Positions 1 to 64,000 of a DNA stretch of 64,000 bases are shown here, piece after piece (within the stretch, counting starts at the first letter, position 1; each line of letters begins with the position of its first letter). Both the position numbers and the translations under genes were made by a program. The notes under the pieces are model-generated. The model saw only the letters and a program-made list of their open reading frames with translations. It was not told where the DNA came from and did not search any database. Source of the stretch: Bacterioplanes sp. (GTDB taxonomy: Bacteria; Pseudomonadota; Gammaproteobacteria; Pseudomonadales; Oceanobacteraceae). The DNA lies in NCBI GenBank assembly GCA_014859445.1, contig JACUUC010000005.1, positions 1-64,000 on the forward strand. The letters run 5' to 3'.

Positions 1-37
1 GGCGGGTAATGGCGTTGTTATCTTTGGCACCGTTGTC

Positions 38-57
38 GCGGGCATGGCCCGCTCCCA
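38..57. repeat. REP-like extragenic palindrome
   Basis: A 6-bp perfect stem (gcgggc at 38-43, gcccgc at 47-52) with a 3-base loop is followed by ctccca. This resembles the core of repetitive extragenic palindromes of Pseudomonas, where a GCGGGC/GCCCGC hairpin precedes CTCC. It lies downstream of mtnC. No second copy was seen in the window, so its repetitive nature is an inference. The rest of 1-132 shows no gene. Confidence 0.35.
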
Positions 58-132
58 CACCAATCTCCCATTCTCACAATAATCTCCGATGTCTGTACAC
101 ATTTAAGTGTTGCTAACATGACCAATCTTGAG

Positions 133-855
133 TTAGTAAGCCAGTTCAGGGAAGATTCCTGCTAGCGCTGCGAAAGATGCCACGGCAGGGTGTGCGGCGG
201 TGTTTGGTAGCGATGAGTCGCGCACTAACCATGCTGTTGTTAGGCCTGCGTTGTGGGCAGCATCCAGTTCGGCTTCAATATCCGACAAAAAGAGCACTTC
301 GTCTGGCGTGATGGAATGCTGTTGTTGTAACTCAGCGAGGATACGTTGGTAGGCGCTCACTTCCTGTTTCGCACCAACTTGGGTGTCAAAATGCCCACTG
401 AAAACGGGCAATAAATCACCGTCTTGGCTGTAGGCAAAAAACAATTTCTGCGCCCCAACAGAGCCCGATGAGTAGACGTACAAAGGGATACCATTCTCAT
501 GCCATGCACGCAGTGCTTGAGTGGCATCGGGGTACATGTGGGCACGATAATCCCCTTGCTCATAACCTGCACGCCAAATCAGTCCTTGCAAGGTTTTCAA
601 TGGCGTGGCTTTTTTATCGTTTGCAATCCAGCTGAGCAACACATCAATCAGTGCTTCGATGTCATTCACATCGATTTGCCGTCCTTCCTCTGCCGCCAGT
701 GCTGCGGTAGCGGCCAACACATCGACTAGCGTGTGCTGGTGCGTACGAACGTAGTCGGGTAGGTGTTTAGTCGCGTAGGGAAATAACACCTCTTTGACAA
801 AGGAGATGGACGAGGTTGTGCCTTCAATGTCGGTCAAAATCAATCGAATGGTCAT
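133..855 (-). CDS. mtnC: Enolase-phosphatase E1 (methionine salvage)
   Basis: A 240-residue HAD-superfamily enzyme. MtnC enolises 2,3-diketo-5-methylthiopentyl-1-phosphate and then dephosphorylates it to the acireductone used by MtnD; it is cytosolic. The HAD motif I appears at the N terminus as LILTDIEGTTSSISFV, with the nucleophile Asp9. The later stretch LFLSDIEAELDAAHNAG is the HAD motif with acidic metal ligands. Length is typical of bacterial MtnC. The ATG is preceded by AAGGA lying over the mtnD stop, 9 bases upstream in the transcript, so it is the last gene of mtnA-mtnB-mtnD-mtnC. Confidence 0.95.
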   Translation of the reverse strand: MTIRLILTDIEGTTSSISFVKEVLFPYATKHLPDYVRTHQHTLVDVLAATAALAAEEGRQIDVNDIEALIDVLLSWIANDKKATPLKTLQGLIWRAGYEQGDYRAHMYPDATQALRAWHENGIPLYVYSSGSVGAQKLFFAYSQDGDLLPVFSGHFDTQVGAKQEVSAYQRILAELQQQHSITPDEVLFLSDIEAELDAAHNAGLTTAWLVRDSSLPNTAAHPAVASFAALAGIFPELAY

Positions 856-864
856 TCACATTCC

Positions 865-1407
865 TTAAGCCGTTAAGCGATTGTAATGCTCGGCAATGTC
901 GCTGCCGGTAAAATGCGCGACCCAACCATCGGGATTATTAAAGAATCGAATCGCGACAAACGCCGGATTTGGCCCCATATCAAACCAGTGCGGTGTATTG
1001 GCCGGTACGCTGATCAAATCACCAGCCGTGCATAACACCTCGTACACTCGTTCGCCAATGTGTAGGCTAAACAAGCCTTGTCCGGCGACAAAGAAGCGTA
1101 CTTCGTCTTCGCTGTGGGTATGCTCGCTGAGAAACTTTTGACGCAGCTCGTCTTTTTGCGGGTGATCGGCCGTGAGGCTAATGACATCCACGGTCTGATA
1201 ACCGTCTTCGCTGATCAAACGGTCGATGTCGGCTTGATACGCCGCCATCACATGCTCGCTACTGTCGCCAGCTTGGACTGTGCTTTGTGTCTGCCACTGT
1301 TCGAAACGTACGCCAACCAAGGCCAGTTGTTCGTGAATTTTTTGTGGGTTGTTGCTGGTGAAAACGAGGTTGTTGGCCATGTTTTCATAAATTCGAATTT
1401 CGCTCAT
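865..1407 (-). CDS. mtnD: Acireductone dioxygenase
   Basis: A 180-residue cupin. It oxidises the acireductone 1,2-dihydroxy-3-keto-5-methylthiopentene; the Fe form yields the methionine precursor 4-methylthio-2-oxobutanoate. The metal-binding set is visible as HTHSEDE (His, His, Glu) with a later His in PANTPHWFD. The open frame continues upstream to 1524, but the start at 1407 (MSEIRIYENM) has AAGGA at the right distance, fits the family length and avoids a long overlap with mtnB. Eight bases separate it from the mtnB stop. Confidence in the family is very high, in the exact start good. Confidence 0.94.
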   Translation of the reverse strand: MSEIRIYENMANNLVFTSNNPQKIHEQLALVGVRFEQWQTQSTVQAGDSSEHVMAAYQADIDRLISEDGYQTVDVISLTADHPQKDELRQKFLSEHTHSEDEVRFFVAGQGLFSLHIGERVYEVLCTAGDLISVPANTPHWFDMGPNPAFVAIRFFNNPDGWVAHFTGSDIAEHYNRLTA

Positions 1408-1415
1408 GATTATCC

Positions 1416-2060
1416 TTATTCTGTGGTGGTTGCCAAACCGAGTTGGCGACGTTGTAGTTCGTATTGCAGTAGATGATCCAGTGCTTCTAAATGGCGAAAG
1501 CAGGTGTGGATATCGCTGCCCCAAGTGTAGATGCCGTGGCCACGAATCAGATAGGCATGACCTTGACCGTGCTGTTGCATGTGTTGTTCGACGTCACTCG
1601 CCAATTGCTCAATGTCTTGCGTATTGTCAAAAATCGGAATGCGCACCGCGTTCAAGTGGGTGCTTTCGCCTGTTAATGCTTTTTGCAGTTCCCACCCCTG
1701 CAAAATGAGCAGGTTACTGGGCCAGATTTGTGACAGTAATACGGCGCTCGGAGAATGCGTATGCAGCACCGCACCGATGTTTGTATCACGACGATAAAGC
1801 TGTGTGTGTAAGCCGGTTTCTGCTGATGGCTTGCCTGCACTAAGCGGTTGTCCTTGCCAATCCACCACCAGAATATCCGCTGCGCTTAATTCCCCTTTGT
1901 GTTTGCCCGAGCTGGTCAATGCGCAACAGGCGTCATTGAGACGAATCGAGTAATTCGAACTGGTGGCGGGTGACCAGTTACGATCGTACATGATTTTGCC
2001 ATAGCGGCATAAATCGGCGGCGGCTTGTTGAAAGGCAATGTCGGAGTAAGGATGTTCCAT
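1416..2060 (-). CDS. mtnB: Methylthioribulose-1-phosphate dehydratase
   Basis: A 214-residue class II aldolase/adducin-fold enzyme that dehydrates 5-methylthioribulose-1-phosphate to 2,3-diketo-5-methylthiopentyl-1-phosphate. Zinc ligands are seen in HTHSPSAV and in RGHGIYTWG. SSGKHKGEL matches the phosphate-binding loop region of the family. The frame is open to 2102, but the ATG at 2060 (MEHPYSD) gives no overlap with mtnA, has an AAGG upstream and matches family length. It is second in the mtnA-B-D-C operon. Confidence 0.93.
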   Translation of the reverse strand: MEHPYSDIAFQQAAADLCRYGKIMYDRNWSPATSSNYSIRLNDACCALTSSGKHKGELSAADILVVDWQGQPLSAGKPSAETGLHTQLYRRDTNIGAVLHTHSPSAVLLSQIWPSNLLILQGWELQKALTGESTHLNAVRIPIFDNTQDIEQLASDVEQHMQQHGQGHAYLIRGHGIYTWGSDIHTCFRHLEALDHLLQYELQRRQLGLATTTE

Positions 2061-2070
2061 GAAGCAGACC

Positions 2071-3081
2071 TTATGCGCTGGTATTGAGCAGATTATGGGC
2101 AATGGTCGTCTCGTTCACTGGCGAGATGATACCGTGTTCGGTCACGATGGCATCAATCAAGCTAGCGGGTGTGACGTCAAAGGCGGGATTGATGGCATGG
2201 CAACCTTCAGGCGCAATGGCTTGACCATTGAGCTGAGTGACCTCTTGTCCGTCGCGCTGCTCAATGGGAATTTGCTGACCATCACGAATGGTGAGATCAA
2301 AGGTCGTACTGGGAGCGGCTACCATCACCTTAATGCCGTGGTATTTAGCCAATACCGCCAAGCTGTAAGTGCCGATTTTATTTGCGACATCGCCATTGGC
2401 GGCAATACGGTCGGCACCGACAATCAGCCAGTGAATGTTGCCTTGGCGAAACAGTTGCGCCGCAGCGCCATCACAGACCAAGGACACTGGGATGTTGTCT
2501 TGCATGAGTTCCCAGCTGGTGAGGCGGGCACCCTGTAACCAAGGGCGTGTTTCACCGGCGTACACGTGCGTGACTTTGCCATCTTGGTAACCACTGCGAA
2601 TGATGCCGAGGGCGGTGCCGTGACCACCAGTTGCTAAGGCGCCGGTATTGCAATGGGTGTAAATCTGACTGTTGTCAGCCAGCAGTGAGGCACCGAATTG
2701 ACCCATGCGCAGGTTGGCTTCAATGTCTTCAGCATGAATGGCTTTGGCACACGCAACCAGTTGGTGTGCGTCTGTGCCTGCTTGCGTCATACGATCAAGC
2801 GCCCAAAATAAATTCACCGCGGTTGGGCGTGATTCCGCTAACACACGATAGGCGTCGGCCAAATCGCGTCCGGCCAATGCATCTAGGGCATAACCGTACG
2901 CGGCGGCAATCCCAATGGCCGGTGCGCCACGCACTACCATACTGCGAATGGCATCCGCCACATCGGCTGCGGTGCTGTAGGTCAACACCTGATGTTGGTG
3001 TGGTAAAACACGCTGATCGAGCAATGACAGCGTGTTGTTGTGCCACGCAATGGCCTGAAAATTCGACGTTATAACCGACAT
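2071..3081 (-). CDS. mtnA: Methylthioribose-1-phosphate isomerase
   Basis: A 336-residue member of the eIF2B-alpha/beta/delta-like family. It isomerises 5-methylthioribose-1-phosphate to the ribulose form, the entry step of this salvage operon. Family motifs are [16 protein letters not shown], the catalytic-Cys segment [15 protein letters not shown] and [18 protein letters not shown], which holds the acid Asp. A GTG codon exists at 3090, but the ATG at 3081 sits 6-8 bases after GGGGTG and is preferred. No mtnK, mtnN or mtnP is present in the window, so the phosphorylated substrate must be made by genes elsewhere. Confidence 0.95.
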
Positions 3082-3108
3082 AATGAGCACCCCAAAAAAC
3101 AGAGGTGC

Positions 3109-3137
3109 ATTTTAGCCTATTCTGGATCGTCCGTCAG
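3109..3137 (-). promoter_or_regulatory. Predicted sigma-70 promoter of mtnABDC
   Basis: On the minus strand CTGACG (3132-3137) and TAAAAT (3109-3114) are separated by exactly 17 bases, 27 bases upstream of the mtnA ATG. This predicts a very short leader starting near 3102. It lies between the pgi stop and mtnA, so the salvage operon probably has its own promoter. Confidence 0.5.
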
Positions 3138-3143
3138 AGTGAA

Positions 3144-4802
3144 TCACAGGCTGTTTTGCATTTGCTGAAACGCACGAATCAATCCGTTGGTGGAGCCATC
3201 CACGTCGTTAGCCACGGTTTCACCTTGCAATGAGCGCAATACGCGATCGCCCAATTGTTTACCCAGTTCCACGCCCCATTGATCAAATGAGTTGATGCCC
3301 CACAGCATGCCTTGGGCGGCCACCTTGTGCTCGTAGAGTGCGATTAAGGCGCCAATACTGTGCGGTGTGGTTTTGGGGAAATACAGCGTGTTGCTGGGTC
3401 GGTTGCCGGGAATGACCTTTTGCGGTGCTAGAACAACGGCTTCGGCTTTGTTCATGCCAGCAGCAATGAGCTCATCCAAGGCCTCTTGTTCGGATTTACC
3501 CTGCAGCAACGCTTGGCTTTGACTGAGGCAGTTCGACACCAGCATGGCATGAAAATTATCAATCGGATTGTGGCTGCACATCGGCAAAATAAAATCGCAG
3601 GGTGAGAAGTGCGTGCCTTGGTGCAGCAATTGGTGGAACGCGTGCTGACCGTTAGTACCCACACCGCCCCAAATGATCGGCCCCGTATGATAATCCACTG
3701 GATAGCCATCGGCGGTCATGGATTTGCCGTTACTTTCCATGTCGAGCTGCTGTAAGTACGCGGGTAGGCTGCGCAAATAGTGATCGTAGGGCAAGATGGC
3801 ATGCGAGTTGATATTGAAGAAATTCACGTACCAAATGCCGAGCAATGCCATGATCACCGGCATATTTTGCCCTAATGGCGCGGTGCGGAAGTGTTCATCC
3901 ATGTCATAAGCGCCACGTAACAGCTCGCGGAAGTTATCAATGCCAACGGCCAGAGCCAGCGGTAAACCAATGGCCGACCAGAGCGAATAGCGACCTCCCA
4001 CCCAATCCCACATTGGGAAGATGTTGTCTTCGGCGATACCAAATGCCTTTGCGGCCTCAACGTTGGATGACACCGCGGTAAAGTGCTTATGCAAATCGTC
4101 TTCATCACCGCCATTGTCTAAAAACCATTGGCGACAGGCGGTGGCATTTTTCAGCGTTTCTTGGGTGCCGAATGACTTTGATTGGATAATGAACAGCGTG
4201 GTGGCTGGATCGAGCCGCTTTAGAATCTCGGTGATGTGAGAGCCATCAATGTTGGCCAGATAGTGAATGTTAAGGCGCGAATCCCAAAACGGTTTGAGCG
4301 CACTGGACGCCAATTTGGGGCCCAAAAATGAACCGCCAATACCTATGGAAACCACATCGGTAAACGGTCGATTGCTGTAACCACGCCATTGGTTGCGGCG
4401 AATTTTCCAGCAGAATGATTCCATCCGACGCACGGTGTCGCGCACCTCCGGCATGATGTTGATGCCATCAACGATCACTTCACGCTCACCAAAATTACGC
4501 AGAGCGGTGTGCAATGCGGGGCGTTTTTCGCTGCGATTGACCGGGTCGCCAATAAACAAACTTTCAATTTGTTGGGGCAGAAGACGTTCATTGGCCCACT
4601 GCAATAACAGAGTCATGGTGTGTTCGGTGATGCGGTTTTTGGAGTAGTCCAGTTGCAGCCCAGCGGCACTGACGTTGAAACGCTCGAAACGGTGTGGATC
4701 TTGATGAAACCAATCACGCATGTGTTGTTGCTGAATGTCGTGATGGTGTTGTTGTAGGCTCTGCCAAATAGCAGAGTGAGTCACCGTACTACGGCTGATC
4801 AT
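3144..4802 (-). CDS. pgi: Glucose-6-phosphate isomerase
   Basis: A 552-residue cytosolic enzyme that interconverts glucose-6-phosphate and fructose-6-phosphate. Signature segments are GIGGSFLGPKL (phosphate-binding), GGRYSLWSAIGL, NGKSM, GTNGQHAFHQLLHQGT (catalytic Glu/His region is nearby) and INSFDQWGVELGKQLG with the catalytic Lys. Length is normal for the family. The ATG at 4802 follows AAAGGA at proper spacing. It is transcribed toward mtnA but a separate promoter can be read for each. Confidence 0.97.
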   Translation of the reverse strand: MISRSTVTHSAIWQSLQQHHHDIQQQHMRDWFHQDPHRFERFNVSAAGLQLDYSKNRITEHTMTLLLQWANERLLPQQIESLFIGDPVNRSEKRPALHTALRNFGEREVIVDGINIMPEVRDTVRRMESFCWKIRRNQWRGYSNRPFTDVVSIGIGGSFLGPKLASSALKPFWDSRLNIHYLANIDGSHITEILKRLDPATTLFIIQSKSFGTQETLKNATACRQWFLDNGGDEDDLHKHFTAVSSNVEAAKAFGIAEDNIFPMWDWVGGRYSLWSAIGLPLALAVGIDNFRELLRGAYDMDEHFRTAPLGQNMPVIMALLGIWYVNFFNINSHAILPYDHYLRSLPAYLQQLDMESNGKSMTADGYPVDYHTGPIIWGGVGTNGQHAFHQLLHQGTHFSPCDFILPMCSHNPIDNFHAMLVSNCLSQSQALLQGKSEQEALDELIAAGMNKAEAVVLAPQKVIPGNRPSNTLYFPKTTPHSIGALIALYEHKVAAQGMLWGINSFDQWGVELGKQLGDRVLRSLQGETVANDVDGSTNGLIRAFQQMQNSL

Positions 4803-4834
4803 GGCACATCCTTTGACTTAAAAAATCTGGCTTC

Positions 4835-4863
4835 AGTATAAGACAAGGGTAGGGGGGAGTCAT
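4835..4863 (-). promoter_or_regulatory. Predicted sigma-70 promoter of pgi
   Basis: Minus-strand ATGACT (4858-4863), a 17-base spacer and TATACT (4835-4840) lie 33 bases before the pgi start. It begins directly after the panD terminator. Confidence 0.45.
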
Positions 4864-4866
4864 AGG

Positions 4867-4895
4867 CAAAAAAAACGCCACCGGAAGGTGGCGTT
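4867..4895 (-). terminator. Rho-independent terminator after panD
   Basis: Perfect 9-bp inverted repeat (4874-4882 and 4887-4895) with a 4-base loop, followed on the minus strand by an uninterrupted run of T (A run at 4868-4875 on the plus strand). It ends the pcnB-folK-panB-panC-panD unit. Confidence 0.9.
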
Positions 4896-4921
4896 GCTGG
4901 TTCATGAGCTGCGGCTATGGC

Positions 4922-5302
4922 TTAGGCAACTTGAACCGGAATGTCGAAACTGGTGTGGCTGACGGTGTTGTCGGCATTCATATAAACCATTTTCGGTTTA
5001 AACGTGGCCAATTCTTTCTCGTCATAATTGCCATACGCACAAATGATGATGCGATCACCGACACCGGCTAGGCGTGCGGCGGCTCCGTTCACAGAGATGA
5101 TGCCCGAATTGTCTTCGCCACGAATGATGTAGGTGGTGAAACGTTGACCATTATCAATGTTATAAATCTGGATCTGTTCAAACTCACGCATGCCAGCGAG
5201 ATCCAGCAGTTTGCCGTCAATGGCGCAAGAGCCTTCGTAATTGAGCACCGAATGGGTCACTCGTGCTTGATGCAGTTTGGCTTTGAGCATGATGGTTTGC
5301 AT
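4922..5302 (-). CDS. panD: Aspartate 1-decarboxylase proenzyme
   Basis: A 126-residue pyruvoyl enzyme that makes beta-alanine from L-aspartate for pantothenate synthesis. Self-cleavage between Gly24 and Ser25 is expected at NYEGSCAID, and the numbering from [11 protein letters not shown] puts the scissile pair at exactly 24/25. The start has AAAGGG upstream. [10 protein letters not shown] is also conserved. It is the last gene of the pan group and is followed by a strong terminator. 109 bases separate it from panC. Confidence 0.97.
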
Positions 5303-5411
5303 GGTAAACCCTTTCTTTACGTTTTCGCACGATTCGTGGTTGCTTTACCGTAAAACAACACGGGAATTGTTCATTTAATGCCCACTTGGACACAAGGCGC
5401 TGAAGTATGCC

Positions 5412-6278
5412 TTATTCAATGCGTTGATTCAACGTCACGTGAATATTATCAATCAATCGCGCGTTACCCAAGTGCGCAGCGGCCAAGATAACCAGATCTT
5501 TGACCGTATCACCCGATTGCACACTTTGTACATTGTGTGCATGACACACGGCCACATAATCGGGTATGAAACCCAGTTGCTGCAGTTGCTCGTTGGCCTC
5601 GGCTAACGCCTGTGCTAACGGTGTGTGCGCCTGAAGGCGAGATAATACGTGCTGTAGCGTACGATACAAGCCCGGAGCAATCGCCCGTTCTTCAGGGCTA
5701 AGGTAGCCGTTGCGCGAGCTTAATGCCAAGCCATCGTCTGCCCGTGCCGTAGCCACTGGGACGATTGTGATGGGCATGTTGAGATCGTCGACCATTTTGC
5801 GAATAACGGCGACTTGTTGAAAGTCTTTTTCACCAAAGTAGGCACGGTCAGGCTGCACCATGTTAAACAATTTCGTGACCACCGTTGCCACGCCGTCAAA
5901 GTGTCCTGGACGGCTGCCGCCGCACAACCCCGCCGAAACCCCTGGCACATGCACACGACTTTGCTGCGCTTGTCCGTGCGGGTACATTTCGTCCACATCG
6001 GGGGCAAACAACAAATCGGTTGCCGCCGCTTCGAGCCGTTTCTGATCGGCCGTCAAGGTGCGTGGGTAACGTTCAAGGTCGCTGGCATCGTTAAATTGCA
6101 GCGGATTAACAAAAATACTGGCAACGGTAAAACAGTCGTCGGCTTTCGCATGATCCACCAAACGGATGTGACCGTCGTGTAAATTGCCCATGGTGGGCAC
6201 AAACCCAATGCGACGACCTTGTTCTCGGGCTTGACGAACGTGTTGCCGTAATTCTTCAATCGTATGAACCGTAATCAT
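5412..6278 (-). CDS. panC: Pantothenate synthetase
   Basis: A 288-residue ATP-dependent ligase that joins pantoate and beta-alanine. It is a nucleotidylyltransferase-fold enzyme: the HIGH-like motif is in [16 protein letters not shown] and the KMSKS counterpart in [25 protein letters not shown] is a family block. The ATG overlaps the panB stop as ATGA, so translational coupling is likely. Length is typical. Confidence 0.96.
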
Positions 6279-7084
6279 GCAGAAAACCCATGTTCGGCGG
6301 CAGGGAAAACGCCTGCTTTTACTTCGCTGGTGTACTGCGCAAAGGCGTCCTGCACGGTGTTGCCATTGACCATGTAGTTTTTTACGAACTTGGGTACGCG
6401 GCCGCGATTTAAGCCCAGCATGTCATGCATCACCAGCACTTGTGCGTCGGTGGCGCTGCCAGCACCAATGCCAATTACGGGGATCGACACGGCTTGAGTG
6501 ATGCGTTCGGCCAGTGTGCTGGGTACGCATTCCAGTAACAACAAATCGGCACCGGCTTCGGCCAAGGCAATGGCATGAGCCAGCATGGCGTCGGCTTTAG
6601 CGTCGTCTCGCCCTTGCACCTTATAGCCGCCTAGCTTATTGACGGCCTGTGGCGTCAAACCAAGATGAGCGCAAACAGGCACACCTTGTTGTGCTAAGCG
6701 TTGAATGAGAGGAATCAACCAGTCATCGCCTTCGATTTTAATTAAATGAGCACCCGCCTGCATCACCGCACGGGCGCTGGCTAAGCCTTGTTCAAGTGTG
6801 CCATAGCTCATAAAGGGGAGGTCGGTCATGACTAAGGCGGGTTGCGCTGCACGAGCATTGCCTTTTGCCACCGCGCGCGTGTGGTACACCATGTCCTCTA
6901 GGGTCACGGGTAAGGTGCTGTCTTGACCTTGTAATACCATGCCAAGCGAGTCACCGACCAGCAATACCTCAACACCCGCTTCGGCCGCTAATTGCGCAAA
7001 CGTGGCATCGTAAGCGGTTAGAACCGCAAATTTTTGTTGTTCGGCTTTCATCTGCGTTAAACGCGGAATGCTAATGGCATTCAT
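6275..7084 (-). CDS. panB: 3-methyl-2-oxobutanoate hydroxymethyltransferase
   Basis: A 269-residue TIM-barrel enzyme that transfers a hydroxymethyl group from methylene-tetrahydrofolate to alpha-ketoisovalerate, giving ketopantoate. [27 protein letters not shown] and [16 protein letters not shown] carry the Mg2+ and substrate-binding Asp residues; [14 protein letters not shown] is also conserved. The frame opens at 7108, but the ATG at 7084 follows GGAGAA and gives [13 protein letters not shown], as in relatives. It is coupled to panC by a 4-base overlap and stands 74 bases after folK. Confidence 0.96.
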
Positions 7085-7158
7085 GGTGATTCTCCGGTTA
7101 GTGCCCACTGGGCTTCACTGTGGTTGCGTGAATAGGTGAGTATGGTGCGGATTAAACG

Positions 7159-7653
7159 TTATATGTCAATAACTGGGGGTGATAATCGTTGCAATTGACC
7201 GTCAAATTCTGGGCTGATATCGCGTAAAAAACGGCCATCTGGTAGCATCAAATCGGGCGCAATTTCCAACAATGGCATGACGACAAAGCTGCGTTTGCAC
7301 AGTTCTCGGTGTGGAACGCTGAGTCGTTCGTGCTCGATGACCTGGTCGTCATACAGCAGTAAATCCAAATCCAGACAACGCTCGCCCCAGTGGCGCAGAC
7401 GTACTCTGCCTTGCTGCTGCTCTTGGTTCAGTAACCAATCCAATGCGTCGAGTGCTGGCAATGACGTGGTGAGCGCCGCCACGGCATTGTAAAAGTCGGG
7501 TTGATCTTGAGGTCCCAGTGGTTGACTGCGATAGAGTGAAGAAACAGTCAGTAACGTCCACTGGGGTGATTGTTGGAACGCTTTGAGCGCACGGGTGATG
7601 TGCGCCTCGGGGTCTTCCACATTCGCACCTAAGCCAACGTAACAAACGCTCAT
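7159..7653 (-). CDS. folK: 2-amino-4-hydroxy-6-hydroxymethyldihydropteridine diphosphokinase
   Basis: A 164-residue folate-pathway enzyme (HPPK) that transfers pyrophosphate from ATP to hydroxymethyl-dihydropterin. Recognisable blocks are YVGLGANV near the N terminus, LYRSQPLGPQDQPDFYNAV, the Mg2+-binding RCLDLDLLLYDD and PHRELCKRSFVVMPLLEI. Its start is only 2 bases after the pcnB stop, so the two are cotranscribed; the same pcnB-folK-panBC order is known in Pseudomonas. Confidence 0.96.
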   Translation of the reverse strand: MSVCYVGLGANVEDPEAHITRALKAFQQSPQWTLLTVSSLYRSQPLGPQDQPDFYNAVAALTTSLPALDALDWLLNQEQQQGRVRLRHWGERCLDLDLLLYDDQVIEHERLSVPHRELCKRSFVVMPLLEIAPDLMLPDGRFLRDISPEFDGQLQRLSPPVIDI

Positions 7654-7655
7654 GT

Positions 7656-9059
7656 TTACTGCTCATTCGGTTTGTAGTTACGACGCCGTGGGCGTGAACG
7701 GTTACGGCTACGGCGTGGTCGTTCATCATGCTCCGTCACGTGCTCGCCAGTGTCTTCGAAGCGGGGTTTGTTGGCACGCACTTCGTGTGGAAATTGCTCT
7801 TGCAGTTTGGTCCAAAAAGCGCCCAAGTTGGCCAAGTTCTCACCGGACTGTTCGCGCAATAAAATAAAGTCATACGCCGCGCGGAAGCGAGGGTGCGATA
7901 GCAATTCTTGGCAGCGCCGCGACTGCGTTTTGGCCATACGCAATTGCAACTCCCATATTTCTCGCATCGGGATAGAGAGGCGTTTGGGGATGGCCGCACT
8001 TCGGATTTGTTGTGACAGAGCACGATCGGCTGCTTTTTGCAGCGCGGGGTAGGGAGGAAGCCCCGTTTGCTCAAATTCGGCTTTTAAACGAACGACTTGA
8101 GGCCAGAGCAAGGCCGCAAGGAAAAAGTACGGTGTTACCGATTTGCCTGCTTGAATGCGAACATCGGTATTGGCCATGGTGTTTTCAACCAGAATGAGTG
8201 TTTCTGGCTGTAAGCGAATGCACTGCTCGGTGGCCGGGAACAAGGGTTCAAAGAGGTGATGTTCACGTAATAAGCGCAACGTTTCCAGCGCACGACCATG
8301 CAGGAATAATTTGAGAATTTCTTCAAATAAGCGGGCGGCAGGCACTTGCTGTAAGAGTGGTGCCATGGCTTTGATTGGCGCTGCCGTTTGTTTTTCGATG
8401 GTGAATTGCAGTTTCGCGGCAAATCGTACGGCTCTGAGCATGCGTACCGGATCTTCGCGATAACGCGTTTCTGGATCACCAATTAACCGAATCCGATGTT
8501 GTTGTAAGTCTTCCCAGCCTCCCGCATACGCATGCACACTGAAATCGGCAATGTCGTAATACAACGCGTTAATGGTGAAGTCACGACGCATGGCATCTTC
8601 GTCTTTGCTGCCATAGACGTTGTCGCGCAAAATCATGCCTTGCTCGCCGGTTGCCGCGGTTTTTTGTGACACTTCATCGGAGTGAGGTGCGCGGAAAGTC
8701 GCGACTTCGATCACATCACGGCCAAACACCACGTGTACCAGTTTAAAGCGGCGGCCAATTAAGCGTGAATTACGGAATAAATGATTGACCTGTTCGGGGG
8801 TGGCATCCGTCGCCACGTCAAAATCCTTGGGGTCCAGTCCGAGTAACGTGTCGCGAACTCCGCCACCGACCAGCAATGCCTGATAACCGGCATTGTGCAA
8901 TCGGTACAGTACCTTAAGGGCATTGTCGCTTAAGTGATCGCGGCTGATGCTGTGCTGGTCACGTGGAATACGTTCCAACAACACCTGCTGAGCAGGTTTG
9001 CGTTGAAAGAATTGACGTATTTTACGACCGGAATTTTTCAGTGGATTAATCAAAGGAAT
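7656..9059 (-). CDS. pcnB: Poly(A) polymerase I, probable ATT start
   Basis: About 467 residues; adds 3' poly(A) tails that promote RNA decay. The nucleotidyltransferase core is clear: VGGGVRDTLLG, DFDVATDATPEQV with the catalytic Asp pair, RRDFTINALYYD and DPVRMLRAVRFAAKL. The C terminus is Arg-rich (RRSRNRSRPRRR). No ATG or GTG lies at a fitting position. The frame is open to a TTG at 9128, but that codon sits in the T tract of the preceding terminator. An ATT at 9059 gives 31 residues before PRDQHSIS, close to E. coli PcnB, which is known to start at AUU. Start choice is inference; other candidates are ATT 9050 and TTG 9053. Confidence 0.93.
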   Translation of the reverse strand: MPLINPLKNSGRKIRQFFQRKPAQQVLLERIPRDQHSISRDHLSDNALKVLYRLHNAGYQALLVGGGVRDTLLGLDPKDFDVATDATPEQVNHLFRNSRLIGRRFKLVHVVFGRDVIEVATFRAPHSDEVSQKTAATGEQGMILRDNVYGSKDEDAMRRDFTINALYYDIADFSVHAYAGGWEDLQQHRIRLIGDPETRYREDPVRMLRAVRFAAKLQFTIEKQTAAPIKAMAPLLQQVPAARLFEEILKLFLHGRALETLRLLREHHLFEPLFPATEQCIRLQPETLILVENTMANTDVRIQAGKSVTPYFFLAALLWPQVVRLKAEFEQTGLPPYPALQKAADRALSQQIRSAAIPKRLSIPMREIWELQLRMAKTQSRRCQELLSHPRFRAAYDFILLREQSGENLANLGAFWTKLQEQFPHEVRANKPRFEDTGEHVTEHDERPRRSRNRSRPRRRNYKPNEQ

Positions 9060-9119
9060 AAACCGACTCGCTGGCTGGTGGACAAATAGTGGGATGAGTT
9101 TAACGGGAACGAAACGGCA

Positions 9120-9145
9120 AATAAACAAAAAGCCGCAGAGCGGCT
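9120..9145 (-). terminator. Rho-independent terminator of CrcZ-like RNA B
   Basis: Stem agccgc/gcggct (9131-9136 and 9140-9145) with a 3-base loop; the minus-strand transcript continues into TTTTTGTTTATTT. It should end the small RNA and limit read-through into pcnB. Confidence 0.8.
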
Positions 9146-9396
9146 TCGTCAGGTATCCATTTTATTGTTATTAACTTCCCGAGAGCTGGGCGAACCTGTT
9201 GTTGTGAATAAACAATCTGGCCCGATATTATTTTTATTGTGGGCGGTTGTTGCGTACTCATAACAGCGTGTTCATTTCTCAGGTCTCTTGTTGTTTTTGT
9301 AGGAGGAGACCTTTGCAACCTCATAGTTATTGTTATTGTGAGGTTGTTACTTGAAGCTGAGTCGTTGTTATTTTTATCGGTGATTCGTGCTTCGTA
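9122..9396 (-). ncRNA. CrcZ-like sRNA B (pcnB-proximal)
   Basis: Predicted RNA of about 275 nt, from 12 bases after the sigma-54 -12 element to the terminator next to pcnB. It sits between cbrB and pcnB, the location of crcZ in Pseudomonas. It has at least five CA motifs (AAYAAYAA; on the plus strand TTRTTRTT) at 9162-9172, 9228-9235 (one degenerate position), 9288-9295, 9327-9338 and 9365-9372. Two are presented in hairpin loops: stem 9281-9287/9306-9312, and an 8-bp stem 9316-9323/9339-9346. CrcZ of Pseudomonas binds Hfq (with Crc) through such motifs and relieves catabolite repression; this role here is inferred. Confidence 0.82.
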
Positions 9397-9406
9397 TTAG
9401 TTATAA

Positions 9407-9423
9407 AGCATTAGCCGTGCCAG
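9407..9423 (-). promoter_or_regulatory. Sigma-54 promoter of sRNA B
   Basis: Minus-strand CTGGCACGGCTAATGCT has GG and GC separated by 10 bases and differs from the RpoN consensus YTGGCACGRNNNTTGCW at one position. Expected +1 near 9396. Confidence 0.88.
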
Positions 9424-9495
9424 CTTTTAAATACCTATTAAAATCAATGGGTTAAGATTATTTCGGAATGGTGGTAGCTGATATCTAGACGAAAG

Positions 9496-9585
9496 TGTTA
9501 CCACAATCGCGCCAAACGGTAACAGTTTTGTAACAGTGTGCGTATTGCGGTAACAGTTCCATCGGCGGTTACGTGGAGCGGTTAC
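9496..9585. promoter_or_regulatory. CbrB-type activator sites upstream of sRNA B
   Basis: TGTTAC at 9496-9501, GTAACA at 9519-9524, 9530-9535 and 9550-9555, and GTTAC at 9568-9572 and 9581-9585 lie 75-165 bases upstream of the sigma-54 promoter. Pseudomonas CbrB is reported to bind TGTTAC/GTAACA half sites. The same words recur upstream of sRNA A. Confidence 0.65.
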
Positions 9586-9599
9586 ATAGGCTGCCGTCA

Positions 9600-9749
9600 A
9601 TGAAACAAGACATGATGTTCAGGTTGTGGTTGATGGCTATTGCGTTGCGAATGCCGGTACTGGCGGCGGATGTGGCCTGCGAAATGCGGAAACATTGCGA
9701 TGGTGTGCGAAATGTGAACGTCCAAAAAGAAGAAAACCGATTGGTTTAG
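9600..9749 (+). CDS. Possible 49-residue secreted peptide (doubtful)
   Basis: A short plus-strand frame between the two small RNA units. It encodes MKQDMMFRLWLMAIALRM and then PVLAADVACEM, which looks like a short signal peptide with an Ala-rich cleavage site, and leaves a charged peptide with two Cys. The Shine-Dalgarno is weak (AGG about 10 bases upstream), the hydrophobic core is broken by Arg17, and the stop lies inside the sRNA A terminator stem. It may be chance. No family is recognised. Confidence 0.2.
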   Translation: MKQDMMFRLWLMAIALRMPVLAADVACEMRKHCDGVRNVNVQKEENRLV

Positions 9750-9908
9750 GAGCACTTGTTGCGCTTAAACCAATCGGCTGTCAGTGAGCATTGTTATTGT
9801 TATTTGCTACTCTAAGGCCATTTATTATTTTTGCAGTTGGCCGAGATCACATTCACCGCATTTTTTATTGTTATTGAGTGCCGTCATGTGATCGTTGTTA
9901 TTGCTATG
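9724..9908 (-). ncRNA. CrcZ-like sRNA A (cbrB-proximal)
   Basis: Predicted RNA of about 185 nt from its own sigma-54 promoter to its own terminator. CA motifs (plus-strand TTRTTRTT) occur at 9791-9802, around 9822-9829, at 9865-9876 and at 9894-9902. The 9865-9876 motif lies inside the loop of an 8-bp stem (9845-9852 with 9886-9893). It shares design but little linear sequence with sRNA B. Some Pseudomonas carry more than one RNA of this class (CrcY, CrcX), usually at separate loci; a tandem arrangement is unusual. Function (Hfq/Crc titration under CbrB control) is inferred. Confidence 0.78.
9725..9777 (-). terminator. Rho-independent terminator of CrcZ-like RNA A
   Basis: A perfect 12-bp stem (9737-9748 and 9766-9777) followed on the minus strand by TTTTCTTCTTTTT. 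It closes the cbrB-proximal RNA. Confidence 0.88.
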
Positions 9909-9918
9909 TTTTATATAA

Positions 9919-9935
9919 AGCGATTCTCGTGCCAA
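9919..9935 (-). promoter_or_regulatory. Sigma-54 promoter of sRNA A
   Basis: Minus-strand TTGGCACGAGAATCGCT keeps the GG-N10-GC spacing and differs from the RpoN consensus at one position in the -12 element. Expected +1 near 9908. Confidence 0.85.
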
Positions 9936-10093
9936 CTTTTTTATTTTGCCGGAATTTACCGGGCGGCTCTGATTTATCCTTATAAATCAATGGCTTAGAT
10001 ATATTTATTGTGCGCAGCGCGTTCTCTTCGGTGTATTTTGATAGCGATGCGGGCGCAGTTACGGGAACTTTTTTCAAGTGTGTGTGGTGTGCA

Positions 10094-10177
10094 GTAACAC
10101 TCTCGGTAACACTTTGGTCGTATGGGTGGTAACACATCACGGTAACACGTTGCCGTAACACCCGACGTGTGTGTTAC
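10094..10177. promoter_or_regulatory. CbrB-type activator sites upstream of sRNA A
   Basis: Five GTAACA words (10094-10099, 10106-10111, 10129-10134, 10142-10147, 10155-10160) and one TGTTAC (10172-10177) cluster 160-245 bases upstream of the sigma-54 promoter and end 13 bases before the cbrB stop codon. The spacing suits an enhancer for an NtrC-family activator. Confidence 0.68.
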
Positions 10178-10190
10178 GGCGATCAATTGG

Positions 10191-11594
10191 CTACTTGCTG
10201 CTCTTCTTGCGAGGAATACCAAGGCGTTGGCGTCGCTCCCATAAGCTTTTGCGAGAGATGCCCAGTTTTCGAGCTAAGTCGGTTTCGGTCATGTTGGCTT
10301 CGTTTTCAAGGACGAAGTGCACAAAATAGTCATCGAGCGACAAATCACCTTGTTCTGCTTGCGTGTCTGATGGCTGTTGCGCGGGATTGTGCAGCAGATT
10401 TTCTTGCAGTGTGGGGTTCACGTACCGATCCGCAGCGCTTTCGATACCGAGTAGGTCAGCGGTAATGGGTTGGCCTTCATCCACCAGAATGACGGCACGC
10501 TCGACCGCATTTTCCAGCTCTCGCACATTACCTGGCCAATGATAATCGAGTATGGCCTGCTGAGTTGCTTGACTAAATTGCAAGGCAGGCAAGTGCATTT
10601 TGTCGCAGTTGCGTTGCAGCATGAATTCGGCCAGTTCCAGCACGTCATGACCGCGTTCGCGCAGCGGTGGTAAGCGTAGCTCAACCACATTGAGGCGATA
10701 GTACAAATCTTCGCGAAATTCGCCACGACTGGCCAAGTCTTTCAGGTTGCGATGCGTTGCCGCAATGAGACGGACATTCACTTTGATGCTCTGTACCGAG
10801 CCGACTCGACGAATTTCGCCTTCTTGCAATACCCGCAATAAGCGTGCTTGCGCCTCTAATGGTAGTTCACCAATTTCGTCCAAAAATAATGTACCGCCGT
10901 CGGCAGCTTCAACCAAACCTTGACGAACGCTATTGGCTCCGGTGAACGCCCCCTTTTCGTGACCAAACAATTCTGATTCGATCAGTGTTTCTGGAATCGC
11001 GGCGCAGTTGACGGAAATAATTTGACCTTGTTTTCGATGACTTTGGTTGTGCAGCGCTTTGGCGACCAGCTCTTTACCTGTGCCGGACTCCCCCAGTATC
11101 AATACCGTGGCGTCGGTGGGAGCAACTTTGCTGATTTTTTTGAACAGCAGCAACATGGGTTCGCAACTGCCGATAATGCCACTGACGGGATAATCTTTGT
11201 GAACCGACTGTTGCAATGGCTCTGGATTATTCGGTTGCTGGGTGAGTGTGGCTTCGGTCAGGATACGCTCAACGGCCTGCAGCAATTCGTCATGATTGAA
11301 CGGTTTCGCAATGTAATCGACGGCACCCATTTTCATGGCATCCACCGCGGAGCGTAAACTGGCGTAGCTGGTCATGATCAGTACGGGGATTTGCGGCGCC
11401 AGTTCAATCAATTCGGTGCCGTGACCACCCGGCAAGCGTAAGTCGCTGATAATAAGATCAAACGATGCCAACGGTTGTTGTTTAGCGGCATCCAGTGAGT
11501 CGACATCCGTTACTTGATAATGATGGCGCTCAAGCAAACGGCGCAGCGTTTGACGAATGATCACTTCATCTTCAACAACGAGAATATGGCTCAT
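10191..11594 (-). CDS. cbrB: CbrB-type sigma-54 response regulator
   Basis: A 467-residue NtrC-family activator. The receiver domain (1-120) has Asp51 in LIISDLRLPGG and a Lys in IAKPF. The central AAA+ domain (about 140-375) shows Walker A GESGTGKE, the sigma-54 contact motif GAFTGA and Walker B GGTLFLDEIGE. A Fis-type helix-turn-helix closes the protein (DLARKLGISRKSLWERRQRL). It follows a CbrA-like kinase with an ATGA overlap, and downstream lie two sigma-54 promoters with repeated TGTTAC/GTAACA sites, as at the Pseudomonas crcZ locus. CbrB responds to carbon/nitrogen status there. Confidence 0.93.
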   Translation of the reverse strand: MSHILVVEDEVIIRQTLRRLLERHHYQVTDVDSLDAAKQQPLASFDLIISDLRLPGGHGTELIELAPQIPVLIMTSYASLRSAVDAMKMGAVDYIAKPFNHDELLQAVERILTEATLTQQPNNPEPLQQSVHKDYPVSGIIGSCEPMLLLFKKISKVAPTDATVLILGESGTGKELVAKALHNQSHRKQGQIISVNCAAIPETLIESELFGHEKGAFTGANSVRQGLVEAADGGTLFLDEIGELPLEAQARLLRVLQEGEIRRVGSVQSIKVNVRLIAATHRNLKDLASRGEFREDLYYRLNVVELRLPPLRERGHDVLELAEFMLQRNCDKMHLPALQFSQATQQAILDYHWPGNVRELENAVERAVILVDEGQPITADLLGIESAADRYVNPTLQENLLHNPAQQPSDTQAEQGDLSLDDYFVHFVLENEANMTETDLARKLGISRKSLWERRQRLGIPRKKSSK

Positions 11595-14524
11595 GCAGTG
11601 GGTTCCAATGGTTCGGGTGGATGAAATCGCGGTAAGCTGACTTTAACACAAGTGCCACGCCCTTCGCTGACCGGACTTTCAAAGGCTATGTGCCCATAGT
11701 GCTCTTCAACAATGCTGTATACCAACGCCAGGCCCAATCCAGTGCCCTGACCGACTTCTTTGGTGGTAAAGAATGGCTCGAACAAGCGATCAATGTGTTC
11801 GGCTGATATGCCGTGACCTTCATCGACAATGCGTAACGTCACTTGGTGTTCGTCGGCCTCGGTACTGGCCACAATGCATTGCCCCGGTTCACTGGCATCG
11901 CGGGCGTTACCCAGCAAGTTCACAAACACTTGTACCAGGCGCTGTGCATCACCTAATACCAACAGTTCGGGATTGCAATCATTGATGAAGCGAATGTCGT
12001 GGCTACGTTGACTCAGTTTGAGCAATTGCATGGCTTCATGAATGCAGTGGTGTAGGGTGACGATTTCATGTTCGGTGCTGTGATGGCCGGCGTGAGCAAA
12101 ATTCATTAGCGATTGCACGATGCGCGTTACCCGCTGCGTTTGCTGCTGTATCTGCTCGGCCATCTCGATCAATTCTGGATTATCGGTTTCGTAGCGGATT
12201 AATTGCGCAAGGCTATCGATGCCGGTAATGGGATTGCCAATTTCATGGGCGACGCCAGCGGCGAGTCGTCCGATGGAGGCCAGTCGTTCGCTGTGCATCA
12301 ATTCGTCTTCGAGCAATTGTGTATCGGTTTGATCTTCCATCAACACAACAATGCCGCCTGGTTGACCGCCACTGGCTTTGATCAGTGCTTTGTGCAAGCT
12401 ATACCAGCGCGGTCTCGCTTCAATATCAATGCGTTTTTTGTATTCATGGGTGCTTTGGCTATGCACAAATTCAAGTAATAGTGTATTCCAAGGGTTGGGT
12501 AATTTGGCTAAGTGAGAGCCAGTAATGTCATCGCTGTGAATGTGAGTCAGATCCGTCATGGCCTGATTCCAGAGCAAAATTTCCCCGTCATCGGCCAAGG
12601 AACACACGCCCATTGGCAAACGTTCAAGCGTTTGTCGATGGTAGCGACGGAGATTGTCCAATTCGCCAGCCAAGCCACTTAAGCGATCGTGAAATCCTTC
12701 TAGGCGTTGTTCAATTTGATAAATGTCTTCACTCAACTCGGCATTGTCTTGCAACGGCAAGGAGCGGCTGATGATATCGTGCGCCACGGTCGGTCCCATT
12801 AACCCCGACAAGTTGGCCTCTAGTCGAGCACGTAAGCGTCGCAAGGCATAGGGGCGGTCTTCATAAGAGGGCAGCTTAAGATCGGTCAGTGCTTGATACA
12901 CCTCGCGTTCGGCCACGTAACGGCCAAGGGGTTTGCTTAATGCGATGATGACGTCATTGGAGTTGGTTGCTTGCAGTGGCCGCCGTGACGGCCGTGACAT
13001 GGTATCAATGGAACAGGCATCGGCGGCGGCCACTTCGGAGGCTTTGCGGCGGGTTATTAGGCTAATGAATACGAAACAGGTGAAATTCGCCAAAAACGAC
13101 AACATCGCCGGTAAGTGCCAGTTGCTTTCATCCACCGCCGGTAACGGCAGTGGCCATTGCCAACCTAAGCTCAGTTGCGCAAATGGCAACAGTAAGCCGT
13201 AAAACCAAATGCCGATCCCGATCAGTAGGCCGACGGAGAAGCCTTTTCGGTTGGCTTTCGGCCAATAGAGGACACCGAGCACACCCGGTAAAAATTGTAA
13301 GGACGCGACAAAGGCGAGTAGCCCTAGTCGGTTCAGCTGTAAGTCGGCACCCACCCAAACATAGAACACGTAGGCCAGTAACAGAATGAGGGTAATCAAA
13401 CTGCGACGAACCCAGAGCAACCAGCGATAAAAGTCGTAACGTGGTGTGGGTTTGTAAATGGGCAATACAATGTGATTCAGTAACATAGCGGCCATGGCCA
13501 ATGTCATCACGATGATGATGCCTGAGGCGGCGGCCAAACCACCTAAAAAGGTCAAAATGACCAAGCTGGGTGAATTGAAATGAATGCCGATCCCTAATGC
13601 ATAGTACTCAGCCGGTGTGTCAACGGCTAAATAAATACCTGCCCAGAGAATGGGCGGCACCGCGATGGCCATCAGCAGTAGCAGTAATGGAAATCCCCAA
13701 CTGGCAGGGCCAATGGCTTGATGATTGATGTTTTCGGTAAAGGTCATGTGGAACATGTGTGGCATGACGATGGCGGCGGCAAAAAACACCAATAACAACG
13801 TACGCCAAGGTCCTTCTTGCAGCGTAATCTGGTGGTTTAGCAATTGCTCTTGATGGCTGCTCAGCCAGTGTTCGAGCCCGCCGATGGGTGCAAACACCCC
13901 CCACAATACGACGGCGGTTAACACCAGTAATGCCACCAACTTCAACAGCGTTTCAAAGGCCAGCGCCATGACCAGCCCTTCGTGCTTTTCTCGCGGCGAC
14001 ACATGGCGTGCCCCAAAAAGCACGGCAAACACAATCATGATGACACAGAAACCAAAAGCCAATTGTGTGGCTTGCCACTCACTGTTGAGCAGGTGCAAGG
14101 TTTCGGCAATCGCTCGCAATTGCAATGTCAGCATGGGGACCACCACCGCCAACATAAATAAGGTGACGAGAATGCCGGCTAAACGACTGCGATAGCGGAA
14201 GGCCAGTAAATCGGCTAAGGAACTGAGTTGGTAGATTCGAGTGATGTTCAGTAGTGGGCGCAGCAAAATCGGTGATAACACAAACGCCCCCGAAATGCCT
14301 AAATAGTAGGCAAGGAAGCCGTAACCATACTCGTTCGCCATACCGACCGAGCCATAAAACGCCCAAGCGCTGGCATACACACCCAGAGAAAAGACATACA
14401 CCAGTGGATGGCGAACCCAGCGCCGTGGCAGCCATTGTTGTTCAACCGCGTAAGCGACCAAAAACAAGCTGCCTAGGTAGGCGAGAATAATAAAACCGAG
14501 CTGGCCGAGACTAAAGCTCATCAT
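11591..14524 (-). CDS. cbrA: CbrA: SSS-transporter/histidine kinase fusion
   Basis: A 977-residue inner-membrane sensor. Residues 1 to about 510 form a sodium/solute symporter-like domain with about 13 membrane segments. A linker and a PAS-like region (about 620-720) follow, then the kinase: H-box AAGVAHEIGNPITGI with His760, N-box VNLLGNARDAS, and G-boxes VDEGHGIS and GQGTGLGLALV. Length is close to Pseudomonas CbrA. The start (ATGATG, 14524 or 14521) overlaps the small cbrX-like gene by 11-14 bases, and the stop overlaps cbrB, so all three genes are coupled. CbrA phosphorylates CbrB; histidine transport is reported for the Pseudomonas protein. Confidence 0.94.
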   Translation of the reverse strand: MMSFSLGQLGFIILAYLGSLFLVAYAVEQQWLPRRWVRHPLVYVFSLGVYASAWAFYGSVGMANEYGYGFLAYYLGISGAFVLSPILLRPLLNITRIYQLSSLADLLAFRYRSRLAGILVTLFMLAVVVPMLTLQLRAIAETLHLLNSEWQATQLAFGFCVIMIVFAVLFGARHVSPREKHEGLVMALAFETLLKLVALLVLTAVVLWGVFAPIGGLEHWLSSHQEQLLNHQITLQEGPWRTLLLVFFAAAIVMPHMFHMTFTENINHQAIGPASWGFPLLLLLMAIAVPPILWAGIYLAVDTPAEYYALGIGIHFNSPSLVILTFLGGLAAASGIIIVMTLAMAAMLLNHIVLPIYKPTPRYDFYRWLLWVRRSLITLILLLAYVFYVWVGADLQLNRLGLLAFVASLQFLPGVLGVLYWPKANRKGFSVGLLIGIGIWFYGLLLPFAQLSLGWQWPLPLPAVDESNWHLPAMLSFLANFTCFVFISLITRRKASEVAAADACSIDTMSRPSRRPLQATNSNDVIIALSKPLGRYVAEREVYQALTDLKLPSYEDRPYALRRLRARLEANLSGLMGPTVAHDIISRSLPLQDNAELSEDIYQIEQRLEGFHDRLSGLAGELDNLRRYHRQTLERLPMGVCSLADDGEILLWNQAMTDLTHIHSDDITGSHLAKLPNPWNTLLLEFVHSQSTHEYKKRIDIEARPRWYSLHKALIKASGGQPGGIVVLMEDQTDTQLLEDELMHSERLASIGRLAAGVAHEIGNPITGIDSLAQLIRYETDNPELIEMAEQIQQQTQRVTRIVQSLMNFAHAGHHSTEHEIVTLHHCIHEAMQLLKLSQRSHDIRFINDCNPELLVLGDAQRLVQVFVNLLGNARDASEPGQCIVASTEADEHQVTLRIVDEGHGISAEHIDRLFEPFFTTKEVGQGTGLGLALVYSIVEEHYGHIAFESPVSEGRGTCVKVSLPRFHPPEPLEPTA

Positions 14525-14687
14525 CGCCTCGTTTGTGGTTAAGCCAGATGTAAAAACCGATTAATAATAACCAGATCGCAAACGGTCGATACCAGACGCC
14601 CTGATCATCGAGCCACCAGTCCATCATCATGGGCGAAAACAAATAAAAACCCACCAGTAACAGTAGCCCAAGGCGATAATCGTACAT
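14511..14687 (-). CDS. cbrX: Small membrane protein upstream of cbrA (CbrX-like)
   Basis: A 58-residue protein with two hydrophobic segments (about 6-20 and 37-49), an acidic WWLDD turn and a charged C terminus HKRGDDEL. AGGA lies 5 bases before the ATG at 14687. Its stop is 11-14 bases inside cbrA, suggesting that cbrA translation is coupled to it. Pseudomonas has a small gene called cbrX in the same position; I assign it by position and appearance, not by a specific motif. The wider frame up to 14912 is not supported because it runs into gluQ. Confidence 0.7.
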   Translation of the reverse strand: MYDYRLGLLLLVGFYLFSPMMMDWWLDDQGVWYRPFAIWLLLIGFYIWLNHKRGDDEL

Positions 14688-14752
14688 GATCATCCTATTG
14701 CGTGCGTTGAATCGACCCGCAAGAGTAGCACAACCGCTTTTATTGGTAACCG

Positions 14753-15643
14753 CTAAAGCGGATTTTGGAAGTGCGGAGGTGCACTCAATTGCGTGCATTG
14801 TTGCAGGCGATGGATCTGCCAGTGCTCGATCGCCCACTGCAGTAGCAGGGCATTGCCACTGTTTTGCAAGTCGAGTGGGGGATCTTGTCGTAACCAATGC
14901 AATGCCTGCCACAGTGTTGCGCCGCTGTCATCGCTGGTTAACGGCTTAGCGAAATTCTGCTTGCTGAGTTTTTGGCCATTGGCTTCGGTGGCCACGGGAA
15001 TGTGCGCATAACGGGGCGTGGCATACCCTAGGCGGTATTGGAGCTGCTGCTGCCAGGGGGTTGAGTCAATGAGATCGATGCCGCGGACGACATCGGTAAC
15101 CCCACTCAATGCATCATCCACGACCACCGCTAGCTGGTATGACCAGTAGTGATCGCGGCGCCGAATCACGCAGTCGCCCAGCTGATCGGCCGCGTAGATC
15201 TGGCTTGGTTGTAATCGATCGTGACACGTCGTGATCTCGGTACTTGCTAGAAAACGCCAAGCAAAATCGGCGTGAGTGGGTGGCGAGCAACGTCCAAAAT
15301 GCTTTCCATGTTGTGACGACAACTGCTTACGCGTGCACTGACAAGGAAAGGCGCGATTCTGTGCAATGAGTTGTTCTAACGCCGCTTGGTAATGAGCATG
15401 TTGTTGGCTTTGATACACCACACGGCCATCCCAGTGCAGTTGATAGTCATCCAGAATGCGTAAAATAGCGTTAGCGGCCGTGGGATCTTCACGTGGAGGG
15501 TCGAGGTCTTCGATGCGGACGAGCCAAGTGCCTTGTTGTGATTTGGCATCAAGATAACTGGCGAGCGCAGCCAATAACGAACCAAAATGCAGAGGCCCCG
15601 TGGGTGATGGCGCAAAGCGACCAATGTAATTAGGGTTGCTCAT
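14753..15643 (-). CDS. gluQ: Glutamyl-Q tRNA(Asp) synthetase
   Basis: A 296-residue paralogue of the catalytic half of glutamyl-tRNA synthetase that attaches glutamate to queuosine in the anticodon of tRNA-Asp. RFAPSPTGPLHFGSLLAAL holds the HIGH equivalent and GQKLSKQN the KMSKS equivalent; there is no anticodon-binding domain, as expected. CQCTRKQL and a later Cys in GRCSPP are the zinc-site region. It follows dksA with a hairpin between them and has no evident Shine-Dalgarno. Confidence 0.94.
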   Translation of the reverse strand: MSNPNYIGRFAPSPTGPLHFGSLLAALASYLDAKSQQGTWLVRIEDLDPPREDPTAANAILRILDDYQLHWDGRVVYQSQQHAHYQAALEQLIAQNRAFPCQCTRKQLSSQHGKHFGRCSPPTHADFAWRFLASTEITTCHDRLQPSQIYAADQLGDCVIRRRDHYWSYQLAVVVDDALSGVTDVVRGIDLIDSTPWQQQLQYRLGYATPRYAHIPVATEANGQKLSKQNFAKPLTSDDSGATLWQALHWLRQDPPLDLQNSGNALLLQWAIEHWQIHRLQQCTQLSAPPHFQNPL

Positions 15644-15650
15644 AAGGAAT

Positions 15651-15673
15651 AAAGGCAGGGATCACCTGCCTTT
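15651..15673 (-). terminator. Hairpin terminator/attenuator between dksA and gluQ
   Basis: Perfect 9-bp stem (15651-15659 and 15665-15673) with a 5-base loop. The tail on the minus strand is short and mixed (TTTATTCCTT), so termination may be partial. A terminator at this place is known to reduce gluQ expression in Shigella. Confidence 0.7.
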
Positions 15674-15688
15674 ATGAAAGCGATGGGC

Positions 15689-16123
15689 TTATACGCCCAG
15701 TTGCTTTTCTTTGATTTCAGCCAGCGTTTTGCAATCAATACAAAGGTCGGCTGTTGGGCGCGCTTCGAGTCGACGTACACCGATTTCGATGCCACAGGCG
15801 ACGCAATAGCCATAATCACCCTTATCAATAATATCGAGGGTTTTCTCGATTTTCTTGATGAGTTTACGCTCGCGATCACGAGTGCGTAGCTCAAGATTGA
15901 ATTCTTCTTCTTGGCTGGCGCGATCGTTCGGATCGGCGTAGTTATTCAATTCGGTTTGCATATGCTCTTTGGTGCGATCGACTTCTTCCATCAATTCTTG
16001 CTTCCAATTACGCAAGATACTGGCGAAATGTTCGAGTTGAGCATCGCTCATGTACTCTTCATCAGCACCCATTTGATAAGGTGTGAAATCCGATAACGCA
16101 AATTCTTTCTTTTGCTGCGGCAT
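15689..16123 (-). CDS. dksA: RNA polymerase-binding factor DksA
   Basis: A 144-residue transcription factor that enters the secondary channel of RNA polymerase and works with ppGpp. The acidic coiled-coil tip is DPNDRASQEEE, the coiled coil continues through RDRERKLIKKIEKTL, and the zinc finger is YCVACG with LCIDC. It is upstream of gluQ, the usual proteobacterial order. The leader contains two inverted repeats. Confidence 0.97.
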   Translation of the reverse strand: MPQQKKEFALSDFTPYQMGADEEYMSDAQLEHFASILRNWKQELMEEVDRTKEHMQTELNNYADPNDRASQEEEFNLELRTRDRERKLIKKIEKTLDIIDKGDYGYCVACGIEIGVRRLEARPTADLCIDCKTLAEIKEKQLGV

Positions 16124-16146
16124 AGCTTGACTGCCTCACCTGGTAA

Positions 16147-16198
16147 ACCGGAACAGTCCGGTACGGGATCCATGCGCCTAAATTAAGGAGTGCTTAAT
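16147..16198. repeat. Two inverted repeats in the dksA leader region
   Basis: accgga/tccggt (16147-16152 and 16157-16162, 4-base loop) and attaag/cttaat (16182-16187 and 16193-16198, 5-base loop) lie upstream of dksA. Neither has a T tail. They may be regulator sites or leader hairpins; no specific regulator is recognised. Confidence 0.35.
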
Positions 16199-16277
16199 CA
16201 GGTGCGTTCCAAATGAATTAAGGCGGGCAAACTACCAGATATCTGCGGAACCGCCAACTATTTAATACGACTCAGGG

Positions 16278-16283
16278 TATAAT
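16278..16283 (+). promoter_or_regulatory. Perfect -10 box before the aminotransferase gene
   Basis: TATAAT at 16278-16283 with no good -35 at 17 bases (caacta). The likely start site is near 16290, 25-50 bases before the candidate start codons. Confidence 0.4.
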
Positions 16284-16316
16284 GCGCGACAAACTTCACC
16301 ACAAGTGCCCTATTCA

Positions 16317-17513
16317 ATGAGTCATGATGGCGTAACGATGAGCCAACACAACACGCACAATACGCATCGCAGCGATGACATACAGCCATTTCACGTGATG
16401 GCGATTTTGGCGGAAGCGCAAGCGCTGCAAGCCCAAGGCGTGGACGTTATACATTTGGAGGTGGGAGAACCCGATTTCCCAACGCCAGAACCCATGATTG
16501 AGGCCGCCGTAAGTGCCCTACGAGCCGGTAAAACGGGTTATACGCCAGCGCTGGGTATGCCTGTATTGCGTGAAAAAATTGCCGACTATTACTGGCAACG
16601 CTTTGCTGTTCGTATTGACCCGCGGCGTGTGATACTCACTCCCGGCGCCTCGGGCGCCTTGTTGTTATTAAGTGCTGCTCGGCTGCAACCGGGACAACGG
16701 ATGCTGCTGGCCGATCCGGGCTATCCCTGTAATCGCCATTTTGCTCGTCTGTTTGAGGCGCATGGACAGCTTATCACGACAACGGCTGCTTCACGATTCC
16801 AATTAACGCCTGAGTTAATTGCGCAACATTGGCAATCGAATACCCGTGTCGCGCTGGTGGCTTCTCCAGCCAATCCGACTGGTGCGGTATTGGATTTGCC
16901 ACATTTGCGCGCGCTGGCGGATGCGGTGCGTGTCCAGGGTGGGGAGTTTTGGGTGGATGAGATTTATCAAGGTTTGAACTACAACAAGGCACCTCAAACC
17001 GTGTTAGCGGTTGCCGACGATGCGGTGGTTCTGAATAGCTTTTCCAAGTATTTTGGCATGACAGGATGGCGTTTGGGTTGGAGTGTGGTGCCTTTGGCGT
17101 GGGTGCCCACCTTAGAGAAACTGGCGCAAAACATGTTTTTGGCGCCACCGACACCGGCACAACATGCGGCTCTGGCTGCCTTTGATGCGGAATCATTAGC
17201 AATTATGGAGACGCGTCGTCACATACTCAGTGAACGCCGAGACTACTTGTTGACGGCGCTGCCTGAATTGGGTTTTGAGGTTCCGGTGGTGCCCGATGGG
17301 GCGTTTTATGTGTACGTCGATGCGAGTCGGTACACGGATGATAGCCTGTTGTTTTGTCAGCAACTTTTGGCTGACACCGGCGTAGCGATTACACCAGGCA
17401 TCGATTTTGGTGACCATGCAGGCCACCATCATCTGCGTTTTGCGTTTACGACACCATTGCCACGCTTGCAGCAAGCCATGGCACGCATACAGGAATGGTT
17501 GGCGCAACGATGA
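16317..17513 (+). CDS. PLP-dependent class I/II aminotransferase
   Basis: About 398 residues, cytosolic. Fold-type I motifs: VGEPDFPTPEPM, GYTPALGMPVLREKIA, SPANPTGAVLDL, WVDEIYQGLNY with the PLP-contacting Asp and Tyr, and NSFSKYFGMTGWRLGW with the Schiff-base Lys and phosphate-binding Arg. It belongs to the aspartate/alanine aminotransferase-like group; the substrate cannot be read from sequence alone. Starts are ambiguous (GTG 16305, ATG 16317, ATG 16338), none with a strong Shine-Dalgarno. The stop overlaps sfsA as ATGA, so the two are cotranscribed. Confidence 0.9.
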   Translation: MSHDGVTMSQHNTHNTHRSDDIQPFHVMAILAEAQALQAQGVDVIHLEVGEPDFPTPEPMIEAAVSALRAGKTGYTPALGMPVLREKIADYYWQRFAVRIDPRRVILTPGASGALLLLSAARLQPGQRMLLADPGYPCNRHFARLFEAHGQLITTTAASRFQLTPELIAQHWQSNTRVALVASPANPTGAVLDLPHLRALADAVRVQGGEFWVDEIYQGLNYNKAPQTVLAVADDAVVLNSFSKYFGMTGWRLGWSVVPLAWVPTLEKLAQNMFLAPPTPAQHAALAAFDAESLAIMETRRHILSERRDYLLTALPELGFEVPVVPDGAFYVYVDASRYTDDSLLFCQQLLADTGVAITPGIDFGDHAGHHHLRFAFTTPLPRLQQAMARIQEWLAQR

Positions 17514-18211
17514 TATACGACAGGCCCTTAATGCAGGGAAAATTGCTGCGCCGTTATAAACGTTTTTTGGCCGATGTTCGCCTAGACAGTGGTGATGAAA
17601 TCACCGTTCATTGCCCGAATACCGGTTCTATGCGGCATTGTGCTGATCCGGGTAGCCGCATTTGGTTAAGTGACAGTCGCAATCCCGCACGCAAGTATCG
17701 GTTCACGTGGGAATGGGTGGAAGTGCAGCAGCGCTATCGTGCGTGCATCAATACGCAACGAGCCAATGCACTGCTGGCGGAGGCGTTGCAGCAGCAGCTG
17801 ATCACGCCCTTGCAGGCGTACGACCAATGGCAGCGTGAGCCGCGTGTTGATGATGGCCGCTTGGATTTTTTGCTGACGGGTGAGGGCGTGCCGGATTGCT
17901 ACGTTGAAGTAAAAAACGTCACCTTGTTAGAGGGTGTCGGTGAGGGCTGCTTTCCCGATGCGGTTAGCGACAGAGGCTTGAAACACTTGCATCGCTTGGC
18001 TGCCTTGCGTCGGGAAGGTTATCGTGCGGTATTGTTTTTTTGCGTGGCCCATGAAGGCATCAACTGGGTGCGTGCCGCTGAAGAAATTGATCCGGCTTAT
18101 GCCCACGCGTTACGTGAGGTGCAGCAACAAGGCGTTGAGATCTACGCGTACCGGGTGCGGTTTGGTGAGCAGAGCATGACGCTAGCCGATGCGTTGACGG
18201 TGGTTGTTTAG
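17510..18211 (+). CDS. sfsA: Sugar fermentation stimulation protein SfsA
   Basis: A 233-residue protein of the SfsA family. The N-terminal OB-fold-like part holds HCPNTGSM and the C-terminal nuclease-like part holds YVEVKNVTL, FPDAVSDRGLKHLHRL and AHEGINWVR. E. coli SfsA was linked to maltose metabolism as a DNA-binding protein; the nuclease-like fold suggests a nucleic-acid role, and the true function is unsettled. The ATG at 17510 overlaps the preceding stop by 4 bases. The stop overlaps that of the convergent Rieske gene by 3 bases. Confidence 0.92.
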   Translation: MIYDRPLMQGKLLRRYKRFLADVRLDSGDEITVHCPNTGSMRHCADPGSRIWLSDSRNPARKYRFTWEWVEVQQRYRACINTQRANALLAEALQQQLITPLQAYDQWQREPRVDDGRLDFLLTGEGVPDCYVEVKNVTLLEGVGEGCFPDAVSDRGLKHLHRLAALRREGYRAVLFFCVAHEGINWVRAAEEIDPAYAHALREVQQQGVEIYAYRVRFGEQSMTLADALTVVV

Positions 18212-18561
18212 CTGGGAGCTAATTCGATGAACACGTCTCCTTCGATAATGTGACAGGGAATCGGGCTGAGAGATTGATCTTGGCAAGGGCCAGAAATGCA
18301 TAAGCCCGAGTCAATTAAAAACAAGGCACCGTGCATGGCGCATTGAATGAACTGCCCATCGGCATCGAGGAATTGATCATCCAGCCATTCGAGATCAATG
18401 CCCAAATGAGGGCAGCGGTTATGGTAAGCAACCACTCGATCGGCTTGACGGACGAAAAATACGCGGTGGCCGTTGATGTCAGCGCCCTTGCTTTGACCGA
18501 GCGAGATATCCTCTAGCGAACAGACGCGAATGGTTTGTGATGTTCTGGTGTCTGGTGACAT
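18208..18561 (-). CDS. Small Rieske [2Fe-2S] ferredoxin
   Basis: A 117-residue single-domain Rieske protein. Cluster ligands are Cys50 and His52 in CPHLGIDLEW, and Cys74 and His77 in CAMHGALF. The second Cys block GLCISGPC is typical of this soluble type. There is no signal peptide, so it is cytosolic, probably an electron carrier for an unidentified oxygenase or reductase. It stands alone, convergent with sfsA and divergent from the ABC permease gene. Confidence 0.88.
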   Translation of the reverse strand: MSPDTRTSQTIRVCSLEDISLGQSKGADINGHRVFFVRQADRVVAYHNRCPHLGIDLEWLDDQFLDADGQFIQCAMHGALFLIDSGLCISGPCQDQSLSPIPCHIIEGDVFIELAPS

Positions 18562-18586
18562 AACAATTTTTGAATAGGTTTTTGCA

Positions 18587-19585
18587 GTGAAAAGACAACA
18601 TCGGTTAACGCAACAGCATATCTGGCTGCTGTGTTTAACGCTACCTTGGTTGTTTGTTCTGTTCGGGTTAATGACAGGCAGTCAATCGTTGGGCTGGTTA
18701 TTACAGGATCCTACTGGTCAAGTCATTCTGTGGCAGGTGCGGTTACCTCGGGTGGTGCTGGCTTTTTTGATTGGTGCTGCGCTCGCGGCGGCTGGTGTGC
18801 TGATTCAGGGTATGGTTCGTAACCCCTTAGCCGATCCCGGCTTAATCGGTGTTTCTGGTGGTGCGGCGGTCGCGGCCGCGGCCTTTGTGGTGGCGGCCAG
18901 CTACTGGTCGTTACCCGTTTGGGGGCAGCCAGTGATGGCGTTTTTAGGTGGTATGGCGGCATTGCTGCTGGTGATGCGTTTGAGTCTTCAAGGCAATTCT
19001 TTGCATGCCATGAGTTTTTTGATTTTAGCGGGTATCGCCATTAACGTACTGGCGGGGGCATTGATTGGTTTGTTGTCGTACATGGCGACGGATTCGGCGT
19101 TACGGCAAATCACCTTTTGGTCGATGGGCAGTTTGGCCAGTGCCAATTGGTATTGGAATGCCGGATTGGCTGGCTTGTTGTTATTGGGTGCTGTGTTTTG
19201 GCCATCGCGCTTGCGTCATTTGGATGCGTTATTGGTTGGTGAGGTAGAAGCCCGTTCGATGGGGGTCGATGTTCCGCGTTTGCAATGGTCGGTGGTGATT
19301 TGGGTGGCCTTATTGGTCGGCGTTGCGGTATCCGCTGCCGGCATGATTGGCTTTATTGGTTTGATCAGTCCACACATTGCGCGTCTATTGACGGGCGCAT
19401 CCCACCGCCGAGTGCTGCCTTTGTCGGTGCTACTGGGCGGCTGCTTGTTGGTCTTGGCTGACATGATCTCACGCACCTTAATTGCTCCGGCTCTGTTACC
19501 CATTGGCATTGTGACCACCTTGGTTGGAGCACCGCTCTTTATTACCCTGTTGGTTCGTGAAAAACGGCGGTTAGCATCATGGTAG
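18587..19585 (+). CDS. FecCD-family ABC permease (hemin/B12 type)
   Basis: A 332-residue inner-membrane protein with about ten hydrophobic segments. RLPRVVLAFLIGAALAAAGV, QGMVRNPLADPGLIGVSGGA and GLISPHIARLLTGASHR are standard FecCD/BtuC/HmuU blocks. The GTG start has AGG 9 bases upstream. The next gene, an ATPase, overlaps the end by 7 bases. No substrate-binding protein or TonB receptor is adjacent, so the substrate (hemin, siderophore or B12) is not fixed by context. Confidence 0.85.
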   Translation: MKRQHRLTQQHIWLLCLTLPWLFVLFGLMTGSQSLGWLLQDPTGQVILWQVRLPRVVLAFLIGAALAAAGVLIQGMVRNPLADPGLIGVSGGAAVAAAAFVVAASYWSLPVWGQPVMAFLGGMAALLLVMRLSLQGNSLHAMSFLILAGIAINVLAGALIGLLSYMATDSALRQITFWSMGSLASANWYWNAGLAGLLLLGAVFWPSRLRHLDALLVGEVEARSMGVDVPRLQWSVVIWVALLVGVAVSAAGMIGFIGLISPHIARLLTGASHRRVLPLSVLLGGCLLVLADMISRTLIAPALLPIGIVTTLVGAPLFITLLVREKRRLASW

Positions 19586-20334
19586 CGCTGATGACATTAA
19601 CGGGCATTGGCGTAACCAAAGGTCAGTCGCCTATTTTGAGCAACATCGATATGGCCATTCAACCCGGTGAGTTGCTGATGTTGGTTGGCCCTAACGGTGC
19701 GGGCAAATCCACGCTGCTGTCGTTACTGGCCGGGTTGTCGGAACCGAGTTGTGGAACCTTGTCGCTACAGCAACGCGCCGGACATTCCTTGACACGTCGT
19801 GAATGGGCTAATTGGGTGGCTTTTGTTCCGCAATTGACGAGTATGGGGTTTCCCTTGACGGTCGAGGAAGTCATTGCTCTGGGCGATATGGGCAATCAAC
19901 AAGGGGTCGTGCAACAACGTCGGCGACTACGGCAGGCGTTGACATCGTGGGAATTGGATTACTTTGCTCAACAGGAAGTGCGGGTGTTGTCCGGTGGTGA
20001 ACAGCAGCGGACGCAATTAGCACGGAGTTGGCTGCAAGCCACGCACAATAACAATCAATTATGGCTATTGGACGAGCCCTTGAGTGCATTGGATCTACGC
20101 CATCAGCAGCAATGCATGCAGCATATCATGGCGCTCAAAGCACAAGGCAAAAGCATTGTCATGGTGGTGCATGATTTAAACTTAGCGCGACGCTTTGCGG
20201 ATCGTGTTGCGTTACTTCGTTGTGGTCAACTGGTGGCATGCGGTGCACCGGCCGAGGTTTTAACCTTGCCGCAAGTCCAGTCGGTATTTCAAGTGGATGT
20301 GCAATGGCAGTCGCAGTGGTTAAGTTGGTCGTAA
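19579..20334 (+). CDS. ABC transporter ATPase, HmuV/BtuD-like
   Basis: About 251 residues (ATG 19579, or ATG 19591). Walker A VGPNGAGKSTLL, Q-loop VAFVPQL, signature LSGGEQQRTQLAR, Walker B LWLLDEPLSALDL and switch His in VVHDLNLA. FPLTVEEVIALG, SALDLRHQQ and VACGAPAEVL are closer to hemin ATPases (HmuV) than to E. coli BtuD, as judged from memory of these families. It pairs with the overlapping permease. A predicted Fur-repressed RNA on the opposite strand ends at its stop codon, which fits, but does not prove, an iron-related role. Confidence 0.85.
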   Translation: MVALMTLTGIGVTKGQSPILSNIDMAIQPGELLMLVGPNGAGKSTLLSLLAGLSEPSCGTLSLQQRAGHSLTRREWANWVAFVPQLTSMGFPLTVEEVIALGDMGNQQGVVQQRRRLRQALTSWELDYFAQQEVRVLSGGEQQRTQLARSWLQATHNNNQLWLLDEPLSALDLRHQQQCMQHIMALKAQGKSIVMVVHDLNLARRFADRVALLRCGQLVACGAPAEVLTLPQVQSVFQVDVQWQSQWLSWS

Positions 20335-20356
20335 AAAAAATCCCCCTAAAAGGGGG
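20333..20356 (-). terminator. Rho-independent terminator of the predicted Fur-repressed sRNA
   Basis: Stem 20342-20347/20351-20356 (five G:C and one A:T pair, 3-base loop) followed on the minus strand by eight T. On the plus strand no T tract follows, so the terminator serves a minus-strand transcript, not the ABC operon. Confidence 0.85.
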
Positions 20357-20449
20357 CAAAACAACCGTGATTAGCTTGATGAGAGAGATCACAATCTGGG
20401 GCTCTGTCAGACCTAGATTCTGAACACCGACGCTGTCTCCAACGCCGAT
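20333..20449 (-). ncRNA. Predicted Fur-repressed small RNA
   Basis: An RNA of about 117 nt, from a sigma-70 promoter overlapped by a Fur-box-like sequence to a strong terminator, in the convergent gap between the ABC ATPase and the cyclic-nucleotide-binding gene. No protein frame is visible. A pyrimidine stretch (minus-strand GATCTCTCTCATCAAG, near 20373-20388) could pair with Shine-Dalgarno regions, and the terminator with its long U tail is typical of Hfq-binding RNAs. This design resembles RyhB/PrrF, which repress iron-rich proteins when iron is scarce; no sequence homology to them is claimed. Confidence 0.65.
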
Positions 20450-20455
20450 AAGCAA

Positions 20456-20484
20456 ACAATAATCATTATCATTCGTATCGTCAA
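20456..20484 (-). promoter_or_regulatory. Sigma-70 promoter with overlapping Fur box
   Basis: Minus-strand TTGACG (20479-20484), a 17-base spacer and TATTGT (20456-20461). The spacer and -10 hold AATGATAATGATTATTG, which contains two NATWAT-type hexamers (GATAAT, GATTAT) of the Fur box. Fur with Fe2+ would block polymerase here. Confidence 0.7.
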
Positions 20485-20508
20485 GCCATTATTCCGTTAT
20501 TTTTGACA

Positions 20509-21288
20509 TTATTTTTCAATCACTTGTTGATTGAGCATGATGATGCTTCGGGCAAGGTTTTCTATCAGGTTCACTGCCGCTTGCGGCTGTGCTTCAATCA
20601 ATAGAATAAAATCCTCTTGTGGAACGGCCATAATGGTACATGGCGTTTGTGCAATCACGGTGGCTGAACGAGGTTGCTTGGTGAAGACCGCCATGGCGCC
20701 AAACACTTCTTCTTCGCCAATCTCACCTACTTTTTGTTCATCGACGAATACGTCTGCGACACCGCTGATGATGGTGTAGACCATATCCGCGCTATCCCCT
20801 TGACGAATAATGACATCGCCCGGATGAATGTTTTGGAAACCGGCGGTGGGCTTGACTTGGGCTTTATGTTGCTCGGCCAAGTAGTTCATCATGATGGCGT
20901 TTTGGCAGATTAAATAGTGACTCCACGCATGCTGGCGGCGTTTATCGGTGTAGATATGACGTAAAAAATCGTCTCGGTCGATGGTAATCAGTTCAACGTA
21001 TTCGTCGGTACGGAAAATCGGCGTTGGGAAATTAAACGCGTGAATCAAACCAATGAGATCGCCTTCGTCGAAGCTCGTTAAAATGTGGCCGTTGTGGTTC
21101 AGATGCAGCATGCCATCGTGTATCAGGAACAATTGATTGCGATCGAATAGATCGTACAAATCATCCACGCCCTCCAAGGTAATGGGAGAGCTGTTGAGAG
21201 GAAAACCATCCAATAAGGTTTGGGTTAAGTGCTTTAAACGCTGCAATAGCGGCTCTAATTGCTCGGATGGTGAACCGTTTAAATACAT
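20509..21288 (-). CDS. Tandem cyclic-nucleotide-binding-fold protein
   Basis: A 259-residue protein. The C-terminal half is a canonical cNMP-binding beta-roll: PGDVIIRQGDSADMVYTIISG, VGEIGEEEVFGAMAVF and QPRSATVIA (phosphate-binding cassette region). The N-terminal half (FLIHDGMLHLNHNGHIL, FDEGDLIGLIHAF) looks like a second, diverged roll. There is no C-terminal helix-turn-helix, so it is not a CRP-type transcription factor; a sensor or adaptor role is possible. A GTG at 21324 exists, but the ATG at 21288 follows AGGGAG and is preferred. Confidence 0.82.
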   Translation of the reverse strand: MYLNGSPSEQLEPLLQRLKHLTQTLLDGFPLNSSPITLEGVDDLYDLFDRNQLFLIHDGMLHLNHNGHILTSFDEGDLIGLIHAFNFPTPIFRTDEYVELITIDRDDFLRHIYTDKRRQHAWSHYLICQNAIMMNYLAEQHKAQVKPTAGFQNIHPGDVIIRQGDSADMVYTIISGVADVFVDEQKVGEIGEEEVFGAMAVFTKQPRSATVIAQTPCTIMAVPQEDFILLIEAQPQAAVNLIENLARSIIMLNQQVIEK

Positions 21289-21381
21289 GCTGTAACTCCC
21301 TGCGAACGTCGGTGGGTATGTCACCCAGTTAAGACCATCAATGTACCGTAAAACACCATGTGCTTGAACTAAAGAATCGGC

Positions 21382-21729
21382 TTATTGCCCTTGGCTATGA
21401 CGCAAGCGCGTACCATGCGTGACGGACAACAGAATTTCTTGAGGGCTGATATCGGCTGGAAAGTAACAACCACTGATGCGTGCTTCCGCTAAGCTGGCGC
21501 CATCTAAGCAACAACCACGAAAATCAATGCCACGCAGGTCGGCCCCACGGAAATAGGCATCGGTCAAATCGAGGCCAGACAAATTGATGGTTCGCAGGTC
21601 AAGACCGCGTAAGTCACATCCAGCCAGATGTACCGTTTGCCCGTCATCACGGGCTTTATTAAAGCCACTAATGTCATCGTGACGCAGCATTTGATAAAGC
21701 GGATCTTGACTGATAACCGGTGTGGCCAT
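21382..21729 (-). CDS. Pentapeptide-repeat protein
   Basis: A 115-residue protein. Residues about 35-88 hold some ten A(D/N)LXX-type pentapeptides (CDLRG, LDLRT, INLSG, LDLTD, AYFRG, ADLRG, IDFRG and others), which form a right-handed quadrilateral beta-helix. No membrane segment. Function is unknown; some family members mimic DNA and bind gyrase, but nothing here shows that. It is transcribed in the same direction as the tandem cNMP-fold gene, 93 bases upstream of it, and divergently from polB. Confidence 0.85.
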   Translation of the reverse strand: MATPVISQDPLYQMLRHDDISGFNKARDDGQTVHLAGCDLRGLDLRTINLSGLDLTDAYFRGADLRGIDFRGCCLDGASLAEARISGCYFPADISPQEILLSVTHGTRLRHSQGQ

Positions 21730-21812
21730 ATGGGTTCCTCGTAAATGATTGCGGTGACAGGCGAGTGTTCGTATCCTGCGCCTTCTTTCTTGTCAGTAGT
21801 ATAGATCAGCGC

Positions 21813-24134
21813 ATGCAGAATGCAGTACCCGGATTGCTATTAAGCAGCGAATGGTGCGACATAGATCAAACCAGTGAACTCATTTTTTGGTGGGCAACAC
21901 CGCATGGCCCTGTGCAAACTCGCATCCAGCACGATGCGGTGTGCTTTATTGCGCAGCATCAGCAGCAACGCGCCGAGCATGTTGTGTCACGGCTGGGCTG
22001 GCCAATACGCATCGTACCGGTTGCATTGCGGTCGTTTGCGGGTGAGCCGGTGTGTGCGTGTTACTTACCCGCAGGGTTACGATATCGTTGGCGTGATGTG
22101 TTAGCGGAGCAGCACATCACTTGTTGGGAGCTGGACATACGTCCTTCTGACCGCTATTTGATGGAGCGTTTTGTATACGGTGCTGCTGAATTACACGGTC
22201 AATGGTCGACCCATGAGGGCACTGCGTGTGTACTTGCGCCTCGATTACGGCCAACGCGATACGTGCCGTTACTGCGCACCTTGGCGCTCGCCTTAGAGAC
22301 CAGCGTAGCATCGCGCGGCCAAGAAACCACGCTCTGTGCTTGGGTGTTGTGGGCGAATGATCGCCGTTATGAAGCGCGTATTGGTTGTCCAGACTCGAAC
22401 GCAGTGGAGTCGGATATCAATTGGGTTGCCGATGAAGGGGCGTTATTGCAGGCCTTATCAGAGCGAATTCACCTCGATGATCCTGATGTGGTGTTGCATT
22501 GGCAGTGGCAGCGTGAACATCAACCTGTGTTGGTTGCTCGCTATGCGCATTGGCAGATTGCTTTTCAGTGGGGGCGCTCGGCCGATTCGTCACACGCTGG
22601 ACGCGTCATGTTGGATGTGTCGGGAATGTTAAAAAATGCTACGTGGGTAGTGCACAGTGACGAGCTACGAGACGTGGCGCAGCGGTTGTTGCCATCGATC
22701 ATGGATGAGCATGCGGTGTTGAACGAGGGTGTGTGGTCCTTACGTGATCAAGCCTTGTGTTTATGGCAGCTGGTACAGCACACCGATATTCTCAATTTTG
22801 CGATTGAGCGAGCGCACATTACCGGCTTGCCGTTGGATCGCTTGGGAGGTTCGGTGGCGGCGTTTGAGAATTTGTACTTGCCGCGTTTGCATCGAGCGGG
22901 TTACGTGGCACCGAATCATGGCGAGGGGTATCACGAGCAGAAGAGCCCTGGTGGCTGGGTCATGGAATCGCGCCCAGGTTTGTTTGAGCACGTGCTGGTG
23001 TTGGACTTTAAAAGCCTATACCCGTCCATTATCCGCACGTTCAAAATCGATCCGATGGGGTTGCAAGAAGGCATGCTGATCACCGATGCCGATGCTCATC
23101 GTGATCACACCGTTCCGGGCTTCTTTGGTGGTCGATTCCATCAGCAGCGACACATTCTCCCCGATTTGATTCGTCAGCTGGGTGAGCATCGAGAACACGC
23201 GAAACAGCAGGGTAATCAGCCACTGGCGCAAGCCATTAAAGTGATTATGGCGTCTTGCTATGGCGTCTTAGGTTCGGAAGGGTGCCGTTTTTACGATACG
23301 CGTTTATCCAGTTCGATTACCAAGCGCAGCCACGAGATCATTCGCCGCAGTTCGGACTGGATTGAAGCACAAGGTCATGAGGTGATTTATGGCGATACCG
23401 ATTCGGTATTCGTGTGGTTGAAGCGCGAGCTTGAGGATGACGAAGCCGATGCCATCGGGCGACAATTGGCAACGGAGTTGAATGCGTGGTGGCGTGTCGA
23501 ATTGGCGGCACAGTTTCAGCTCGACAGCCATTTGGAAATTGAATACGAAACCCATTACCGTCGTTTTTTTATGCCCGCATTACGTGGCGAAGAAACCGGT
23601 AGTAAAAAACGCTATGCCGGTTGGTTGGCGGGCACGCCGGATACGGTGGTGTTCAAGGGTTTAGAGGCGGTACGCAGCGATTGGACGCCGTTGGCGCAAC
23701 GTTGTCAGCGTTATCTGTACCAATGTGTCTTTTTGCAGCGACCTTATCGGGCTTGGCTACAAGAGCAAGTGGCCGCGTTGCGACATGGACGATTGGACGA
23801 GCAATTGGTGTACCGCAAACGCTTGCGACAACCCTTGGCATCCTATCAAAAAAATCGGCCCCCTCATGCGCAAGCCGCGCTACGGTTGGAACAGTGGTTG
23901 TTGGATCACGATTTGCCAGCGCGTTTTGAGCAACGCGGCGGGTGGATTTCGTATGTGATGACGGTACAAGGTCCACAGCCTATTGACGTCGTTGTTGGCT
24001 GTTACCCCAATGCGCCATTGGATTATCAGCATTACCTCGACAAGCAATTAGCGCCGGTGGTCGATGCGTTATTGCAGGTTTTCGATGAATCATTGGCGAC
24101 CCTCATCGATCAGCAGTTAGGTTTATGTTGGTGA
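21813..24134 (+). CDS. polB: DNA polymerase II, proofreading site degenerate
   Basis: A family B DNA polymerase of 773 residues (E. coli Pol II has 783), used in SOS translesion and restart synthesis. Polymerase motifs are intact: A LDFKSLYPSIIRTF, B KVIMASCYGVLG and C VIYGDTDSVF; GSKKRYAG and YRKRLRQPLASYQ are Pol II blocks. In the 3'-5' exonuclease domain, Exo I DIET of E. coli reads ALET (Asp to Ala160), and the Exo II Asp reads His in HWQWQREHQ, so proofreading is probably lost. The frame opens at 21720; ATG 21813 matches the family start. No LexA box was found upstream. Confidence 0.92.
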   Translation: MQNAVPGLLLSSEWCDIDQTSELIFWWATPHGPVQTRIQHDAVCFIAQHQQQRAEHVVSRLGWPIRIVPVALRSFAGEPVCACYLPAGLRYRWRDVLAEQHITCWELDIRPSDRYLMERFVYGAAELHGQWSTHEGTACVLAPRLRPTRYVPLLRTLALALETSVASRGQETTLCAWVLWANDRRYEARIGCPDSNAVESDINWVADEGALLQALSERIHLDDPDVVLHWQWQREHQPVLVARYAHWQIAFQWGRSADSSHAGRVMLDVSGMLKNATWVVHSDELRDVAQRLLPSIMDEHAVLNEGVWSLRDQALCLWQLVQHTDILNFAIERAHITGLPLDRLGGSVAAFENLYLPRLHRAGYVAPNHGEGYHEQKSPGGWVMESRPGLFEHVLVLDFKSLYPSIIRTFKIDPMGLQEGMLITDADAHRDHTVPGFFGGRFHQQRHILPDLIRQLGEHREHAKQQGNQPLAQAIKVIMASCYGVLGSEGCRFYDTRLSSSITKRSHEIIRRSSDWIEAQGHEVIYGDTDSVFVWLKRELEDDEADAIGRQLATELNAWWRVELAAQFQLDSHLEIEYETHYRRFFMPALRGEETGSKKRYAGWLAGTPDTVVFKGLEAVRSDWTPLAQRCQRYLYQCVFLQRPYRAWLQEQVAALRHGRLDEQLVYRKRLRQPLASYQKNRPPHAQAALRLEQWLLDHDLPARFEQRGGWISYVMTVQGPQPIDVVVGCYPNAPLDYQHYLDKQLAPVVDALLQVFDESLATLIDQQLGLCW

Positions 24135-24167
24135 CGGTTTATACTGCGTTTTATTTGTGTGTCTATC

Positions 24168-24896
24168 ATGCCGATTAATTCCGTCAACGTTTTGCGCGAA
24201 CTTGCCCAACAACAATCTCGTCGCCCATTTTTGGCACGAGGCAGTAAGGTTAATCGCTGCCCCGTGTGTTTAATGGCGCAAGTGCACTGCTTGTGTGAAC
24301 ACGATGTGAGTCGTGCTTGTCAGGCGGCGGTGTGTTGCTTGTTTTATCAAGGGGAGGTGTTCAAACCGAGTAACACGGGTCGTTTAATTGCCGATGTGGT
24401 ACCGGATAATCATGCGTTTTTGTGGCATCGAACGGAGCATGCCCCTGCATTACTGGCGCTATTGAACAACCCATGTTATCAACCCATTGTGGTGTTTCCG
24501 CATCAGTATGCTGAACCTGAGCGTGCGATACATGAGGTACACGATTTACCCGAACTCTCGCATAAACGTCCGTTGTTTATCTTTTTAGACGGTACGTGGC
24601 GTGAGGCCAAAAAAATGTTCCGCAGCCCGTATTTAGCCGACTTGCCAGTACTCGGTATTCAGCCCGAACAGGCCTCATCGTATTTATTGCGCGAGGCGGC
24701 GCATTTGCATCAGCTCTGTACTGCCGAAGTGGCCATCGAGGTATTGCGGGGCTGTGGTGAATGGCAGGCGGCTAACGCGTTGAGTGAGCACTTTTCTCGT
24801 TTCAAACGAGCGTACTTGGCGGCCAAAGCCAACATTCGTCGACCCTTGCCGCCATTAACCAGCGATGACGCGACTCCGCTAAGCGATACCAAATAA
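24168..24896 (+). CDS. tapT: DTW-domain tRNA aminocarboxypropyltransferase (TapT-like)
   Basis: About 242 residues (ATG 24168; a GTG lies at 24159). The N-terminal Cys cluster NRCPVCLMAQVHCLC and the name-giving motif, seen as FLDGTWREAKKMFRSPYL, place it in the DTW family (SPOUT-related). E. coli TapT (YfiP) makes acp3U47 in tRNAs using S-adenosylmethionine. It follows polB by 33 bases. Its 3' end overlaps the convergent flavin oxidase gene by 18 bases. Confidence 0.87.
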   Translation: MPINSVNVLRELAQQQSRRPFLARGSKVNRCPVCLMAQVHCLCEHDVSRACQAAVCCLFYQGEVFKPSNTGRLIADVVPDNHAFLWHRTEHAPALLALLNNPCYQPIVVFPHQYAEPERAIHEVHDLPELSHKRPLFIFLDGTWREAKKMFRSPYLADLPVLGIQPEQASSYLLREAAHLHQLCTAEVAIEVLRGCGEWQAANALSEHFSRFKRAYLAAKANIRRPLPPLTSDDATPLSDTK

Positions 24897-26303
24897 CACT
24901 TTCAAGTGCTCGTTTAAAAAACGCCCATGTGGATCAAGCTCGTTTCGCACGCGTTTGAAATCGCTAAAACGATCGTAACGTGCCGCCATTTCATTGGCTT
25001 TTAAACTGTGAATTTTGCCCCAGTGTGGCCGGCCATCGTACTTCCAGAAAATCGGTTCAATGGCGGCAAAATAGCGCTTGTAATCTTTGTCATGAAAATT
25101 ATGACAGCTGATGGCGAAGCCATCGCGTTGATAGAAGGGACTGAGCCAAATGTCATCCGCTTGCACATAACGTGCTTCAATGGGAAAGATAATGGGCAGA
25201 CGCTGTTTTTTGATGGTGTCTAGAATTTCACGCAAGCACGCAGGCCCTACGTCGGCCGGTACCACGTACTCCATTTCGTTAAAGCGAATGTCGCGCACGT
25301 TGCCAAAAATGTCATTCGACTGACCATAGCGGGTTTCGGGTTTGACCGTGCTGGCACCATAGTTGACCAGCCAACTGCGGGCAAACGGCATGTAGTCAAT
25401 CATATTCGACATCATGCGAAACGCTTCATAGGCATCGCCTGCGGGTTCTTGGTAGTCTGCTGGAATGTCACTGGCGTCGATTTTGTCGATGGTAATGCCT
25501 AGCATGTATTTGCTGTTCGGCAAGGCAAACATTTCATAGTGGCGATGCGCATCACGCAATTCTTCGGCGCGCGCTAAGCCTTCTTCTTCCGACATCATCC
25601 AGCTGTGCTCGCGGAGATAATAAGCAGGCTCAGTACGAATAGTGGCTTGGCTAATCACACCCAATGCGCCAAGGTGATTGCCTGCGGCTTGAAAGATATC
25701 TTTATGATGACTTTGACTGCACTCAATGATCTCACCTTGTGCGCTAATGATGCGCAGTTGCTGGGCATGAGTGGACATACTGCCTAGGTGTTTGCCGGTG
25801 CCATGTGTTGATGTGGCAATCGCGCCAGAATACGACTGGCTATCAATGTCGGACATGTTAATGAGCGACATATTGTGTTGCCATAAGGCTTGCCCTAAGG
25901 TCGATAATCGTGTCCCGCCCCAAACCGTTACTTGGTGGTTGTCGTGATCAATCTGTTCAACACCACGTAAGCGTGCCAGTGACAATAAGGTTTGGTCGGT
26001 GGGTACTAAGGCACTGAAACTGTGGCCCGCGCCCACCATACGGATGTTGTGTTGGCTGTTGCGTAAACCCTGGATCAATTCCTCTTCGTTACGCGGTACC
26101 CAGCGACGATTTGGCTGACACGACTGATTGCCTGACCAATTGCTCCATGGCAGTACGTGTTCGCCTTGGTCATTAATAATGCCCAGTGGTTCATCGGGTT
26201 GGCTGGGTTTTTGTGAACACGCTACGCCAGTGGTTGCCAATGCGCTCAAGCCGGCCGCTTTTAATAGATTGCGGCGGCTCAGTGGAATGCGGTCAAAGTT
26301 CAT
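24879..26303 (-). CDS. Tat-exported FAD-linked aldonolactone oxidase-like protein
   Basis: A 474-residue flavoprotein of the VAO/ALO family. A twin-arginine signal (SRRNLLKAAGLSALA) precedes Cys29, which could be lipidated (weak lipobox). The FAD domain has MVGAGHSFSALV, whose His94 is the usual site of covalent flavin attachment, and ATSTHGTGKHLGSMS. HWGKIHSL near the C terminus is typical of D-arabinono-1,4-lactone/sugar-alcohol oxidases. It sits 2 bases after a cytochrome c5-like gene, so the flavin probably passes electrons to that cytochrome in the periplasm. Substrate unknown. Confidence 0.85.
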   Translation of the reverse strand: MNFDRIPLSRRNLLKAAGLSALATTGVACSQKPSQPDEPLGIINDQGEHVLPWSNWSGNQSCQPNRRWVPRNEEELIQGLRNSQHNIRMVGAGHSFSALVPTDQTLLSLARLRGVEQIDHDNHQVTVWGGTRLSTLGQALWQHNMSLINMSDIDSQSYSGAIATSTHGTGKHLGSMSTHAQQLRIISAQGEIIECSQSHHKDIFQAAGNHLGALGVISQATIRTEPAYYLREHSWMMSEEEGLARAEELRDAHRHYEMFALPNSKYMLGITIDKIDASDIPADYQEPAGDAYEAFRMMSNMIDYMPFARSWLVNYGASTVKPETRYGQSNDIFGNVRDIRFNEMEYVVPADVGPACLREILDTIKKQRLPIIFPIEARYVQADDIWLSPFYQRDGFAISCHNFHDKDYKRYFAAIEPIFWKYDGRPHWGKIHSLKANEMAARYDRFSDFKRVRNELDPHGRFLNEHLKVLFGIA

Positions 26304-26305
26304 GA

Positions 26306-26605
26306 TTATTTGGCCTCAGTCATGTACAAAATGATGTCACGTAGGTCGTCGATCGTGCATTCGGAACAGGTACCCATGGGGGGCATGTTACCGGCACCAC
26401 GTACCGCATTGGTCACCAGTGTATTGAGCCCTTTGCGTTGCACGATCGGTGCCCAGTCGGCTGAAAAGGCTTGGGGGGCATTGGAGGCGCTGACGGCGTG
26501 ACAGCCAGAGCAATAAATATCGTATAGTTCTTGTGTGTAGTCATCACTCAACGCATGAGTGCTAAGTGTGAGCATCAGGGCAGTAAATAGGTGTTTTCTT
26601 ATCAT
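26306..26605 (-). CDS. Periplasmic cytochrome c5-like protein
   Basis: A 99-residue protein with a signal peptide (MIRKHLFTALMLTLSTHA) and one haem c site, Cys32 to His36 in YCSGCH. NMPPMGTCSEC gives the distal Met ligand and the extra Cys pair characteristic of cytochrome c5. The frame is open to 26767, but the ATG at 26605 has a GAGGAG seven bases upstream. It is followed by the flavin oxidase 2 bases later: a likely electron acceptor for that enzyme. Confidence 0.9.
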   Translation of the reverse strand: MIRKHLFTALMLTLSTHALSDDYTQELYDIYCSGCHAVSASNAPQAFSADWAPIVQRKGLNTLVTNAVRGAGNMPPMGTCSECTIDDLRDIILYMTEAK

Positions 26606-26666
26606 TATCAGACTCCTCACGAGAGTCATAGAATAACTAAAACAAAACGATAGTACAACTTTCTCG

Positions 26667-27458
26667 CTAGGGGTGTTTGGTCTGAGGGGAGTCCTGCAAT
26701 AAATAGCGCGATTCAACGTTGGGCATATCCCAAGCGGGTGACCACGCTTGGCGCTGTAAATACTCATCTACTCGGCTAAGAGCGATGCCCTGAGGGGTTA
26801 GGGAGGGAAGGGCGTGTTCGAGAAAATCGAGTGTTTCGGGATACGGGTGGCCGATTAACACGACATAACCATGCTGCTTGGCGTGACGAAGGGCTCGTTG
26901 AAATTGTGCCTCGATGGCGTCTGCTGAGCGTTCGTGATCAAGAAAAACATGCCGAACTAACGTCGGAATGCCATGTTGGCGAGCAAGGTCGGCGGCGACA
27001 CTGTCGGCATGGGTTAGGCTGTCGACAAAAAACAATCCGTGTTGCTGTACGACCTCTAATACGGCATTCATGGCGTGTTCGTGGCGCGTGAAGTGGCTGC
27101 CCATGTGGTTATTAACGCCGGTCGCAAATGGCACGGCATGAAGGCTGTCTATTATCGACTGTTGCAACTCCAGCGCTGGCATGTGGGTGTGGAGCGCGCC
27201 GGGTCCCAGCGCGACGCCACTGCCATTTTCCATGGGCGCGTGCAGCATGACGCCATGACCTAACGCGTAGGCTTGTTCGGCCAAGGGTCGGGCATACGGC
27301 GTGTGGGGCAATACGGCGACAGTGAGTGGGCCTGGCAACGCCAGTGTGCGTTGGCCCAATTCTCGGTTGTTGCCTAAGTCATCAATGATGATCAGCAGTT
27401 CACTGGCGTGTGTGGTACTCATGCTCCAGCACAGTATGGAGGTCAGCAACCATTTCAC
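26667..27458 (-). CDS. yibQ: Divergent polysaccharide deacetylase (YibQ family)
   Basis: A 263-residue periplasmic protein of the DUF610/YibQ family, with a NodB-like fold. LLIIIDDLGNN and GVNNHMGSHFTRH are family blocks with potential metal-binding Asp and His; IGHPYPETLDFL is also conserved. The GTG at 27458 forms GTGA with the ctpA stop and starts a clean signal peptide (VKWLLTSILCWSMSTTHA). An ATG at 27506 would lengthen the protein inside ctpA. gpmI-envC-ctpA-yibQ is a known order in Pseudomonas. Role in the envelope is likely, substrate unknown. Confidence 0.87.
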   Translation of the reverse strand: MKWLLTSILCWSMSTTHASELLIIIDDLGNNRELGQRTLALPGPLTVAVLPHTPYARPLAEQAYALGHGVMLHAPMENGSGVALGPGALHTHMPALELQQSIIDSLHAVPFATGVNNHMGSHFTRHEHAMNAVLEVVQQHGLFFVDSLTHADSVAADLARQHGIPTLVRHVFLDHERSADAIEAQFQRALRHAKQHGYVVLIGHPYPETLDFLEHALPSLTPQGIALSRVDEYLQRQAWSPAWDMPNVESRYLLQDSPQTKHP

Positions 27459-28768
27459 GGCTGTGTCGACGTTGGGGTGCGTGTTTGCGGTGCCAGCAGT
27501 GCCCATCCTCTTAATAGCGTATGTGCTTCGTATAATTGGAAATCTTTTCTCATCAGCTCATCACTGGCGCGTTGTTCGCTGTCGTCGTTCGTATCGTCTT
27601 TCTCTCTGCCGTTACTGAGGTGACCAGGCAGGTCGGCTTCTTTGTAAAAACGTTGTTTTTTTGGCGTCACATCACTTTGTTCAATCCAAATGTCGGGCGT
27701 GATGCCTTGCGCTTGAATAGAGCGACCTTTGGGTGTGAAGTAGCGTGCCGTGGTGAGTTTGATGGCTTTGTCATGAGTGATTGGCAACACACTTTGCACG
27801 GAGCCTTTACCAAAGCTTTGGGTGCCGACAATGACCGCGCGTTGATGATCCTGTAGCGCGCCCGCGACAATTTCGGAAGCGGATGCTGAGCCGCCATTAA
27901 TCAGCACTACCACAGGGTAATCGGCCGCAGGCGTTTGCTCGGTGGCTTCAAAGTACAGTTCGGCATCCTCGCTACGGCCTTCGGTATAGACAATCAGTCC
28001 TTCGCTGATGAAGGCATCGGTGACATCAACCGCGGCATCGAGTACGCCGCCAGGGTTGTTGCGTAAATCCAAAATCAGCCCTTTGAGGGGTGTTGTTTCT
28101 GCTTGCCACGAGGTGAGTATGTTCACCAAATCAGGCCCTGTTCGCTCCTGGAATTGGGTGATACGGACGTAGCCAATATCATTCCGCAATCGTTCACTGC
28201 GCACACTAGCCACTTTGATTTCCGCGCGGACAAGGGTAAACGATAAAATGTCTGCTTCACCACTGCGGCGTATTTCTACGTCGATGCTGGTACCTGGCTC
28301 GCCGCGCATGCGATTAATGGCATCGTTTAATGACATGCCTAAGACGGGTTCTTGGTCGAGGCTGATGATTAAATCACCAGACAGGATGCCGGCTTGCTGT
28401 GCGGGTGTGTCATCAATAGGGGAAACAACGCGAATCAAGCCATCTTCCATACCCACTTCAATGCCAAGGCCACCAAATTTTCCGGAGGTATTTTCTTGCA
28501 GGTCGCTGAAGTCTTCTGGTTCAAGATACGCAGAGTGTGGATCGAGTTCGGAAAGCATGCCTTTGATGGCGTATTCCAGTAACGTTTTATCATCCACAGG
28601 TTCAACGTAAAAACTGCGAATACGTTCAAATACTTCCGTAAAGGTGCGCAGTTCGTTGAGTGGCAAAACGGCTGGTGTCGATGACTGGCTGGTCTCGTCA
28701 GCACTAACGGGAATGGCGAGTAGGCCCGTAGCAAGCACGAATGAAGCAATCCAAGTCATGATATTCAT
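27455..28768 (-). CDS. ctpA: Carboxyl-terminal processing protease (S41)
   Basis: A 437-residue periplasmic serine protease with a signal peptide (about 1-23), a PDZ domain (about 95-175) and the S41 catalytic domain. The nucleophile Ser is in NGGSASASEIVAGAL and the Lys in GTQSFGKGSVQ. ILDLRNNPGGVLDAAV is a core block. Homologues trim peptidoglycan hydrolases with a lipoprotein adaptor. It sits between envC, a hydrolase activator, and yibQ. Confidence 0.93.
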   Translation of the reverse strand: MNIMTWIASFVLATGLLAIPVSADETSQSSTPAVLPLNELRTFTEVFERIRSFYVEPVDDKTLLEYAIKGMLSELDPHSAYLEPEDFSDLQENTSGKFGGLGIEVGMEDGLIRVVSPIDDTPAQQAGILSGDLIISLDQEPVLGMSLNDAINRMRGEPGTSIDVEIRRSGEADILSFTLVRAEIKVASVRSERLRNDIGYVRITQFQERTGPDLVNILTSWQAETTPLKGLILDLRNNPGGVLDAAVDVTDAFISEGLIVYTEGRSEDAELYFEATEQTPAADYPVVVLINGGSASASEIVAGALQDHQRAVIVGTQSFGKGSVQSVLPITHDKAIKLTTARYFTPKGRSIQAQGITPDIWIEQSDVTPKKQRFYKEADLPGHLSNGREKDDTNDDSEQRASDELMRKDFQLYEAHTLLRGWALLAPQTRTPTSTQP

Positions 28769-28841
28769 ACGGTGTACTCAACTCTGTAAAAACGATGGAG
28801 GTGTCGCAGTAATGCACAAAGGCGCTTAGCATCGCATACTT

Positions 28842-29969
28842 TTAACGCCGTTGCAGCCATGCTGCAGGATCTTGTGGTTTGCCTTTGTGGCGGATTTCAA
28901 AATACAGTTGTGCTTGCTCGGTACTGCTGCTTCGACCGCTACTGGCGAGAATGTCGCCTTGATTGACCCATGTTCCAACGTCGCGGAATAGGGTTTGATT
29001 GTGAGCGTATAAACTCAAATACCCTTCACCATGATCCAAAATAATGACTAAGCCAAAACCGCGTAACCAATCGGCAAACACCACTTGGCCGTGATGAATG
29101 GCTTGCACGGTTTGACCTTCGCTGGTACGCATTAACCAACCTTCCCAGCGTACACGAGTCTGCGGATCGCGTTGACCAAAGGCGCCCACAACGCGTGCGT
29201 TGTTTACCGGTTGCGGTAGTTTACCGCGGAGTTGACGAAAGGGGCGTTCGTCGTTACGCCGTGCGCTGTTGGCCAGCAACGTGGACACCTCATTTAGGAG
29301 TTGTTCGAGTCGTTGTTGGTCGGCTTCTTTTCGTCGCAGTGACTGCTGTTCGCTCTGCATTTGCTGCGCCAGTTGAGTCAACAGCCGCTGTTGTTGCTTT
29401 TGGCGTGTTTGGCGTTCACGACTTTGTTGTAACAGTCTGGCTTCGGTGGCTCGCAACTGTTGCTCTTGTGCGACAATGATCTCGCTCAGCCGATTCAGTC
29501 GATCGAGTTCAGCAAGGATAACGCGTATGCGTTCAACGCGGGCTTCATTGAAATACGCAAAATAGCGCATGGTACGTTGTGCCTGTTGAGGGTCGTCTTG
29601 ATCCAATAGCAATTTAATGGGGCTTTGCTCCCCCATTTTATGGGCCGCTTGAATCTGTTCAATCAGGTATTGGCGATGTTGCTGTTGCAGTTGCTGGAGC
29701 TGTCCCTGCTCCAGTCGTAGCTTTTTTAGGCGCTGTTGTTCCTCGTTCAGTTGCGTGCGTGTGGTGTCGATTTGGCGATTGATGTCAGAGATAGCGATAT
29801 CGGATTGCCGTAACGCTTGATCCAATTGGCTGTATTCGTCTTTAGCGCTATTCAGCCATTGTTGCAGTTGTTGAATTTCTTTTTGCAATTCCGCCAAGCG
29901 ACGTTCATCGTCAGCCAATACACTACTAATGGATAACCAAACCAGCAACAGAACGAGAGTAACGCGCAT
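28842..29969 (-). CDS. envC: Murein hydrolase activator EnvC
   Basis: A 375-residue periplasmic protein: signal peptide (1-19), a long Gln/Leu-rich coiled coil (about 20-235) and a C-terminal LytM domain (about 255-370). The LytM metal ligands are missing (WEGWLMRT in place of the first His/Asp motif), as in E. coli EnvC, which activates AmiA and AmiB at the division site rather than cutting peptidoglycan itself. One base separates it from gpmI. Confidence 0.93.
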   Translation of the reverse strand: MRVTLVLLLVWLSISSVLADDERRLAELQKEIQQLQQWLNSAKDEYSQLDQALRQSDIAISDINRQIDTTRTQLNEEQQRLKKLRLEQGQLQQLQQQHRQYLIEQIQAAHKMGEQSPIKLLLDQDDPQQAQRTMRYFAYFNEARVERIRVILAELDRLNRLSEIIVAQEQQLRATEARLLQQSRERQTRQKQQQRLLTQLAQQMQSEQQSLRRKEADQQRLEQLLNEVSTLLANSARRNDERPFRQLRGKLPQPVNNARVVGAFGQRDPQTRVRWEGWLMRTSEGQTVQAIHHGQVVFADWLRGFGLVIILDHGEGYLSLYAHNQTLFRDVGTWVNQGDILASSGRSSSTEQAQLYFEIRHKGKPQDPAAWLQRR

Positions 29970-29970
29970 A

Positions 29971-31515
29971 TTAGCCCTTGCTGGATAACAGGCTTTGTCC
30001 TGTCATCTCGGTTGGTTGTGGCACATCCATCATCGACAACAAGGTTGGTGCAATATCACACAGGCGACCTTGGTTGAGTGTAATGGGTTGTGGACGCTGA
30101 TGAACGTAAATCAAGTCAACTGGACCGGTAGTATGTTGCGTCATGGCGCGACCTTGGTCGTCGAGCATTTGTTCGGCATTGCCGTGATCGGCAGTAATTA
30201 AACACTCACCACCGACTTCTAATAGCGCATCGGTAACGCGCTGAAGGCATGTATCGATGCATTCAGCCGCTTTGATAGCGGCTTCGTAAACGCCGGTGTG
30301 GCCGACCATGTCGCCGTTAGCAAAGTTACAGACAATCAGGTCATATTGTTTGCTTTTGATCGCCTCGACCAGTTTGTCGGTGACTTCGGGAGCACTCATT
30401 TCGGGTTGCAAGTCGTAAGTGGCGACATCAGGAGAGCTGACTAAAATACGCGTTTCACCAGGGTATTCTTGTTCACGGCCACCCGAAAAAAAGAAGGTGA
30501 CGTGAGCGTATTTTTCCGTTTCAGCAATGCGTAGTTGGGTCATGCCCAAATCACTGACGTATTCGCCTAAGCCTTGGCTGAGTGTTGCTGGTGGATAGGC
30601 GCAGCTGGCGTTAATGCTGGCCGCGTATTCGGTCAGCATGACGAAATCGGCCAGTTGTGGCCGCACAGGGCGCTCAAAGCCTTTGAATTCATCGCCTTCC
30701 ACAAACGCACGGGTGAGTTCACGAGCGCGATCGGGCCGGAAGTTAAAGAAAATAACACTGTCACCATCGCGTACCTGAGCATCGTTGTTGCCAATGCGAG
30801 TCGCTTTGACGAACTCATCATTTTCGTCACGGGCATAGGCGGCTTGCAAACCCTCGATACCGCTGTCAGCAACAAAATCGCCATGACCTTCGGTCATTAA
30901 GCGATAACCGGCAGCAACACGCTCCCAGCGATTGTCGCGATCCATCGAATAGAAACGACCAATGAGGGTGGCTAAGCGGCCACTGCCCAATTGTTGATAC
31001 GCCTCTTCGATTAAGCGAATGGACGGTTCGGCAGAGCGCGGTGGCATGTCGCGACCATCTAAAATACCGTGCACAAACGATTGTTCGACACCGCGTTCAT
31101 GCGCCATCGCCATCAGAGCGAGTAAGTGTTGTTCGTGGCTGTGAACACCGCCAGGAGACAGTAAACCAACAAAATGCACGCGACCACCTTGGGCTTTGGC
31201 TCGATCCATGGCCTGAGTTAGGGCCGGATTTTGTTGCAGTTCGCCATCGTCAATGGCTTTGTTAATGCGGGTGTAATTTTGGTAAACGATACGCCCTGCA
31301 CCCAAATTCATGTGGCCCACTTCGGAATTACCCATTTGGCCATCCGGTAAGCCCACGGCAGCGCCCGAGGTCTGGATTAAGGCATTTGGATATTGCTGTA
31401 ACAAGCGATCCCATGTTGGCGTATTGGCATTGGCAATGGCGTTGTAATCGGTGGCGTCGCGATGACCCCAGCCATCTAAAATAATTAAAGCCGTCGGAAC
31501 AGGGCGTGCATTCAT
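29971..31515 (-). CDS. gpmI: 2,3-bisphosphoglycerate-independent phosphoglycerate mutase
   Basis: A 514-residue glycolytic enzyme of the alkaline-phosphatase superfamily using two Mn2+. [10 protein letters not shown] holds the first metal Asp and [15 protein letters not shown] the phosphorylated Ser64. [14 protein letters not shown] and [14 protein letters not shown] carry further metal ligands. Length matches the family. It is first in gpmI-envC-ctpA-yibQ and divergent from the yibN-like gene. Confidence 0.97.
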
Positions 31516-31668
31516 GTGGCAAACTCACACTAGGTTAACGATTTTGTGATTGTACCCTATGCCATGCCATGGGACACGTTTCTGACAAGAAAAGTGTACG
31601 CGGGCGGTGGTTAGGCTGCTGTACAGCGGTTATACTGCCTGACTTTATTACCAATGATGACGGATATT

Positions 31669-32082
31669 ATGACTCAACTTTTTGATTTCATTGGCAACAA
31701 CGTGGTGTTGGTGTCGATCTGGATGGGTTTTGTATTTTTGCTGTTGTGGGACAACAAGCGTCGCAGTGGTGCGACGGTATCCACCAGTGATGCCATTCGC
31801 ATGATCAACAAAGAAAACGCCGTGGTGTTGGATATTCGCGAGCAAAAAGACTTTTCCGCAGGGCACATTGCCAATGCCATGCACATTCCTTATGCCAGCC
31901 TAGCCACTCGCTTGAGTGAATTGAACACGCATAAAGAACAACCCATTATTTTGGTCTGTAAAAGTGGCCAAACAGTGGGTATGGCTGGGAAAATGCTGCG
32001 TGAAAAAGGATTCAATGCCATCCGTATGCAGGGTGGTATGATGGAGTGGACTGGGCAAAACTTACCGGTAGTCAGAAAATAA
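31669..32082 (+). CDS. yibN: Membrane-anchored rhodanese (YibN-like)
   Basis: A 137-residue protein with an N-terminal membrane anchor (about 9-28) and a rhodanese domain: VVLDIREQKDFSAGHI and the active-site loop LVCKSGQTVG with the catalytic Cys. The frame opens at ATG 31654, but ATG 31669 has GGA at good spacing and matches relatives. It precedes secB by 19 bases, an order also seen in E. coli. Sulfur transfer is possible; the actual role is unsettled. Confidence 0.88.
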   Translation: MTQLFDFIGNNVVLVSIWMGFVFLLLWDNKRRSGATVSTSDAIRMINKENAVVLDIREQKDFSAGHIANAMHIPYASLATRLSELNTHKEQPIILVCKSGQTVGMAGKMLREKGFNAIRMQGGMMEWTGQNLPVVRK

Positions 32083-32101
32083 TATTTTTTAAGGAACGAA
32101 C

Positions 32102-32587
32102 ATGGCCGACAATCAACAGCCTCAATTTGCATTACAGCGCATTTACTTGAAAGACGCGTCTTTTGAAGCACCTAATACGCCAAACGCGTTCACCAAAGCG
32201 TGGAAGCCCGAGATTCAATTGGATCTGAATAGCAGTGCGCGCAAACTCGATGAGCAGCACTACGAAGTATCGGTTAAAGTGACCATTACGGCGAAAAATG
32301 AAGAAGAAACCGCGTTTCTAGTAGAGATTGTTCAGTGTGGTTTGTTTGCCATGGTGAACATTCCTGAGAATCAATTACAGCCTATGCTGGGTGCCATGTG
32401 CCCAAATATTTTGTTTCCCTATTTGCGTGAAACGGTTGATTCATTCGTCACCAAAGGTGGCTTCCCTGCGTTGATGCTGGCTCCAATCAATTTTGATGCT
32501 TTGTATCAGCAGCGTGTGCAGCAGGCGCAGCAGCAAGCCGAAGCGGCCGCGGAACCCGCCGCAGACAATGCAGAAACAACGCATTAA
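32102..32587 (+). CDS. secB: Protein-export chaperone SecB
   Basis: A 161-residue cytosolic chaperone that keeps precursors unfolded and hands them to SecA. IYLKDASFEAPNTP, the hydrophobic segment GLFAMVNIPE and LFPYLRETVDSFVTKGGFP are standard SecB blocks; the tail is Gln/Ala-rich. AAGGAA precedes the ATG. Confidence 0.96.
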   Translation: MADNQQPQFALQRIYLKDASFEAPNTPNAFTKAWKPEIQLDLNSSARKLDEQHYEVSVKVTITAKNEEETAFLVEIVQCGLFAMVNIPENQLQPMLGAMCPNILFPYLRETVDSFVTKGGFPALMLAPINFDALYQQRVQQAQQQAEAAAEPAADNAETTH

Positions 32588-32638
32588 GCATTAACGGCCT
32601 CTGCAGCATGCGCGCCATGACTGTAGGGGCTTGTTAGT

Positions 32639-33103
32639 TCATTGACCGCCAGCAAACCCTTGCTGCCGCCATGCTTCGTAAACCATCACCGCAACACAAT
32701 TCGATAGGTTCATGCTACGGCTATCGGCCATCATCGGCAGGCGTAACCAATCTTGCTGCTCTATGCGTAAGCGGATGTCCTCGGGCAAGCCGCGTGTTTC
32801 CGGGCCAAACAGTAAATAATCGCCTTTTGTAAATGCAACGTCTGCATGACAGCGTTGGCCTTTGGTGGTCAGGGCAAACAGTCGTTGCGGTTGCTGATCG
32901 GCAATAAAGGCATCGTAATTCTCATGCACATGCAGGTTGGCCCATTCGTGATAATCCAACCCAGCACGACGTAGACTTTTTTCTTCTAAATCGAACCCAA
33001 GTGGTTTGATTAAGTGCAACTGACAGCCTGTGTTGGCACACAGTCGAATAATATTTCCGGTATTGGGTGGAATTTCAGGCTCGAATAACACGATATGGAA
33101 CAT
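32639..33103 (-). CDS. trmL: tRNA (cytidine/uridine-2'-O-)-methyltransferase
   Basis: A 154-residue SPOUT methyltransferase that methylates the wobble nucleotide ribose of tRNA-Leu isoacceptors. Conserved blocks are [32 protein letters not shown] and [18 protein letters not shown], the SAM-binding trefoil knot. The frame is open to 33142 but the ATG at 33103 ([11 protein letters not shown]) matches the family. Convergent with secB. Confidence 0.94.
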
Positions 33104-33278
33104 AGTCTGGCTGCCGAATAATTGACGAAAAGGAATATTCACACTACATCTTAAAGCGTAGAGAAACCGTTAGCTTGCGTTGAAGCAAGGTAATCGGGTT
33201 ATACTCTGGCGTAATATGTCGTAGTGATTTGTTACATTATACAAGAAAGTCATATCATTCAGCATTATAGGGAAGCCC

Positions 33279-34214
33279 ATGCGTTGGCCTTGGCAGCGTA
33301 AAACAACATCAGCCGAACTCGTATTGGGTATCGAACTGCATCAACAGCAAACCTTTGCTGTGGTCAGAAACGCCCATGGTGTCATCGCCTGTTATCGTCC
33401 CGCGGTCGATGAACAAGGCACGGCGGGCCTAGAAGCTTGGTTACGCGCTCATCAATGGCAGCATCTTGATACCACCCTGTCATTGGACCCTCAAGATTAC
33501 GAAACCCATCTGATTGAAGCACCGAACGTTGCTGACGATGAACTGAACGATGCCGTGCGTTTTCGCATGAAAGACGTGCTGTCTCAGCCTGTTGAGCAAT
33601 GTGTGTTGCAAACGTTTCGCTTGGCCGATGATGCCTATCGTGGTCGCTCGTCGATGGCGATGGTGGTGGCGACACGACGAGATTGGGTGCAGCAATGGGT
33701 ACATTGGTGTGAACAGCAGTGCCTGAATTTACAAGCCATCACGATTGCCGAGTTAAGTTTGTTACACATCGTCGGCCAGCTGGAGCCAGAAACGAGCGTG
33801 GGCGTGTTGCGTTTGAATGGCAGCGATAGCGTCCTGTATGTGTATCAAAACGGCAGTCTGTATTTGACTCGGAAGCTGGAAGTGGGTGCGGACGCACTGA
33901 CGCCCATGGCCAATGACGGTGCTTTTGAATTGGTCAATGATCCTCAATTCGATCGCTTGACCTTAGAAATGCAGCGCTCTCTGGATTATTTCGAGAGTCA
34001 GTTGGGTGTGGGGGCGATTGGTCAAGTATGGGTGCTGCTGCCCGATCATCAGCCAGACGATTCACGTCTAGTGGAGTTGGAACAAGTGCTGAATTTGCCA
34101 GTACGGACGCTCTCGTTAGAAACCCAATTTAATCACAGTGAGGATGGTTTGCCACTGACGGCCTCCTTGGTAACGGCATTGGGGGCGAGCTTAAGCTATG
34201 AGCTGGACGATTAA
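33279..34214 (+). CDS. mshI: MSHA biogenesis protein MshI (PilM-like)
   Basis: A 311-residue cytoplasmic protein of the PilM/actin-like group, first gene of the MSHA pilus locus. It has no membrane segment. VLGIELHQQQTFAVVR, NDAVRFRMKDVLSQP and QRSLDYFESQLG fit MshI. AGGGAAG lies before the ATG. By analogy with PilM it should connect the pilus ATPase to the inner-membrane proteins encoded next. Its 3' end overlaps the next gene by 17 bases. Confidence 0.85.
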   Translation: MRWPWQRKTTSAELVLGIELHQQQTFAVVRNAHGVIACYRPAVDEQGTAGLEAWLRAHQWQHLDTTLSLDPQDYETHLIEAPNVADDELNDAVRFRMKDVLSQPVEQCVLQTFRLADDAYRGRSSMAMVVATRRDWVQQWVHWCEQQCLNLQAITIAELSLLHIVGQLEPETSVGVLRLNGSDSVLYVYQNGSLYLTRKLEVGADALTPMANDGAFELVNDPQFDRLTLEMQRSLDYFESQLGVGAIGQVWVLLPDHQPDDSRLVELEQVLNLPVRTLSLETQFNHSEDGLPLTASLVTALGASLSYELDD

Positions 34215-34824
34215 ACAACGCATCGACTTTTATTTGCCCGAATTTCGGCCACCGCTATTGCCACGCCGTATTCGTTTGTTGTTGTTGGGTTTGTTGTTAC
34301 ATGCCGCTATCTTATTGCTGGTCACCCTAGCGTTGGCGGTCATGATTCGATACCAACATCAACAAGGGTTGACACTACAAGCACAGCAGCAACCGCTGGA
34401 GCAAGCGATTGCCGAGCAGCGTGCGCTGCGCCCCCCGTTGGTGGAAGACGCTCAGTTATTACAGCAACGGCAGCAAGCACGAGAGCAATTGCAGTCGGCG
34501 CAATCGGTGCTGATGTATTTAAGCCGCCAGCAATTGCAAGACAGTCAACGTTTTACGCCCTTGGTGATGCAGCTGGCTGAACAGGACATTGCCGGTATTT
34601 GGTTGACGGAATTTTCGGTAACACAACAAGGCCGTGCCATTGCGTTGTACGGATACGTCGATCAACCAGCAAAGTTATCGCGTTATGTCAGCACCTTATT
34701 GGCTCGTCCGGCCTATCAAGGCAGAGCATTTCGGGTGGTGGATGTGAAACAAAGTGAACACGCGTGGATGGCATTTGAATTGAATAGCGAAGCCCGTGTG
34801 CAAGCAGCAGGATCTCAACCATGA
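34198..34824 (+). CDS. mshI2: MSHA biogenesis protein, PilN-like (MshI2)
   Basis: A 208-residue protein with one N-terminal membrane segment (about 26-50), then a Gln-rich coiled coil and an alpha/beta domain, the plan of PilN/GspL-C. It follows mshI and precedes mshJ with an ATGA overlap. In relatives the second half of an MshI-type protein is encoded separately as here. It should form the inner-membrane assembly platform with MshJ. Confidence 0.78.
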   Translation: MSWTIKQRIDFYLPEFRPPLLPRRIRLLLLGLLLHAAILLLVTLALAVMIRYQHQQGLTLQAQQQPLEQAIAEQRALRPPLVEDAQLLQQRQQAREQLQSAQSVLMYLSRQQLQDSQRFTPLVMQLAEQDIAGIWLTEFSVTQQGRAIALYGYVDQPAKLSRYVSTLLARPAYQGRAFRVVDVKQSEHAWMAFELNSEARVQAAGSQP

Positions 34825-35492
34825 AGTGGCTGAATCAATGGTGGCTACACCCCAGTCAACAGGCGTGGATTACGCGCTACTTGGCGTTACAGCGACGCGA
34901 AAAAATACTACTGCAAGTGACATTGCATGTGATCTTGTTGATGTTGGTTTTTTTTCTGGTGTTTGAAGGGCAGCTGCAACAGATGGAGCAAGAGAAGCAG
35001 CGTCAGCACGTACAGCAAGAGCAGTTGACGGTATTGCAGTACGAACTATCGGCTCTTCAAAGTCAGCAACTGCTCGACCCCAATGACGCACTGCGAACGG
35101 AATTGACGCGTTTGCAGGCACAGCAGCAAGATGTGGATGAGCGCATAGCACAATTTACCAATGCTTTGGTCAGTCCTGCACAAATGGCAACGATTTTAGA
35201 GCAACTGATGCAGCAAGATCGTCGTTTGAGCTTGGTTAGCTTACAAACCATGTCTCCGACCGTCATCGACTTAGGACAAGAGTTTGGTCATGTCACCTTG
35301 TTTCAACATGGTTTGCGTGTGGTGGTGAAAGCCAGCTATGTGGGCGTGGTGGATTATTTACAGCGTTTGGATGCGTTACCGTCGCGACTGTTTTGGCAAA
35401 ATTTGCACTATCGAATCGATGAGTATCCACAGGGTGTGTTTACCTTTGAAGTGTTCACGGTCAGCATGCGTGAGGAGGTACTCGGTGGCTAA
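34821..35492 (+). CDS. mshJ: MSHA biogenesis protein MshJ (PilO/GspM-like)
   Basis: A 223-residue bitopic membrane protein: one membrane segment near 29-48, then a coiled coil rich in Gln and Glu, and a small C-terminal domain (SYVGVVDYLQRLDALPSR). This is the PilO/GspM plan. Position between MshI2 and MshK matches Vibrio mshJ. Overlaps mshK by 8 bases. Confidence 0.85.
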   Translation: MKWLNQWWLHPSQQAWITRYLALQRREKILLQVTLHVILLMLVFFLVFEGQLQQMEQEKQRQHVQQEQLTVLQYELSALQSQQLLDPNDALRTELTRLQAQQQDVDERIAQFTNALVSPAQMATILEQLMQQDRRLSLVSLQTMSPTVIDLGQEFGHVTLFQHGLRVVVKASYVGVVDYLQRLDALPSRLFWQNLHYRIDEYPQGVFTFEVFTVSMREEVLGG

Positions 35493-35790
35493 ATATGTAC
35501 TGTTGATATGCGCTTTACTGACCTCGACGGTGTATGCCAATGATCCCACGCGCCCACCTCATTGGTTGCAGGCACCGGCCCAATCTGCGCCGGCTTTTAA
35601 TCCGGACAAGTATCAGTTGCAACAAATCATCCAACACCCGCAGCGCCAAGTGGCGGTGATTAATGGTCAATTATTGCGTGTTGGCGATGAGATTGACGGC
35701 GCGCGCTTGGTGCGTATTGATGCGACCTCGGTGCAATTGCGCGTTCGTCGTGCGGAATACCGTTTATCGCTGCTCAGTGAGGGGAGTTAA
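35485..35790 (+). CDS. mshK: MSHA biogenesis protein MshK (PilP/GspC-like)
   Basis: A 101-residue periplasmic protein. The GTG start at 35485, with GAGGAGG eight bases before it, opens a signal peptide (AKYVLLICALLTSTVYA) followed by NDPTRPPHW. The domain QVAVINGQLLRVGDEIDGARL resembles the short PilP/GspC homology region that contacts the secretin. An ATG-initiated longer frame from 35338 lies within mshJ and is rejected. Confidence 0.83.
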   Translation: MAKYVLLICALLTSTVYANDPTRPPHWLQAPAQSAPAFNPDKYQLQQIIQHPQRQVAVINGQLLRVGDEIDGARLVRIDATSVQLRVRRAEYRLSLLSEGS

Positions 35791-35863
35791 TGTATTTATG
35801 AATAATCGCTCACGAGTTGCCAAATTGAGCAATCAAACCCTAATCGACAAGAAGGAATCAACT

Positions 35864-37516
35864 GTGCTGCCATCGGTATTCATCGCGTCCACGATCCGTC
35901 TGAGCCGTGTGCCTGCGCTATTCATATCGCTGCTGTTTTTGGCCAGTTGCAGTACCCTAGCGACCAATAAGACAACGGTTGATCAGGATGCAAACGCAGA
36001 CAAAGAACGTGCCGTGTTATTTCATGTTGAGCCGGTAGTCCCGCAAACGGAGGTGCTTGCGCTAGAGCAGTTGCTACCCGCGTTGCAGGAGCAGGGGCGT
36101 GCCGCCCCCGATCGCTTTGATGTCATCGCCAATAACACGCCAGCTCGAGTGTTTTTCAATAGTCTGGTGGATGGCACCGAATACAATGTGATCGTCCATC
36201 CGGAGGTCGGTGGTACGATTTCACTGACGCTGCGTAATGTGACCTTGGCCGAAACTCTAAACGCCGTGCAAGACTTGTATGGTTTGGACGTGGTGCATAG
36301 TCAATACGGGATCCAAGTATTGCCTCGCCGCCAACAAACGAAACTCTACCCCATTAATTATTTGAATGTGACGCGCAGTGGTCGTTCGGGTATGAGTGTG
36401 AGCAGTGGTCAAATCAGCTCCAGTCGTTCGTCGACATCGGACGGTGGTGTTAATTCGACTCAAACCAACAATCAGGTGGTGAATGCCAGTCAAGTCGAGA
36501 CGGAAAGTGGCAGCGATTTCTGGCAAAATTTACGTGTTACCTTGGAATTAATGATACGAAATGATCCAACGGCGCAAGTGGTGGTGGACGCCAAAGCCGG
36601 TATTGTGATCGTGCATGCATTAAGTCACGTTCAGCACGATGTGCAGCGATACCTAGAAAAAGCCGAGCTGATCGTGCAACGCCAAGTCATTATCGAAGCC
36701 AAAATCCTAGAGGTTACGTTAAACGCCGGATTCCAAACAGGTGTCAATTGGAGCGGCTTTCACGGTGTTAAGGAGGTTGGCGGGAGTCGCTATAATGTTA
36801 ACTCGGGATTAACGTCTGAACCATTGGCCAATCCCGATTTCATTCAAGGTATTTTCTCTCTTGGTGTGACGGGATCGACCTTTCAGGGCATGATTGAACT
36901 GTTACAAACGCAAGGCGATGTCAGTGTGCTCTCAAGCCCACGTATTGCCACCATGAACAATCAAAAAGCCGTGATTAAAGTGGGTTTCGACGAGTATTTT
37001 GTCACCGACATCAGTAATTCGACCACAACCAGCACAACCGGCGTAAGCCAAACACCAGACATCGAACTGACCCCTTTCTTTTCGGGGGTAGCTTTGGACG
37101 TCACACCACAAATTGCCGACAACGGCGAAGTCATTTTGCACGTTCACCCCACCATTACCGAGGTGGTGGAGCGCACGAAATTGATCGAACTCAGTCAAGA
37201 CACTTTTAAGCTACCGCTGGCGTTCAGCACGGTACGCGAAACGGATTCCATTATTCGTGCGCAATCTGGGCAGATTGTGGTGATTGGCGGCTTAATGCAA
37301 AGCAAAAAAGTGAACACCGTGGCAAAAATTCCTTTGCTAGGCGACATTCCTTTATTAGGGCTGTTGTTCCGTCAGCAACGTGAGCAAACCTTGCAAAGTG
37401 AGTTGGTGATTTTGCTGCAACCGCAGGTCGTGGGTAATGCCATCAGTGACGAAGAATTACAGCGGTTGAACGACCGATTTTCGCCGATTTTTACGCCCAT
37501 GATGCCAGGACAATAA
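35864..37516 (+). CDS. mshL: MSHA secretin MshL
   Basis: About 550 residues; outer-membrane secretin through which the pilus exits. The GTG at 35864 follows AAGGA by 7 bases and gives a lipoprotein signal ending FLASC (Cys29). STN/secretin N domains follow (VFFNSLVDGTEYNVIVHPEV, TLRNVTLAETLNAVQDLYGL), a Ser-rich loop near residues 205-240, and the secretin core (VLSSPRIATMNNQKAVIKVG, GGLMQSKKVNTVAKIPLLGD). An ATG at 35798 is an alternative that would add 22 residues before the signal peptide. Confidence 0.92.
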   Translation: MLPSVFIASTIRLSRVPALFISLLFLASCSTLATNKTTVDQDANADKERAVLFHVEPVVPQTEVLALEQLLPALQEQGRAAPDRFDVIANNTPARVFFNSLVDGTEYNVIVHPEVGGTISLTLRNVTLAETLNAVQDLYGLDVVHSQYGIQVLPRRQQTKLYPINYLNVTRSGRSGMSVSSGQISSSRSSTSDGGVNSTQTNNQVVNASQVETESGSDFWQNLRVTLELMIRNDPTAQVVVDAKAGIVIVHALSHVQHDVQRYLEKAELIVQRQVIIEAKILEVTLNAGFQTGVNWSGFHGVKEVGGSRYNVNSGLTSEPLANPDFIQGIFSLGVTGSTFQGMIELLQTQGDVSVLSSPRIATMNNQKAVIKVGFDEYFVTDISNSTTTSTTGVSQTPDIELTPFFSGVALDVTPQIADNGEVILHVHPTITEVVERTKLIELSQDTFKLPLAFSTVRETDSIIRAQSGQIVVIGGLMQSKKVNTVAKIPLLGDIPLLGLLFRQQREQTLQSELVILLQPQVVGNAISDEELQRLNDRFSPIFTPMMPGQ

Positions 37517-37519
37517 CGC

Positions 37520-38440
37520 ATGCAGGTGTTGTCGTTGCATCAGGCGTGTTTGGCGCATTATGGCTTGCGAGAAATGCCATTTAGCCTGACGCCCAATACC
37601 GATTTTTACATCGACTTGCCCAGTCAAAAGCAAGCCTTTGAATTGGTGTTGTACGCGCTTTCTGGTGGTGAGGGTTTTATTAAAATCACCGGTGAGGTAG
37701 GAACGGGAAAAACCTTGCTGTGTCGACGTTTGCTGAACCATTTGGCCGATCAATCGACGGTCACTTTGTACCTACCCAACCCAGCGTTGGATGCCGAGGG
37801 TGTATGGCGTGCCATCGCTGCGGAACTGGGGGACGAACAGCAGGATTCATTACCGAATTTGCAACATTGGATTCAACAACAATTATTGCATTTGGCGCAA
37901 AGCAGCCGCTCGGTGGTGCTGTTGGTCGATGAAGCGCAGTGCATGCCAGAGGCCACCTTAGAAGCCTTACGATTGATTTCCAATTTAGAAACCGAGCGTC
38001 GCAAATTATTGCAGATCGTGTTGTTTGGCCAGCCGGAGTTAGACCGGATGTTGGCTCAGCCCAGTTTGCGTCAGTTACGACAACGCATTACCTCCAGCGC
38101 CGTACTGAACCCGCTCGATTCGGTATTGTCACTCGAACAATATCTGCAGCAGCGTTTATTGCAAGCGGGTTATCAGGGGTTGCCCATTTTCTCTCGCTCG
38201 GCATGCAAAGCCATTTGGCGAGCAAGTCAGGGCATTCCGCGCTTGGTGAATGTGATGGCGAGTAAGTCCTTGTTGGTCGGGTATGGCGCGGGTGTTCAGC
38301 GTTTGCAGCCACGTCATGTACGTCGTGCGATCAATGACACCGAAGGTGTGCAGTCACCACGTTTTCGATGGTGGTATTGGGCGTTGCCAGCAACCCTAGC
38401 GTTGTTTGCCATGGTCGTTTGGCTGGAGTGGCGGGCATGA
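37520..38440 (+). CDS. mshM: MSHA biogenesis ATPase MshM (ExeA-like)
   Basis: A 306-residue AAA ATPase of the ExeA/GspA group: Walker A GEVGTGKT (58-65), Walker B VVLLVDEAQ, and a C-terminal membrane segment near 285-302. YGLREMPFSLTPNTDFYI is the standard N terminus. ExeA-like proteins help place the secretin in the cell wall. ATGA overlap with mshN. Confidence 0.9.
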   Translation: MQVLSLHQACLAHYGLREMPFSLTPNTDFYIDLPSQKQAFELVLYALSGGEGFIKITGEVGTGKTLLCRRLLNHLADQSTVTLYLPNPALDAEGVWRAIAAELGDEQQDSLPNLQHWIQQQLLHLAQSSRSVVLLVDEAQCMPEATLEALRLISNLETERRKLLQIVLFGQPELDRMLAQPSLRQLRQRITSSAVLNPLDSVLSLEQYLQQRLLQAGYQGLPIFSRSACKAIWRASQGIPRLVNVMASKSLLVGYGAGVQRLQPRHVRRAINDTEGVQSPRFRWWYWALPATLALFAMVVWLEWRA

Positions 38441-39336
38441 GTTTGATTCATCAAGTGCTGCGCGATATCGATCAACGTCAGGTCAACACGCAATCCATAC
38501 CTGCCGCTTTGCAAGTGTCCGAATCCTCGTTGCGACGTCCTTTGATGGTGTTCATCGTTATTGGTGTGTTGATGCTTGCTTTGGGTTTGGGCTGGTATTG
38601 GCAATTCAGACAGCCAGCGTCGGATGCCGGAGCATCGAGCGTATCGAATGTGGCTACCTTAACCCAGCAGAACGACTTGCTTGAACGTGAACCGGTCGTG
38701 CTATCGAACGCTGACTCAGTGCTCGTCGAGGTCGCAACGCATGAATTGCAAGCCACAGTGCCTGTGGTCACGAATGCGGTTGCCAATGAGTCAAAGCCAG
38801 ACCTTAGCGCAGAAAAAACACCAGAGCCAAGTGTGAAAAGCACAACCGAGGCCAATCAGGTCGTGGTGGTTCGGCATCAGCAGCCAGCGCGTGCGCTCTA
38901 TTTGCAGGCATTGAATGATGCTCAGCAAGGACAGTGGTCGGAGGCGTTACGTCACATTGAGCAAGCTCTCACGCATGAGAGCGCCGAGGAATACCTCATC
39001 CTCAAGTTGCGTGTTCTGTTAGAGCAAAAAAATACCGACGGTTTTTTGACTTGGTATCAGCAGCATCAGCGGCTACACAACCCAGACTGGTGGGCCGTGG
39101 CGGCACCTGGATTGCACATGCAGGGGTATTACGATGAAGCCATCCTGCTGTATCAGCGTTTACAACGTGCGCAGCCGACCATTGTGAACTGGCCATTGGC
39201 GCAGGTATTGGCCTTAAAACAAGCGCAGCGTGGTGCCGAAGTCGAGTCTATTTTACGCACCTTACCTCAGCGCTATGCCTTAACCGACGCGCAACAGCGT
39301 TGGGTGCAGCAACAGTTACAGGAGCGGACACGATAA
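38437..39336 (+). CDS. mshN: MSHA biogenesis protein MshN (TPR)
   Basis: A 299-residue bitopic protein: the N terminus MSLIHQVLRDIDQR is characteristic, one membrane segment follows near 33-53, then a Ser/Thr/Glu-rich linker and TPR-like repeats (ALYLQALNDAQQGQWSEALR, YYDEAILLYQRLQRAQP). Coupled to mshM (ATGA) and mshE (TAATG). Confidence 0.88.
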   Translation: MSLIHQVLRDIDQRQVNTQSIPAALQVSESSLRRPLMVFIVIGVLMLALGLGWYWQFRQPASDAGASSVSNVATLTQQNDLLEREPVVLSNADSVLVEVATHELQATVPVVTNAVANESKPDLSAEKTPEPSVKSTTEANQVVVVRHQQPARALYLQALNDAQQGQWSEALRHIEQALTHESAEEYLILKLRVLLEQKNTDGFLTWYQQHQRLHNPDWWAVAAPGLHMQGYYDEAILLYQRLQRAQPTIVNWPLAQVLALKQAQRGAEVESILRTLPQRYALTDAQQRWVQQQLQERTR

Positions 39337-41048
39337 TGGAATTGCAACCGTTACAACAACGCAAAAAAGTGCGTCTCGGCGACTTGCTGATCGAAAAGCA
39401 ACTGCTGACCGAAGCGCAATTACAAACTGCGCTGGCGGAGCAGAAAAAAACCGGCAAAAAGCTGGGTCGTGCCATTACCGAGCTGGGTTTTGTCGATGAA
39501 GACCAATTGCTGCGTGTGCTGGCCGACTATTTCCAGTATCCCTTCATTGATTTGTTGCGCTTTAAGCTGAACAACGCCTTGATTCAATCGTTACCCGAAA
39601 CGCAAGCACGCCGTTATCGCAGTGTGGTGTTGGCGGTTGAGCAAAATGGCTTGTTGGTGGGGATGGCCGACCCAACCGATTTGATGGCCATTGATGATTT
39701 GCAGCGCATCCTGAAAAAAGACATTTATCCAGCGTTTGTGCGCGAGCATGAATTGTTGTCGATTCTCGATTCGGTATACCGTCGCCAAGAACAAATGGCG
39801 TCCATTGCCGGTGAATTGGCCGGTGAGCTGAAAGACAGCGATTTTGACATCCGCGAAATGGCGCAATCGAGTGACAGCAACGAAGCGCCGGTTGTACGTT
39901 TGTTGCAAAACTTGTTTGAAGACGCCGTGCAAATCAAAGCCTCTGACATTCATATCGAACCCGAAGAAAATCAATTGCGCATTCGTTTGCGAGTGGATGG
40001 TGAGTTGCAAGAACAGGTCATGAATGAAAAGCGCGTGGCCTCTGCGTTGGTGTCGCGCTTAAAGATCATGTCGGGGTTGGATATTTCCGAAAAACGCATT
40101 CCGCAAGACGGCCGCTTTAACATTCGTGTGCAAAACAAAAGCATCGATGTGCGTTTGTCCACCATGCCGGTTCAATTTGGCGAGTCGGTGGTGATGCGCT
40201 TACTCGATCAAAGCGCCGGTATTTTGGAGTTGACCTCACTGGGTATGCCCGATGCCGTGCGCCAACGCTTTGAATACCTGATACATCGTCCGCACGGTTT
40301 GATTTTGGTTACCGGCCCAACGGGGAGCGGTAAAACCACCACCTTATACGCCGCACTGACCTTGCTCAATCAGCCACAAAAGAAAATCATCACGGCCGAA
40401 GACCCGATTGAGTATCGTTTGCCACGGGTGAACCAAGTGCAGGTGAACACCAAGGTCGGGCTGACGTTTGCCACCGTGTTGCGTGCGGCCTTGCGCCAAG
40501 ACCCCGACATCGTGTTGGTGGGGGAGATGCGCGACAGTGAAACCGCCGAAATTGGTTTGCGTGCGTCCATGACGGGCCACATGGTGTTGTCGACACTGCA
40601 CACCAACGACGCCATGTCGGCGGCGGCACGCTTGTTGGATATGGGGGTCGATCACTATTTGGTGTCGTCGTCGTTACGTGCGGTGTTGGCGCAGCGACTG
40701 GTAAAAAAATTGTGTCCACATTGCCAGCAACCACACTCGCTCAGTGAGCAAGATAAAACTTGGTTACACGCATTGGGTGGCGATGAGCATACACAGTTTC
40801 TCGTGGGGCGTGGCTGTCATCATTGCCATAACACTGGCTATTCGGGTCGGCTGGGTATTTATGAGTTATTGGAAATGTCACCGGAATTGATCGCGGCTTT
40901 GCGTCGTCAAGACACGCAATTATTTGCCGAATTGGCCGTCAAATCGCCGCATTTCCGCTCGTTGTCGCAATGTGCGCTGGATTACGCACGCCAAGGCATT
41001 ACCTCGCTCGACGAGGTGTTCCGTATTTCTGCCAGCTTGGATGATTGA
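39336..41048 (+). CDS. mshE: MSHA pilus extension ATPase MshE
   Basis: A 570-residue GspE/PilB-type hexameric ATPase that powers pilus extension. The N-terminal MshEN domain has RLGDLLIEKQLLTEAQLQTA and KLGRAITELGFVDEDQLLRV; MshEN domains bind cyclic di-GMP, so pilus activity is probably controlled by it, although the usual Gly of the first motif is Gln here. The catalytic domain has Walker A GPTGSGKTTTLY (near 325), the Asp box TAEDPIEY, Walker B LVGEMRDSETAEI and a tetracysteine zinc site (CPHC, CHHC). Confidence 0.94.
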   Translation: MELQPLQQRKKVRLGDLLIEKQLLTEAQLQTALAEQKKTGKKLGRAITELGFVDEDQLLRVLADYFQYPFIDLLRFKLNNALIQSLPETQARRYRSVVLAVEQNGLLVGMADPTDLMAIDDLQRILKKDIYPAFVREHELLSILDSVYRRQEQMASIAGELAGELKDSDFDIREMAQSSDSNEAPVVRLLQNLFEDAVQIKASDIHIEPEENQLRIRLRVDGELQEQVMNEKRVASALVSRLKIMSGLDISEKRIPQDGRFNIRVQNKSIDVRLSTMPVQFGESVVMRLLDQSAGILELTSLGMPDAVRQRFEYLIHRPHGLILVTGPTGSGKTTTLYAALTLLNQPQKKIITAEDPIEYRLPRVNQVQVNTKVGLTFATVLRAALRQDPDIVLVGEMRDSETAEIGLRASMTGHMVLSTLHTNDAMSAAARLLDMGVDHYLVSSSLRAVLAQRLVKKLCPHCQQPHSLSEQDKTWLHALGGDEHTQFLVGRGCHHCHNTGYSGRLGIYELLEMSPELIAALRRQDTQLFAELAVKSPHFRSLSQCALDYARQGITSLDEVFRISASLDD

Positions 41049-41050
41049 GT

Positions 41051-42274
41051 ATGGAGTTTGATTATCGTGGACGCGACGCCAAAGGCAACAAAGTCACAGG
41101 CCACTTGACCGCTCCGAGCAGTCAAGCCGCGTTAGCGAGCTTGGAAGAAAAGCAGATCATTGTACTGGCCTTGGATGAGCGGCGCTTGGTAGAGAAAACC
41201 GCGTCGAGTTCGTCGTGGTCGTTCAAGCGACAGTGCATCACGATTGAAGAGCAAATTTTGTTTACGCGCCAGTTGTACGCGTTAACGAAAGCAGGGGTAC
41301 CCATTATTCAGGCGCTCACGGGGTTGGCCGAGTCTGCGCAAAATCCGTTACTGACCGACGTATTACAGCGTATTGCGCAATCACTGATTGCCGGTTCGGA
41401 TATGGTGTCGGCGTTTCGGCAATTTCCCGAGATTTTCTCGCCCATTTATTTGAGCATGATTCATATTGGTGAGAATACTGGGCAGATGGACAAATCGTTA
41501 CTGAACCTGATTGCACACTTGGAATTGGAGCGTGAAACGCGCAAGCGGATGAGTTCGGCCTTACGATATCCCATCATGGTCATGCTGGCGATGGGCGTTG
41601 CTCTCAGTGTGATTACCTTGTTTGTGATACCGAGCTTTAGCAGTGTGTTCGCCAAACTGGGAGCGGATTTGCCATTGGCGACCCGCATCTTGATGGCGGT
41701 ATCCAGTTTTGCGCAACAATACTGGTGGCTGATGGGTATCAGTGGTGTCGTGGCCTTTTTCGGTTTTCGGGCATGGACGAACACCCTAGAAGGCGGCTTG
41801 TGGTGGGATGCTAAAAAACTGCGCCTGCCATTGCTCGGTACGATTTTTGAACGCATCGCACTGGGGCGATTTTCTCGTTCGCTGGCGATGATGATGTCGG
41901 CCGGTGTGCCCATTTTGCAATCGTTGAAAATCGTGGCCGACAGTGTCGGCAATCGTCATGTGGCGCGCGCCATCTTGGCCATGCGCAGCGGTGTCGAGCG
42001 CGGTGATCGATTGACCAATACGGCCTCGGCCACGGGGTTGTTTACCCCGCTGGTGTTGCAAATGATGGCGGTCGGGGAAGAAACCGGGTCGGTCGACCGG
42101 TTATTGAACGAGGTAGCCGAATTTTACGAGCAAGAAATTGACTACGAGCTTAAACAGTTAGCCGATGCCATTGAACCTATTTTGTTGGTGTTTATGGGCT
42201 TATTGGTGTTGATGCTGGCATTGGGTGTGTTTTTGCCGATTTGGGAATTGGGCGCGGCGTCGGGACTGGGTTAA
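41051..42274 (+). CDS. mshG: MSHA inner-membrane platform protein MshG
   Basis: A 407-residue GspF/PilC-family protein with three membrane segments (about 170-195, 220-240, 375-400) and the duplicated GspF domain (FTRQLYALTKAGVPIIQAL and FSRSLAMMMSAGVPILQSL). The frame also opens at TTG 41045; ATG 41051 is preferred. It transmits the MshE motor stroke to pilins. The next gene is 171 bases away, the largest gap in the locus. Confidence 0.93.
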   Translation: MEFDYRGRDAKGNKVTGHLTAPSSQAALASLEEKQIIVLALDERRLVEKTASSSSWSFKRQCITIEEQILFTRQLYALTKAGVPIIQALTGLAESAQNPLLTDVLQRIAQSLIAGSDMVSAFRQFPEIFSPIYLSMIHIGENTGQMDKSLLNLIAHLELERETRKRMSSALRYPIMVMLAMGVALSVITLFVIPSFSSVFAKLGADLPLATRILMAVSSFAQQYWWLMGISGVVAFFGFRAWTNTLEGGLWWDAKKLRLPLLGTIFERIALGRFSRSLAMMMSAGVPILQSLKIVADSVGNRHVARAILAMRSGVERGDRLTNTASATGLFTPLVLQMMAVGEETGSVDRLLNEVAEFYEQEIDYELKQLADAIEPILLVFMGLLVLMLALGVFLPIWELGAASGLG

Positions 42275-42291
42275 TATGCAATTGGCGCATT

Positions 42292-42320
42292 TTGACGTAA
42301 CGCAAGGCAGCGACGATAAT
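42292..42320 (+). promoter_or_regulatory. Internal sigma-70 promoter of the pilin genes
   Basis: TTGACG (42292-42297), a 17-base spacer and GATAAT (42315-42320) lie just after mshG. Vibrio MSHA loci are known to have a separate promoter for the structural (pilin) genes; this fits. Confidence 0.7.
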
Positions 42321-42374
42321 TTCCGCTATGCTAGTAAAGTATGTGGTTAAGAATAGGGGCAATGTGCGTGCCTG

Positions 42375-42420
42375 ACGTTGCCAAGATACGTTGCCAAGAT
42401 ACGTTGCTAATATACGTTGC
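42375..42420. repeat. 13-bp tandem direct repeat, 3.5 copies
   Basis: acgttgccaagat occurs at 42375-42387 and 42388-42400, a variant acgttgctaatat at 42401-42413, and acgttgc at 42414-42420. It lies in the leader between the internal promoter and mshF. A 13-base period shifts the reading frame, so it is not coding. Confidence 0.85.
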
Positions 42421-42445
42421 ACGCACACAGAGTGGTGATGGATAC

Positions 42446-43012
42446 ATGGCAAGGGCTCAAGCCAGCATGGCAGCACGATTACATGCTCGATTGATGGTGA
42501 CGGTCGTGGCGGTGGTGTTGCTGGCGATGGTCATGACGCTATTGCTAACGCGTATTCAAGCGGTCATGGACAAAGCTCGCGTAGCGGAGTTACAAGCCAG
42601 TGGCGTGCACTTTCGTTCGGCGTTGTTGTTTGTCCGTGAGTGGTGGTTTGTGCAAGGGCAGCCCACCGCGCCTAAGGTGTTAACCGAGTTTGCCGGTCAG
42701 ACACTGGCGTTGTCGGAGCAAGGCTGGCCAGTCGATGCTGGCGAGCAAGATCAATTTCAGTGGAACCCCGTAATGGATTCGGCTGAACGTTGTGCAAGGT
42801 TGTGGACTGCCTTGATGATTGATGGTCAAGACTGTCAATCGCGCTCAGCTCAGCTGAGTCAGCAAGGTCGCGAATCGTTATGGGGCTGCGCCTCGGACAT
42901 TCGTTACCAAGCGCGAGTGCAGCAAGGACGCTGTCAGTTTGACCATCCTTCTGGGGTGGGCTTGATAGAGTATGATGCGACCAACGGTCGTGTAAATTGG
43001 ATTATCCGATAA
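42446..43012 (+). CDS. mshF: MSHA biogenesis protein MshF
   Basis: About 188 residues with one N-terminal membrane segment (about 17-36) followed by a periplasmic domain rich in Trp and Gln with four Cys. Position between mshG and the major pilin matches Vibrio mshF. No prepilin motif. The start is uncertain (ATG 42446, or ATG 42467 shortly after). The frame continues upstream through the 13-bp repeats to 42341 but that part looks non-coding. Confidence 0.75.
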   Translation: MARAQASMAARLHARLMVTVVAVVLLAMVMTLLLTRIQAVMDKARVAELQASGVHFRSALLFVREWWFVQGQPTAPKVLTEFAGQTLALSEQGWPVDAGEQDQFQWNPVMDSAERCARLWTALMIDGQDCQSRSAQLSQQGRESLWGCASDIRYQARVQQGRCQFDHPSGVGLIEYDATNGRVNWIIR

Positions 43013-43030
43013 ACAAGCAGGAGTCGGACT

Positions 43031-43489
43031 ATGAAAAAACAAGCAGGTTTTACGCTGATCGAATTGATCATGGTGATTGTGATTTTAGGGGTGCTGTCGG
43101 CGTTTGCGTTGCCACGGTTTGCGGATTTTGGTTCGAGTGCGCGTGAAGCCAGTTTGAATGGTTTGGCGGGTGCGTTGCGTTCGTCGGCGAACATTGCTCG
43201 TGCGCAACAGCTGGCGAATGGTGCAGCATCAGATGCGGACGTTATTTTGGATGGGGTAACTATCAATATGGTGAATGGCTATCCGACCGCCAATGCGAAT
43301 GGCATTATTAGAGCGGCACAAGTATCGGCTGGTACACAAGCTGAGTTTGACGCAGGTCAAGCCGATTATGTACTGGCAACTATTGCTACTGGTATTACCT
43401 TAACTTTGCGAGAAGATTGTTTTGTTACTTACAATGCAGCTACCGCTAGCGCACCATTTTCAGTTGTTATTACTCCTGACGAGTGCTAA
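43031..43489 (+). CDS. mshA: MSHA major pilin (MshA/MshB-like)
   Basis: A 152-residue type IVa prepilin. Cleavage is expected after Gly6 (MKKQAG, then FTLIELIMVIVILG), leaving Phe1 and Glu5. SLNGLAGALRSSANIARAQQ and VNGYPTANANGIIRAA match MshA pilins. Two Cys near the C terminus (EDCF and PDEC) would close the D-region loop. The 3' half is much richer in A+T than the 5' half. CAGGAG precedes the ATG. Only one such pilin is present, where Vibrio has mshB and mshA. Confidence 0.92.
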   Translation: MKKQAGFTLIELIMVIVILGVLSAFALPRFADFGSSAREASLNGLAGALRSSANIARAQQLANGAASDADVILDGVTINMVNGYPTANANGIIRAAQVSAGTQAEFDAGQADYVLATIATGITLTLREDCFVTYNAATASAPFSVVITPDEC

Positions 43490-43965
43490 TGCCTAACCGC
43501 CGTCGTACCGAAGTCGGCTTCACCTTGGTGGAGCTGATTTTGGTGTTGGTGTTGTTATCGTTACTGGCGGCGTTTGCCGCCAGTCGCTTTTTGGCGCCGT
43601 CGGCGTACAGCGCCTTAGCGGCACGTGAGCAGTTGGTCGCCTTACTGCAATTGGCACAGCAGCGCGCGCTGGCTTTTGTCGATGACAGTCAGCCCGTGTC
43701 ATTGCAATTAACCCAAAGCAGCGAGGCGTGGCAGGTGCGCATTCAGCAAGCGGCCAGCACCTTGTACGATGAGCGCGTGGCGCGGGACGGCGCCCAACTA
43801 CAAATTAACGGTGTGACGCTAGCCAATGGCCAAGTGATCAGCCTGACGTTTGATGGTCAAGGTCGCTTACCCGAGTCGCAATCGTGGTTGGTGCAGGGTG
43901 CATCCACACAGGCCTTGTGTGTGGCCAGCAGCGGCTTTGCTTATGCCGCAGCATGTCAGCCATAG
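43489..43965 (+). CDS. mshC: MSHA minor pilin MshC
   Basis: A 158-residue prepilin; cleavage after EVG and before FTLVELILVLVLLSLLAA, keeping Glu5. The GspH-like globular domain follows. The ATG at 43489 overlaps the mshA stop (TAATG). Base use returns to that of the surrounding genes, unlike the end of mshA. Confidence 0.88.
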   Translation: MPNRRRTEVGFTLVELILVLVLLSLLAAFAASRFLAPSAYSALAAREQLVALLQLAQQRALAFVDDSQPVSLQLTQSSEAWQVRIQQAASTLYDERVARDGAQLQINGVTLANGQVISLTFDGQGRLPESQSWLVQGASTQALCVASSGFAYAAACQP

Positions 43966-43984
43966 CGGCAAGTAGGGGGTGCTT

Positions 43985-44497
43985 ATGACGCGCTTATCGA
44001 CTCGTTCTCGTTATGCAAGCTCAACCGGTGCCACCTTGGTGGAGCTGGTGTTAACCATTGTCATCATGGCCATTGCTTTGTCGGCCAGTCTCAGTGCCTT
44101 TTCGTTACTCATTGGCCGCAGCGCCGATGGTTTTAGCCAAAACAAGAGTGCGCAATTGGCGCAACTGTATTTTGATGAAATTCTTGCGCGTGGCTTCGAT
44201 CACGACACGGGTTTGGGCGGTATACCGGCTTACACTGGCCCTTGTCGCGTCGGCAATAATGGCGAAGCGCGGGCGGATTTTAACGACGTTGATGATTACG
44301 ACATCATCGACCAAGAACAGCCCGCCTTAATTGATCAATCGTTAGCGGGGTTGTACGACGGCTACCGTGTGAGCGTCTCGGTGCAGTGCGTGAACGATGT
44401 GGGTGTGAATACCCACGGTGCGAAGTTGATTCAATTAACGGTGCAAGACCCGCGCAATCAAATCGCTCGTTTCGCTGTGTACAAGGGGAATTACTGA
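43985..44497 (+). CDS. mshD: MSHA minor pilin MshD
   Basis: A 170-residue prepilin. The cleavage site is STG followed by ATLVELVLTIVIMAIALS; position 1 is Ala rather than Phe, and Glu5 is kept. GspI/PilV-like. AGGGGG precedes the ATG at 43985. TGATG overlap with mshO. Confidence 0.87.
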   Translation: MTRLSTRSRYASSTGATLVELVLTIVIMAIALSASLSAFSLLIGRSADGFSQNKSAQLAQLYFDEILARGFDHDTGLGGIPAYTGPCRVGNNGEARADFNDVDDYDIIDQEQPALIDQSLAGLYDGYRVSVSVQCVNDVGVNTHGAKLIQLTVQDPRNQIARFAVYKGNY

Positions 44498-45294
44498 TGC
44501 AGCGCCGTCGTGGATTCACCTTAATCGAATTGCTGATTGTTATCGTCGTTGGCTCGGTGCTGGCGGTGGTGTCAGTGCAGTTTATCAGCCGCAGTGTGCA
44601 GGGCAGCCAAGATACCGCCGAACGTCAGCAGCTCAGCGCCAGTGCACAGCTGTTGAATGAACGTGTCAGCCGTGCGTTACGGCAATCGATACCGGGCAGC
44701 GTACGAGTGACGAGCGATGGTCGTTGCATTGAGTATCTGCCGTTATTGGCGGCCACCCGTTATACTCAACTCGACGTGGCTCAGCCAATTGCTTCGTTGC
44801 AGGCCGTTCCTGTGTCGGCCACCGACAGCGTGACAGGCTATTGGGTGGTATACCCGTGGGCCAACTTGGCTTCGCTTTATACTCTCTCAAATTCGGGCGT
44901 GGTTAGCAGTCAGCCGGTGACCTTGGCGGCGGGTAGTACCGAGGTTACGGTAGCGTTGGCCGCAGTGCACACGTTTCCGGCACATTCGCCGACTCAGCGA
45001 GCGTTTATCAGTGGCAGCCCCGAGGCGATTTGCCAGCAAGGCTCATTTGTTTACCAGTATCGGGATTATGGCTTTGTTACCAATATCAATAACCTGCCTG
45101 CGGCATTACCTGCTACCGAGGCAGCGGGTCGCAGTGTGATTGGTTATCCATTGTCACTGAACAGTGTGCAATTCCGTGTCGAGCCACCCACCTTGCAGCG
45201 CAATGGTTTGGTCAGTATGAGCTGGCGCATGGGTACGAACACCGGATTATCACTGCCGTTTGCGCAAGAGGTGCAGATACGCAATGTTCCCTAA
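44497..45294 (+). CDS. mshO: MSHA minor pilin MshO
   Basis: A 265-residue prepilin of the GspJ/PilW type: RRG then FTLIELLIVIVVGSVLAV. The larger globular domain is rich in Ser and Thr with few Cys (DGRC, AICQ). The frame is open from 44386 within mshD, but ATG 44497 is coupled to the mshD stop. It overlaps mshP by 11 bases. Confidence 0.87.
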   Translation: MQRRRGFTLIELLIVIVVGSVLAVVSVQFISRSVQGSQDTAERQQLSASAQLLNERVSRALRQSIPGSVRVTSDGRCIEYLPLLAATRYTQLDVAQPIASLQAVPVSATDSVTGYWVVYPWANLASLYTLSNSGVVSSQPVTLAAGSTEVTVALAAVHTFPAHSPTQRAFISGSPEAICQQGSFVYQYRDYGFVTNINNLPAALPATEAAGRSVIGYPLSLNSVQFRVEPPTLQRNGLVSMSWRMGTNTGLSLPFAQEVQIRNVP

Positions 45295-45739
45295 TCGTCA
45301 ATACGAGTTCATAAAGCCGGTTAACGGCGTCAGTTCCCCTCAGCTTATCAAGCAAGGGGGCTTTGGCTTACCGGCGGCTATTTTCGTGATTACCGTGTTG
45401 GCGTTGGTGATTACCACCATGGCACGGTTGCAACAGTCGTCGGCCGATGGTTCATCGTTGCAATTGTTATCGTTACGCGCGTTTTATGCCGCCGAATCGG
45501 GTATTGAATTGGCCCTAAACGTACTTATTCCCCCCGACGGTAGTGCCGGTCGTGCTTGCGCAACCAGCCCGTTTTATCAACAAACGTTTACCGTTGCGGG
45601 GTTGAATCAGTGCAGTGCCGAAGTCAGCTGTCGCGAGCTGCTGATTGACGGTGAATCTCAGTACGTTTTGCTGAGTCGAGGACAATGCGGTGATGGCACG
45701 TTGCAAGCACAGCGGCAAATTGAAGTAGGGGTGCGCTGA
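45284..45739 (+). CDS. mshP: MSHA pilus protein MshP (PilX-like)
   Basis: A 151-residue protein with a prepilin-like segment, QGGFGLPAAIFVITVLALVI, lacking the Glu5 of true pilins, as in PilX/GspK-type proteins. AFYAAESGIELALN is the conserved follow-up of this class. The leader peptide is long (about 26 residues). TGATG overlap with mshQ. Confidence 0.84.
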   Translation: MFPNRQYEFIKPVNGVSSPQLIKQGGFGLPAAIFVITVLALVITTMARLQQSSADGSSLQLLSLRAFYAAESGIELALNVLIPPDGSAGRACATSPFYQQTFTVAGLNQCSAEVSCRELLIDGESQYVLLSRGQCGDGTLQAQRQIEVGVR

Positions 45740-48700
45740 TGCGAATATTGATGCTTTTCTTATTGGCTATATCGACATCGAATGCGATGTCGGCAACGTA
45801 TGACTTAAGCGTGGGGCAACGCCCTCCTTGCAGTGGGAGTTGGTCTGTTACAGGGTCAACGTATGTGTGTAGTCAGCGTATATCTCTGAATAGTGGTGAT
45901 CAGGTGATTGGGCATAATGGTTCAACATTAGTTGCCAATGCGGGTTTCAATTTACCCAATGTTGTCATTGGCAATTTGGGTCAGCGTATCAATTTAGAAT
46001 CTACATTCGGCTCGATAGATGGCAGTGCTGGTACGACTGTTTACGGTAATATTACATCAGCATCAGGACAACTAACCCTGAATAGTACAACGGTGAATGG
46101 TGATGTGGTCACCAACAGTACGGTTGCTAGCTCGAGCGGCCTGATTGTTAACGGTAATGTATCTGCTAGAAATGGCGTAACGCTAAATGGTGCAGTAATT
46201 ACGGGTTCGTTGTCGGCCACTAACGGCACGATTAATTTAACCGGTGGTCAAGTGGGTGGGCTGGTTGTTAGTTCTTGTTGTGATGTCACCACCAATGGAA
46301 CGGACTTGTTAGGAGGTGCGCAGTCAACCAATTCTTCTCTAAGCATTAGTGGCGGTACAATCGCTGGTGATTTCAGCTCGCCGAATAATCCGGCTGTTTT
46401 TAATGGCGTGATAATGACCTCAGGTACGGTTAATGCAGGTTCTGTGGCCTTTACGGGGGGGACATTAGGGTCATCATCCAGTCCGATTTCAGTAACGTCA
46501 CAGTTTAATGCGATTACGCTGAATAATACTGGTTTGGCGTATGGCGATTTTGTTGCACCGTCATACAGTGCGGTTGAACTCAATGGTAACAGTGTTGTTA
46601 TTGGCAGTTGTTCTCCGAATGCTTGTGTCCCTCCACCCGTGTGCGATATTACGAGTTTTTCTGATAATTTTAATCGTAACAATTTGGGAAGTAACTGGGT
46701 TGCTGGTCGGTTCGCTGGGAATTTTACACCAACAACGAATAATGGTCGTTTGTTATTAACAGAAAATCAAAATCAGCAATCGACTGCGGTAACGTTGCAA
46801 CGATGGTTTCCTGCGGCCAATAATCGTATTCAAATAGAATTTGATCATTTTGCATGGAGATCGTATCGATTATTTGGGGGTAATGAGGGTGGCGATGGTA
46901 TGGCTGTGGTCTTTTCAGATGCCAGCATTACTCCGCAAGCAGGTAGCTTTGGTGGTTCACTCGGTTATGCGCAACGTGATAATGGCGATCCTGGTTTTGC
47001 TGGTGGTTGGTTAGGGATTGCATTAGATGAATTCGGTAATTTCAGCAACCCTACAGAGGGTCGTATCGGAGGACCGGGGCGCAGGTCTGACAGTGTCACT
47101 ATTCGAGGCTCTGGTAATGGCAATGCAGGATATTTTTTTCTAGCAAATACTCGATTTTCTAATTCCCTAGATGTTGATCCCAGTTTTTTTAATCAGAATC
47201 CAAATCCAGGACCAGGTTTTCGATATCGTTTCACTATTGATGCAACAGTAGACAATCAGGTCATGGTGAGTGTTGCTCGACGTACGACTTCTAGTGGTGC
47301 ATTTGTCAGTGTAATTGAACCGTTTAATGTAGTGAACTTATTAGGTCAGGCAGCTATCCCACAAAATTTAATGCTGTCGTTCACGGGGGCTACGGGAGAT
47401 GCAGTGAATAACCATGCGATTGATAATTTGCAGGTGTGTGCGAATGAAATCAATGATATTGGCACCTTAGTTGATCACTTCCGGTTAAGCTTTTCATCGT
47501 CGGCTTTAACTTGCAGCGCGAAAGAAGTCACGGTGGTTGCTTGTGCAAATCCGAATTGCACACAACAAGTGACAGAGCCAGTGAGTGTCACCATGAGTAT
47601 TAATGGACAGGCCGTGGGTAGTCCACAAGTCATTACCGGCGGTAGTGGTACGGTGCAGGTACGTAATACCTCTGAGGATACGGTGTCTGTGGGTATTGCT
47701 GGCTCGACTCCAGCTCAGCGACCTTTTTCGCAAAATTTGTGTTCCCGTGACGGCGGTGCACTCGGCACCAATTGCAACATCACCTTTGCCGATTCGGGTT
47801 TTGCGTTGTCGGTGCCAGACTTTCCTGCCAATCGGGGTGAAACCCTTGAGGTTCGTGCCATTAAAAAAGACGATGCGACGCAAGCGTGCGTGCCCGGTTT
47901 TAGCAATACCAATAAGACGCTTGAATTTTGGGGCACTTACGTGAACCCCGGTAGCAGTGGCCGTGTTGCCAACTGGCCGCTGTCGATTCAGGGCAACGAT
48001 ATCGGCATGAGTGAAGCCAGTGCCAGTGCGCAAACGGTGGCATTCGACGCAAATGGTGTTGCTAGTGTGCCCATTAACTACGCCGATGTGGGGCGTATGC
48101 AAGTGAATGCTCGCTTACAACCCAGTGGCGATGATGCGGGTTTGAGCATGACGGGCAATACGCAATTTGTTAGTTATCCAGCGGGCTTTTGCGTGCAGGC
48201 TAGTACTGCCTGTAGCGCACCTTACGATGCCTGCCCAGCGTTGGCCAAGGCGAGTGAGAATATTCCGTTGTCGGTGCAAGCAATGGCGTGGCAGGTGGAT
48301 GGCGATACGGATTTTTGCAGCGGTAATTCACCTACGCCCAGTTTTGCCATGAATACCATGGCGTTGAGCAGTGAGCTCATTGCACCGGCGACGGGTGTTA
48401 ATGCCACGGTGTCGCCCGCGAGTTTGACTTACAGTGCATCGACGTCTGCTAATACCGTACCCGTGTCGTTTTCGGAAGTCGGTGTGTTTGCGGTGCGTGT
48501 CACGCCGAGTGCGCCTTATTTGGGTATTACATTGGATTCCGCAGTGAGTCATGCCATGGGGCGTATTACGCCTGACCACTTTACGGCGAACCTAGCGAAT
48601 AGCCCAGAGCTTGCGCCGTATTGCCAAACGTCGTCGGCCTTTGCCTACAGTGGCCAGTCGCTCAATTGGCTTGTTCCTCCTCGTGTTGATTTGATTGCGC

Positions 48701-49467
48701 GTAATGGAGTGGGGCAAGTCACGCAGAATTACACGCAAGGCAATTTCTTACGCTTGAACAGTGCCGGTGTGGGCGTGCAATGGCCCAGTCAGGATAACGT
48801 TGCACTGGCCACTGACAGTTCACCGTTGGCGTTGAATAGCACGGCAGGCGCTGCAGGGTTGAATGCCTTAGGAAATGGTCAGTTACGTTATGATTTCAGT
48901 GCATTGGATCAATTGACTTACGTAAAAACACCCACCAGTCGAGTTGACCCGTTTGCACCGGATGTGACATTCGGTTTGACGGTGAATGACAGTGATGGCG
49001 TTGGTTTATTGAGTTCTCCTTTTACCTTCTCGCCTGCGGCGAATTTTGCACTGCGTTATGGTCGGTTGTGGGTAGACAATGGCTTTGGCCCTGAAAATCA
49101 AGATTTACCCTTGTCGTTGCGCACCGAGTTTTATCAGAGCGGGCGCTTTATACGCAATACGGACGACAGTTGTTGGTCGTACGATGCCGTTGGCAATGTG
49201 TCGCTAACACCGACGACGTTGACGGAAGTGAATGGTACGACGGGGACACTGATCAATGGTGATGGCGTGGGCGCGATTGTGCTGCGTGCTCCGACGGCGG
49301 TGCCGGGTTTGCCGGATGTTGGGCAGGTCGAGGTAGAGTACGCTGTGCCTGTTTGGTTACGCGATGATTTTAATAACGATGGCACGTTAACCTCACCCCG
49401 TGCCCAGGCACAGTTTGGTGTGTATCGCGGTCATGATCGCATCATTTACTGGCGCGAACGCCAGTAA
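45739..49467 (+). CDS. mshQ: MSHA-associated giant surface protein MshQ with lectin-like domain
   Basis: A 1242-residue exported protein with a signal peptide (MRILMLFLLAISTSNAMSA). Residues about 50-300 are Asn/Gly/Thr-rich repeats (VNGDV, LNGAV, INLTGGQ) that suggest a beta-solenoid. Residues about 303-570 look like an L-type lectin/concanavalin domain (GGDGMAVVFSD, GGWLGIALDEFGNF). The C-terminal part (about 575-1242) is the DUF6701 region of MshQ and ends in YRGHDRIIYWRERQ. Likely the pilus-tip or surface adhesin. Roughly the first 1.7 kb are visibly A+T-richer than the rest. Confidence 0.88.
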   Translation: MRILMLFLLAISTSNAMSATYDLSVGQRPPCSGSWSVTGSTYVCSQRISLNSGDQVIGHNGSTLVANAGFNLPNVVIGNLGQRINLESTFGSIDGSAGTTVYGNITSASGQLTLNSTTVNGDVVTNSTVASSSGLIVNGNVSARNGVTLNGAVITGSLSATNGTINLTGGQVGGLVVSSCCDVTTNGTDLLGGAQSTNSSLSISGGTIAGDFSSPNNPAVFNGVIMTSGTVNAGSVAFTGGTLGSSSSPISVTSQFNAITLNNTGLAYGDFVAPSYSAVELNGNSVVIGSCSPNACVPPPVCDITSFSDNFNRNNLGSNWVAGRFAGNFTPTTNNGRLLLTENQNQQSTAVTLQRWFPAANNRIQIEFDHFAWRSYRLFGGNEGGDGMAVVFSDASITPQAGSFGGSLGYAQRDNGDPGFAGGWLGIALDEFGNFSNPTEGRIGGPGRRSDSVTIRGSGNGNAGYFFLANTRFSNSLDVDPSFFNQNPNPGPGFRYRFTIDATVDNQVMVSVARRTTSSGAFVSVIEPFNVVNLLGQAAIPQNLMLSFTGATGDAVNNHAIDNLQVCANEINDIGTLVDHFRLSFSSSALTCSAKEVTVVACANPNCTQQVTEPVSVTMSINGQAVGSPQVITGGSGTVQVRNTSEDTVSVGIAGSTPAQRPFSQNLCSRDGGALGTNCNITFADSGFALSVPDFPANRGETLEVRAIKKDDATQACVPGFSNTNKTLEFWGTYVNPGSSGRVANWPLSIQGNDIGMSEASASAQTVAFDANGVASVPINYADVGRMQVNARLQPSGDDAGLSMTGNTQFVSYPAGFCVQASTACSAPYDACPALAKASENIPLSVQAMAWQVDGDTDFCSGNSPTPSFAMNTMALSSELIAPATGVNATVSPASLTYSASTSANTVPVSFSEVGVFAVRVTPSAPYLGITLDSAVSHAMGRITPDHFTANLANSPELAPYCQTSSAFAYSGQSLNWLVPPRVDLIARNGVGQVTQNYTQGNFLRLNSAGVGVQWPSQDNVALATDSSPLALNSTAGAAGLNALGNGQLRYDFSALDQLTYVKTPTSRVDPFAPDVTFGLTVNDSDGVGLLSSPFTFSPAANFALRYGRLWVDNGFGPENQDLPLSLRTEFYQSGRFIRNTDDSCWSYDAVGNVSLTPTTLTEVNGTTGTLINGDGVGAIVLRAPTAVPGLPDVGQVEVEYAVPVWLRDDFNNDGTLTSPRAQAQFGVYRGHDRIIYWRERQ

Positions 49468-49472
49468 ATGCA

Positions 49473-49871
49473 TCAGAGGGCTAAGCCGCGTAATACCAAA
49501 TCATCGTAATTAATCATGCCCAGCACTCGGCCATCGTGGTCAATGACCGGCGCAATGGTTAAACCAAACTGGTTGAACAATCGGGCGCAGTAACGAACTT
49601 GCATATCGGGCAGTACGCTTAAAACCGGTTTGGACATGATCTCATAGAGATTGACGCGGTCGGGTGCACGATGCGGTGCCAATACTTTTTTGGCGATGTC
49701 AGAGACCAGCACCAAACCGTATTCGTCATTTTCATCGCGTTTTTTGATGATGAGTGCATGGGCATCTTTTTCGCGCATACACACCAATGCATCGGCAACG
49801 GTCATTAAACCATCGACTTCACAGTGTCCTGCATGCATCACGTCTTTCACGCGAATAATCGGCTGAGTCAT
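49473..49871 (-). CDS. Two-CBS-domain protein
   Basis: A 132-residue protein made of a CBS pair: VKDVMHAGHCEVDGLMTVAD, ALIIKKRDENDEYGLVLVSD, then YEIMSKPVLSVLPDMQVRYC and APVIDHDGRVLGMINYDDL. CBS pairs bind adenine nucleotides. AAGGAG precedes the ATG at 49871; the open frame up to 50000 is not needed. It is the last gene of the DUF1538 group and probably senses energy state for it. It ends 5 bases from the convergent mshQ stop. Confidence 0.87.
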   Translation of the reverse strand: MTQPIIRVKDVMHAGHCEVDGLMTVADALVCMREKDAHALIIKKRDENDEYGLVLVSDIAKKVLAPHRAPDRVNLYEIMSKPVLSVLPDMQVRYCARLFNQFGLTIAPVIDHDGRVLGMINYDDLVLRGLAL

Positions 49872-49881
49872 GGTGGGCTCC

Positions 49882-50232
49882 TTATGAGTGAGTGGCGAAA
49901 TCGGCCGCCAGTTTTTCGATTTGATGCTTGACCCCAACGGCGTCTTCGACATCAATTTGTAAGGCAATTCCTGTTCCGGGTGAGTCGTCAAACTGGCCAA
50001 CGTTGGCGATGGTTTCTAGAATGTGGCGACAGCGATTTTCTTCCACAAGCAGCAGTAATACATCGCGTTGAGCGTTAATTTCTAAGCCAAAGATCCCCGT
50101 GGTTTTTTTCAGTCCTTCGCCTCTGGCATTATTAATGATGGTGGCACCCGTTGCGCCAGCATCACGCGAGGCATCGAGAATGTCATCGGTTTTATCGTCA
50201 TCGACAAAGGCGATAATCAGTTTAAAGCGCAT
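49882..50232 (-). CDS. P-II-like regulatory protein
   Basis: A 116-residue protein resembling GlnB-fold proteins: MRFKLIIAFVDDDKTDDIL opens the ferredoxin-like fold and ATGATIINNARGEG corresponds to the B-loop side of P-II. The T-loop Tyr that is uridylylated in GlnB/GlnK is not seen, and the loop is short, so this is a non-canonical P-II-like protein. Acidic stretches abound. GAGGAC precedes the ATG. It sits between two DUF1538 genes and a CBS gene, where it may gate transport. Confidence 0.8.
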   Translation of the reverse strand: MRFKLIIAFVDDDKTDDILDASRDAGATGATIINNARGEGLKKTTGIFGLEINAQRDVLLLLVEENRCRHILETIANVGQFDDSPGTGIALQIDVEDAVGVKHQIEKLAADFATHS

Positions 50233-50248
50233 GATAGTGTCCTCGAGG

Positions 50249-51025
50249 TTACCGGTGTTGAGTTTCGATTTTTTTATTGCGTTGTTCCAACCAAGCCGCG
50301 AGTTGGGCATAGCCCATGACGGTAATGATCGGGAATAAACAGGCTAAGGCAATCATGCCAAACCCGTCCAGTATAGGGCTGCGACCTGGAATGTTGGTGG
50401 CCAGCCCTAATCCCAGCGCGGCAATGATGGGCACGGTTATGGTTGATGTGGTCACGCCACCGGAATCAAAGGCCAAAGGAATGATGCTTTTTGGGGAGCG
50501 CAAGGTTTGTAAGATCACCAGCGCATAAGCAATGAGCACAAACCAATGTAATGGATAGCCCATGACAATCCGCCAAGTGCCTAAGGTAATGCCGATTGCC
50601 ATTCCCAAAGCAACGGCTAAACGAAGCATAAGAGGGTTGATGGTGCCACCCGAAATTTCTTCGGCTTTGATGGCGACGGCAATCAATGATGGTTCGGCAA
50701 TGGTGGTGGTTGCGCCAATGGTAAAGGCAAAGATATACACCCAATAATAATCAGACCAATGCCGTTCTGCCGCGGTTCCAAGGGCGGGTAAAAAGGCATC
50801 GGATGTCAGCTGTATTGCCATCAATTCGCCCATTGGGAACAAGGCTTTTTCCAAACCGAGTAAAAAAAAGGTGAGGCCAAGCAGCACCAGCAAAAAGCCG
50901 ACCAATACACGACTCAGGTGTTTAATGGGTTTGCGGATAATGCCGTACTGAAAGCCAAAAATAATGGCGACAATGGGCAATATATCCAATGCGGTACTCC
51001 ATAACATGATGAGGAATGAGGTCAT
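50249..51025 (-). CDS. DUF1538 membrane protein (second copy)
   Basis: A 258-residue protein with about seven hydrophobic segments. The motif [20 protein letters not shown] and TIAEPSLIAVAIKAEEI are shared with the neighbouring paralogue and mark DUF1538. GGAG lies before the ATG at 51025; the frame open to 51091 would overlap the paralogue. One base separates the two genes. A transport role is inferred from topology and neighbours; the substrate is unknown. Confidence 0.82.
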   Translation of the reverse strand: MTSFLIMLWSTALDILPIVAIIFGFQYGIIRKPIKHLSRVLVGFLLVLLGLTFFLLGLEKALFPMGELMAIQLTSDAFLPALGTAAERHWSDYYWVYIFAFTIGATTTIAEPSLIAVAIKAEEISGGTINPLMLRLAVALGMAIGITLGTWRIVMGYPLHWFVLIAYALVILQTLRSPKSIIPLAFDSGGVTTSTITVPIIAALGLGLATNIPGRSPILDGFGMIALACLFPIITVMGYAQLAAWLEQRNKKIETQHR

Positions 51026-51026
51026 G

Positions 51027-51776
51027 TTAGAGACTCCGAGTGATGCCAAAAATGAGAACAAATAAGATCGGCATAACCGATGCGAAGGCAATCAAGCCAA
51101 AACCATCCAACATGGGGTTTCGTCCCTTAATGGCGGTCGCCAAACCGACACCCAGTGCGGTCACTAACGGCACCGTAATGGTGGATGTGGTGACGCCACC
51201 AGAATCGTAGGCAATGCCAATAATGGTCGGCGGCGCGACCAGAGTGAGCAGAAGAACGAGCACATAGCCGCCAATAATCAACCAATGCAATGGCCAACCT
51301 TTGATGATGCGCATTACCCCCAATACCACTGCGGCCCCTACAGAGATGGCAACCACCATGCGTAACTCGAATGCGTAACTGGCTTGTTCTTGAACGGTTA
51401 GAGGAACAAGGCTAGCCGCACTGATCACTTCGGCGGCTTTCGCTGTGACCGCAATTAATGCGGGTTCGGCAACGGTTGAACCAAATCCTAGAGCAAAGGC
51501 AAACAAAACCAACCAAAATACGGAGCCTTTACGCGCAAAGGCTTGCGCTAAGTTTTCGCCAACGGGAAAGAGTCCGAGTTGCAATCCTTGTATGAATAAC
51601 GTCAAGCCAACCACTACCATGATTAACCCCAATAACAGGTCGAACAAGGCGACGTGTTCGGGCAGGGGCTGTCGAATGACAATGATTTGAAAAAAAGCAA
51701 TGACGAGTACGACGGGCGCAAGATCGCGCACACTATCACGCGATTGTCGCAACAGCGCCGAAAGTAACGACATCAT
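51027..51776 (-). CDS. DUF1538 membrane protein (first copy)
   Basis: A 249-residue protein with about seven hydrophobic segments and the family motifs [20 protein letters not shown] and [18 protein letters not shown]. It starts with ATGATG after GGAAG. Its partner follows after one base, so the two are probably translated together and form a heteromer. 106 bases separate it from the upstream P-type ATPase stop. Confidence 0.82.
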
Positions 51777-51882
51777 GCATCCACTTCCTATCAGTAAAAA
51801 TGAGTAACTACCAATAGGATAGCTGTATTTGGACGGTGCAAACCTGACCTAGCGCAATATGGCAACATGTGGATAGGCTATT

Positions 51883-54576
51883 TCAGCGGCGTCGACGCGT
51901 GATGGCTTTTTCTCCTTCAATGATTAAGAACACCACAAAGCCGATGGCTAACGGCATCAGCCAGTGACGTAGTTCCAAGGGTGCGGTGCCAAACCATAGG
52001 TTCATGGTGGGTAAGTAGACAAAGGCCAGTTGCAGTACGATGAGTACACCCACCGCAATCAGTGCGGCGGAATTGGTGAATAACCGGCTTAATCGCAAGC
52101 TGGATTCCGTTAGGAAGCGGGCATTGAATAGGTAAAAGGTTTGCGCAATAACCAACGTATTCACGGCCATGGTGCGTGCCGTTTCGAGAGCCATACCACG
52201 CATTAGCTCGATCTCAAACAAGATGATGGTTGCACAACCAATCAATACGGATACCAAGGCTAAGCGCAGCAGCATAGCGAGATCCATGATGGCAGCCCCA
52301 GGTTTGCGCGGTGGACGTTGCATCACCCCAGGTTCTGCAGGTTCAAAGGCGAGCGCCAATGCTAAGGTGACGGCCACCACCATATTAACCCACAGTATTT
52401 GTACGGGGGTAAGTGGCAGCGTAAGGCCAAAAATAATGGCGGCCAACATCACCAAACCTTGTGCCCCATTGGTGGGCAAAATAAAGAGAATGGCTTTTTT
52501 TAAGTTGTCGTAAATGGTTCGGCCTTCTTCGATGGCGCGTTCAATCGAGGAAAAATTGTCATCGGCTAAGACAATGTCAGCGGCTTCTTTGGTGGCTTCA
52601 GTGCCTTTGATGCCCATCGCCACACCGACATCAGCGCGCTTGAGGGCGGGTGCATCATTGACGCCATCACCTGTCATGGCCACTACGTCACCTCGTGCTT
52701 GTAACGCCGTGACTAGACGCAGCTTATGTTCAGGGCTGGTTCGGGCAAAAATATCGCAATCGTGGGCGATCACCTGCAATGCGTCATCCGATGCCGTTTC
52801 GATGTCATTTCCGGAAATGACTTTCAGGTTTTCCGCGCTACCTATGCCCATTTCTATACCAATAGCGCGTGCGGTTCCGGCGTGGTCACCGGTAATCATT
52901 TTGACGCGAATGCCCGCTTCATGGCAGGAGCGAATAGCGGCTATGGCTTCTGGTCGCGGTGGATCAATGATGCCAATTAAGCCTAAAAACACCATGCCGC
53001 TATCAAGATCATTCATAACGAGTTTGTCTTGTTCATCCGTCACGTTACGGCTGGCAGCTGCAAGTATGCGTAGTCCTTCGGCACCCAGTTCGTCTATGTG
53101 CGCTACCCAAAAATCGTGATCCAACTCGACCACATCGCCATTGGCGTTCAGTTCGTGCGTGCAGCGTTGCAACAATCGATCTGGCGCGCCTTTGAGCAAA
53201 ATTCGGCGCTCTTGTTGGGGGTGTGAATTGAGCGTTGCCATGAATTTATTCGCCGATTCAAACGGAATGCTGTCATGACGTTCGTGTTGGCTGTGATCAA
53301 AATTGGCTTTCATGGCTAGGGTACGCAATGCGCCTTCAGTGGGTTCGCCGGTAACGCGCCATTCACCTTGATGTTCATGAATGTGGGTGTCATTAGCGAC
53401 GGCAGCGACCTCGATAATGGCGTGCAAATGCTGGTGTTCGCGAAAATCGACACGCTGGCCTTGATGGGTAATATCGCCTTGCGGCTGATACCCAGTGCCT
53501 TCCACCACATAGTCTCCGGCACGGGTAATGATGTGTCGAACGGTCATTTCGTTTTTGGTGAGCGTGCCAGTTTTGTCGGAGCAGACGACGGTAACGGAAC
53601 CCAGCGTTTCAACGGCGGTTAATTTTCGTGTAATGGCATTACGCCCCGCCATGCGCTGCACGCCAAGTGCTAAGGTAATGGTGAGGATGGCCGGTAAGCC
53701 TTCAGGGATGGCCGCGACAGCAAATCCGATGGCCGCTAGAAACAATTCAGCCATCGGGTAATCGTGTAAGACATAGCCGATGGCCAACATGAGCAATGCT
53801 AACCCCACAATGGCGACAGAGAGTATTTTACTGAATTCGGCCATTTGCCGCGTTAGTGGCGTTTGTAGAGTTTGTACCTCCGCGATCATGCGATTAATAC
53901 GACCAAGTTCGGTGTGTGCTCCGGTTGCCACCACCACTCCGACACCTCGACCAGCGGCAACCATTGTTCCTGAAAATGCCATGCCGAAACGGTCGCCGAT
54001 ACCGGCATTGGTATCGACAGCGGCGGTTTGTTTGTCAGAGGGTACCGATTCGCCAGTGAGTGCGGATTCTTCGATACGAAGATTGGTGCAGTCAAACAAT
54101 CGAATATCGGCAGGAACACGATCGCCCGAGCGCAAACGAATGATGTCGCCAGGTATCAATTCTTCCGCAGCAATATCCATCCAAGCACCATCCCGCTTAA
54201 CTTGAGCCTTGGTAGACAGCATTTTACGAATGCCATCGAGTGCTTGTTCTGCTTTGCCTTCTTGAATAAACCCAATGATGGCGTTGATGACGACGACGCT
54301 CAGTATCACCCACGTATCAATCCAGTGCCCCAGTAGAGCAGTGATGCCCGCCGCAACCAACAGAATGTAAATGAGGATGTCGTTAAAGTGCTTAAAAAAG
54401 CGCTTAATCAGTCCTTCTTTTTCTGGCTCTGGGAGACGATTAGGGCCAACGGATGCAAGCCGTTGTTGTGCTTCATCGTGGCTTAACCCGTCTGTATTCG
54501 AACTCAGTTGTTGTAAGGCATCTTGGCTATCGAGGGCATGCGCGTGTTCGATGTAAACGAGATTGAGCTTTTCCAT
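51883..54576 (-). CDS. P2-type cation-transporting ATPase
   Basis: An 897-residue inner-membrane pump. N-terminal cation-ATPase domain (GLSHDEAQQRLASVGPNRLP), actuator TGES, M4 motif PEGLPA, phosphorylation site DKTGTLT, KGAPDRLLQRC, and the hinge TGDGVNDAPALKRADVGVAMG. In M6 the segment WVNMVVAVTLALALAF keeps the Asn but has Ala where Ca2+ pumps have Asp, so a Ca2+ label is not justified. Na+, K+ or another monovalent ion is possible. ATG 54576 follows GGAG; a GTG lies 6 bases upstream. Confidence 0.92.
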   Translation of the reverse strand: MEKLNLVYIEHAHALDSQDALQQLSSNTDGLSHDEAQQRLASVGPNRLPEPEKEGLIKRFFKHFNDILIYILLVAAGITALLGHWIDTWVILSVVVINAIIGFIQEGKAEQALDGIRKMLSTKAQVKRDGAWMDIAAEELIPGDIIRLRSGDRVPADIRLFDCTNLRIEESALTGESVPSDKQTAAVDTNAGIGDRFGMAFSGTMVAAGRGVGVVVATGAHTELGRINRMIAEVQTLQTPLTRQMAEFSKILSVAIVGLALLMLAIGYVLHDYPMAELFLAAIGFAVAAIPEGLPAILTITLALGVQRMAGRNAITRKLTAVETLGSVTVVCSDKTGTLTKNEMTVRHIITRAGDYVVEGTGYQPQGDITHQGQRVDFREHQHLHAIIEVAAVANDTHIHEHQGEWRVTGEPTEGALRTLAMKANFDHSQHERHDSIPFESANKFMATLNSHPQQERRILLKGAPDRLLQRCTHELNANGDVVELDHDFWVAHIDELGAEGLRILAAASRNVTDEQDKLVMNDLDSGMVFLGLIGIIDPPRPEAIAAIRSCHEAGIRVKMITGDHAGTARAIGIEMGIGSAENLKVISGNDIETASDDALQVIAHDCDIFARTSPEHKLRLVTALQARGDVVAMTGDGVNDAPALKRADVGVAMGIKGTEATKEAADIVLADDNFSSIERAIEEGRTIYDNLKKAILFILPTNGAQGLVMLAAIIFGLTLPLTPVQILWVNMVVAVTLALALAFEPAEPGVMQRPPRKPGAAIMDLAMLLRLALVSVLIGCATIILFEIELMRGMALETARTMAVNTLVIAQTFYLFNARFLTESSLRLSRLFTNSAALIAVGVLIVLQLAFVYLPTMNLWFGTAPLELRHWLMPLAIGFVVFLIIEGEKAITRRRR

Positions 54577-54646
54577 GTTCACTCCGTGTTGATTGTGGCA
54601 CTAAGTTGACAAACGGTGTCTGTTTGTTGAATGACAGTGTAGCGAA

Positions 54647-56059
54647 TTAAAAAGATCCAAATATTGAGCCAAGTATGATTAAAAGGACTAACGCGATAAT
54701 GGGGAATGCGACTGCTACCATGAAAATATCTTTGTAGGCTTCTCGGTGGGTTAGCCCGCAAATCGACAGTAACGTTACCACCGCACCGTTATGCGGCAAG
54801 CTGTCTAGTCCGCCCGTGGCAACGGTTGTGACACGATGCAATAACTCGGGAGCAATATTCGATTGCTCGGCCATGGCTAAATATTCGCTGCCCAACGATT
54901 GCAGCGCTATGGTCATGCCGCCGGAAGCTGACCCAGTTACGCCAGCCAATACGTTAACCGAAATGGCGAGCGAAACCAGTGGATTACCGCCACTGAGTTG
55001 ATCGATGCCTAATTTCACTAATTCAAAGGCCGGTAAGGCAGCAATGACAGCGCCAAACCCCACTAAGCTGGCGGTATTGAAAATAGGTAACACGGCATCA
55101 CTGGCACCGCGATCGAGAGTGTGTTGTAAATGCCGCAAGCGCGAGAAATTCAGTACCATGACCAGCAATGACGCACTGGTTAATGACACAATGATTGCCC
55201 AAATCCCCCTGACCGACTGAATATCCGTTGTGCCATACAGTGCGTTGGCTAAGTAGTCGGTATTCATGGCCGGAAAAATCACACTGGCGAACAGGTAATT
55301 TAGAATAATCACCATAATGACCGGTGCGATAGCGATCGTGAAGCTGGGTAGGGACGCGGCCGAGGGCGTATCTTGTGCGGATGATGCGCTTAGCTGACTG
55401 GATTGATCTTGATGATCACCATAACCTTCTTGTGCGTGAGTCGCCAAGGTGGATTGTCGAGTTAGCCACAGCAAACCACAGACAAACATGACCGCAGCGG
55501 CAATGATGCCTAAAAATGGAGCGGCAAAGGGGGTTGTGCCAAAAAACGGCATCGGGATCGCGTTTTGTATCGCTGGCGTGCCGGGTAGTGCGGTCATGGT
55601 AAAGGTAAATGCACCGAGGGCAATGGTCGCGGGAAGCAAACGTTTAGGAATGTTGGCTTGGCGAAACAAGGCCGCCCCTATGGGGTAGATCGCAAAAGCA
55701 ACGACAAACAACGACACGCCGCCGTAGGTCAATACCGCACAAGCCAGTACCACCGCCAGAATGGCACGCTCGGGTCCGAGTTGAGCGACAATGCGACGAG
55801 CAATGGTTTCGGCAGAGCCGCTGTCATCCATCAGTTTGCCAAACAAGGCTCCCAATAAAAACAACGGAAAAAACTGAATAATAAATTGCCCAGTCGCACT
55901 CATGAACAATTGGGTATAGGTCGCCATGAGCGGCGTACCAACAGCAAATAGGGTGGCTAATAACGCCATGGCCGGGGCTAAAATAAGTACGCTGACACCT
56001 CGATACGCCAACACGATCAACAGTGTTAATGCGATAAAAACGCCCACTAAGCCGAACAT
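54647..56059 (-). CDS. GntP-family permease
   Basis: A 470-residue inner-membrane protein with about 12 hydrophobic segments. FPLFLLGALFGKLMDDSGSAETIARRI, GGVSLFVVAFAIYPIGAALF, and the C-terminal TGSASGGMTIALQSLG and TGGLDSLPHNGAVVTLL are GntP blocks. The long hydrophilic loop (about 205-235, QEGYGDHQDQSSQ) is characteristic of members annotated as gluconate or D-beta-hydroxybutyrate carriers. Substrate not determined. AAGGAG precedes the ATG. The 285 bases between it and ssrA hold only the ssrA terminator. Confidence 0.88.
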   Translation of the reverse strand: MFGLVGVFIALTLLIVLAYRGVSVLILAPAMALLATLFAVGTPLMATYTQLFMSATGQFIIQFFPLFLLGALFGKLMDDSGSAETIARRIVAQLGPERAILAVVLACAVLTYGGVSLFVVAFAIYPIGAALFRQANIPKRLLPATIALGAFTFTMTALPGTPAIQNAIPMPFFGTTPFAAPFLGIIAAAVMFVCGLLWLTRQSTLATHAQEGYGDHQDQSSQLSASSAQDTPSAASLPSFTIAIAPVIMVIILNYLFASVIFPAMNTDYLANALYGTTDIQSVRGIWAIIVSLTSASLLVMVLNFSRLRHLQHTLDRGASDAVLPIFNTASLVGFGAVIAALPAFELVKLGIDQLSGGNPLVSLAISVNVLAGVTGSASGGMTIALQSLGSEYLAMAEQSNIAPELLHRVTTVATGGLDSLPHNGAVVTLLSICGLTHREAYKDIFMVAVAFPIIALVLLIILGSIFGSF

Positions 56060-56300
56060 GACTGACTCCTTATGTTGTGTATCCGTGGTGTGCCATGCGT
56101 ACGAAAAGATTCAATACTTTGTAAAGCCATTACAGCTTGAATATAACATTGTCATGATGTGGTATGACATGGGTATTGACGCACAATGAGAAGAAAATGC
56201 GGGTTATTGATTATCTTCAGTGTTTTGCTATCCATATTCTGAATGCGGTTACGGTTAACCGCTAGGCTTGATGGCAATAACGGTAATAACAGTGCTCCAG

Positions 56301-56340
56301 AAAAGAAAAAACCCTAACAGAATCAATCTGTTAGGGTTTT
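56301..56340 (-). terminator. Terminator of ssrA
   Basis: Stem aaaccctaacag/ctgttagggttt (56309-56320 and 56329-56340), 8-base loop, followed on the minus strand by TTTTTCTTTT. It lies just past the tmRNA 3' end. Confidence 0.88.
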
Positions 56341-56344
56341 TGTT

Positions 56345-56702
56345 TGGTGGAGATGGCGGGATTTGAACCCGCGTCCGCCAATCCTCCACTAGAGGATCTA
56401 CATGCTTAGCCTTCTTTATTGATTTAGTCGAGTACGGCCCAAGAGGCAGGGCGTAGCCAACGAGCTCGATTGAGTTTTAACCGTTCGGCTCCGAGCGAAG
56501 CGTCCAGGCGATCCTGTAGGGCGATGCCCTCGTCCGCTAGTTACAGGCACCTAGCTTCGGAGGTTAGCAGGGATTAAGCTGCTAGTGCGTAGTTTTCGTC
56601 GTTTGCGACTATAACTTTGTATAACGTTTATTAACGAGATCGCTATACGCTCTCGGCATGCACCCATAGCTTTGTAATCAACGTCGAATCCTAATCATCC
56701 CC
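56345..56702 (-). ncRNA. ssrA: Transfer-messenger RNA (tmRNA)
   Basis: A 358-nt RNA. The 5' end is GGGGATGATTAGGATTCGACG and the 3' end holds the T-arm GGTTCAAATCCCGCC and an encoded CCA (56345-56347). The tag frame at 56574-56606 encodes ANDENYALAA followed by a stop, the common gammaproteobacterial degradation tag. With SmpB it frees stalled ribosomes and marks the product for proteolysis. smpB lies 123 bases upstream on the same strand. Confidence 0.97.
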
Positions 56703-56825
56703 GAATTCTTGGTTTAGCACAGTCTATGTTGCTTGTTACTATGATGGGGTTGAATAGTGGAAGTTCAACCCGAGTAACCTAAACATTCTAACATCATCCT
56801 ACGACACTGGGTACTGCTTTACGCC

Positions 56826-57308
56826 CTAGCGTGTCGAATGTTTCATGATGCGTTCTTTTTGTTTGGCCCAATCACGATCTTTTGAGGCATCGCGCTTGTC
56901 GTGATTTTGTTTCCCCTTGGCCGAGGCTATTTCTGCCTTAACGTGAGGGCCTTTCCAATACAATGCCGTACAGACGCAGGTATAACCTTTGGCATTGATT
57001 TTTTGCATCAAACGCTCGATTTCACGCTTGTGCAGCAGCAATTTTCGTGGGCGGCGTGGCTCGGTAACCAAGTGTGTCGACGCTTGATGCAGCGGGGTAA
57101 TTAACGCCCCCGTAAGCCACGCTTCACCTTTGTCGATGACGACGTAGCTGTCGACCAATTGGCATTTGCCTTGGCGGAGTGATTTTACTTCCCAGCCGGT
57201 GAGGCATAACCCCGCCTCGATTTTATCCTCTAGGAAGAAATCGTGACGGGCTTTTTTATTGAGTGCGATAGTGCTACTACCGGCTTTCGGTTTCTTTTTA
57301 GTGCTCAT
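56826..57308 (-). CDS. smpB: SsrA-binding protein SmpB
   Basis: A 160-residue RNA-binding protein essential for trans-translation. [40 protein letters not shown] and [20 protein letters not shown] are standard blocks; the basic C-terminal tail enters the decoding centre. It is beside its partner ssrA. Confidence 0.97.
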
Positions 57309-57423
57309 AGTGGAGCATTATATCTGAGCCGGTCAGGAATGGGCAGTAGATGTATGTGATCTAACTTGAGCCTAGCGAACAAATCTTCGACAATAGCGCC
57401 AGATTTTTACAGGCAAATGACTC

Positions 57424-58941
57424 ATGACAGATTCTCATCGAGGGATTCATGGCCAGTGGCTTAGTCGCTGGACGTTTATTTTGGCCGCTACCGGTTCGGC
57501 GGTTGGTTTAGGAAATATTTGGAAATTTCCGTACATCACCGGCGAAAATGGTGGTGGTGCGTTTGTTGTGTTGTATTTGCTCTGTATTTTAGTAGCCGGC
57601 ATTCCGGTGATGATGGCCGAGGTGTTGATTGGCCGCAAAGGGCGCATGAGTCCTATTCATACCATGCAGCATTTGGCGAAAGAGGCATCGGCGCCGCGTA
57701 TTTTTCGCGGCGTGGGCTGGTTGGGTGCTGTGGCTGGTTTTTTCATTTTGTCTTTTTACAGTGTCATTGCGGGATGGACACTGGCGTATGTCGCAAAATT
57801 GGCTTCGGGGGAGTTTTTAACTCCCGTCTTGGATATGAGTCAGATCCCTCCTGTTGAGCTGTCCATGGCGGATCAGGTTACGCAGTCATTCTCTCAGTTA
57901 TTGGCTAGCCCATTGATGTTGCTGCTGTTGCATACGTGTTTCATGGTGCTAACGGGTGTTGTGATTGCTCGCGGTGTACAGCAGGGTTTGGAAAAATCGT
58001 TACGATTGTTAATGCCACTATTATTCATAATGTTGCTAGCACTGTTCATATACAGTTTAACAACGTCGGGTTTTGCGGAAGGCTGGCGCTTTTTGTTTTC
58101 GTTTGATATCAGCAAATTGAGTGGAAACAGTGTGGTTGTCGCATTGGGTCATGCATTCTTTACGCTGAGTTTGGGTATGGGGGCGATTATGGCGTACGGT
58201 GCCTACATGCCAGATAGGGCGCCGCTAGGTAAAACGGTCATGACCGTTGCGGTATTGGATACCTTGGTGGCGCTGGTGGCTGGTTTGATTATTTTCTCTG
58301 TGGTGTTTAGTAATGGCTTGCAACCCGATGCTGGGCCAGGTTTGTTGTTCAAAACGCTGCCGATTGCGTTTGCCGGTTTGCCCGGTGGCACCTTGATTGG
58401 TACGGCGTTCTTTATTTTGGTGGCGATTGCCGCTTGGAGTTCTGCTATTTCGATTGCCGAGCCTGCAGTTGCATGGGCCGTCGAGAAAGGATACGGGCGT
58501 ATTTCAGCCACATTGGCCGTGTGTGGCTTTGCATGGCTACTGGGATTGGGCACGGTGTTGTCGTTCAACGAATGGGGCGATTACCAAATATTGGTGTCAG
58601 TCACAGGTACCTTGGTAGAAACGGAGGTTGTGCAGCCTCTGGCATTTTACTGGTGGGCCGATGTGGCGCAGTTGCGTGAGCAGTGGATTTCGACGGATGT
58701 CATGACCGTCGCTTTTTCCGGTGCCACGTTCTTTAATGTGATGGAGTACCTGTCTGCCAATATCATGATGCCGTTGGGTGGGGTCTTTATTGCGCTGTTT
58801 GTTGGTTGGTTTATGACGCGTGATGCGGTTGCACAAGAAGCACGCTTACGATCTCCAATGCTATTTTCTGTGTGGTACTTTGTGCTGCGCTTTATTTCAC
58901 CGGTCGCGGTTTTCTATATATTCATTATTGGTCTTCGTTAA
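57424..58941 (+). CDS. Sodium-dependent NSS-family transporter
   Basis: A 505-residue inner-membrane symporter with the LeuT-type fold and about 12 hydrophobic segments. The hallmark of TM1, FILAATGSAVGLGNIWKFPY, is complete, followed by GGGAFVVLYL. NSS members take up amino acids with Na+; the substrate cannot be set. There is a long TM11-12 loop. It is divergent from smpB and 11 bases before ratA. Confidence 0.92.
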   Translation: MTDSHRGIHGQWLSRWTFILAATGSAVGLGNIWKFPYITGENGGGAFVVLYLLCILVAGIPVMMAEVLIGRKGRMSPIHTMQHLAKEASAPRIFRGVGWLGAVAGFFILSFYSVIAGWTLAYVAKLASGEFLTPVLDMSQIPPVELSMADQVTQSFSQLLASPLMLLLLHTCFMVLTGVVIARGVQQGLEKSLRLLMPLLFIMLLALFIYSLTTSGFAEGWRFLFSFDISKLSGNSVVVALGHAFFTLSLGMGAIMAYGAYMPDRAPLGKTVMTVAVLDTLVALVAGLIIFSVVFSNGLQPDAGPGLLFKTLPIAFAGLPGGTLIGTAFFILVAIAAWSSAISIAEPAVAWAVEKGYGRISATLAVCGFAWLLGLGTVLSFNEWGDYQILVSVTGTLVETEVVQPLAFYWWADVAQLREQWISTDVMTVAFSGATFFNVMEYLSANIMMPLGGVFIALFVGWFMTRDAVAQEARLRSPMLFSVWYFVLRFISPVAVFYIFIIGLR

Positions 58942-58952
58942 AAGGTATCGTT

Positions 58953-59384
58953 ATGACACACATCAGTCGCTCGGCCTTGGTTATGTACTCGGCTGAGCAG
59001 ATGTTTCAACTGGTCAATGATGTACGTCGCTATCCGGAGTTTTTGCCTGGTTGTGCCGCAACGGAGGTAATTGCAGAAAGCGATGCGTTTATTGAGGCAC
59101 AGCTGACGATTGTGAAGGCGGGAATTGAACAAAGTTTCAGTACGCATAACGATTTGATGCGGCCTGAGCGTATGGAAATGCGCTTATTGGATGGACCATT
59201 TACCCATTTTCGTGGCGTATGGCTGTTTTCTCGTTTATCGGATGATGCCTGTAAGGTGTCATTTGAATTGGAGTTTGAAATGAAAAATCGTCTTACGGGA
59301 GCCGCCATGGGGGTTGTGTTTAAACAGGTTGCAGGCATGATGGTGGATGCCTTTGTTAAAAGAGCAAAACAGGTCTATGGCTAA
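58953..59384 (+). CDS. ratA: START-domain protein RatA
   Basis: A 143-residue protein of the polyketide-cyclase/START family: ALVMYSAEQMFQLVNDVRRYPEFLPGC is distinctive. E. coli RatA was described as a toxin that blocks 70S assembly; homologues of the COQ10 group handle ubiquinone. Both are possible. The ATG at 58953 follows AGGT; the longer frame from 58872 lies in the preceding gene. It overlaps rnfH, the conserved ratA-rnfH pair. Confidence 0.9.
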   Translation: MTHISRSALVMYSAEQMFQLVNDVRRYPEFLPGCAATEVIAESDAFIEAQLTIVKAGIEQSFSTHNDLMRPERMEMRLLDGPFTHFRGVWLFSRLSDDACKVSFELEFEMKNRLTGAAMGVVFKQVAGMMVDAFVKRAKQVYG

Positions 59385-59676
59385 TATGATTGATGTTGAA
59401 GTGGCGTATGCCTTGCCGCATAAGCAAAAGATCGTGAGTGTGACGGTCGATGAAGGCGCAAGTCTACTCGATGCGGTTAAGCAGTCTGGCATTCAAACCG
59501 AGTTTCCAGAATTAAATCTTGAAGATGCCAAATACGGAATTTTTGGCAAGGCTGTTCGTAATCCAGAGCAAGAGATTGTTAAAGACGGTATTCGCATTGA
59601 AATCTACCGCCCTTTATTAATCGACCCAAAGCAAGCGCGTTTGAATCGCGCCGCGAAAGCGCAAAAAGACGGTTGA
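59377..59676 (+). CDS. rnfH: RnfH-family ubiquitin-like protein
   Basis: A 99-residue beta-grasp protein: VEVAYALPHKQKIVSVTVDEG, ELNLEDAKYGIFGKAV and GIRIEIYRPLLIDPKQARLNRA identify RnfH. It overlaps ratA by 8 bases (ATG 59377; ATG 59386 is the alternative). The function is unknown, although once proposed as an antitoxin to RatA. Confidence 0.92.
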   Translation: MANMIDVEVAYALPHKQKIVSVTVDEGASLLDAVKQSGIQTEFPELNLEDAKYGIFGKAVRNPEQEIVKDGIRIEIYRPLLIDPKQARLNRAAKAQKDG

Positions 59677-59687
59677 ATGGCTTGGCG

Positions 59688-60098
59688 CTAAAACTCGGTA
59701 TCTTTCACCGTGTTGACCGATTGTTCAGGTTGAGGGAGCGATCGTAAGTCGTCTCGTAATTTAGTGCCTTCTTGCGGTAATTCGCCAGTACGGCGCTGAT
59801 ACAACCCTTGATCATCAAAATAGAGACTGATGGTGTAGCGTTGCTCTACCTTGTCTCTGCGCTCCATGGTATACAAGTAATCCCAACGTTGAGTTTGATA
59901 GGGGTTTTGTAGAACGGGGTTTCCCATCACAAAAATCACCTGTCGTTGCGTCATGCCAGGGGTAAGTTTATCCAGCATATCTTGGGTAACAATGTTGCCT
60001 TGTTGCACATTGAGTTTGTAAACCCCAGGGAAGGCACATCCAGAAAGGCCAGAAAGGGTTGCAAATCCGAGTGAAACGGTCAGAATTAAAGCTCGCAT
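59688..60098 (-). CDS. bamE: Outer-membrane assembly lipoprotein BamE
   Basis: A 136-residue lipoprotein with a signal peptide ending LSGLSGC (lipid Cys21), then the SmpA/OmlA domain: VYKLNVQQGNIVTQDMLDKL, PGMTQRQVIFVMGNP and RWDYLYTMERRD. It stabilises the BamA-BamD complex that inserts outer-membrane proteins. Divergent from fur, a pairing common in gammaproteobacteria; the C-terminal tail is Gln-rich. Confidence 0.95.
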   Translation of the reverse strand: MRALILTVSLGFATLSGLSGCAFPGVYKLNVQQGNIVTQDMLDKLTPGMTQRQVIFVMGNPVLQNPYQTQRWDYLYTMERRDKVEQRYTISLYFDDQGLYQRRTGELPQEGTKLRDDLRSLPQPEQSVNTVKDTEF

Positions 60099-60185
60099 GC
60101 GGTGTTGTCTCGTCAGTTGCGTTGTAACTCAGTGTGGCGATAATACCCGATTAACCAAGCTACTGTGAAATATTCGAGGAAAGCA

Positions 60186-60593
60186 ATGTCCGATCAAAAC
60201 ATCGAGTTGCGTAAAGTAGGTCTCAAGGTCACGCTTCCGCGCGTGAAAATTTTGAGTATTTTAGAAGACAATGCCGACGCTCATTTGAGTGCTGAGGATG
60301 TGTATCGTTCCTTGATCGATAGCGGTGAAGACGTGGGTTTAGCCACTGTGTATCGTGTGTTGACGCAATTTGAAAGCGCGGGTTTGGTCGAGCGTCATAA
60401 TTTTGATGGTGGCCACTCGGTGTTTGAATTGGCACGCGGTGAACACCATGATCACATGGTGAATATGGAAGACGGTACGGTGATTGAATTCACCAATGCA
60501 CAAATTGAGCGCTTGCAGCATGAGATTGCCGAAGAGCACGGTTTTGAATTGGTTGATCACAGCTTGGTATTGTACGTTCGTAAGAAAAAATAA
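60186..60593 (+). CDS. fur: Ferric uptake regulator
   Basis: A 135-residue metal-dependent repressor very close to Pseudomonas Fur (ELRKVGLKVTLPRVKIL, EDVGLATVYRVLTQFESAGL, HNFDGGHSVFELA, HHDHMV). The CxxC that binds structural zinc in E. coli Fur is absent: the segment reads HMVNMEDGTVIEF, and there is no Cys at all. GAGGA precedes the ATG at 60186. A predicted Fur-repressed RNA lies at 20333-20449 in this window. Downstream is a hairpin shared with recN. Confidence 0.96.
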   Translation: MSDQNIELRKVGLKVTLPRVKILSILEDNADAHLSAEDVYRSLIDSGEDVGLATVYRVLTQFESAGLVERHNFDGGHSVFELARGEHHDHMVNMEDGTVIEFTNAQIERLQHEIAEEHGFELVDHSLVLYVRKKK

Positions 60594-60606
60594 CCCCCAT
60601 GCCGAT

Positions 60607-60632
60607 GTCGTTAGCGCTATTGCGCTAACGAC
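60607..60632. terminator. Convergent hairpin between fur and recN
   Basis: Perfect 11-bp stem (60607-60617 and 60622-60632) with a 4-base loop. It overlaps the last codons and the stop of recN and lies 14 bases after the fur stop. Neither side has a clean T tract, so it may terminate only weakly or protect 3' ends. Confidence 0.6.
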
Positions 60633-62287
60633 AGCATTTCTTGTGCATGGGCCAGCGTTTGCTGAGTAATGTCCACTCCCCCTAGCATTCTCGCCAATTC
60701 TTTCGTTCGCTGATTGTTATTCAATTCGCGAATGCGTGTGTGTGTGGCCTGTTCACCACTGATTTTACTGACTTGATAATGCTGATGTGCTTGTGCCGCG
60801 ACTTGTGGCTGATGAGTCACACACATCACTTGATGACTTTCACCTAAGCGGCGCATTAAACGACCTACGCGTTCCGCCGTACCACCGCCAATGCCAACGT
60901 CCACTTCGTCAAAAATTAGGCTGGGTGTTTGGCAGGTGGCGGCGGTGACTACTTGAATGGCCAAGCTAATCCGTGACAACTCACCACCAGATGCGACTTT
61001 AGCCAATGGACCAAACGGCATTCCGGGATTCGTTTGTACGTGAAATTCGATTTGGTCTATCCCTGTTCGGCTAGCGCGAGAGATGTCTAATGATTTGATG
61101 TGCGTTTGAAATTTAGCGCGCCCGAGTGATAACGAGTCAAAATGACTCATGATGGCTTGGTCAAGTTGTTGTGCATAATGATGTCGTTGCGTCGAAAGCT
61201 CCTTGGCAAGTTCAACATATTGTTGCTGGAGTTGTTCGACGTGCAGGGCCAGATCGTGTAAATCGTCGGTGGATAAGCTCAGTTCGGCCAATGCGTGCTC
61301 TTGGGCTTGCCAGTGCTGATAGAGTGCACTAGGTTGCATATGGTGTTTGCGAGCCATGGTGAAAATTTGGCTTAATCGTGTCTCAACTTGTTGCAATCGA
61401 TGCGGATTGATGTCGACTTGTTCTAGATAGCGGCGCAGTGATGCGCCGGCTTCCTCGAGCTGAATATGCGCTTGTTGTAGTAATTCTTTTGCCTCTTGCA
61501 GTGTTGGGTGAGGGTCGTCGACTTGTTCAACCCGAGTCAGCGCCTGCCAAGTCAGCTGTGCAGCGGCATGGCCATCCGCGTCATCGCCTAAACACGCTGA
61601 TAAGGCTTGTTGTCCACTGAGCAAAACCGACTCAGCGCTGGCGAGTCGTTTTTGTTCGAGTTCCAGTTGCTCGATTTCGTCTTCGCCCAAGTTAAGCTCG
61701 CGCAATTCTTCGACCTGGTAGGTCAGTAGCTGTTTTTGTGCTTGAATTTCAGCACTTTCTGTTTGTAAGTGCGATAAGCGTTGTGATCGTACTTGCCACT
61801 CGTCATAGGTTTGTTTTACTTGATGTTGCAATCCTTGTAAGTTGCCATAGGCATCGAGCACGGTTCTTGCGCTGTCTTTGTCCAGTAAGTGCTGATGGGC
61901 ATGTTGCGAGTGTACTTCGATCAGGTGTTTGGCAATGTCTTTCAAATCACTGGCGGCAACAGGACGGCCATTGATGTAAGCGCGAGATCGGCCTTCTTTC
62001 GAGACAACACGGCGTAAGATGAGTGTGTCATCATCCGGTATGTCACGCTCATTTAACCAGCGGCGTGCACCTTCATTGCAATGGAAGCAAGCGCTGATAT
62101 CGGCCTGCTCAGCACCTTGGCGAACGTAGCCTGCCTCTGCGCGTTGACCCAATGTTAACCCTAGGGCATCCAATAATATGGATTTGCCTGCCCCAGTTTC
62201 CCCCGTTATAACGACCATGCCGTCGGTGAACGATAATTCCAGTTGTTCCACTAAAGCAAACTGATGAATGGCAAGATGAGTGAGCAT
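60617..62287 (-). CDS. recN: DNA repair protein RecN
   Basis: A 556-residue SMC-like ATPase of double-strand-break repair. Walker A is VITGETGAGKSILLDALGL, the middle (about 155-385) is coiled coil, and the C terminus has ASGGELSRISLAIQ (signature) and PSLIFDEVDVGIGG (Walker B). ATG 62287 follows GGAG by 8 bases; a TTG lies 12 bases upstream. Two LexA boxes precede it, so it is SOS-induced. Confidence 0.96.
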   Translation of the reverse strand: MLTHLAIHQFALVEQLELSFTDGMVVITGETGAGKSILLDALGLTLGQRAEAGYVRQGAEQADISACFHCNEGARRWLNERDIPDDDTLILRRVVSKEGRSRAYINGRPVAASDLKDIAKHLIEVHSQHAHQHLLDKDSARTVLDAYGNLQGLQHQVKQTYDEWQVRSQRLSHLQTESAEIQAQKQLLTYQVEELRELNLGEDEIEQLELEQKRLASAESVLLSGQQALSACLGDDADGHAAAQLTWQALTRVEQVDDPHPTLQEAKELLQQAHIQLEEAGASLRRYLEQVDINPHRLQQVETRLSQIFTMARKHHMQPSALYQHWQAQEHALAELSLSTDDLHDLALHVEQLQQQYVELAKELSTQRHHYAQQLDQAIMSHFDSLSLGRAKFQTHIKSLDISRASRTGIDQIEFHVQTNPGMPFGPLAKVASGGELSRISLAIQVVTAATCQTPSLIFDEVDVGIGGGTAERVGRLMRRLGESHQVMCVTHQPQVAAQAHQHYQVSKISGEQATHTRIRELNNNQRTKELARMLGGVDITQQTLAHAQEMLSLAQ

Positions 62288-62303
62288 ATTAAGCTCCAAT
62301 TAT

Positions 62304-62334
62304 CTGAATGGATATACAGTGTTTTTATATACAG
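62304..62334 (-). promoter_or_regulatory. Tandem LexA boxes and promoter of recN
   Basis: Minus-strand CTGTATATCCATTCAG (62304-62319) fits CTG-N10-CAG; CTGTATATAAAAACAC (62319-62334) fits except the last base. TTGACA at 62345-62350 is the -35 and the second box covers the -10 region. E. coli recN also has more than one LexA site. Confidence 0.8.
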
Positions 62335-62380
62335 TGGTTGATTCTGTCAAGTGTTCTATCGGATTTTCTCCGTAATCGCC

Positions 62381-62409
62381 CTTGAAACTGTTTTTTTAGT
62401 TCCCATATA
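62381..62409 (+). promoter_or_regulatory. Heat-shock (sigma-32) promoter of grpE
   Basis: CTTGAAA (62381-62387), a 13-14 base spacer and CCCATATA (62402-62409) match the sigma-32 consensus CTTGAAA-N13-CCCCATNT closely, 38 bases before the grpE start. Confidence 0.85.
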
Positions 62410-62446
62410 GCTTGCAGCTTAATCAGAATTTACGAGGAGCAACATT

Positions 62447-63019
62447 ATGTCAGATGAGCAAAAGATTCATGAGGAATCTCTAGAAGCGACGTCTTCATTC
62501 ATGGAAGAAGATGCCGTAACCGGTGACGCTACAGACGGCCATGATGATGCCTTGCAGCAAGCGCACGCTGAAGTGGCTGAGGTCAAAGAGCAGATGTTAC
62601 GCTTGCAGGCTGAAATGCAGAATGTTCGTCGTCGTGCCGAACTGGATGTCGAAAAAGCTCATAAGTTTGGTTTGGAGAAATTCGCCAATGAAATGTTGTC
62701 TGTGGCGGATAATTTAGAACGCGCCATTGCCGCCGCAGGTGATGATGACATCATCAAGCCATTGCTGGATGGTGTGCAAATGACCTTGGATGGTTTTTTG
62801 GCTGGCCTTGCCAAATTTCAGATTGAGGCGGTGAACCCAGAAGGCGAATCCTTCAATCCTGAATTGCACCAAGCCATGTCGATGGTTGAGCATCCTAATG
62901 CGGCGCCGAATACGGTGATCGCGGTGATGCAAAAAGGCTACACGATCAGTGGTCGCTTGTTGCGTCCTGCGATGGTGATGGTCAGTAAAGGTGCGGCTCA
63001 GATAGACGAAAAAGCGTAA
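62447..63019 (+). CDS. grpE: Nucleotide exchange factor GrpE
   Basis: A 190-residue co-chaperone that releases ADP from DnaK. An acidic N terminus is followed by a long coiled coil (about 35-80, EVKEQMLRLQAEMQNVRRRA) and the beta-wing domain (FNPELHQAMSMVEHPNAAPN, VMQKGYTISGRLLRPAMV). GAGGAG precedes the ATG. Confidence 0.96.
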   Translation: MSDEQKIHEESLEATSSFMEEDAVTGDATDGHDDALQQAHAEVAEVKEQMLRLQAEMQNVRRRAELDVEKAHKFGLEKFANEMLSVADNLERAIAAAGDDDIIKPLLDGVQMTLDGFLAGLAKFQIEAVNPEGESFNPELHQAMSMVEHPNAAPNTVIAVMQKGYTISGRLLRPAMVMVSKGAAQIDEKA

Positions 63020-63037
63020 AAAAGACGTTTAAGCCCC

Positions 63038-63065
63038 CTTGAAAAGTAAGGTTGCGCACTCATAT
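63038..63065 (+). promoter_or_regulatory. Possible second sigma-32 promoter before dnaK
   Basis: CTTGAAA (63038-63044), a 13-base spacer and ACTCATAT (63058-63065; 6 of 8 match to CCCCATNT) lie in the grpE-dnaK gap, 80 bases before dnaK. Confidence 0.6.
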
Positions 63066-63145
63066 AGATAACCAGTGTTAAGACAACCTTAGTGTTAGAA
63101 ACAACGAATTACATTGACTGATACACAGTCACGAGGAGAACGAAA

Positions 63146-64000
63146 ATGGGTAAGATTATTGGTATCGATTTGGGCACCACCAACTCATGTGTTGCGGTAA
63201 TGGATGGTGATAAAGCACGAGTGATCGAAAACGCGGAAGGTGATCGCACCACGCCATCGATCATTGCCTACGCCAATGATGAAATTTTGGTGGGTCAACC
63301 AGCCAAACGTCAAGCCGTGACCAATCCACATAACACGCTGTTTGCGGTTAAGCGTTTGATTGGTCGTCGTTTTAAAGATGATGTGGTCCAGAAAGACATT
63401 TCGATGGTGCCGTACAAAATCGTTGAAGCGGATAATGGCGATGCGTGGATTGATGTGAAAGGCGAGCGTTACGCTCCACCACAGATTTCGGCTGAAATCT
63501 TGAAAAAGATGAAGAAAACCGCCGAAGATTACTTGGGTGAAAGTGTGACCGAAGCGGTTATTACCGTACCGGCCTACTTTAACGATGCACAGCGTCAGGC
63601 AACAAAAGACGCGGGTAAAATCGCGGGTCTGGATGTAAAACGCATCATTAACGAGCCAACAGCGGCGGCGTTGGCGTATGGCATGGATAAAGAAGGTGGT
63701 GATCGCACCATCGCCGTATACGATTTAGGTGGTGGTACGTTCGATATTTCCATTATTGAAATTGCCGATGTTGATGGTGAAAAGCAATTTGAAGTTTTGG
63801 CGACCAATGGCGATACCTTCTTAGGTGGTGAAGATTTTGATTCACGTTTGATCGAGTATTTGGCAGCCGAATTTAAGAAAGACAGCGGCATTGATTTGCA
63901 CAACGATCCATTGGCGTTACAGCGCTTAAAAGAAGCGGCAGAAAAAGCCAAGGTTGAGTTGTCGTCGGCGCAACAAACCGACGTGAACTTACCGTACATC
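63146..64000 (+). CDS. dnaK: Chaperone DnaK (5' part, cut by window end)
   Basis: The first 285 codons of Hsp70. [15 protein letters not shown] (phosphate 1), [45 protein letters not shown] (phosphate 2) and [13 protein letters not shown] are all intact. GAGGAG precedes the ATG. The substrate-binding domain lies beyond the window. DnaK works with GrpE encoded upstream and with DnaJ, which usually follows. Confidence 0.97.

Follow-up and report, generated by a model that had tools for sequence, protein, structure and literature searches.

Two predicted CrcZ-type RNA units in tandem between cbrB and pcnB in Bacterioplanes and related genomes

Background

In Pseudomonas, CrcZ is a single unit between cbrB and pcnB. 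According to two papers, it is placed behind cbrB and has a sigma-54 promoter, CbrB subsites, an IHF site, CA motifs in loops and a terminator (PMC6296734, PMC5429807), and all of these parts recur at the locus described here. The subsite sequences TGTTAC and GTAACA were defined in P. putida, where a single forward subsite and two reverse ones belong to crcZ (PMC6296734). A second CbrB-driven CA-motif RNA per genome, CrcY or CrcX, is described for P. putida, A. vinelandii and P. syringae in a 2022 review (PMC8871633), and the A. vinelandii crcY is placed at a separate locus in PMC5429807. For A. vinelandii, transcriptional read-through from cbrB into crcZ is also described (PMC6292655). CbrAB itself is said to be exclusive to the Pseudomonadaceae (PMC6296734, PMC8871633).

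The locus from Bacterioplanes sp. has, in contrast to the single CrcZ of Pseudomonas, two units that models built from Pseudomonas do not recognise, and its second unit lies in tandem with the first inside the cbrB-pcnB gap, whereas crcY of A. vinelandii stands apart. The first unit, here called unit A, is only about 185 nt long, unlike Pseudomonas CrcZ, and the second, unit B, has three forward subsites and one reverse, where P. putida crcZ has one and two. Literature searches that lay mostly outside subscription papers found no paper on CrcZ in Marinobacter, Cellvibrio or Oleispira, none on the Crc family, small RNA and Oceanospirillales, and no title on a tandem Crc RNA array among the matches listed. 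Filiatrault 2013, reportedly a survey of Crc RNAs in Pseudomonas, may describe a tandem case.

Results and discussion

The window analysed here is the whole stretch of 64,000 nucleotides from Bacterioplanes sp.; coordinates are window positions, and the locus lies on the minus strand throughout. The open reading frames of cbrA (11591..14524), a sensor kinase of 977 aa with PAS, HisKA and HATPase domains in Pfam and no transporter domain by Pfam at E 0.001, and of cbrB (10191..11594), a sigma-54-dependent response regulator of 467 aa (Sigma54_activat and Response_reg, Pfam), are followed by pcnB for poly(A) polymerase I (7656..9128; TIGR01942 514 bits, and Pfam). Between the end of cbrB at 10191 and pcnB there are two CrcZ-type units of like orientation, separated by about 330 nt. 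Unit A (9724-9908) is complete with CbrB-type subsites, an IHF consensus, a sigma-54 promoter, CA clusters and a terminator, and unit B, downstream of it at about 9396-9129, has the same set of parts and is likewise complete. The listed TTG start of pcnB falls inside the terminator tail of the gap, so that the true start is probably downstream.

I defined a unit as a sigma-54 element scoring at least 9/12 that has two or more CA clusters within 330 nt, the first of them no farther off than 80 nt. On both strands of the 64 kb window, units A and B are the only matches to this definition. Among 2000 dinucleotide shuffles of the cbrB-pcnB gap, 1988 gave no unit, 12 gave one and none gave two, while 50 shuffles for each of 42 gaps from the same family gave no unit in 2083 cases and one in 17. 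As the combination of parts is absent elsewhere in the window and no shuffle produced a double, the tandem arrangement of units is confirmed. A search of the Bacterioplanes genome itself with a sequence model of promoter and first CA motif scored 44.6 bits for unit A and 41.9 bits for unit B, and no further clear unit was found among the 150 of 716 first-look candidates that were scored, the next score being 18.2 bits. The original prediction, that a complete second unit with about four CA motifs and a 12-bp terminator lies directly upstream of the first RNA, is borne out by a promoter at 9934-9919, four CA clusters and a 12-bp stem in the terminator at 9777-9737. I conclude that 9724-9908 is very probably a real CrcZ-type RNA gene, conserved and equipped with a promoter and a terminator of its own, and that it stands in tandem with another such gene.

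The cbrB-pcnB gap was compared, as the original prediction had proposed, across the family to which Bacterioplanes belongs and which appears to include Thalassolituus, whose species T. oleivorans is listed under Oceanospirillaceae by NCBI. cbrB is present in all 44 genomes. Unit counts were made for 42 gaps, with two units in 23, three in 15, four in 2 and one in 2; the last two are the gap of G051, which is cut by a contig end, and that of G007, which is rearranged. All 40 complete gaps, in which pcnB is adjacent, have two to four units (two in 23, three in 15, four in 2). Outside the 42, a contig end cuts the gap of G041 after about 500 bases, in which one unit is seen, and G040 was left out of the counts, its contig ending 143 bases downstream.

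The sigma-54 motif on its own is weak evidence, because loose matches are common: the pattern used has 96 matches with at most two mismatches over the window against 97 expected, and 7 with at most one. Inside the cbrB-pcnB gap, the only matches with at most two mismatches are the elements of the two units, both of the GG-N10-GC type. That of unit A, TGGCACGAGAATCGCT (9919..9934), has one mismatch to the pattern and a similar element at unit 1 of relatives, and that of unit B, TGGCACGGCTAATGCT (9407..9422), has none. Upstream of unit A, the putative CbrB subsites span 10094..10177, with exact copies of GTAACA at 10177 and of TGTTAC at 10160, 10147, 10134, 10111 and 10099, which are 243, 226, 213, 200, 177 and 165 nt upstream of the sigma-54 element. 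Those of unit B span 9496..9555, with TGTTAC at 9555, 9535 and 9524 and GTAACA at 9501, which are 133, 113, 102 and 79 nt upstream of its element. Unit A thus has no exact subsite 60-150 nt upstream, the usual zone, and its subsites are farther out than in most relatives; it is among 3 of the 42 first units of the family with no exact subsite in that zone. All 59 later units and 39 of the 42 first units have one there, counts to be read against exact subsites that are fairly common across the family gaps as a whole (0.49 per 90 nt). The more distal position of the exact subsites in unit A than in unit B is the sole hint of the dose control or different induction thresholds suggested in the original prediction.

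Each unit also has a perfect IHF consensus in reverse orientation between its subsites and its promoter, TAAGCCATTGATT for unit A (9985..9997) and TAACCCATTGATT for unit B (9442..9454). With at most one mismatch allowed, 40 of the family's 42 first units have an IHF site, as do 56 of its 59 later units, compared with 277 of 2020 mononucleotide-shuffled regions. These parts suggest a separate promoter for each unit, which would be driven by sigma-54 and presumably by CbrB. The claim that the two units stand under one regulator is supported by the sequence, by the relatives and by the promoter parts.

The short RNA of unit A (9724..9908, about 185 nt, with its start placed from the promoter) has four CA clusters in the motif search, at 9902-9895, 9875-9862, 9832-9822 and 9804-9791, whereas the long RNA of unit B (9129..9396, its start placed likewise) has five, at 9375-9365, 9337-9327, 9298-9288, 9238-9228 and 9172-9162. 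The predicted fold of unit A consists of three hairpins with CA motifs in large loops, followed by the terminator, and 3 of its 4 clusters are in predicted hairpin loops. The clusters of both units (AANAANAA) have a mean unpaired share of 1.0 in the predicted folds, with folding z values of -4.5 for unit A and -5.3 for unit B. Similar values are seen in 40 genomes: CA motifs there have a mean unpaired share of 0.94 for first units and 0.96 for last units, and 98 of 148 clusters of first units and 138 of 198 of last units fall in predicted hairpin loops.

The terminator of unit A (9737..9777) has a 12-bp stem, CCGATTGGTTTA paired with TAAACCAATCGG (arms 9777-9766 and 9748-9737), with inner pairs and a T-rich tail at 9736-9724; that of unit B is at 9147-9129. 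An automatic terminator scan listed the latter and omitted the former, probably due to its loop limit, and it has no weight alone, as it returned 3 sites against 2.0 in shuffles. My own finders, with their strict rules, missed many stems, that of unit A included. When 14 first units are folded together, the consensus has 25 pairs, of which 11 are kept in one or more sequences despite changes on both sides, and 9 of these 11 belong to the terminator. This fold misses the first two hairpins, and its overall covariation term, -0.52, is small. The MAFFT alignment of the first units is of low quality over stems one and two, so I relied on it for the terminator and the third hairpin only.

These terminators and promoters bear on the question whether the units are transcribed separately. 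One long transcript, starting at the promoter of unit A or at cbrB, could span both and leave the second promoter vestigial, which would fit two units in the same direction with some 330 nt between them, and the read-through described for A. vinelandii (PMC6292655) makes some joint transcript possible in Bacterioplanes as well. I nevertheless consider this quite improbable, as the stem at 9777-9737 shows paired changes in relatives and as the later units of the family have retained exact CbrB subsites (59/59) and IHF sites (56/59). The rearranged genome G007 gives a natural separation of the units that also argues against a single transcript. Here cbrB is still followed by the short unit, and the other one precedes pcnB, 11.6 kb away and on the opposite strand (L271:3981, minus, and L271:15591, plus, in the model search), and both have been retained with their own subsites and promoter.

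The original prediction that the two units share an architecture without obvious likeness in sequence holds as well. Their best local alignment is one CA motif, with a score of 27 where the maximum in 300 shuffles is 28. In a tree of the family's units, which was made with FastTree from low-complexity sequence and rooted at the midpoint, the first units of most genera group together, away from the last units that share their genomes, and some genera have additional copies of their own. On this tree, and with the alignment restricted to one CA motif, I rejected the reading of unit A as a recent copy of unit B. The short units of genera g4 and g6 do not cluster with the remaining short units, and genus g2 shows a mixture; one common origin of the short type is therefore likely, though unproven.

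A sequence model of the short type, built from 14 relatives with the Bacterioplanes genome left out, has its top match in the window at 9877-9735 (41.3 bits, E 3.2e-12), and a long model, built likewise without this genome, matches unit B at 9381-9112 (122 bits, E 3.2e-37); the cross-scores are 15.1 bits for the short model on unit B and 25.8 bits for the long model on unit A. When genus g6 is excluded from training, all 6 of its first units favour the short model and all 6 of its last units the long one, while the classes are blurred in genera g2 and g4. Units A and B look like old paralogues, one of a short and one of a long type.

Since A and B can be aligned at one CA motif only, and since the exact CbrB subsites of unit A are displaced, one might take unit A for a functionless, degenerate duplicate left by a tandem duplication. 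This is very hard to reconcile with a short first and a long last unit in most genera, in which the terminator stem and the CA loops are preserved, with the detection of unit A at E 3.2e-12 by a model made without its own genome, or with its perfect IHF site, and I regard it as the remotest of the alternatives. Alternatively, unit A could have a different job, as a sponge for Hfq alone or as a base-pairing small RNA, induced like CrcZ without acting on Crc; its length and order of hairpins are unlike those of unit B, and the two types are distinct in most genera. However, conservation in the alignment of the 14 first units is highest at the CA motifs and in parts of the terminator, with variable sequence in between, which argues against a base-pairing seed. 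A different job seems improbable.

The best explanation of the locus is, with considerable confidence that is lowered slightly by the weak covariation and by the cross-scores of the short and long models, that both units are separately promoted decoys of Hfq-Crc, driven by CbrB and sigma-54, with unit A the first of two paralogues. When carbon is limiting, phosphorylated CbrB would bind the subsites upstream of each unit, and IHF would bend the DNA so that the sigma-54 RNA polymerase is activated at each. Each RNA would stop at its own terminator and present A-rich CA motifs (AANAANAA), mostly in hairpin loops, that would titrate Hfq-Crc off its target mRNAs and so relieve catabolite repression. 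The computation shows the parts of the promoters, the CA motifs, a predicted structure, the stems of the terminators, their conservation and the presence of CbrA, CbrB, Crc and Hfq, whereas the binding of Hfq-Crc by these RNAs, their dependence on CbrB, the transcript ends of both units and any division of labour between them are deduced. As the short and long types are kept distinct across most genera of the family, they probably differ in output, be it in amount, timing or stability, and would not be mere spare copies.

It should be stressed that the likeness to CrcZ concerns architecture and probable function. The Rfam CrcZ model RF01675 has no match at its gathering threshold in the window, with 16.5 bits for unit B and 14.7 and 12.3 bits for two pieces at unit A against a threshold of 95 bits, and the scores from a model made with 17 Pseudomonadaceae RNAs are 0.2 and -1.4. 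By the Rfam threshold the units fall outside the CrcZ sequence family, whereas the statement that the units would work like CrcZ is well supported by architecture and setting. The sole Rfam match of the window at gathering threshold is a tmRNA gene at 56345-56702 on the minus strand.

Beyond the family, I examined 93 gaps from other families of the order, in a survey that left out 12 of the 110 matching genomes (G058, G066, G088, G094, G097, G102, G130, G131, G134, G154, G156 and G161). One unit is present in 67 of these gaps, none in 16, two in 9 and three in 1; of the 16 without a unit, 7 stop short of pcnB and 9 reach it. For one of these 7, G022, a unit is seen on another contig of the genome, beside pcnB. 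Exactly one unit is found in 17 of 18 named Pseudomonadaceae loci, the remaining one (L122) having no unit, and no pcnB in the stretch examined; four more genomes that group with the named Pseudomonadaceae have one unit each. The tandem pair had been proposed as a new arrangement, and it does differ from the single unit of these 17 loci, but it is not confined to the present genome: it is the norm in the family, where as many as four units occur.

Elsewhere in the order, Dasania has two units. In family f14, G098 has three units behind cbrB (L238), and no unit was called in G034 and G157. The second 'unit' called in G105 (L246) may be false, as its promoter is poor. In G028 (family f8), no unit was called behind cbrB, and the model matches elsewhere, at L272:1239, 1986 and 17646 on the plus strand. 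Two of these matches are about 750 bases apart, and they come with TGTTAC/GTAACA sites and CA motifs, together with an unusual -12 element and, judged by eye, a long inverted repeat ahead of a T-rich stretch.

In a CbrB tree of 189 rows, the family of Bacterioplanes is separate from the named Pseudomonadaceae and forms one clade (support 100). On this quick FastTree tree, which has many weak deep forks, no fewer than 11 changes are required to explain the label 'two or more units', as entered with unitless rows left out and with G007 and G051 as 'one', an entry that may add at most 2 changes. The layout cbrA-cbrB-RNA-pcnB was found in many families of the order, in contrast to the statement in the 2022 review that CbrAB is unique to the Pseudomonadaceae (PMC8871633).

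These observations can be joined in a wider reading, to which I give about an even chance of being right. Starting from a single CrcZ decoy, the family would have built up an array in which two to four CA-motif RNAs, each with its own promoter, fall into two long-lived classes and titrate Hfq-Crc in a graded or staged way; elsewhere in the order, units behind cbrB would have multiplied in a similar manner several times, and the circuit of CbrA, CbrB, decoy, Hfq and Crc would be order-wide and not special to the Pseudomonadaceae as reviews state. As tandem units occur throughout the 40 complete family gaps and the layout in many families, nature offers a series of one, two, three and four units in which to examine how catabolite repression depends on the dose of decoys and on the strength of their promoters, and it is available in a family that appears to hold a marine oil-spill bacterium.

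The partners of such a circuit, CbrA, CbrB, Crc and Hfq, are all encoded in the Bacterioplanes genome. CbrA has 50-79% identity to 15 relatives, and the matches listed include full-length ones in Pseudomonas, Marinobacter, Halomonas, Cellvibrio and others. An exonuclease III gene (L152) was considered as Crc and rejected, as NCBIfam names it ExoIII; a Crc homologue was found via the P. otitidis protein, with 44% identity over 255 residues. Crc and Hfq are each present in 34 of the 35 genomes searched, the miss being a genome that is 75% complete.

Potential targets were sought with the motif AAYAAYAA in 20 genome stretches and the window, about 16% of the genome, with crude gene calls. The motif occurs within 40 nt upstream of the start in 9 of 390 genes, compared with a mean of 1.8 and a maximum of 7 in 100 shuffles, a signal that amounts to nine genes. 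It occurs 40-80 nt upstream in 5 of the 390, and 0-40 nt after the start in 3, which is within the range of the shuffles (maximum 5). Three of the upstream motifs are 33, 33 and 19 nt from the starts at L285:17189 (minus), L281:16433 (plus) and L293:14940 (minus), genes that I take to encode an acyl-CoA ligase and two related hydrolase-like proteins. Finally, at L273:1400-1840 in G003, a CbrB-type promoter (TGTTAC, GTAACA, TGGCACATTTAGTGCA) is followed by a CA motif and then by what looks by eye like a protein gene, possibly a target that would be driven by CbrB and repressed by Hfq-Crc.
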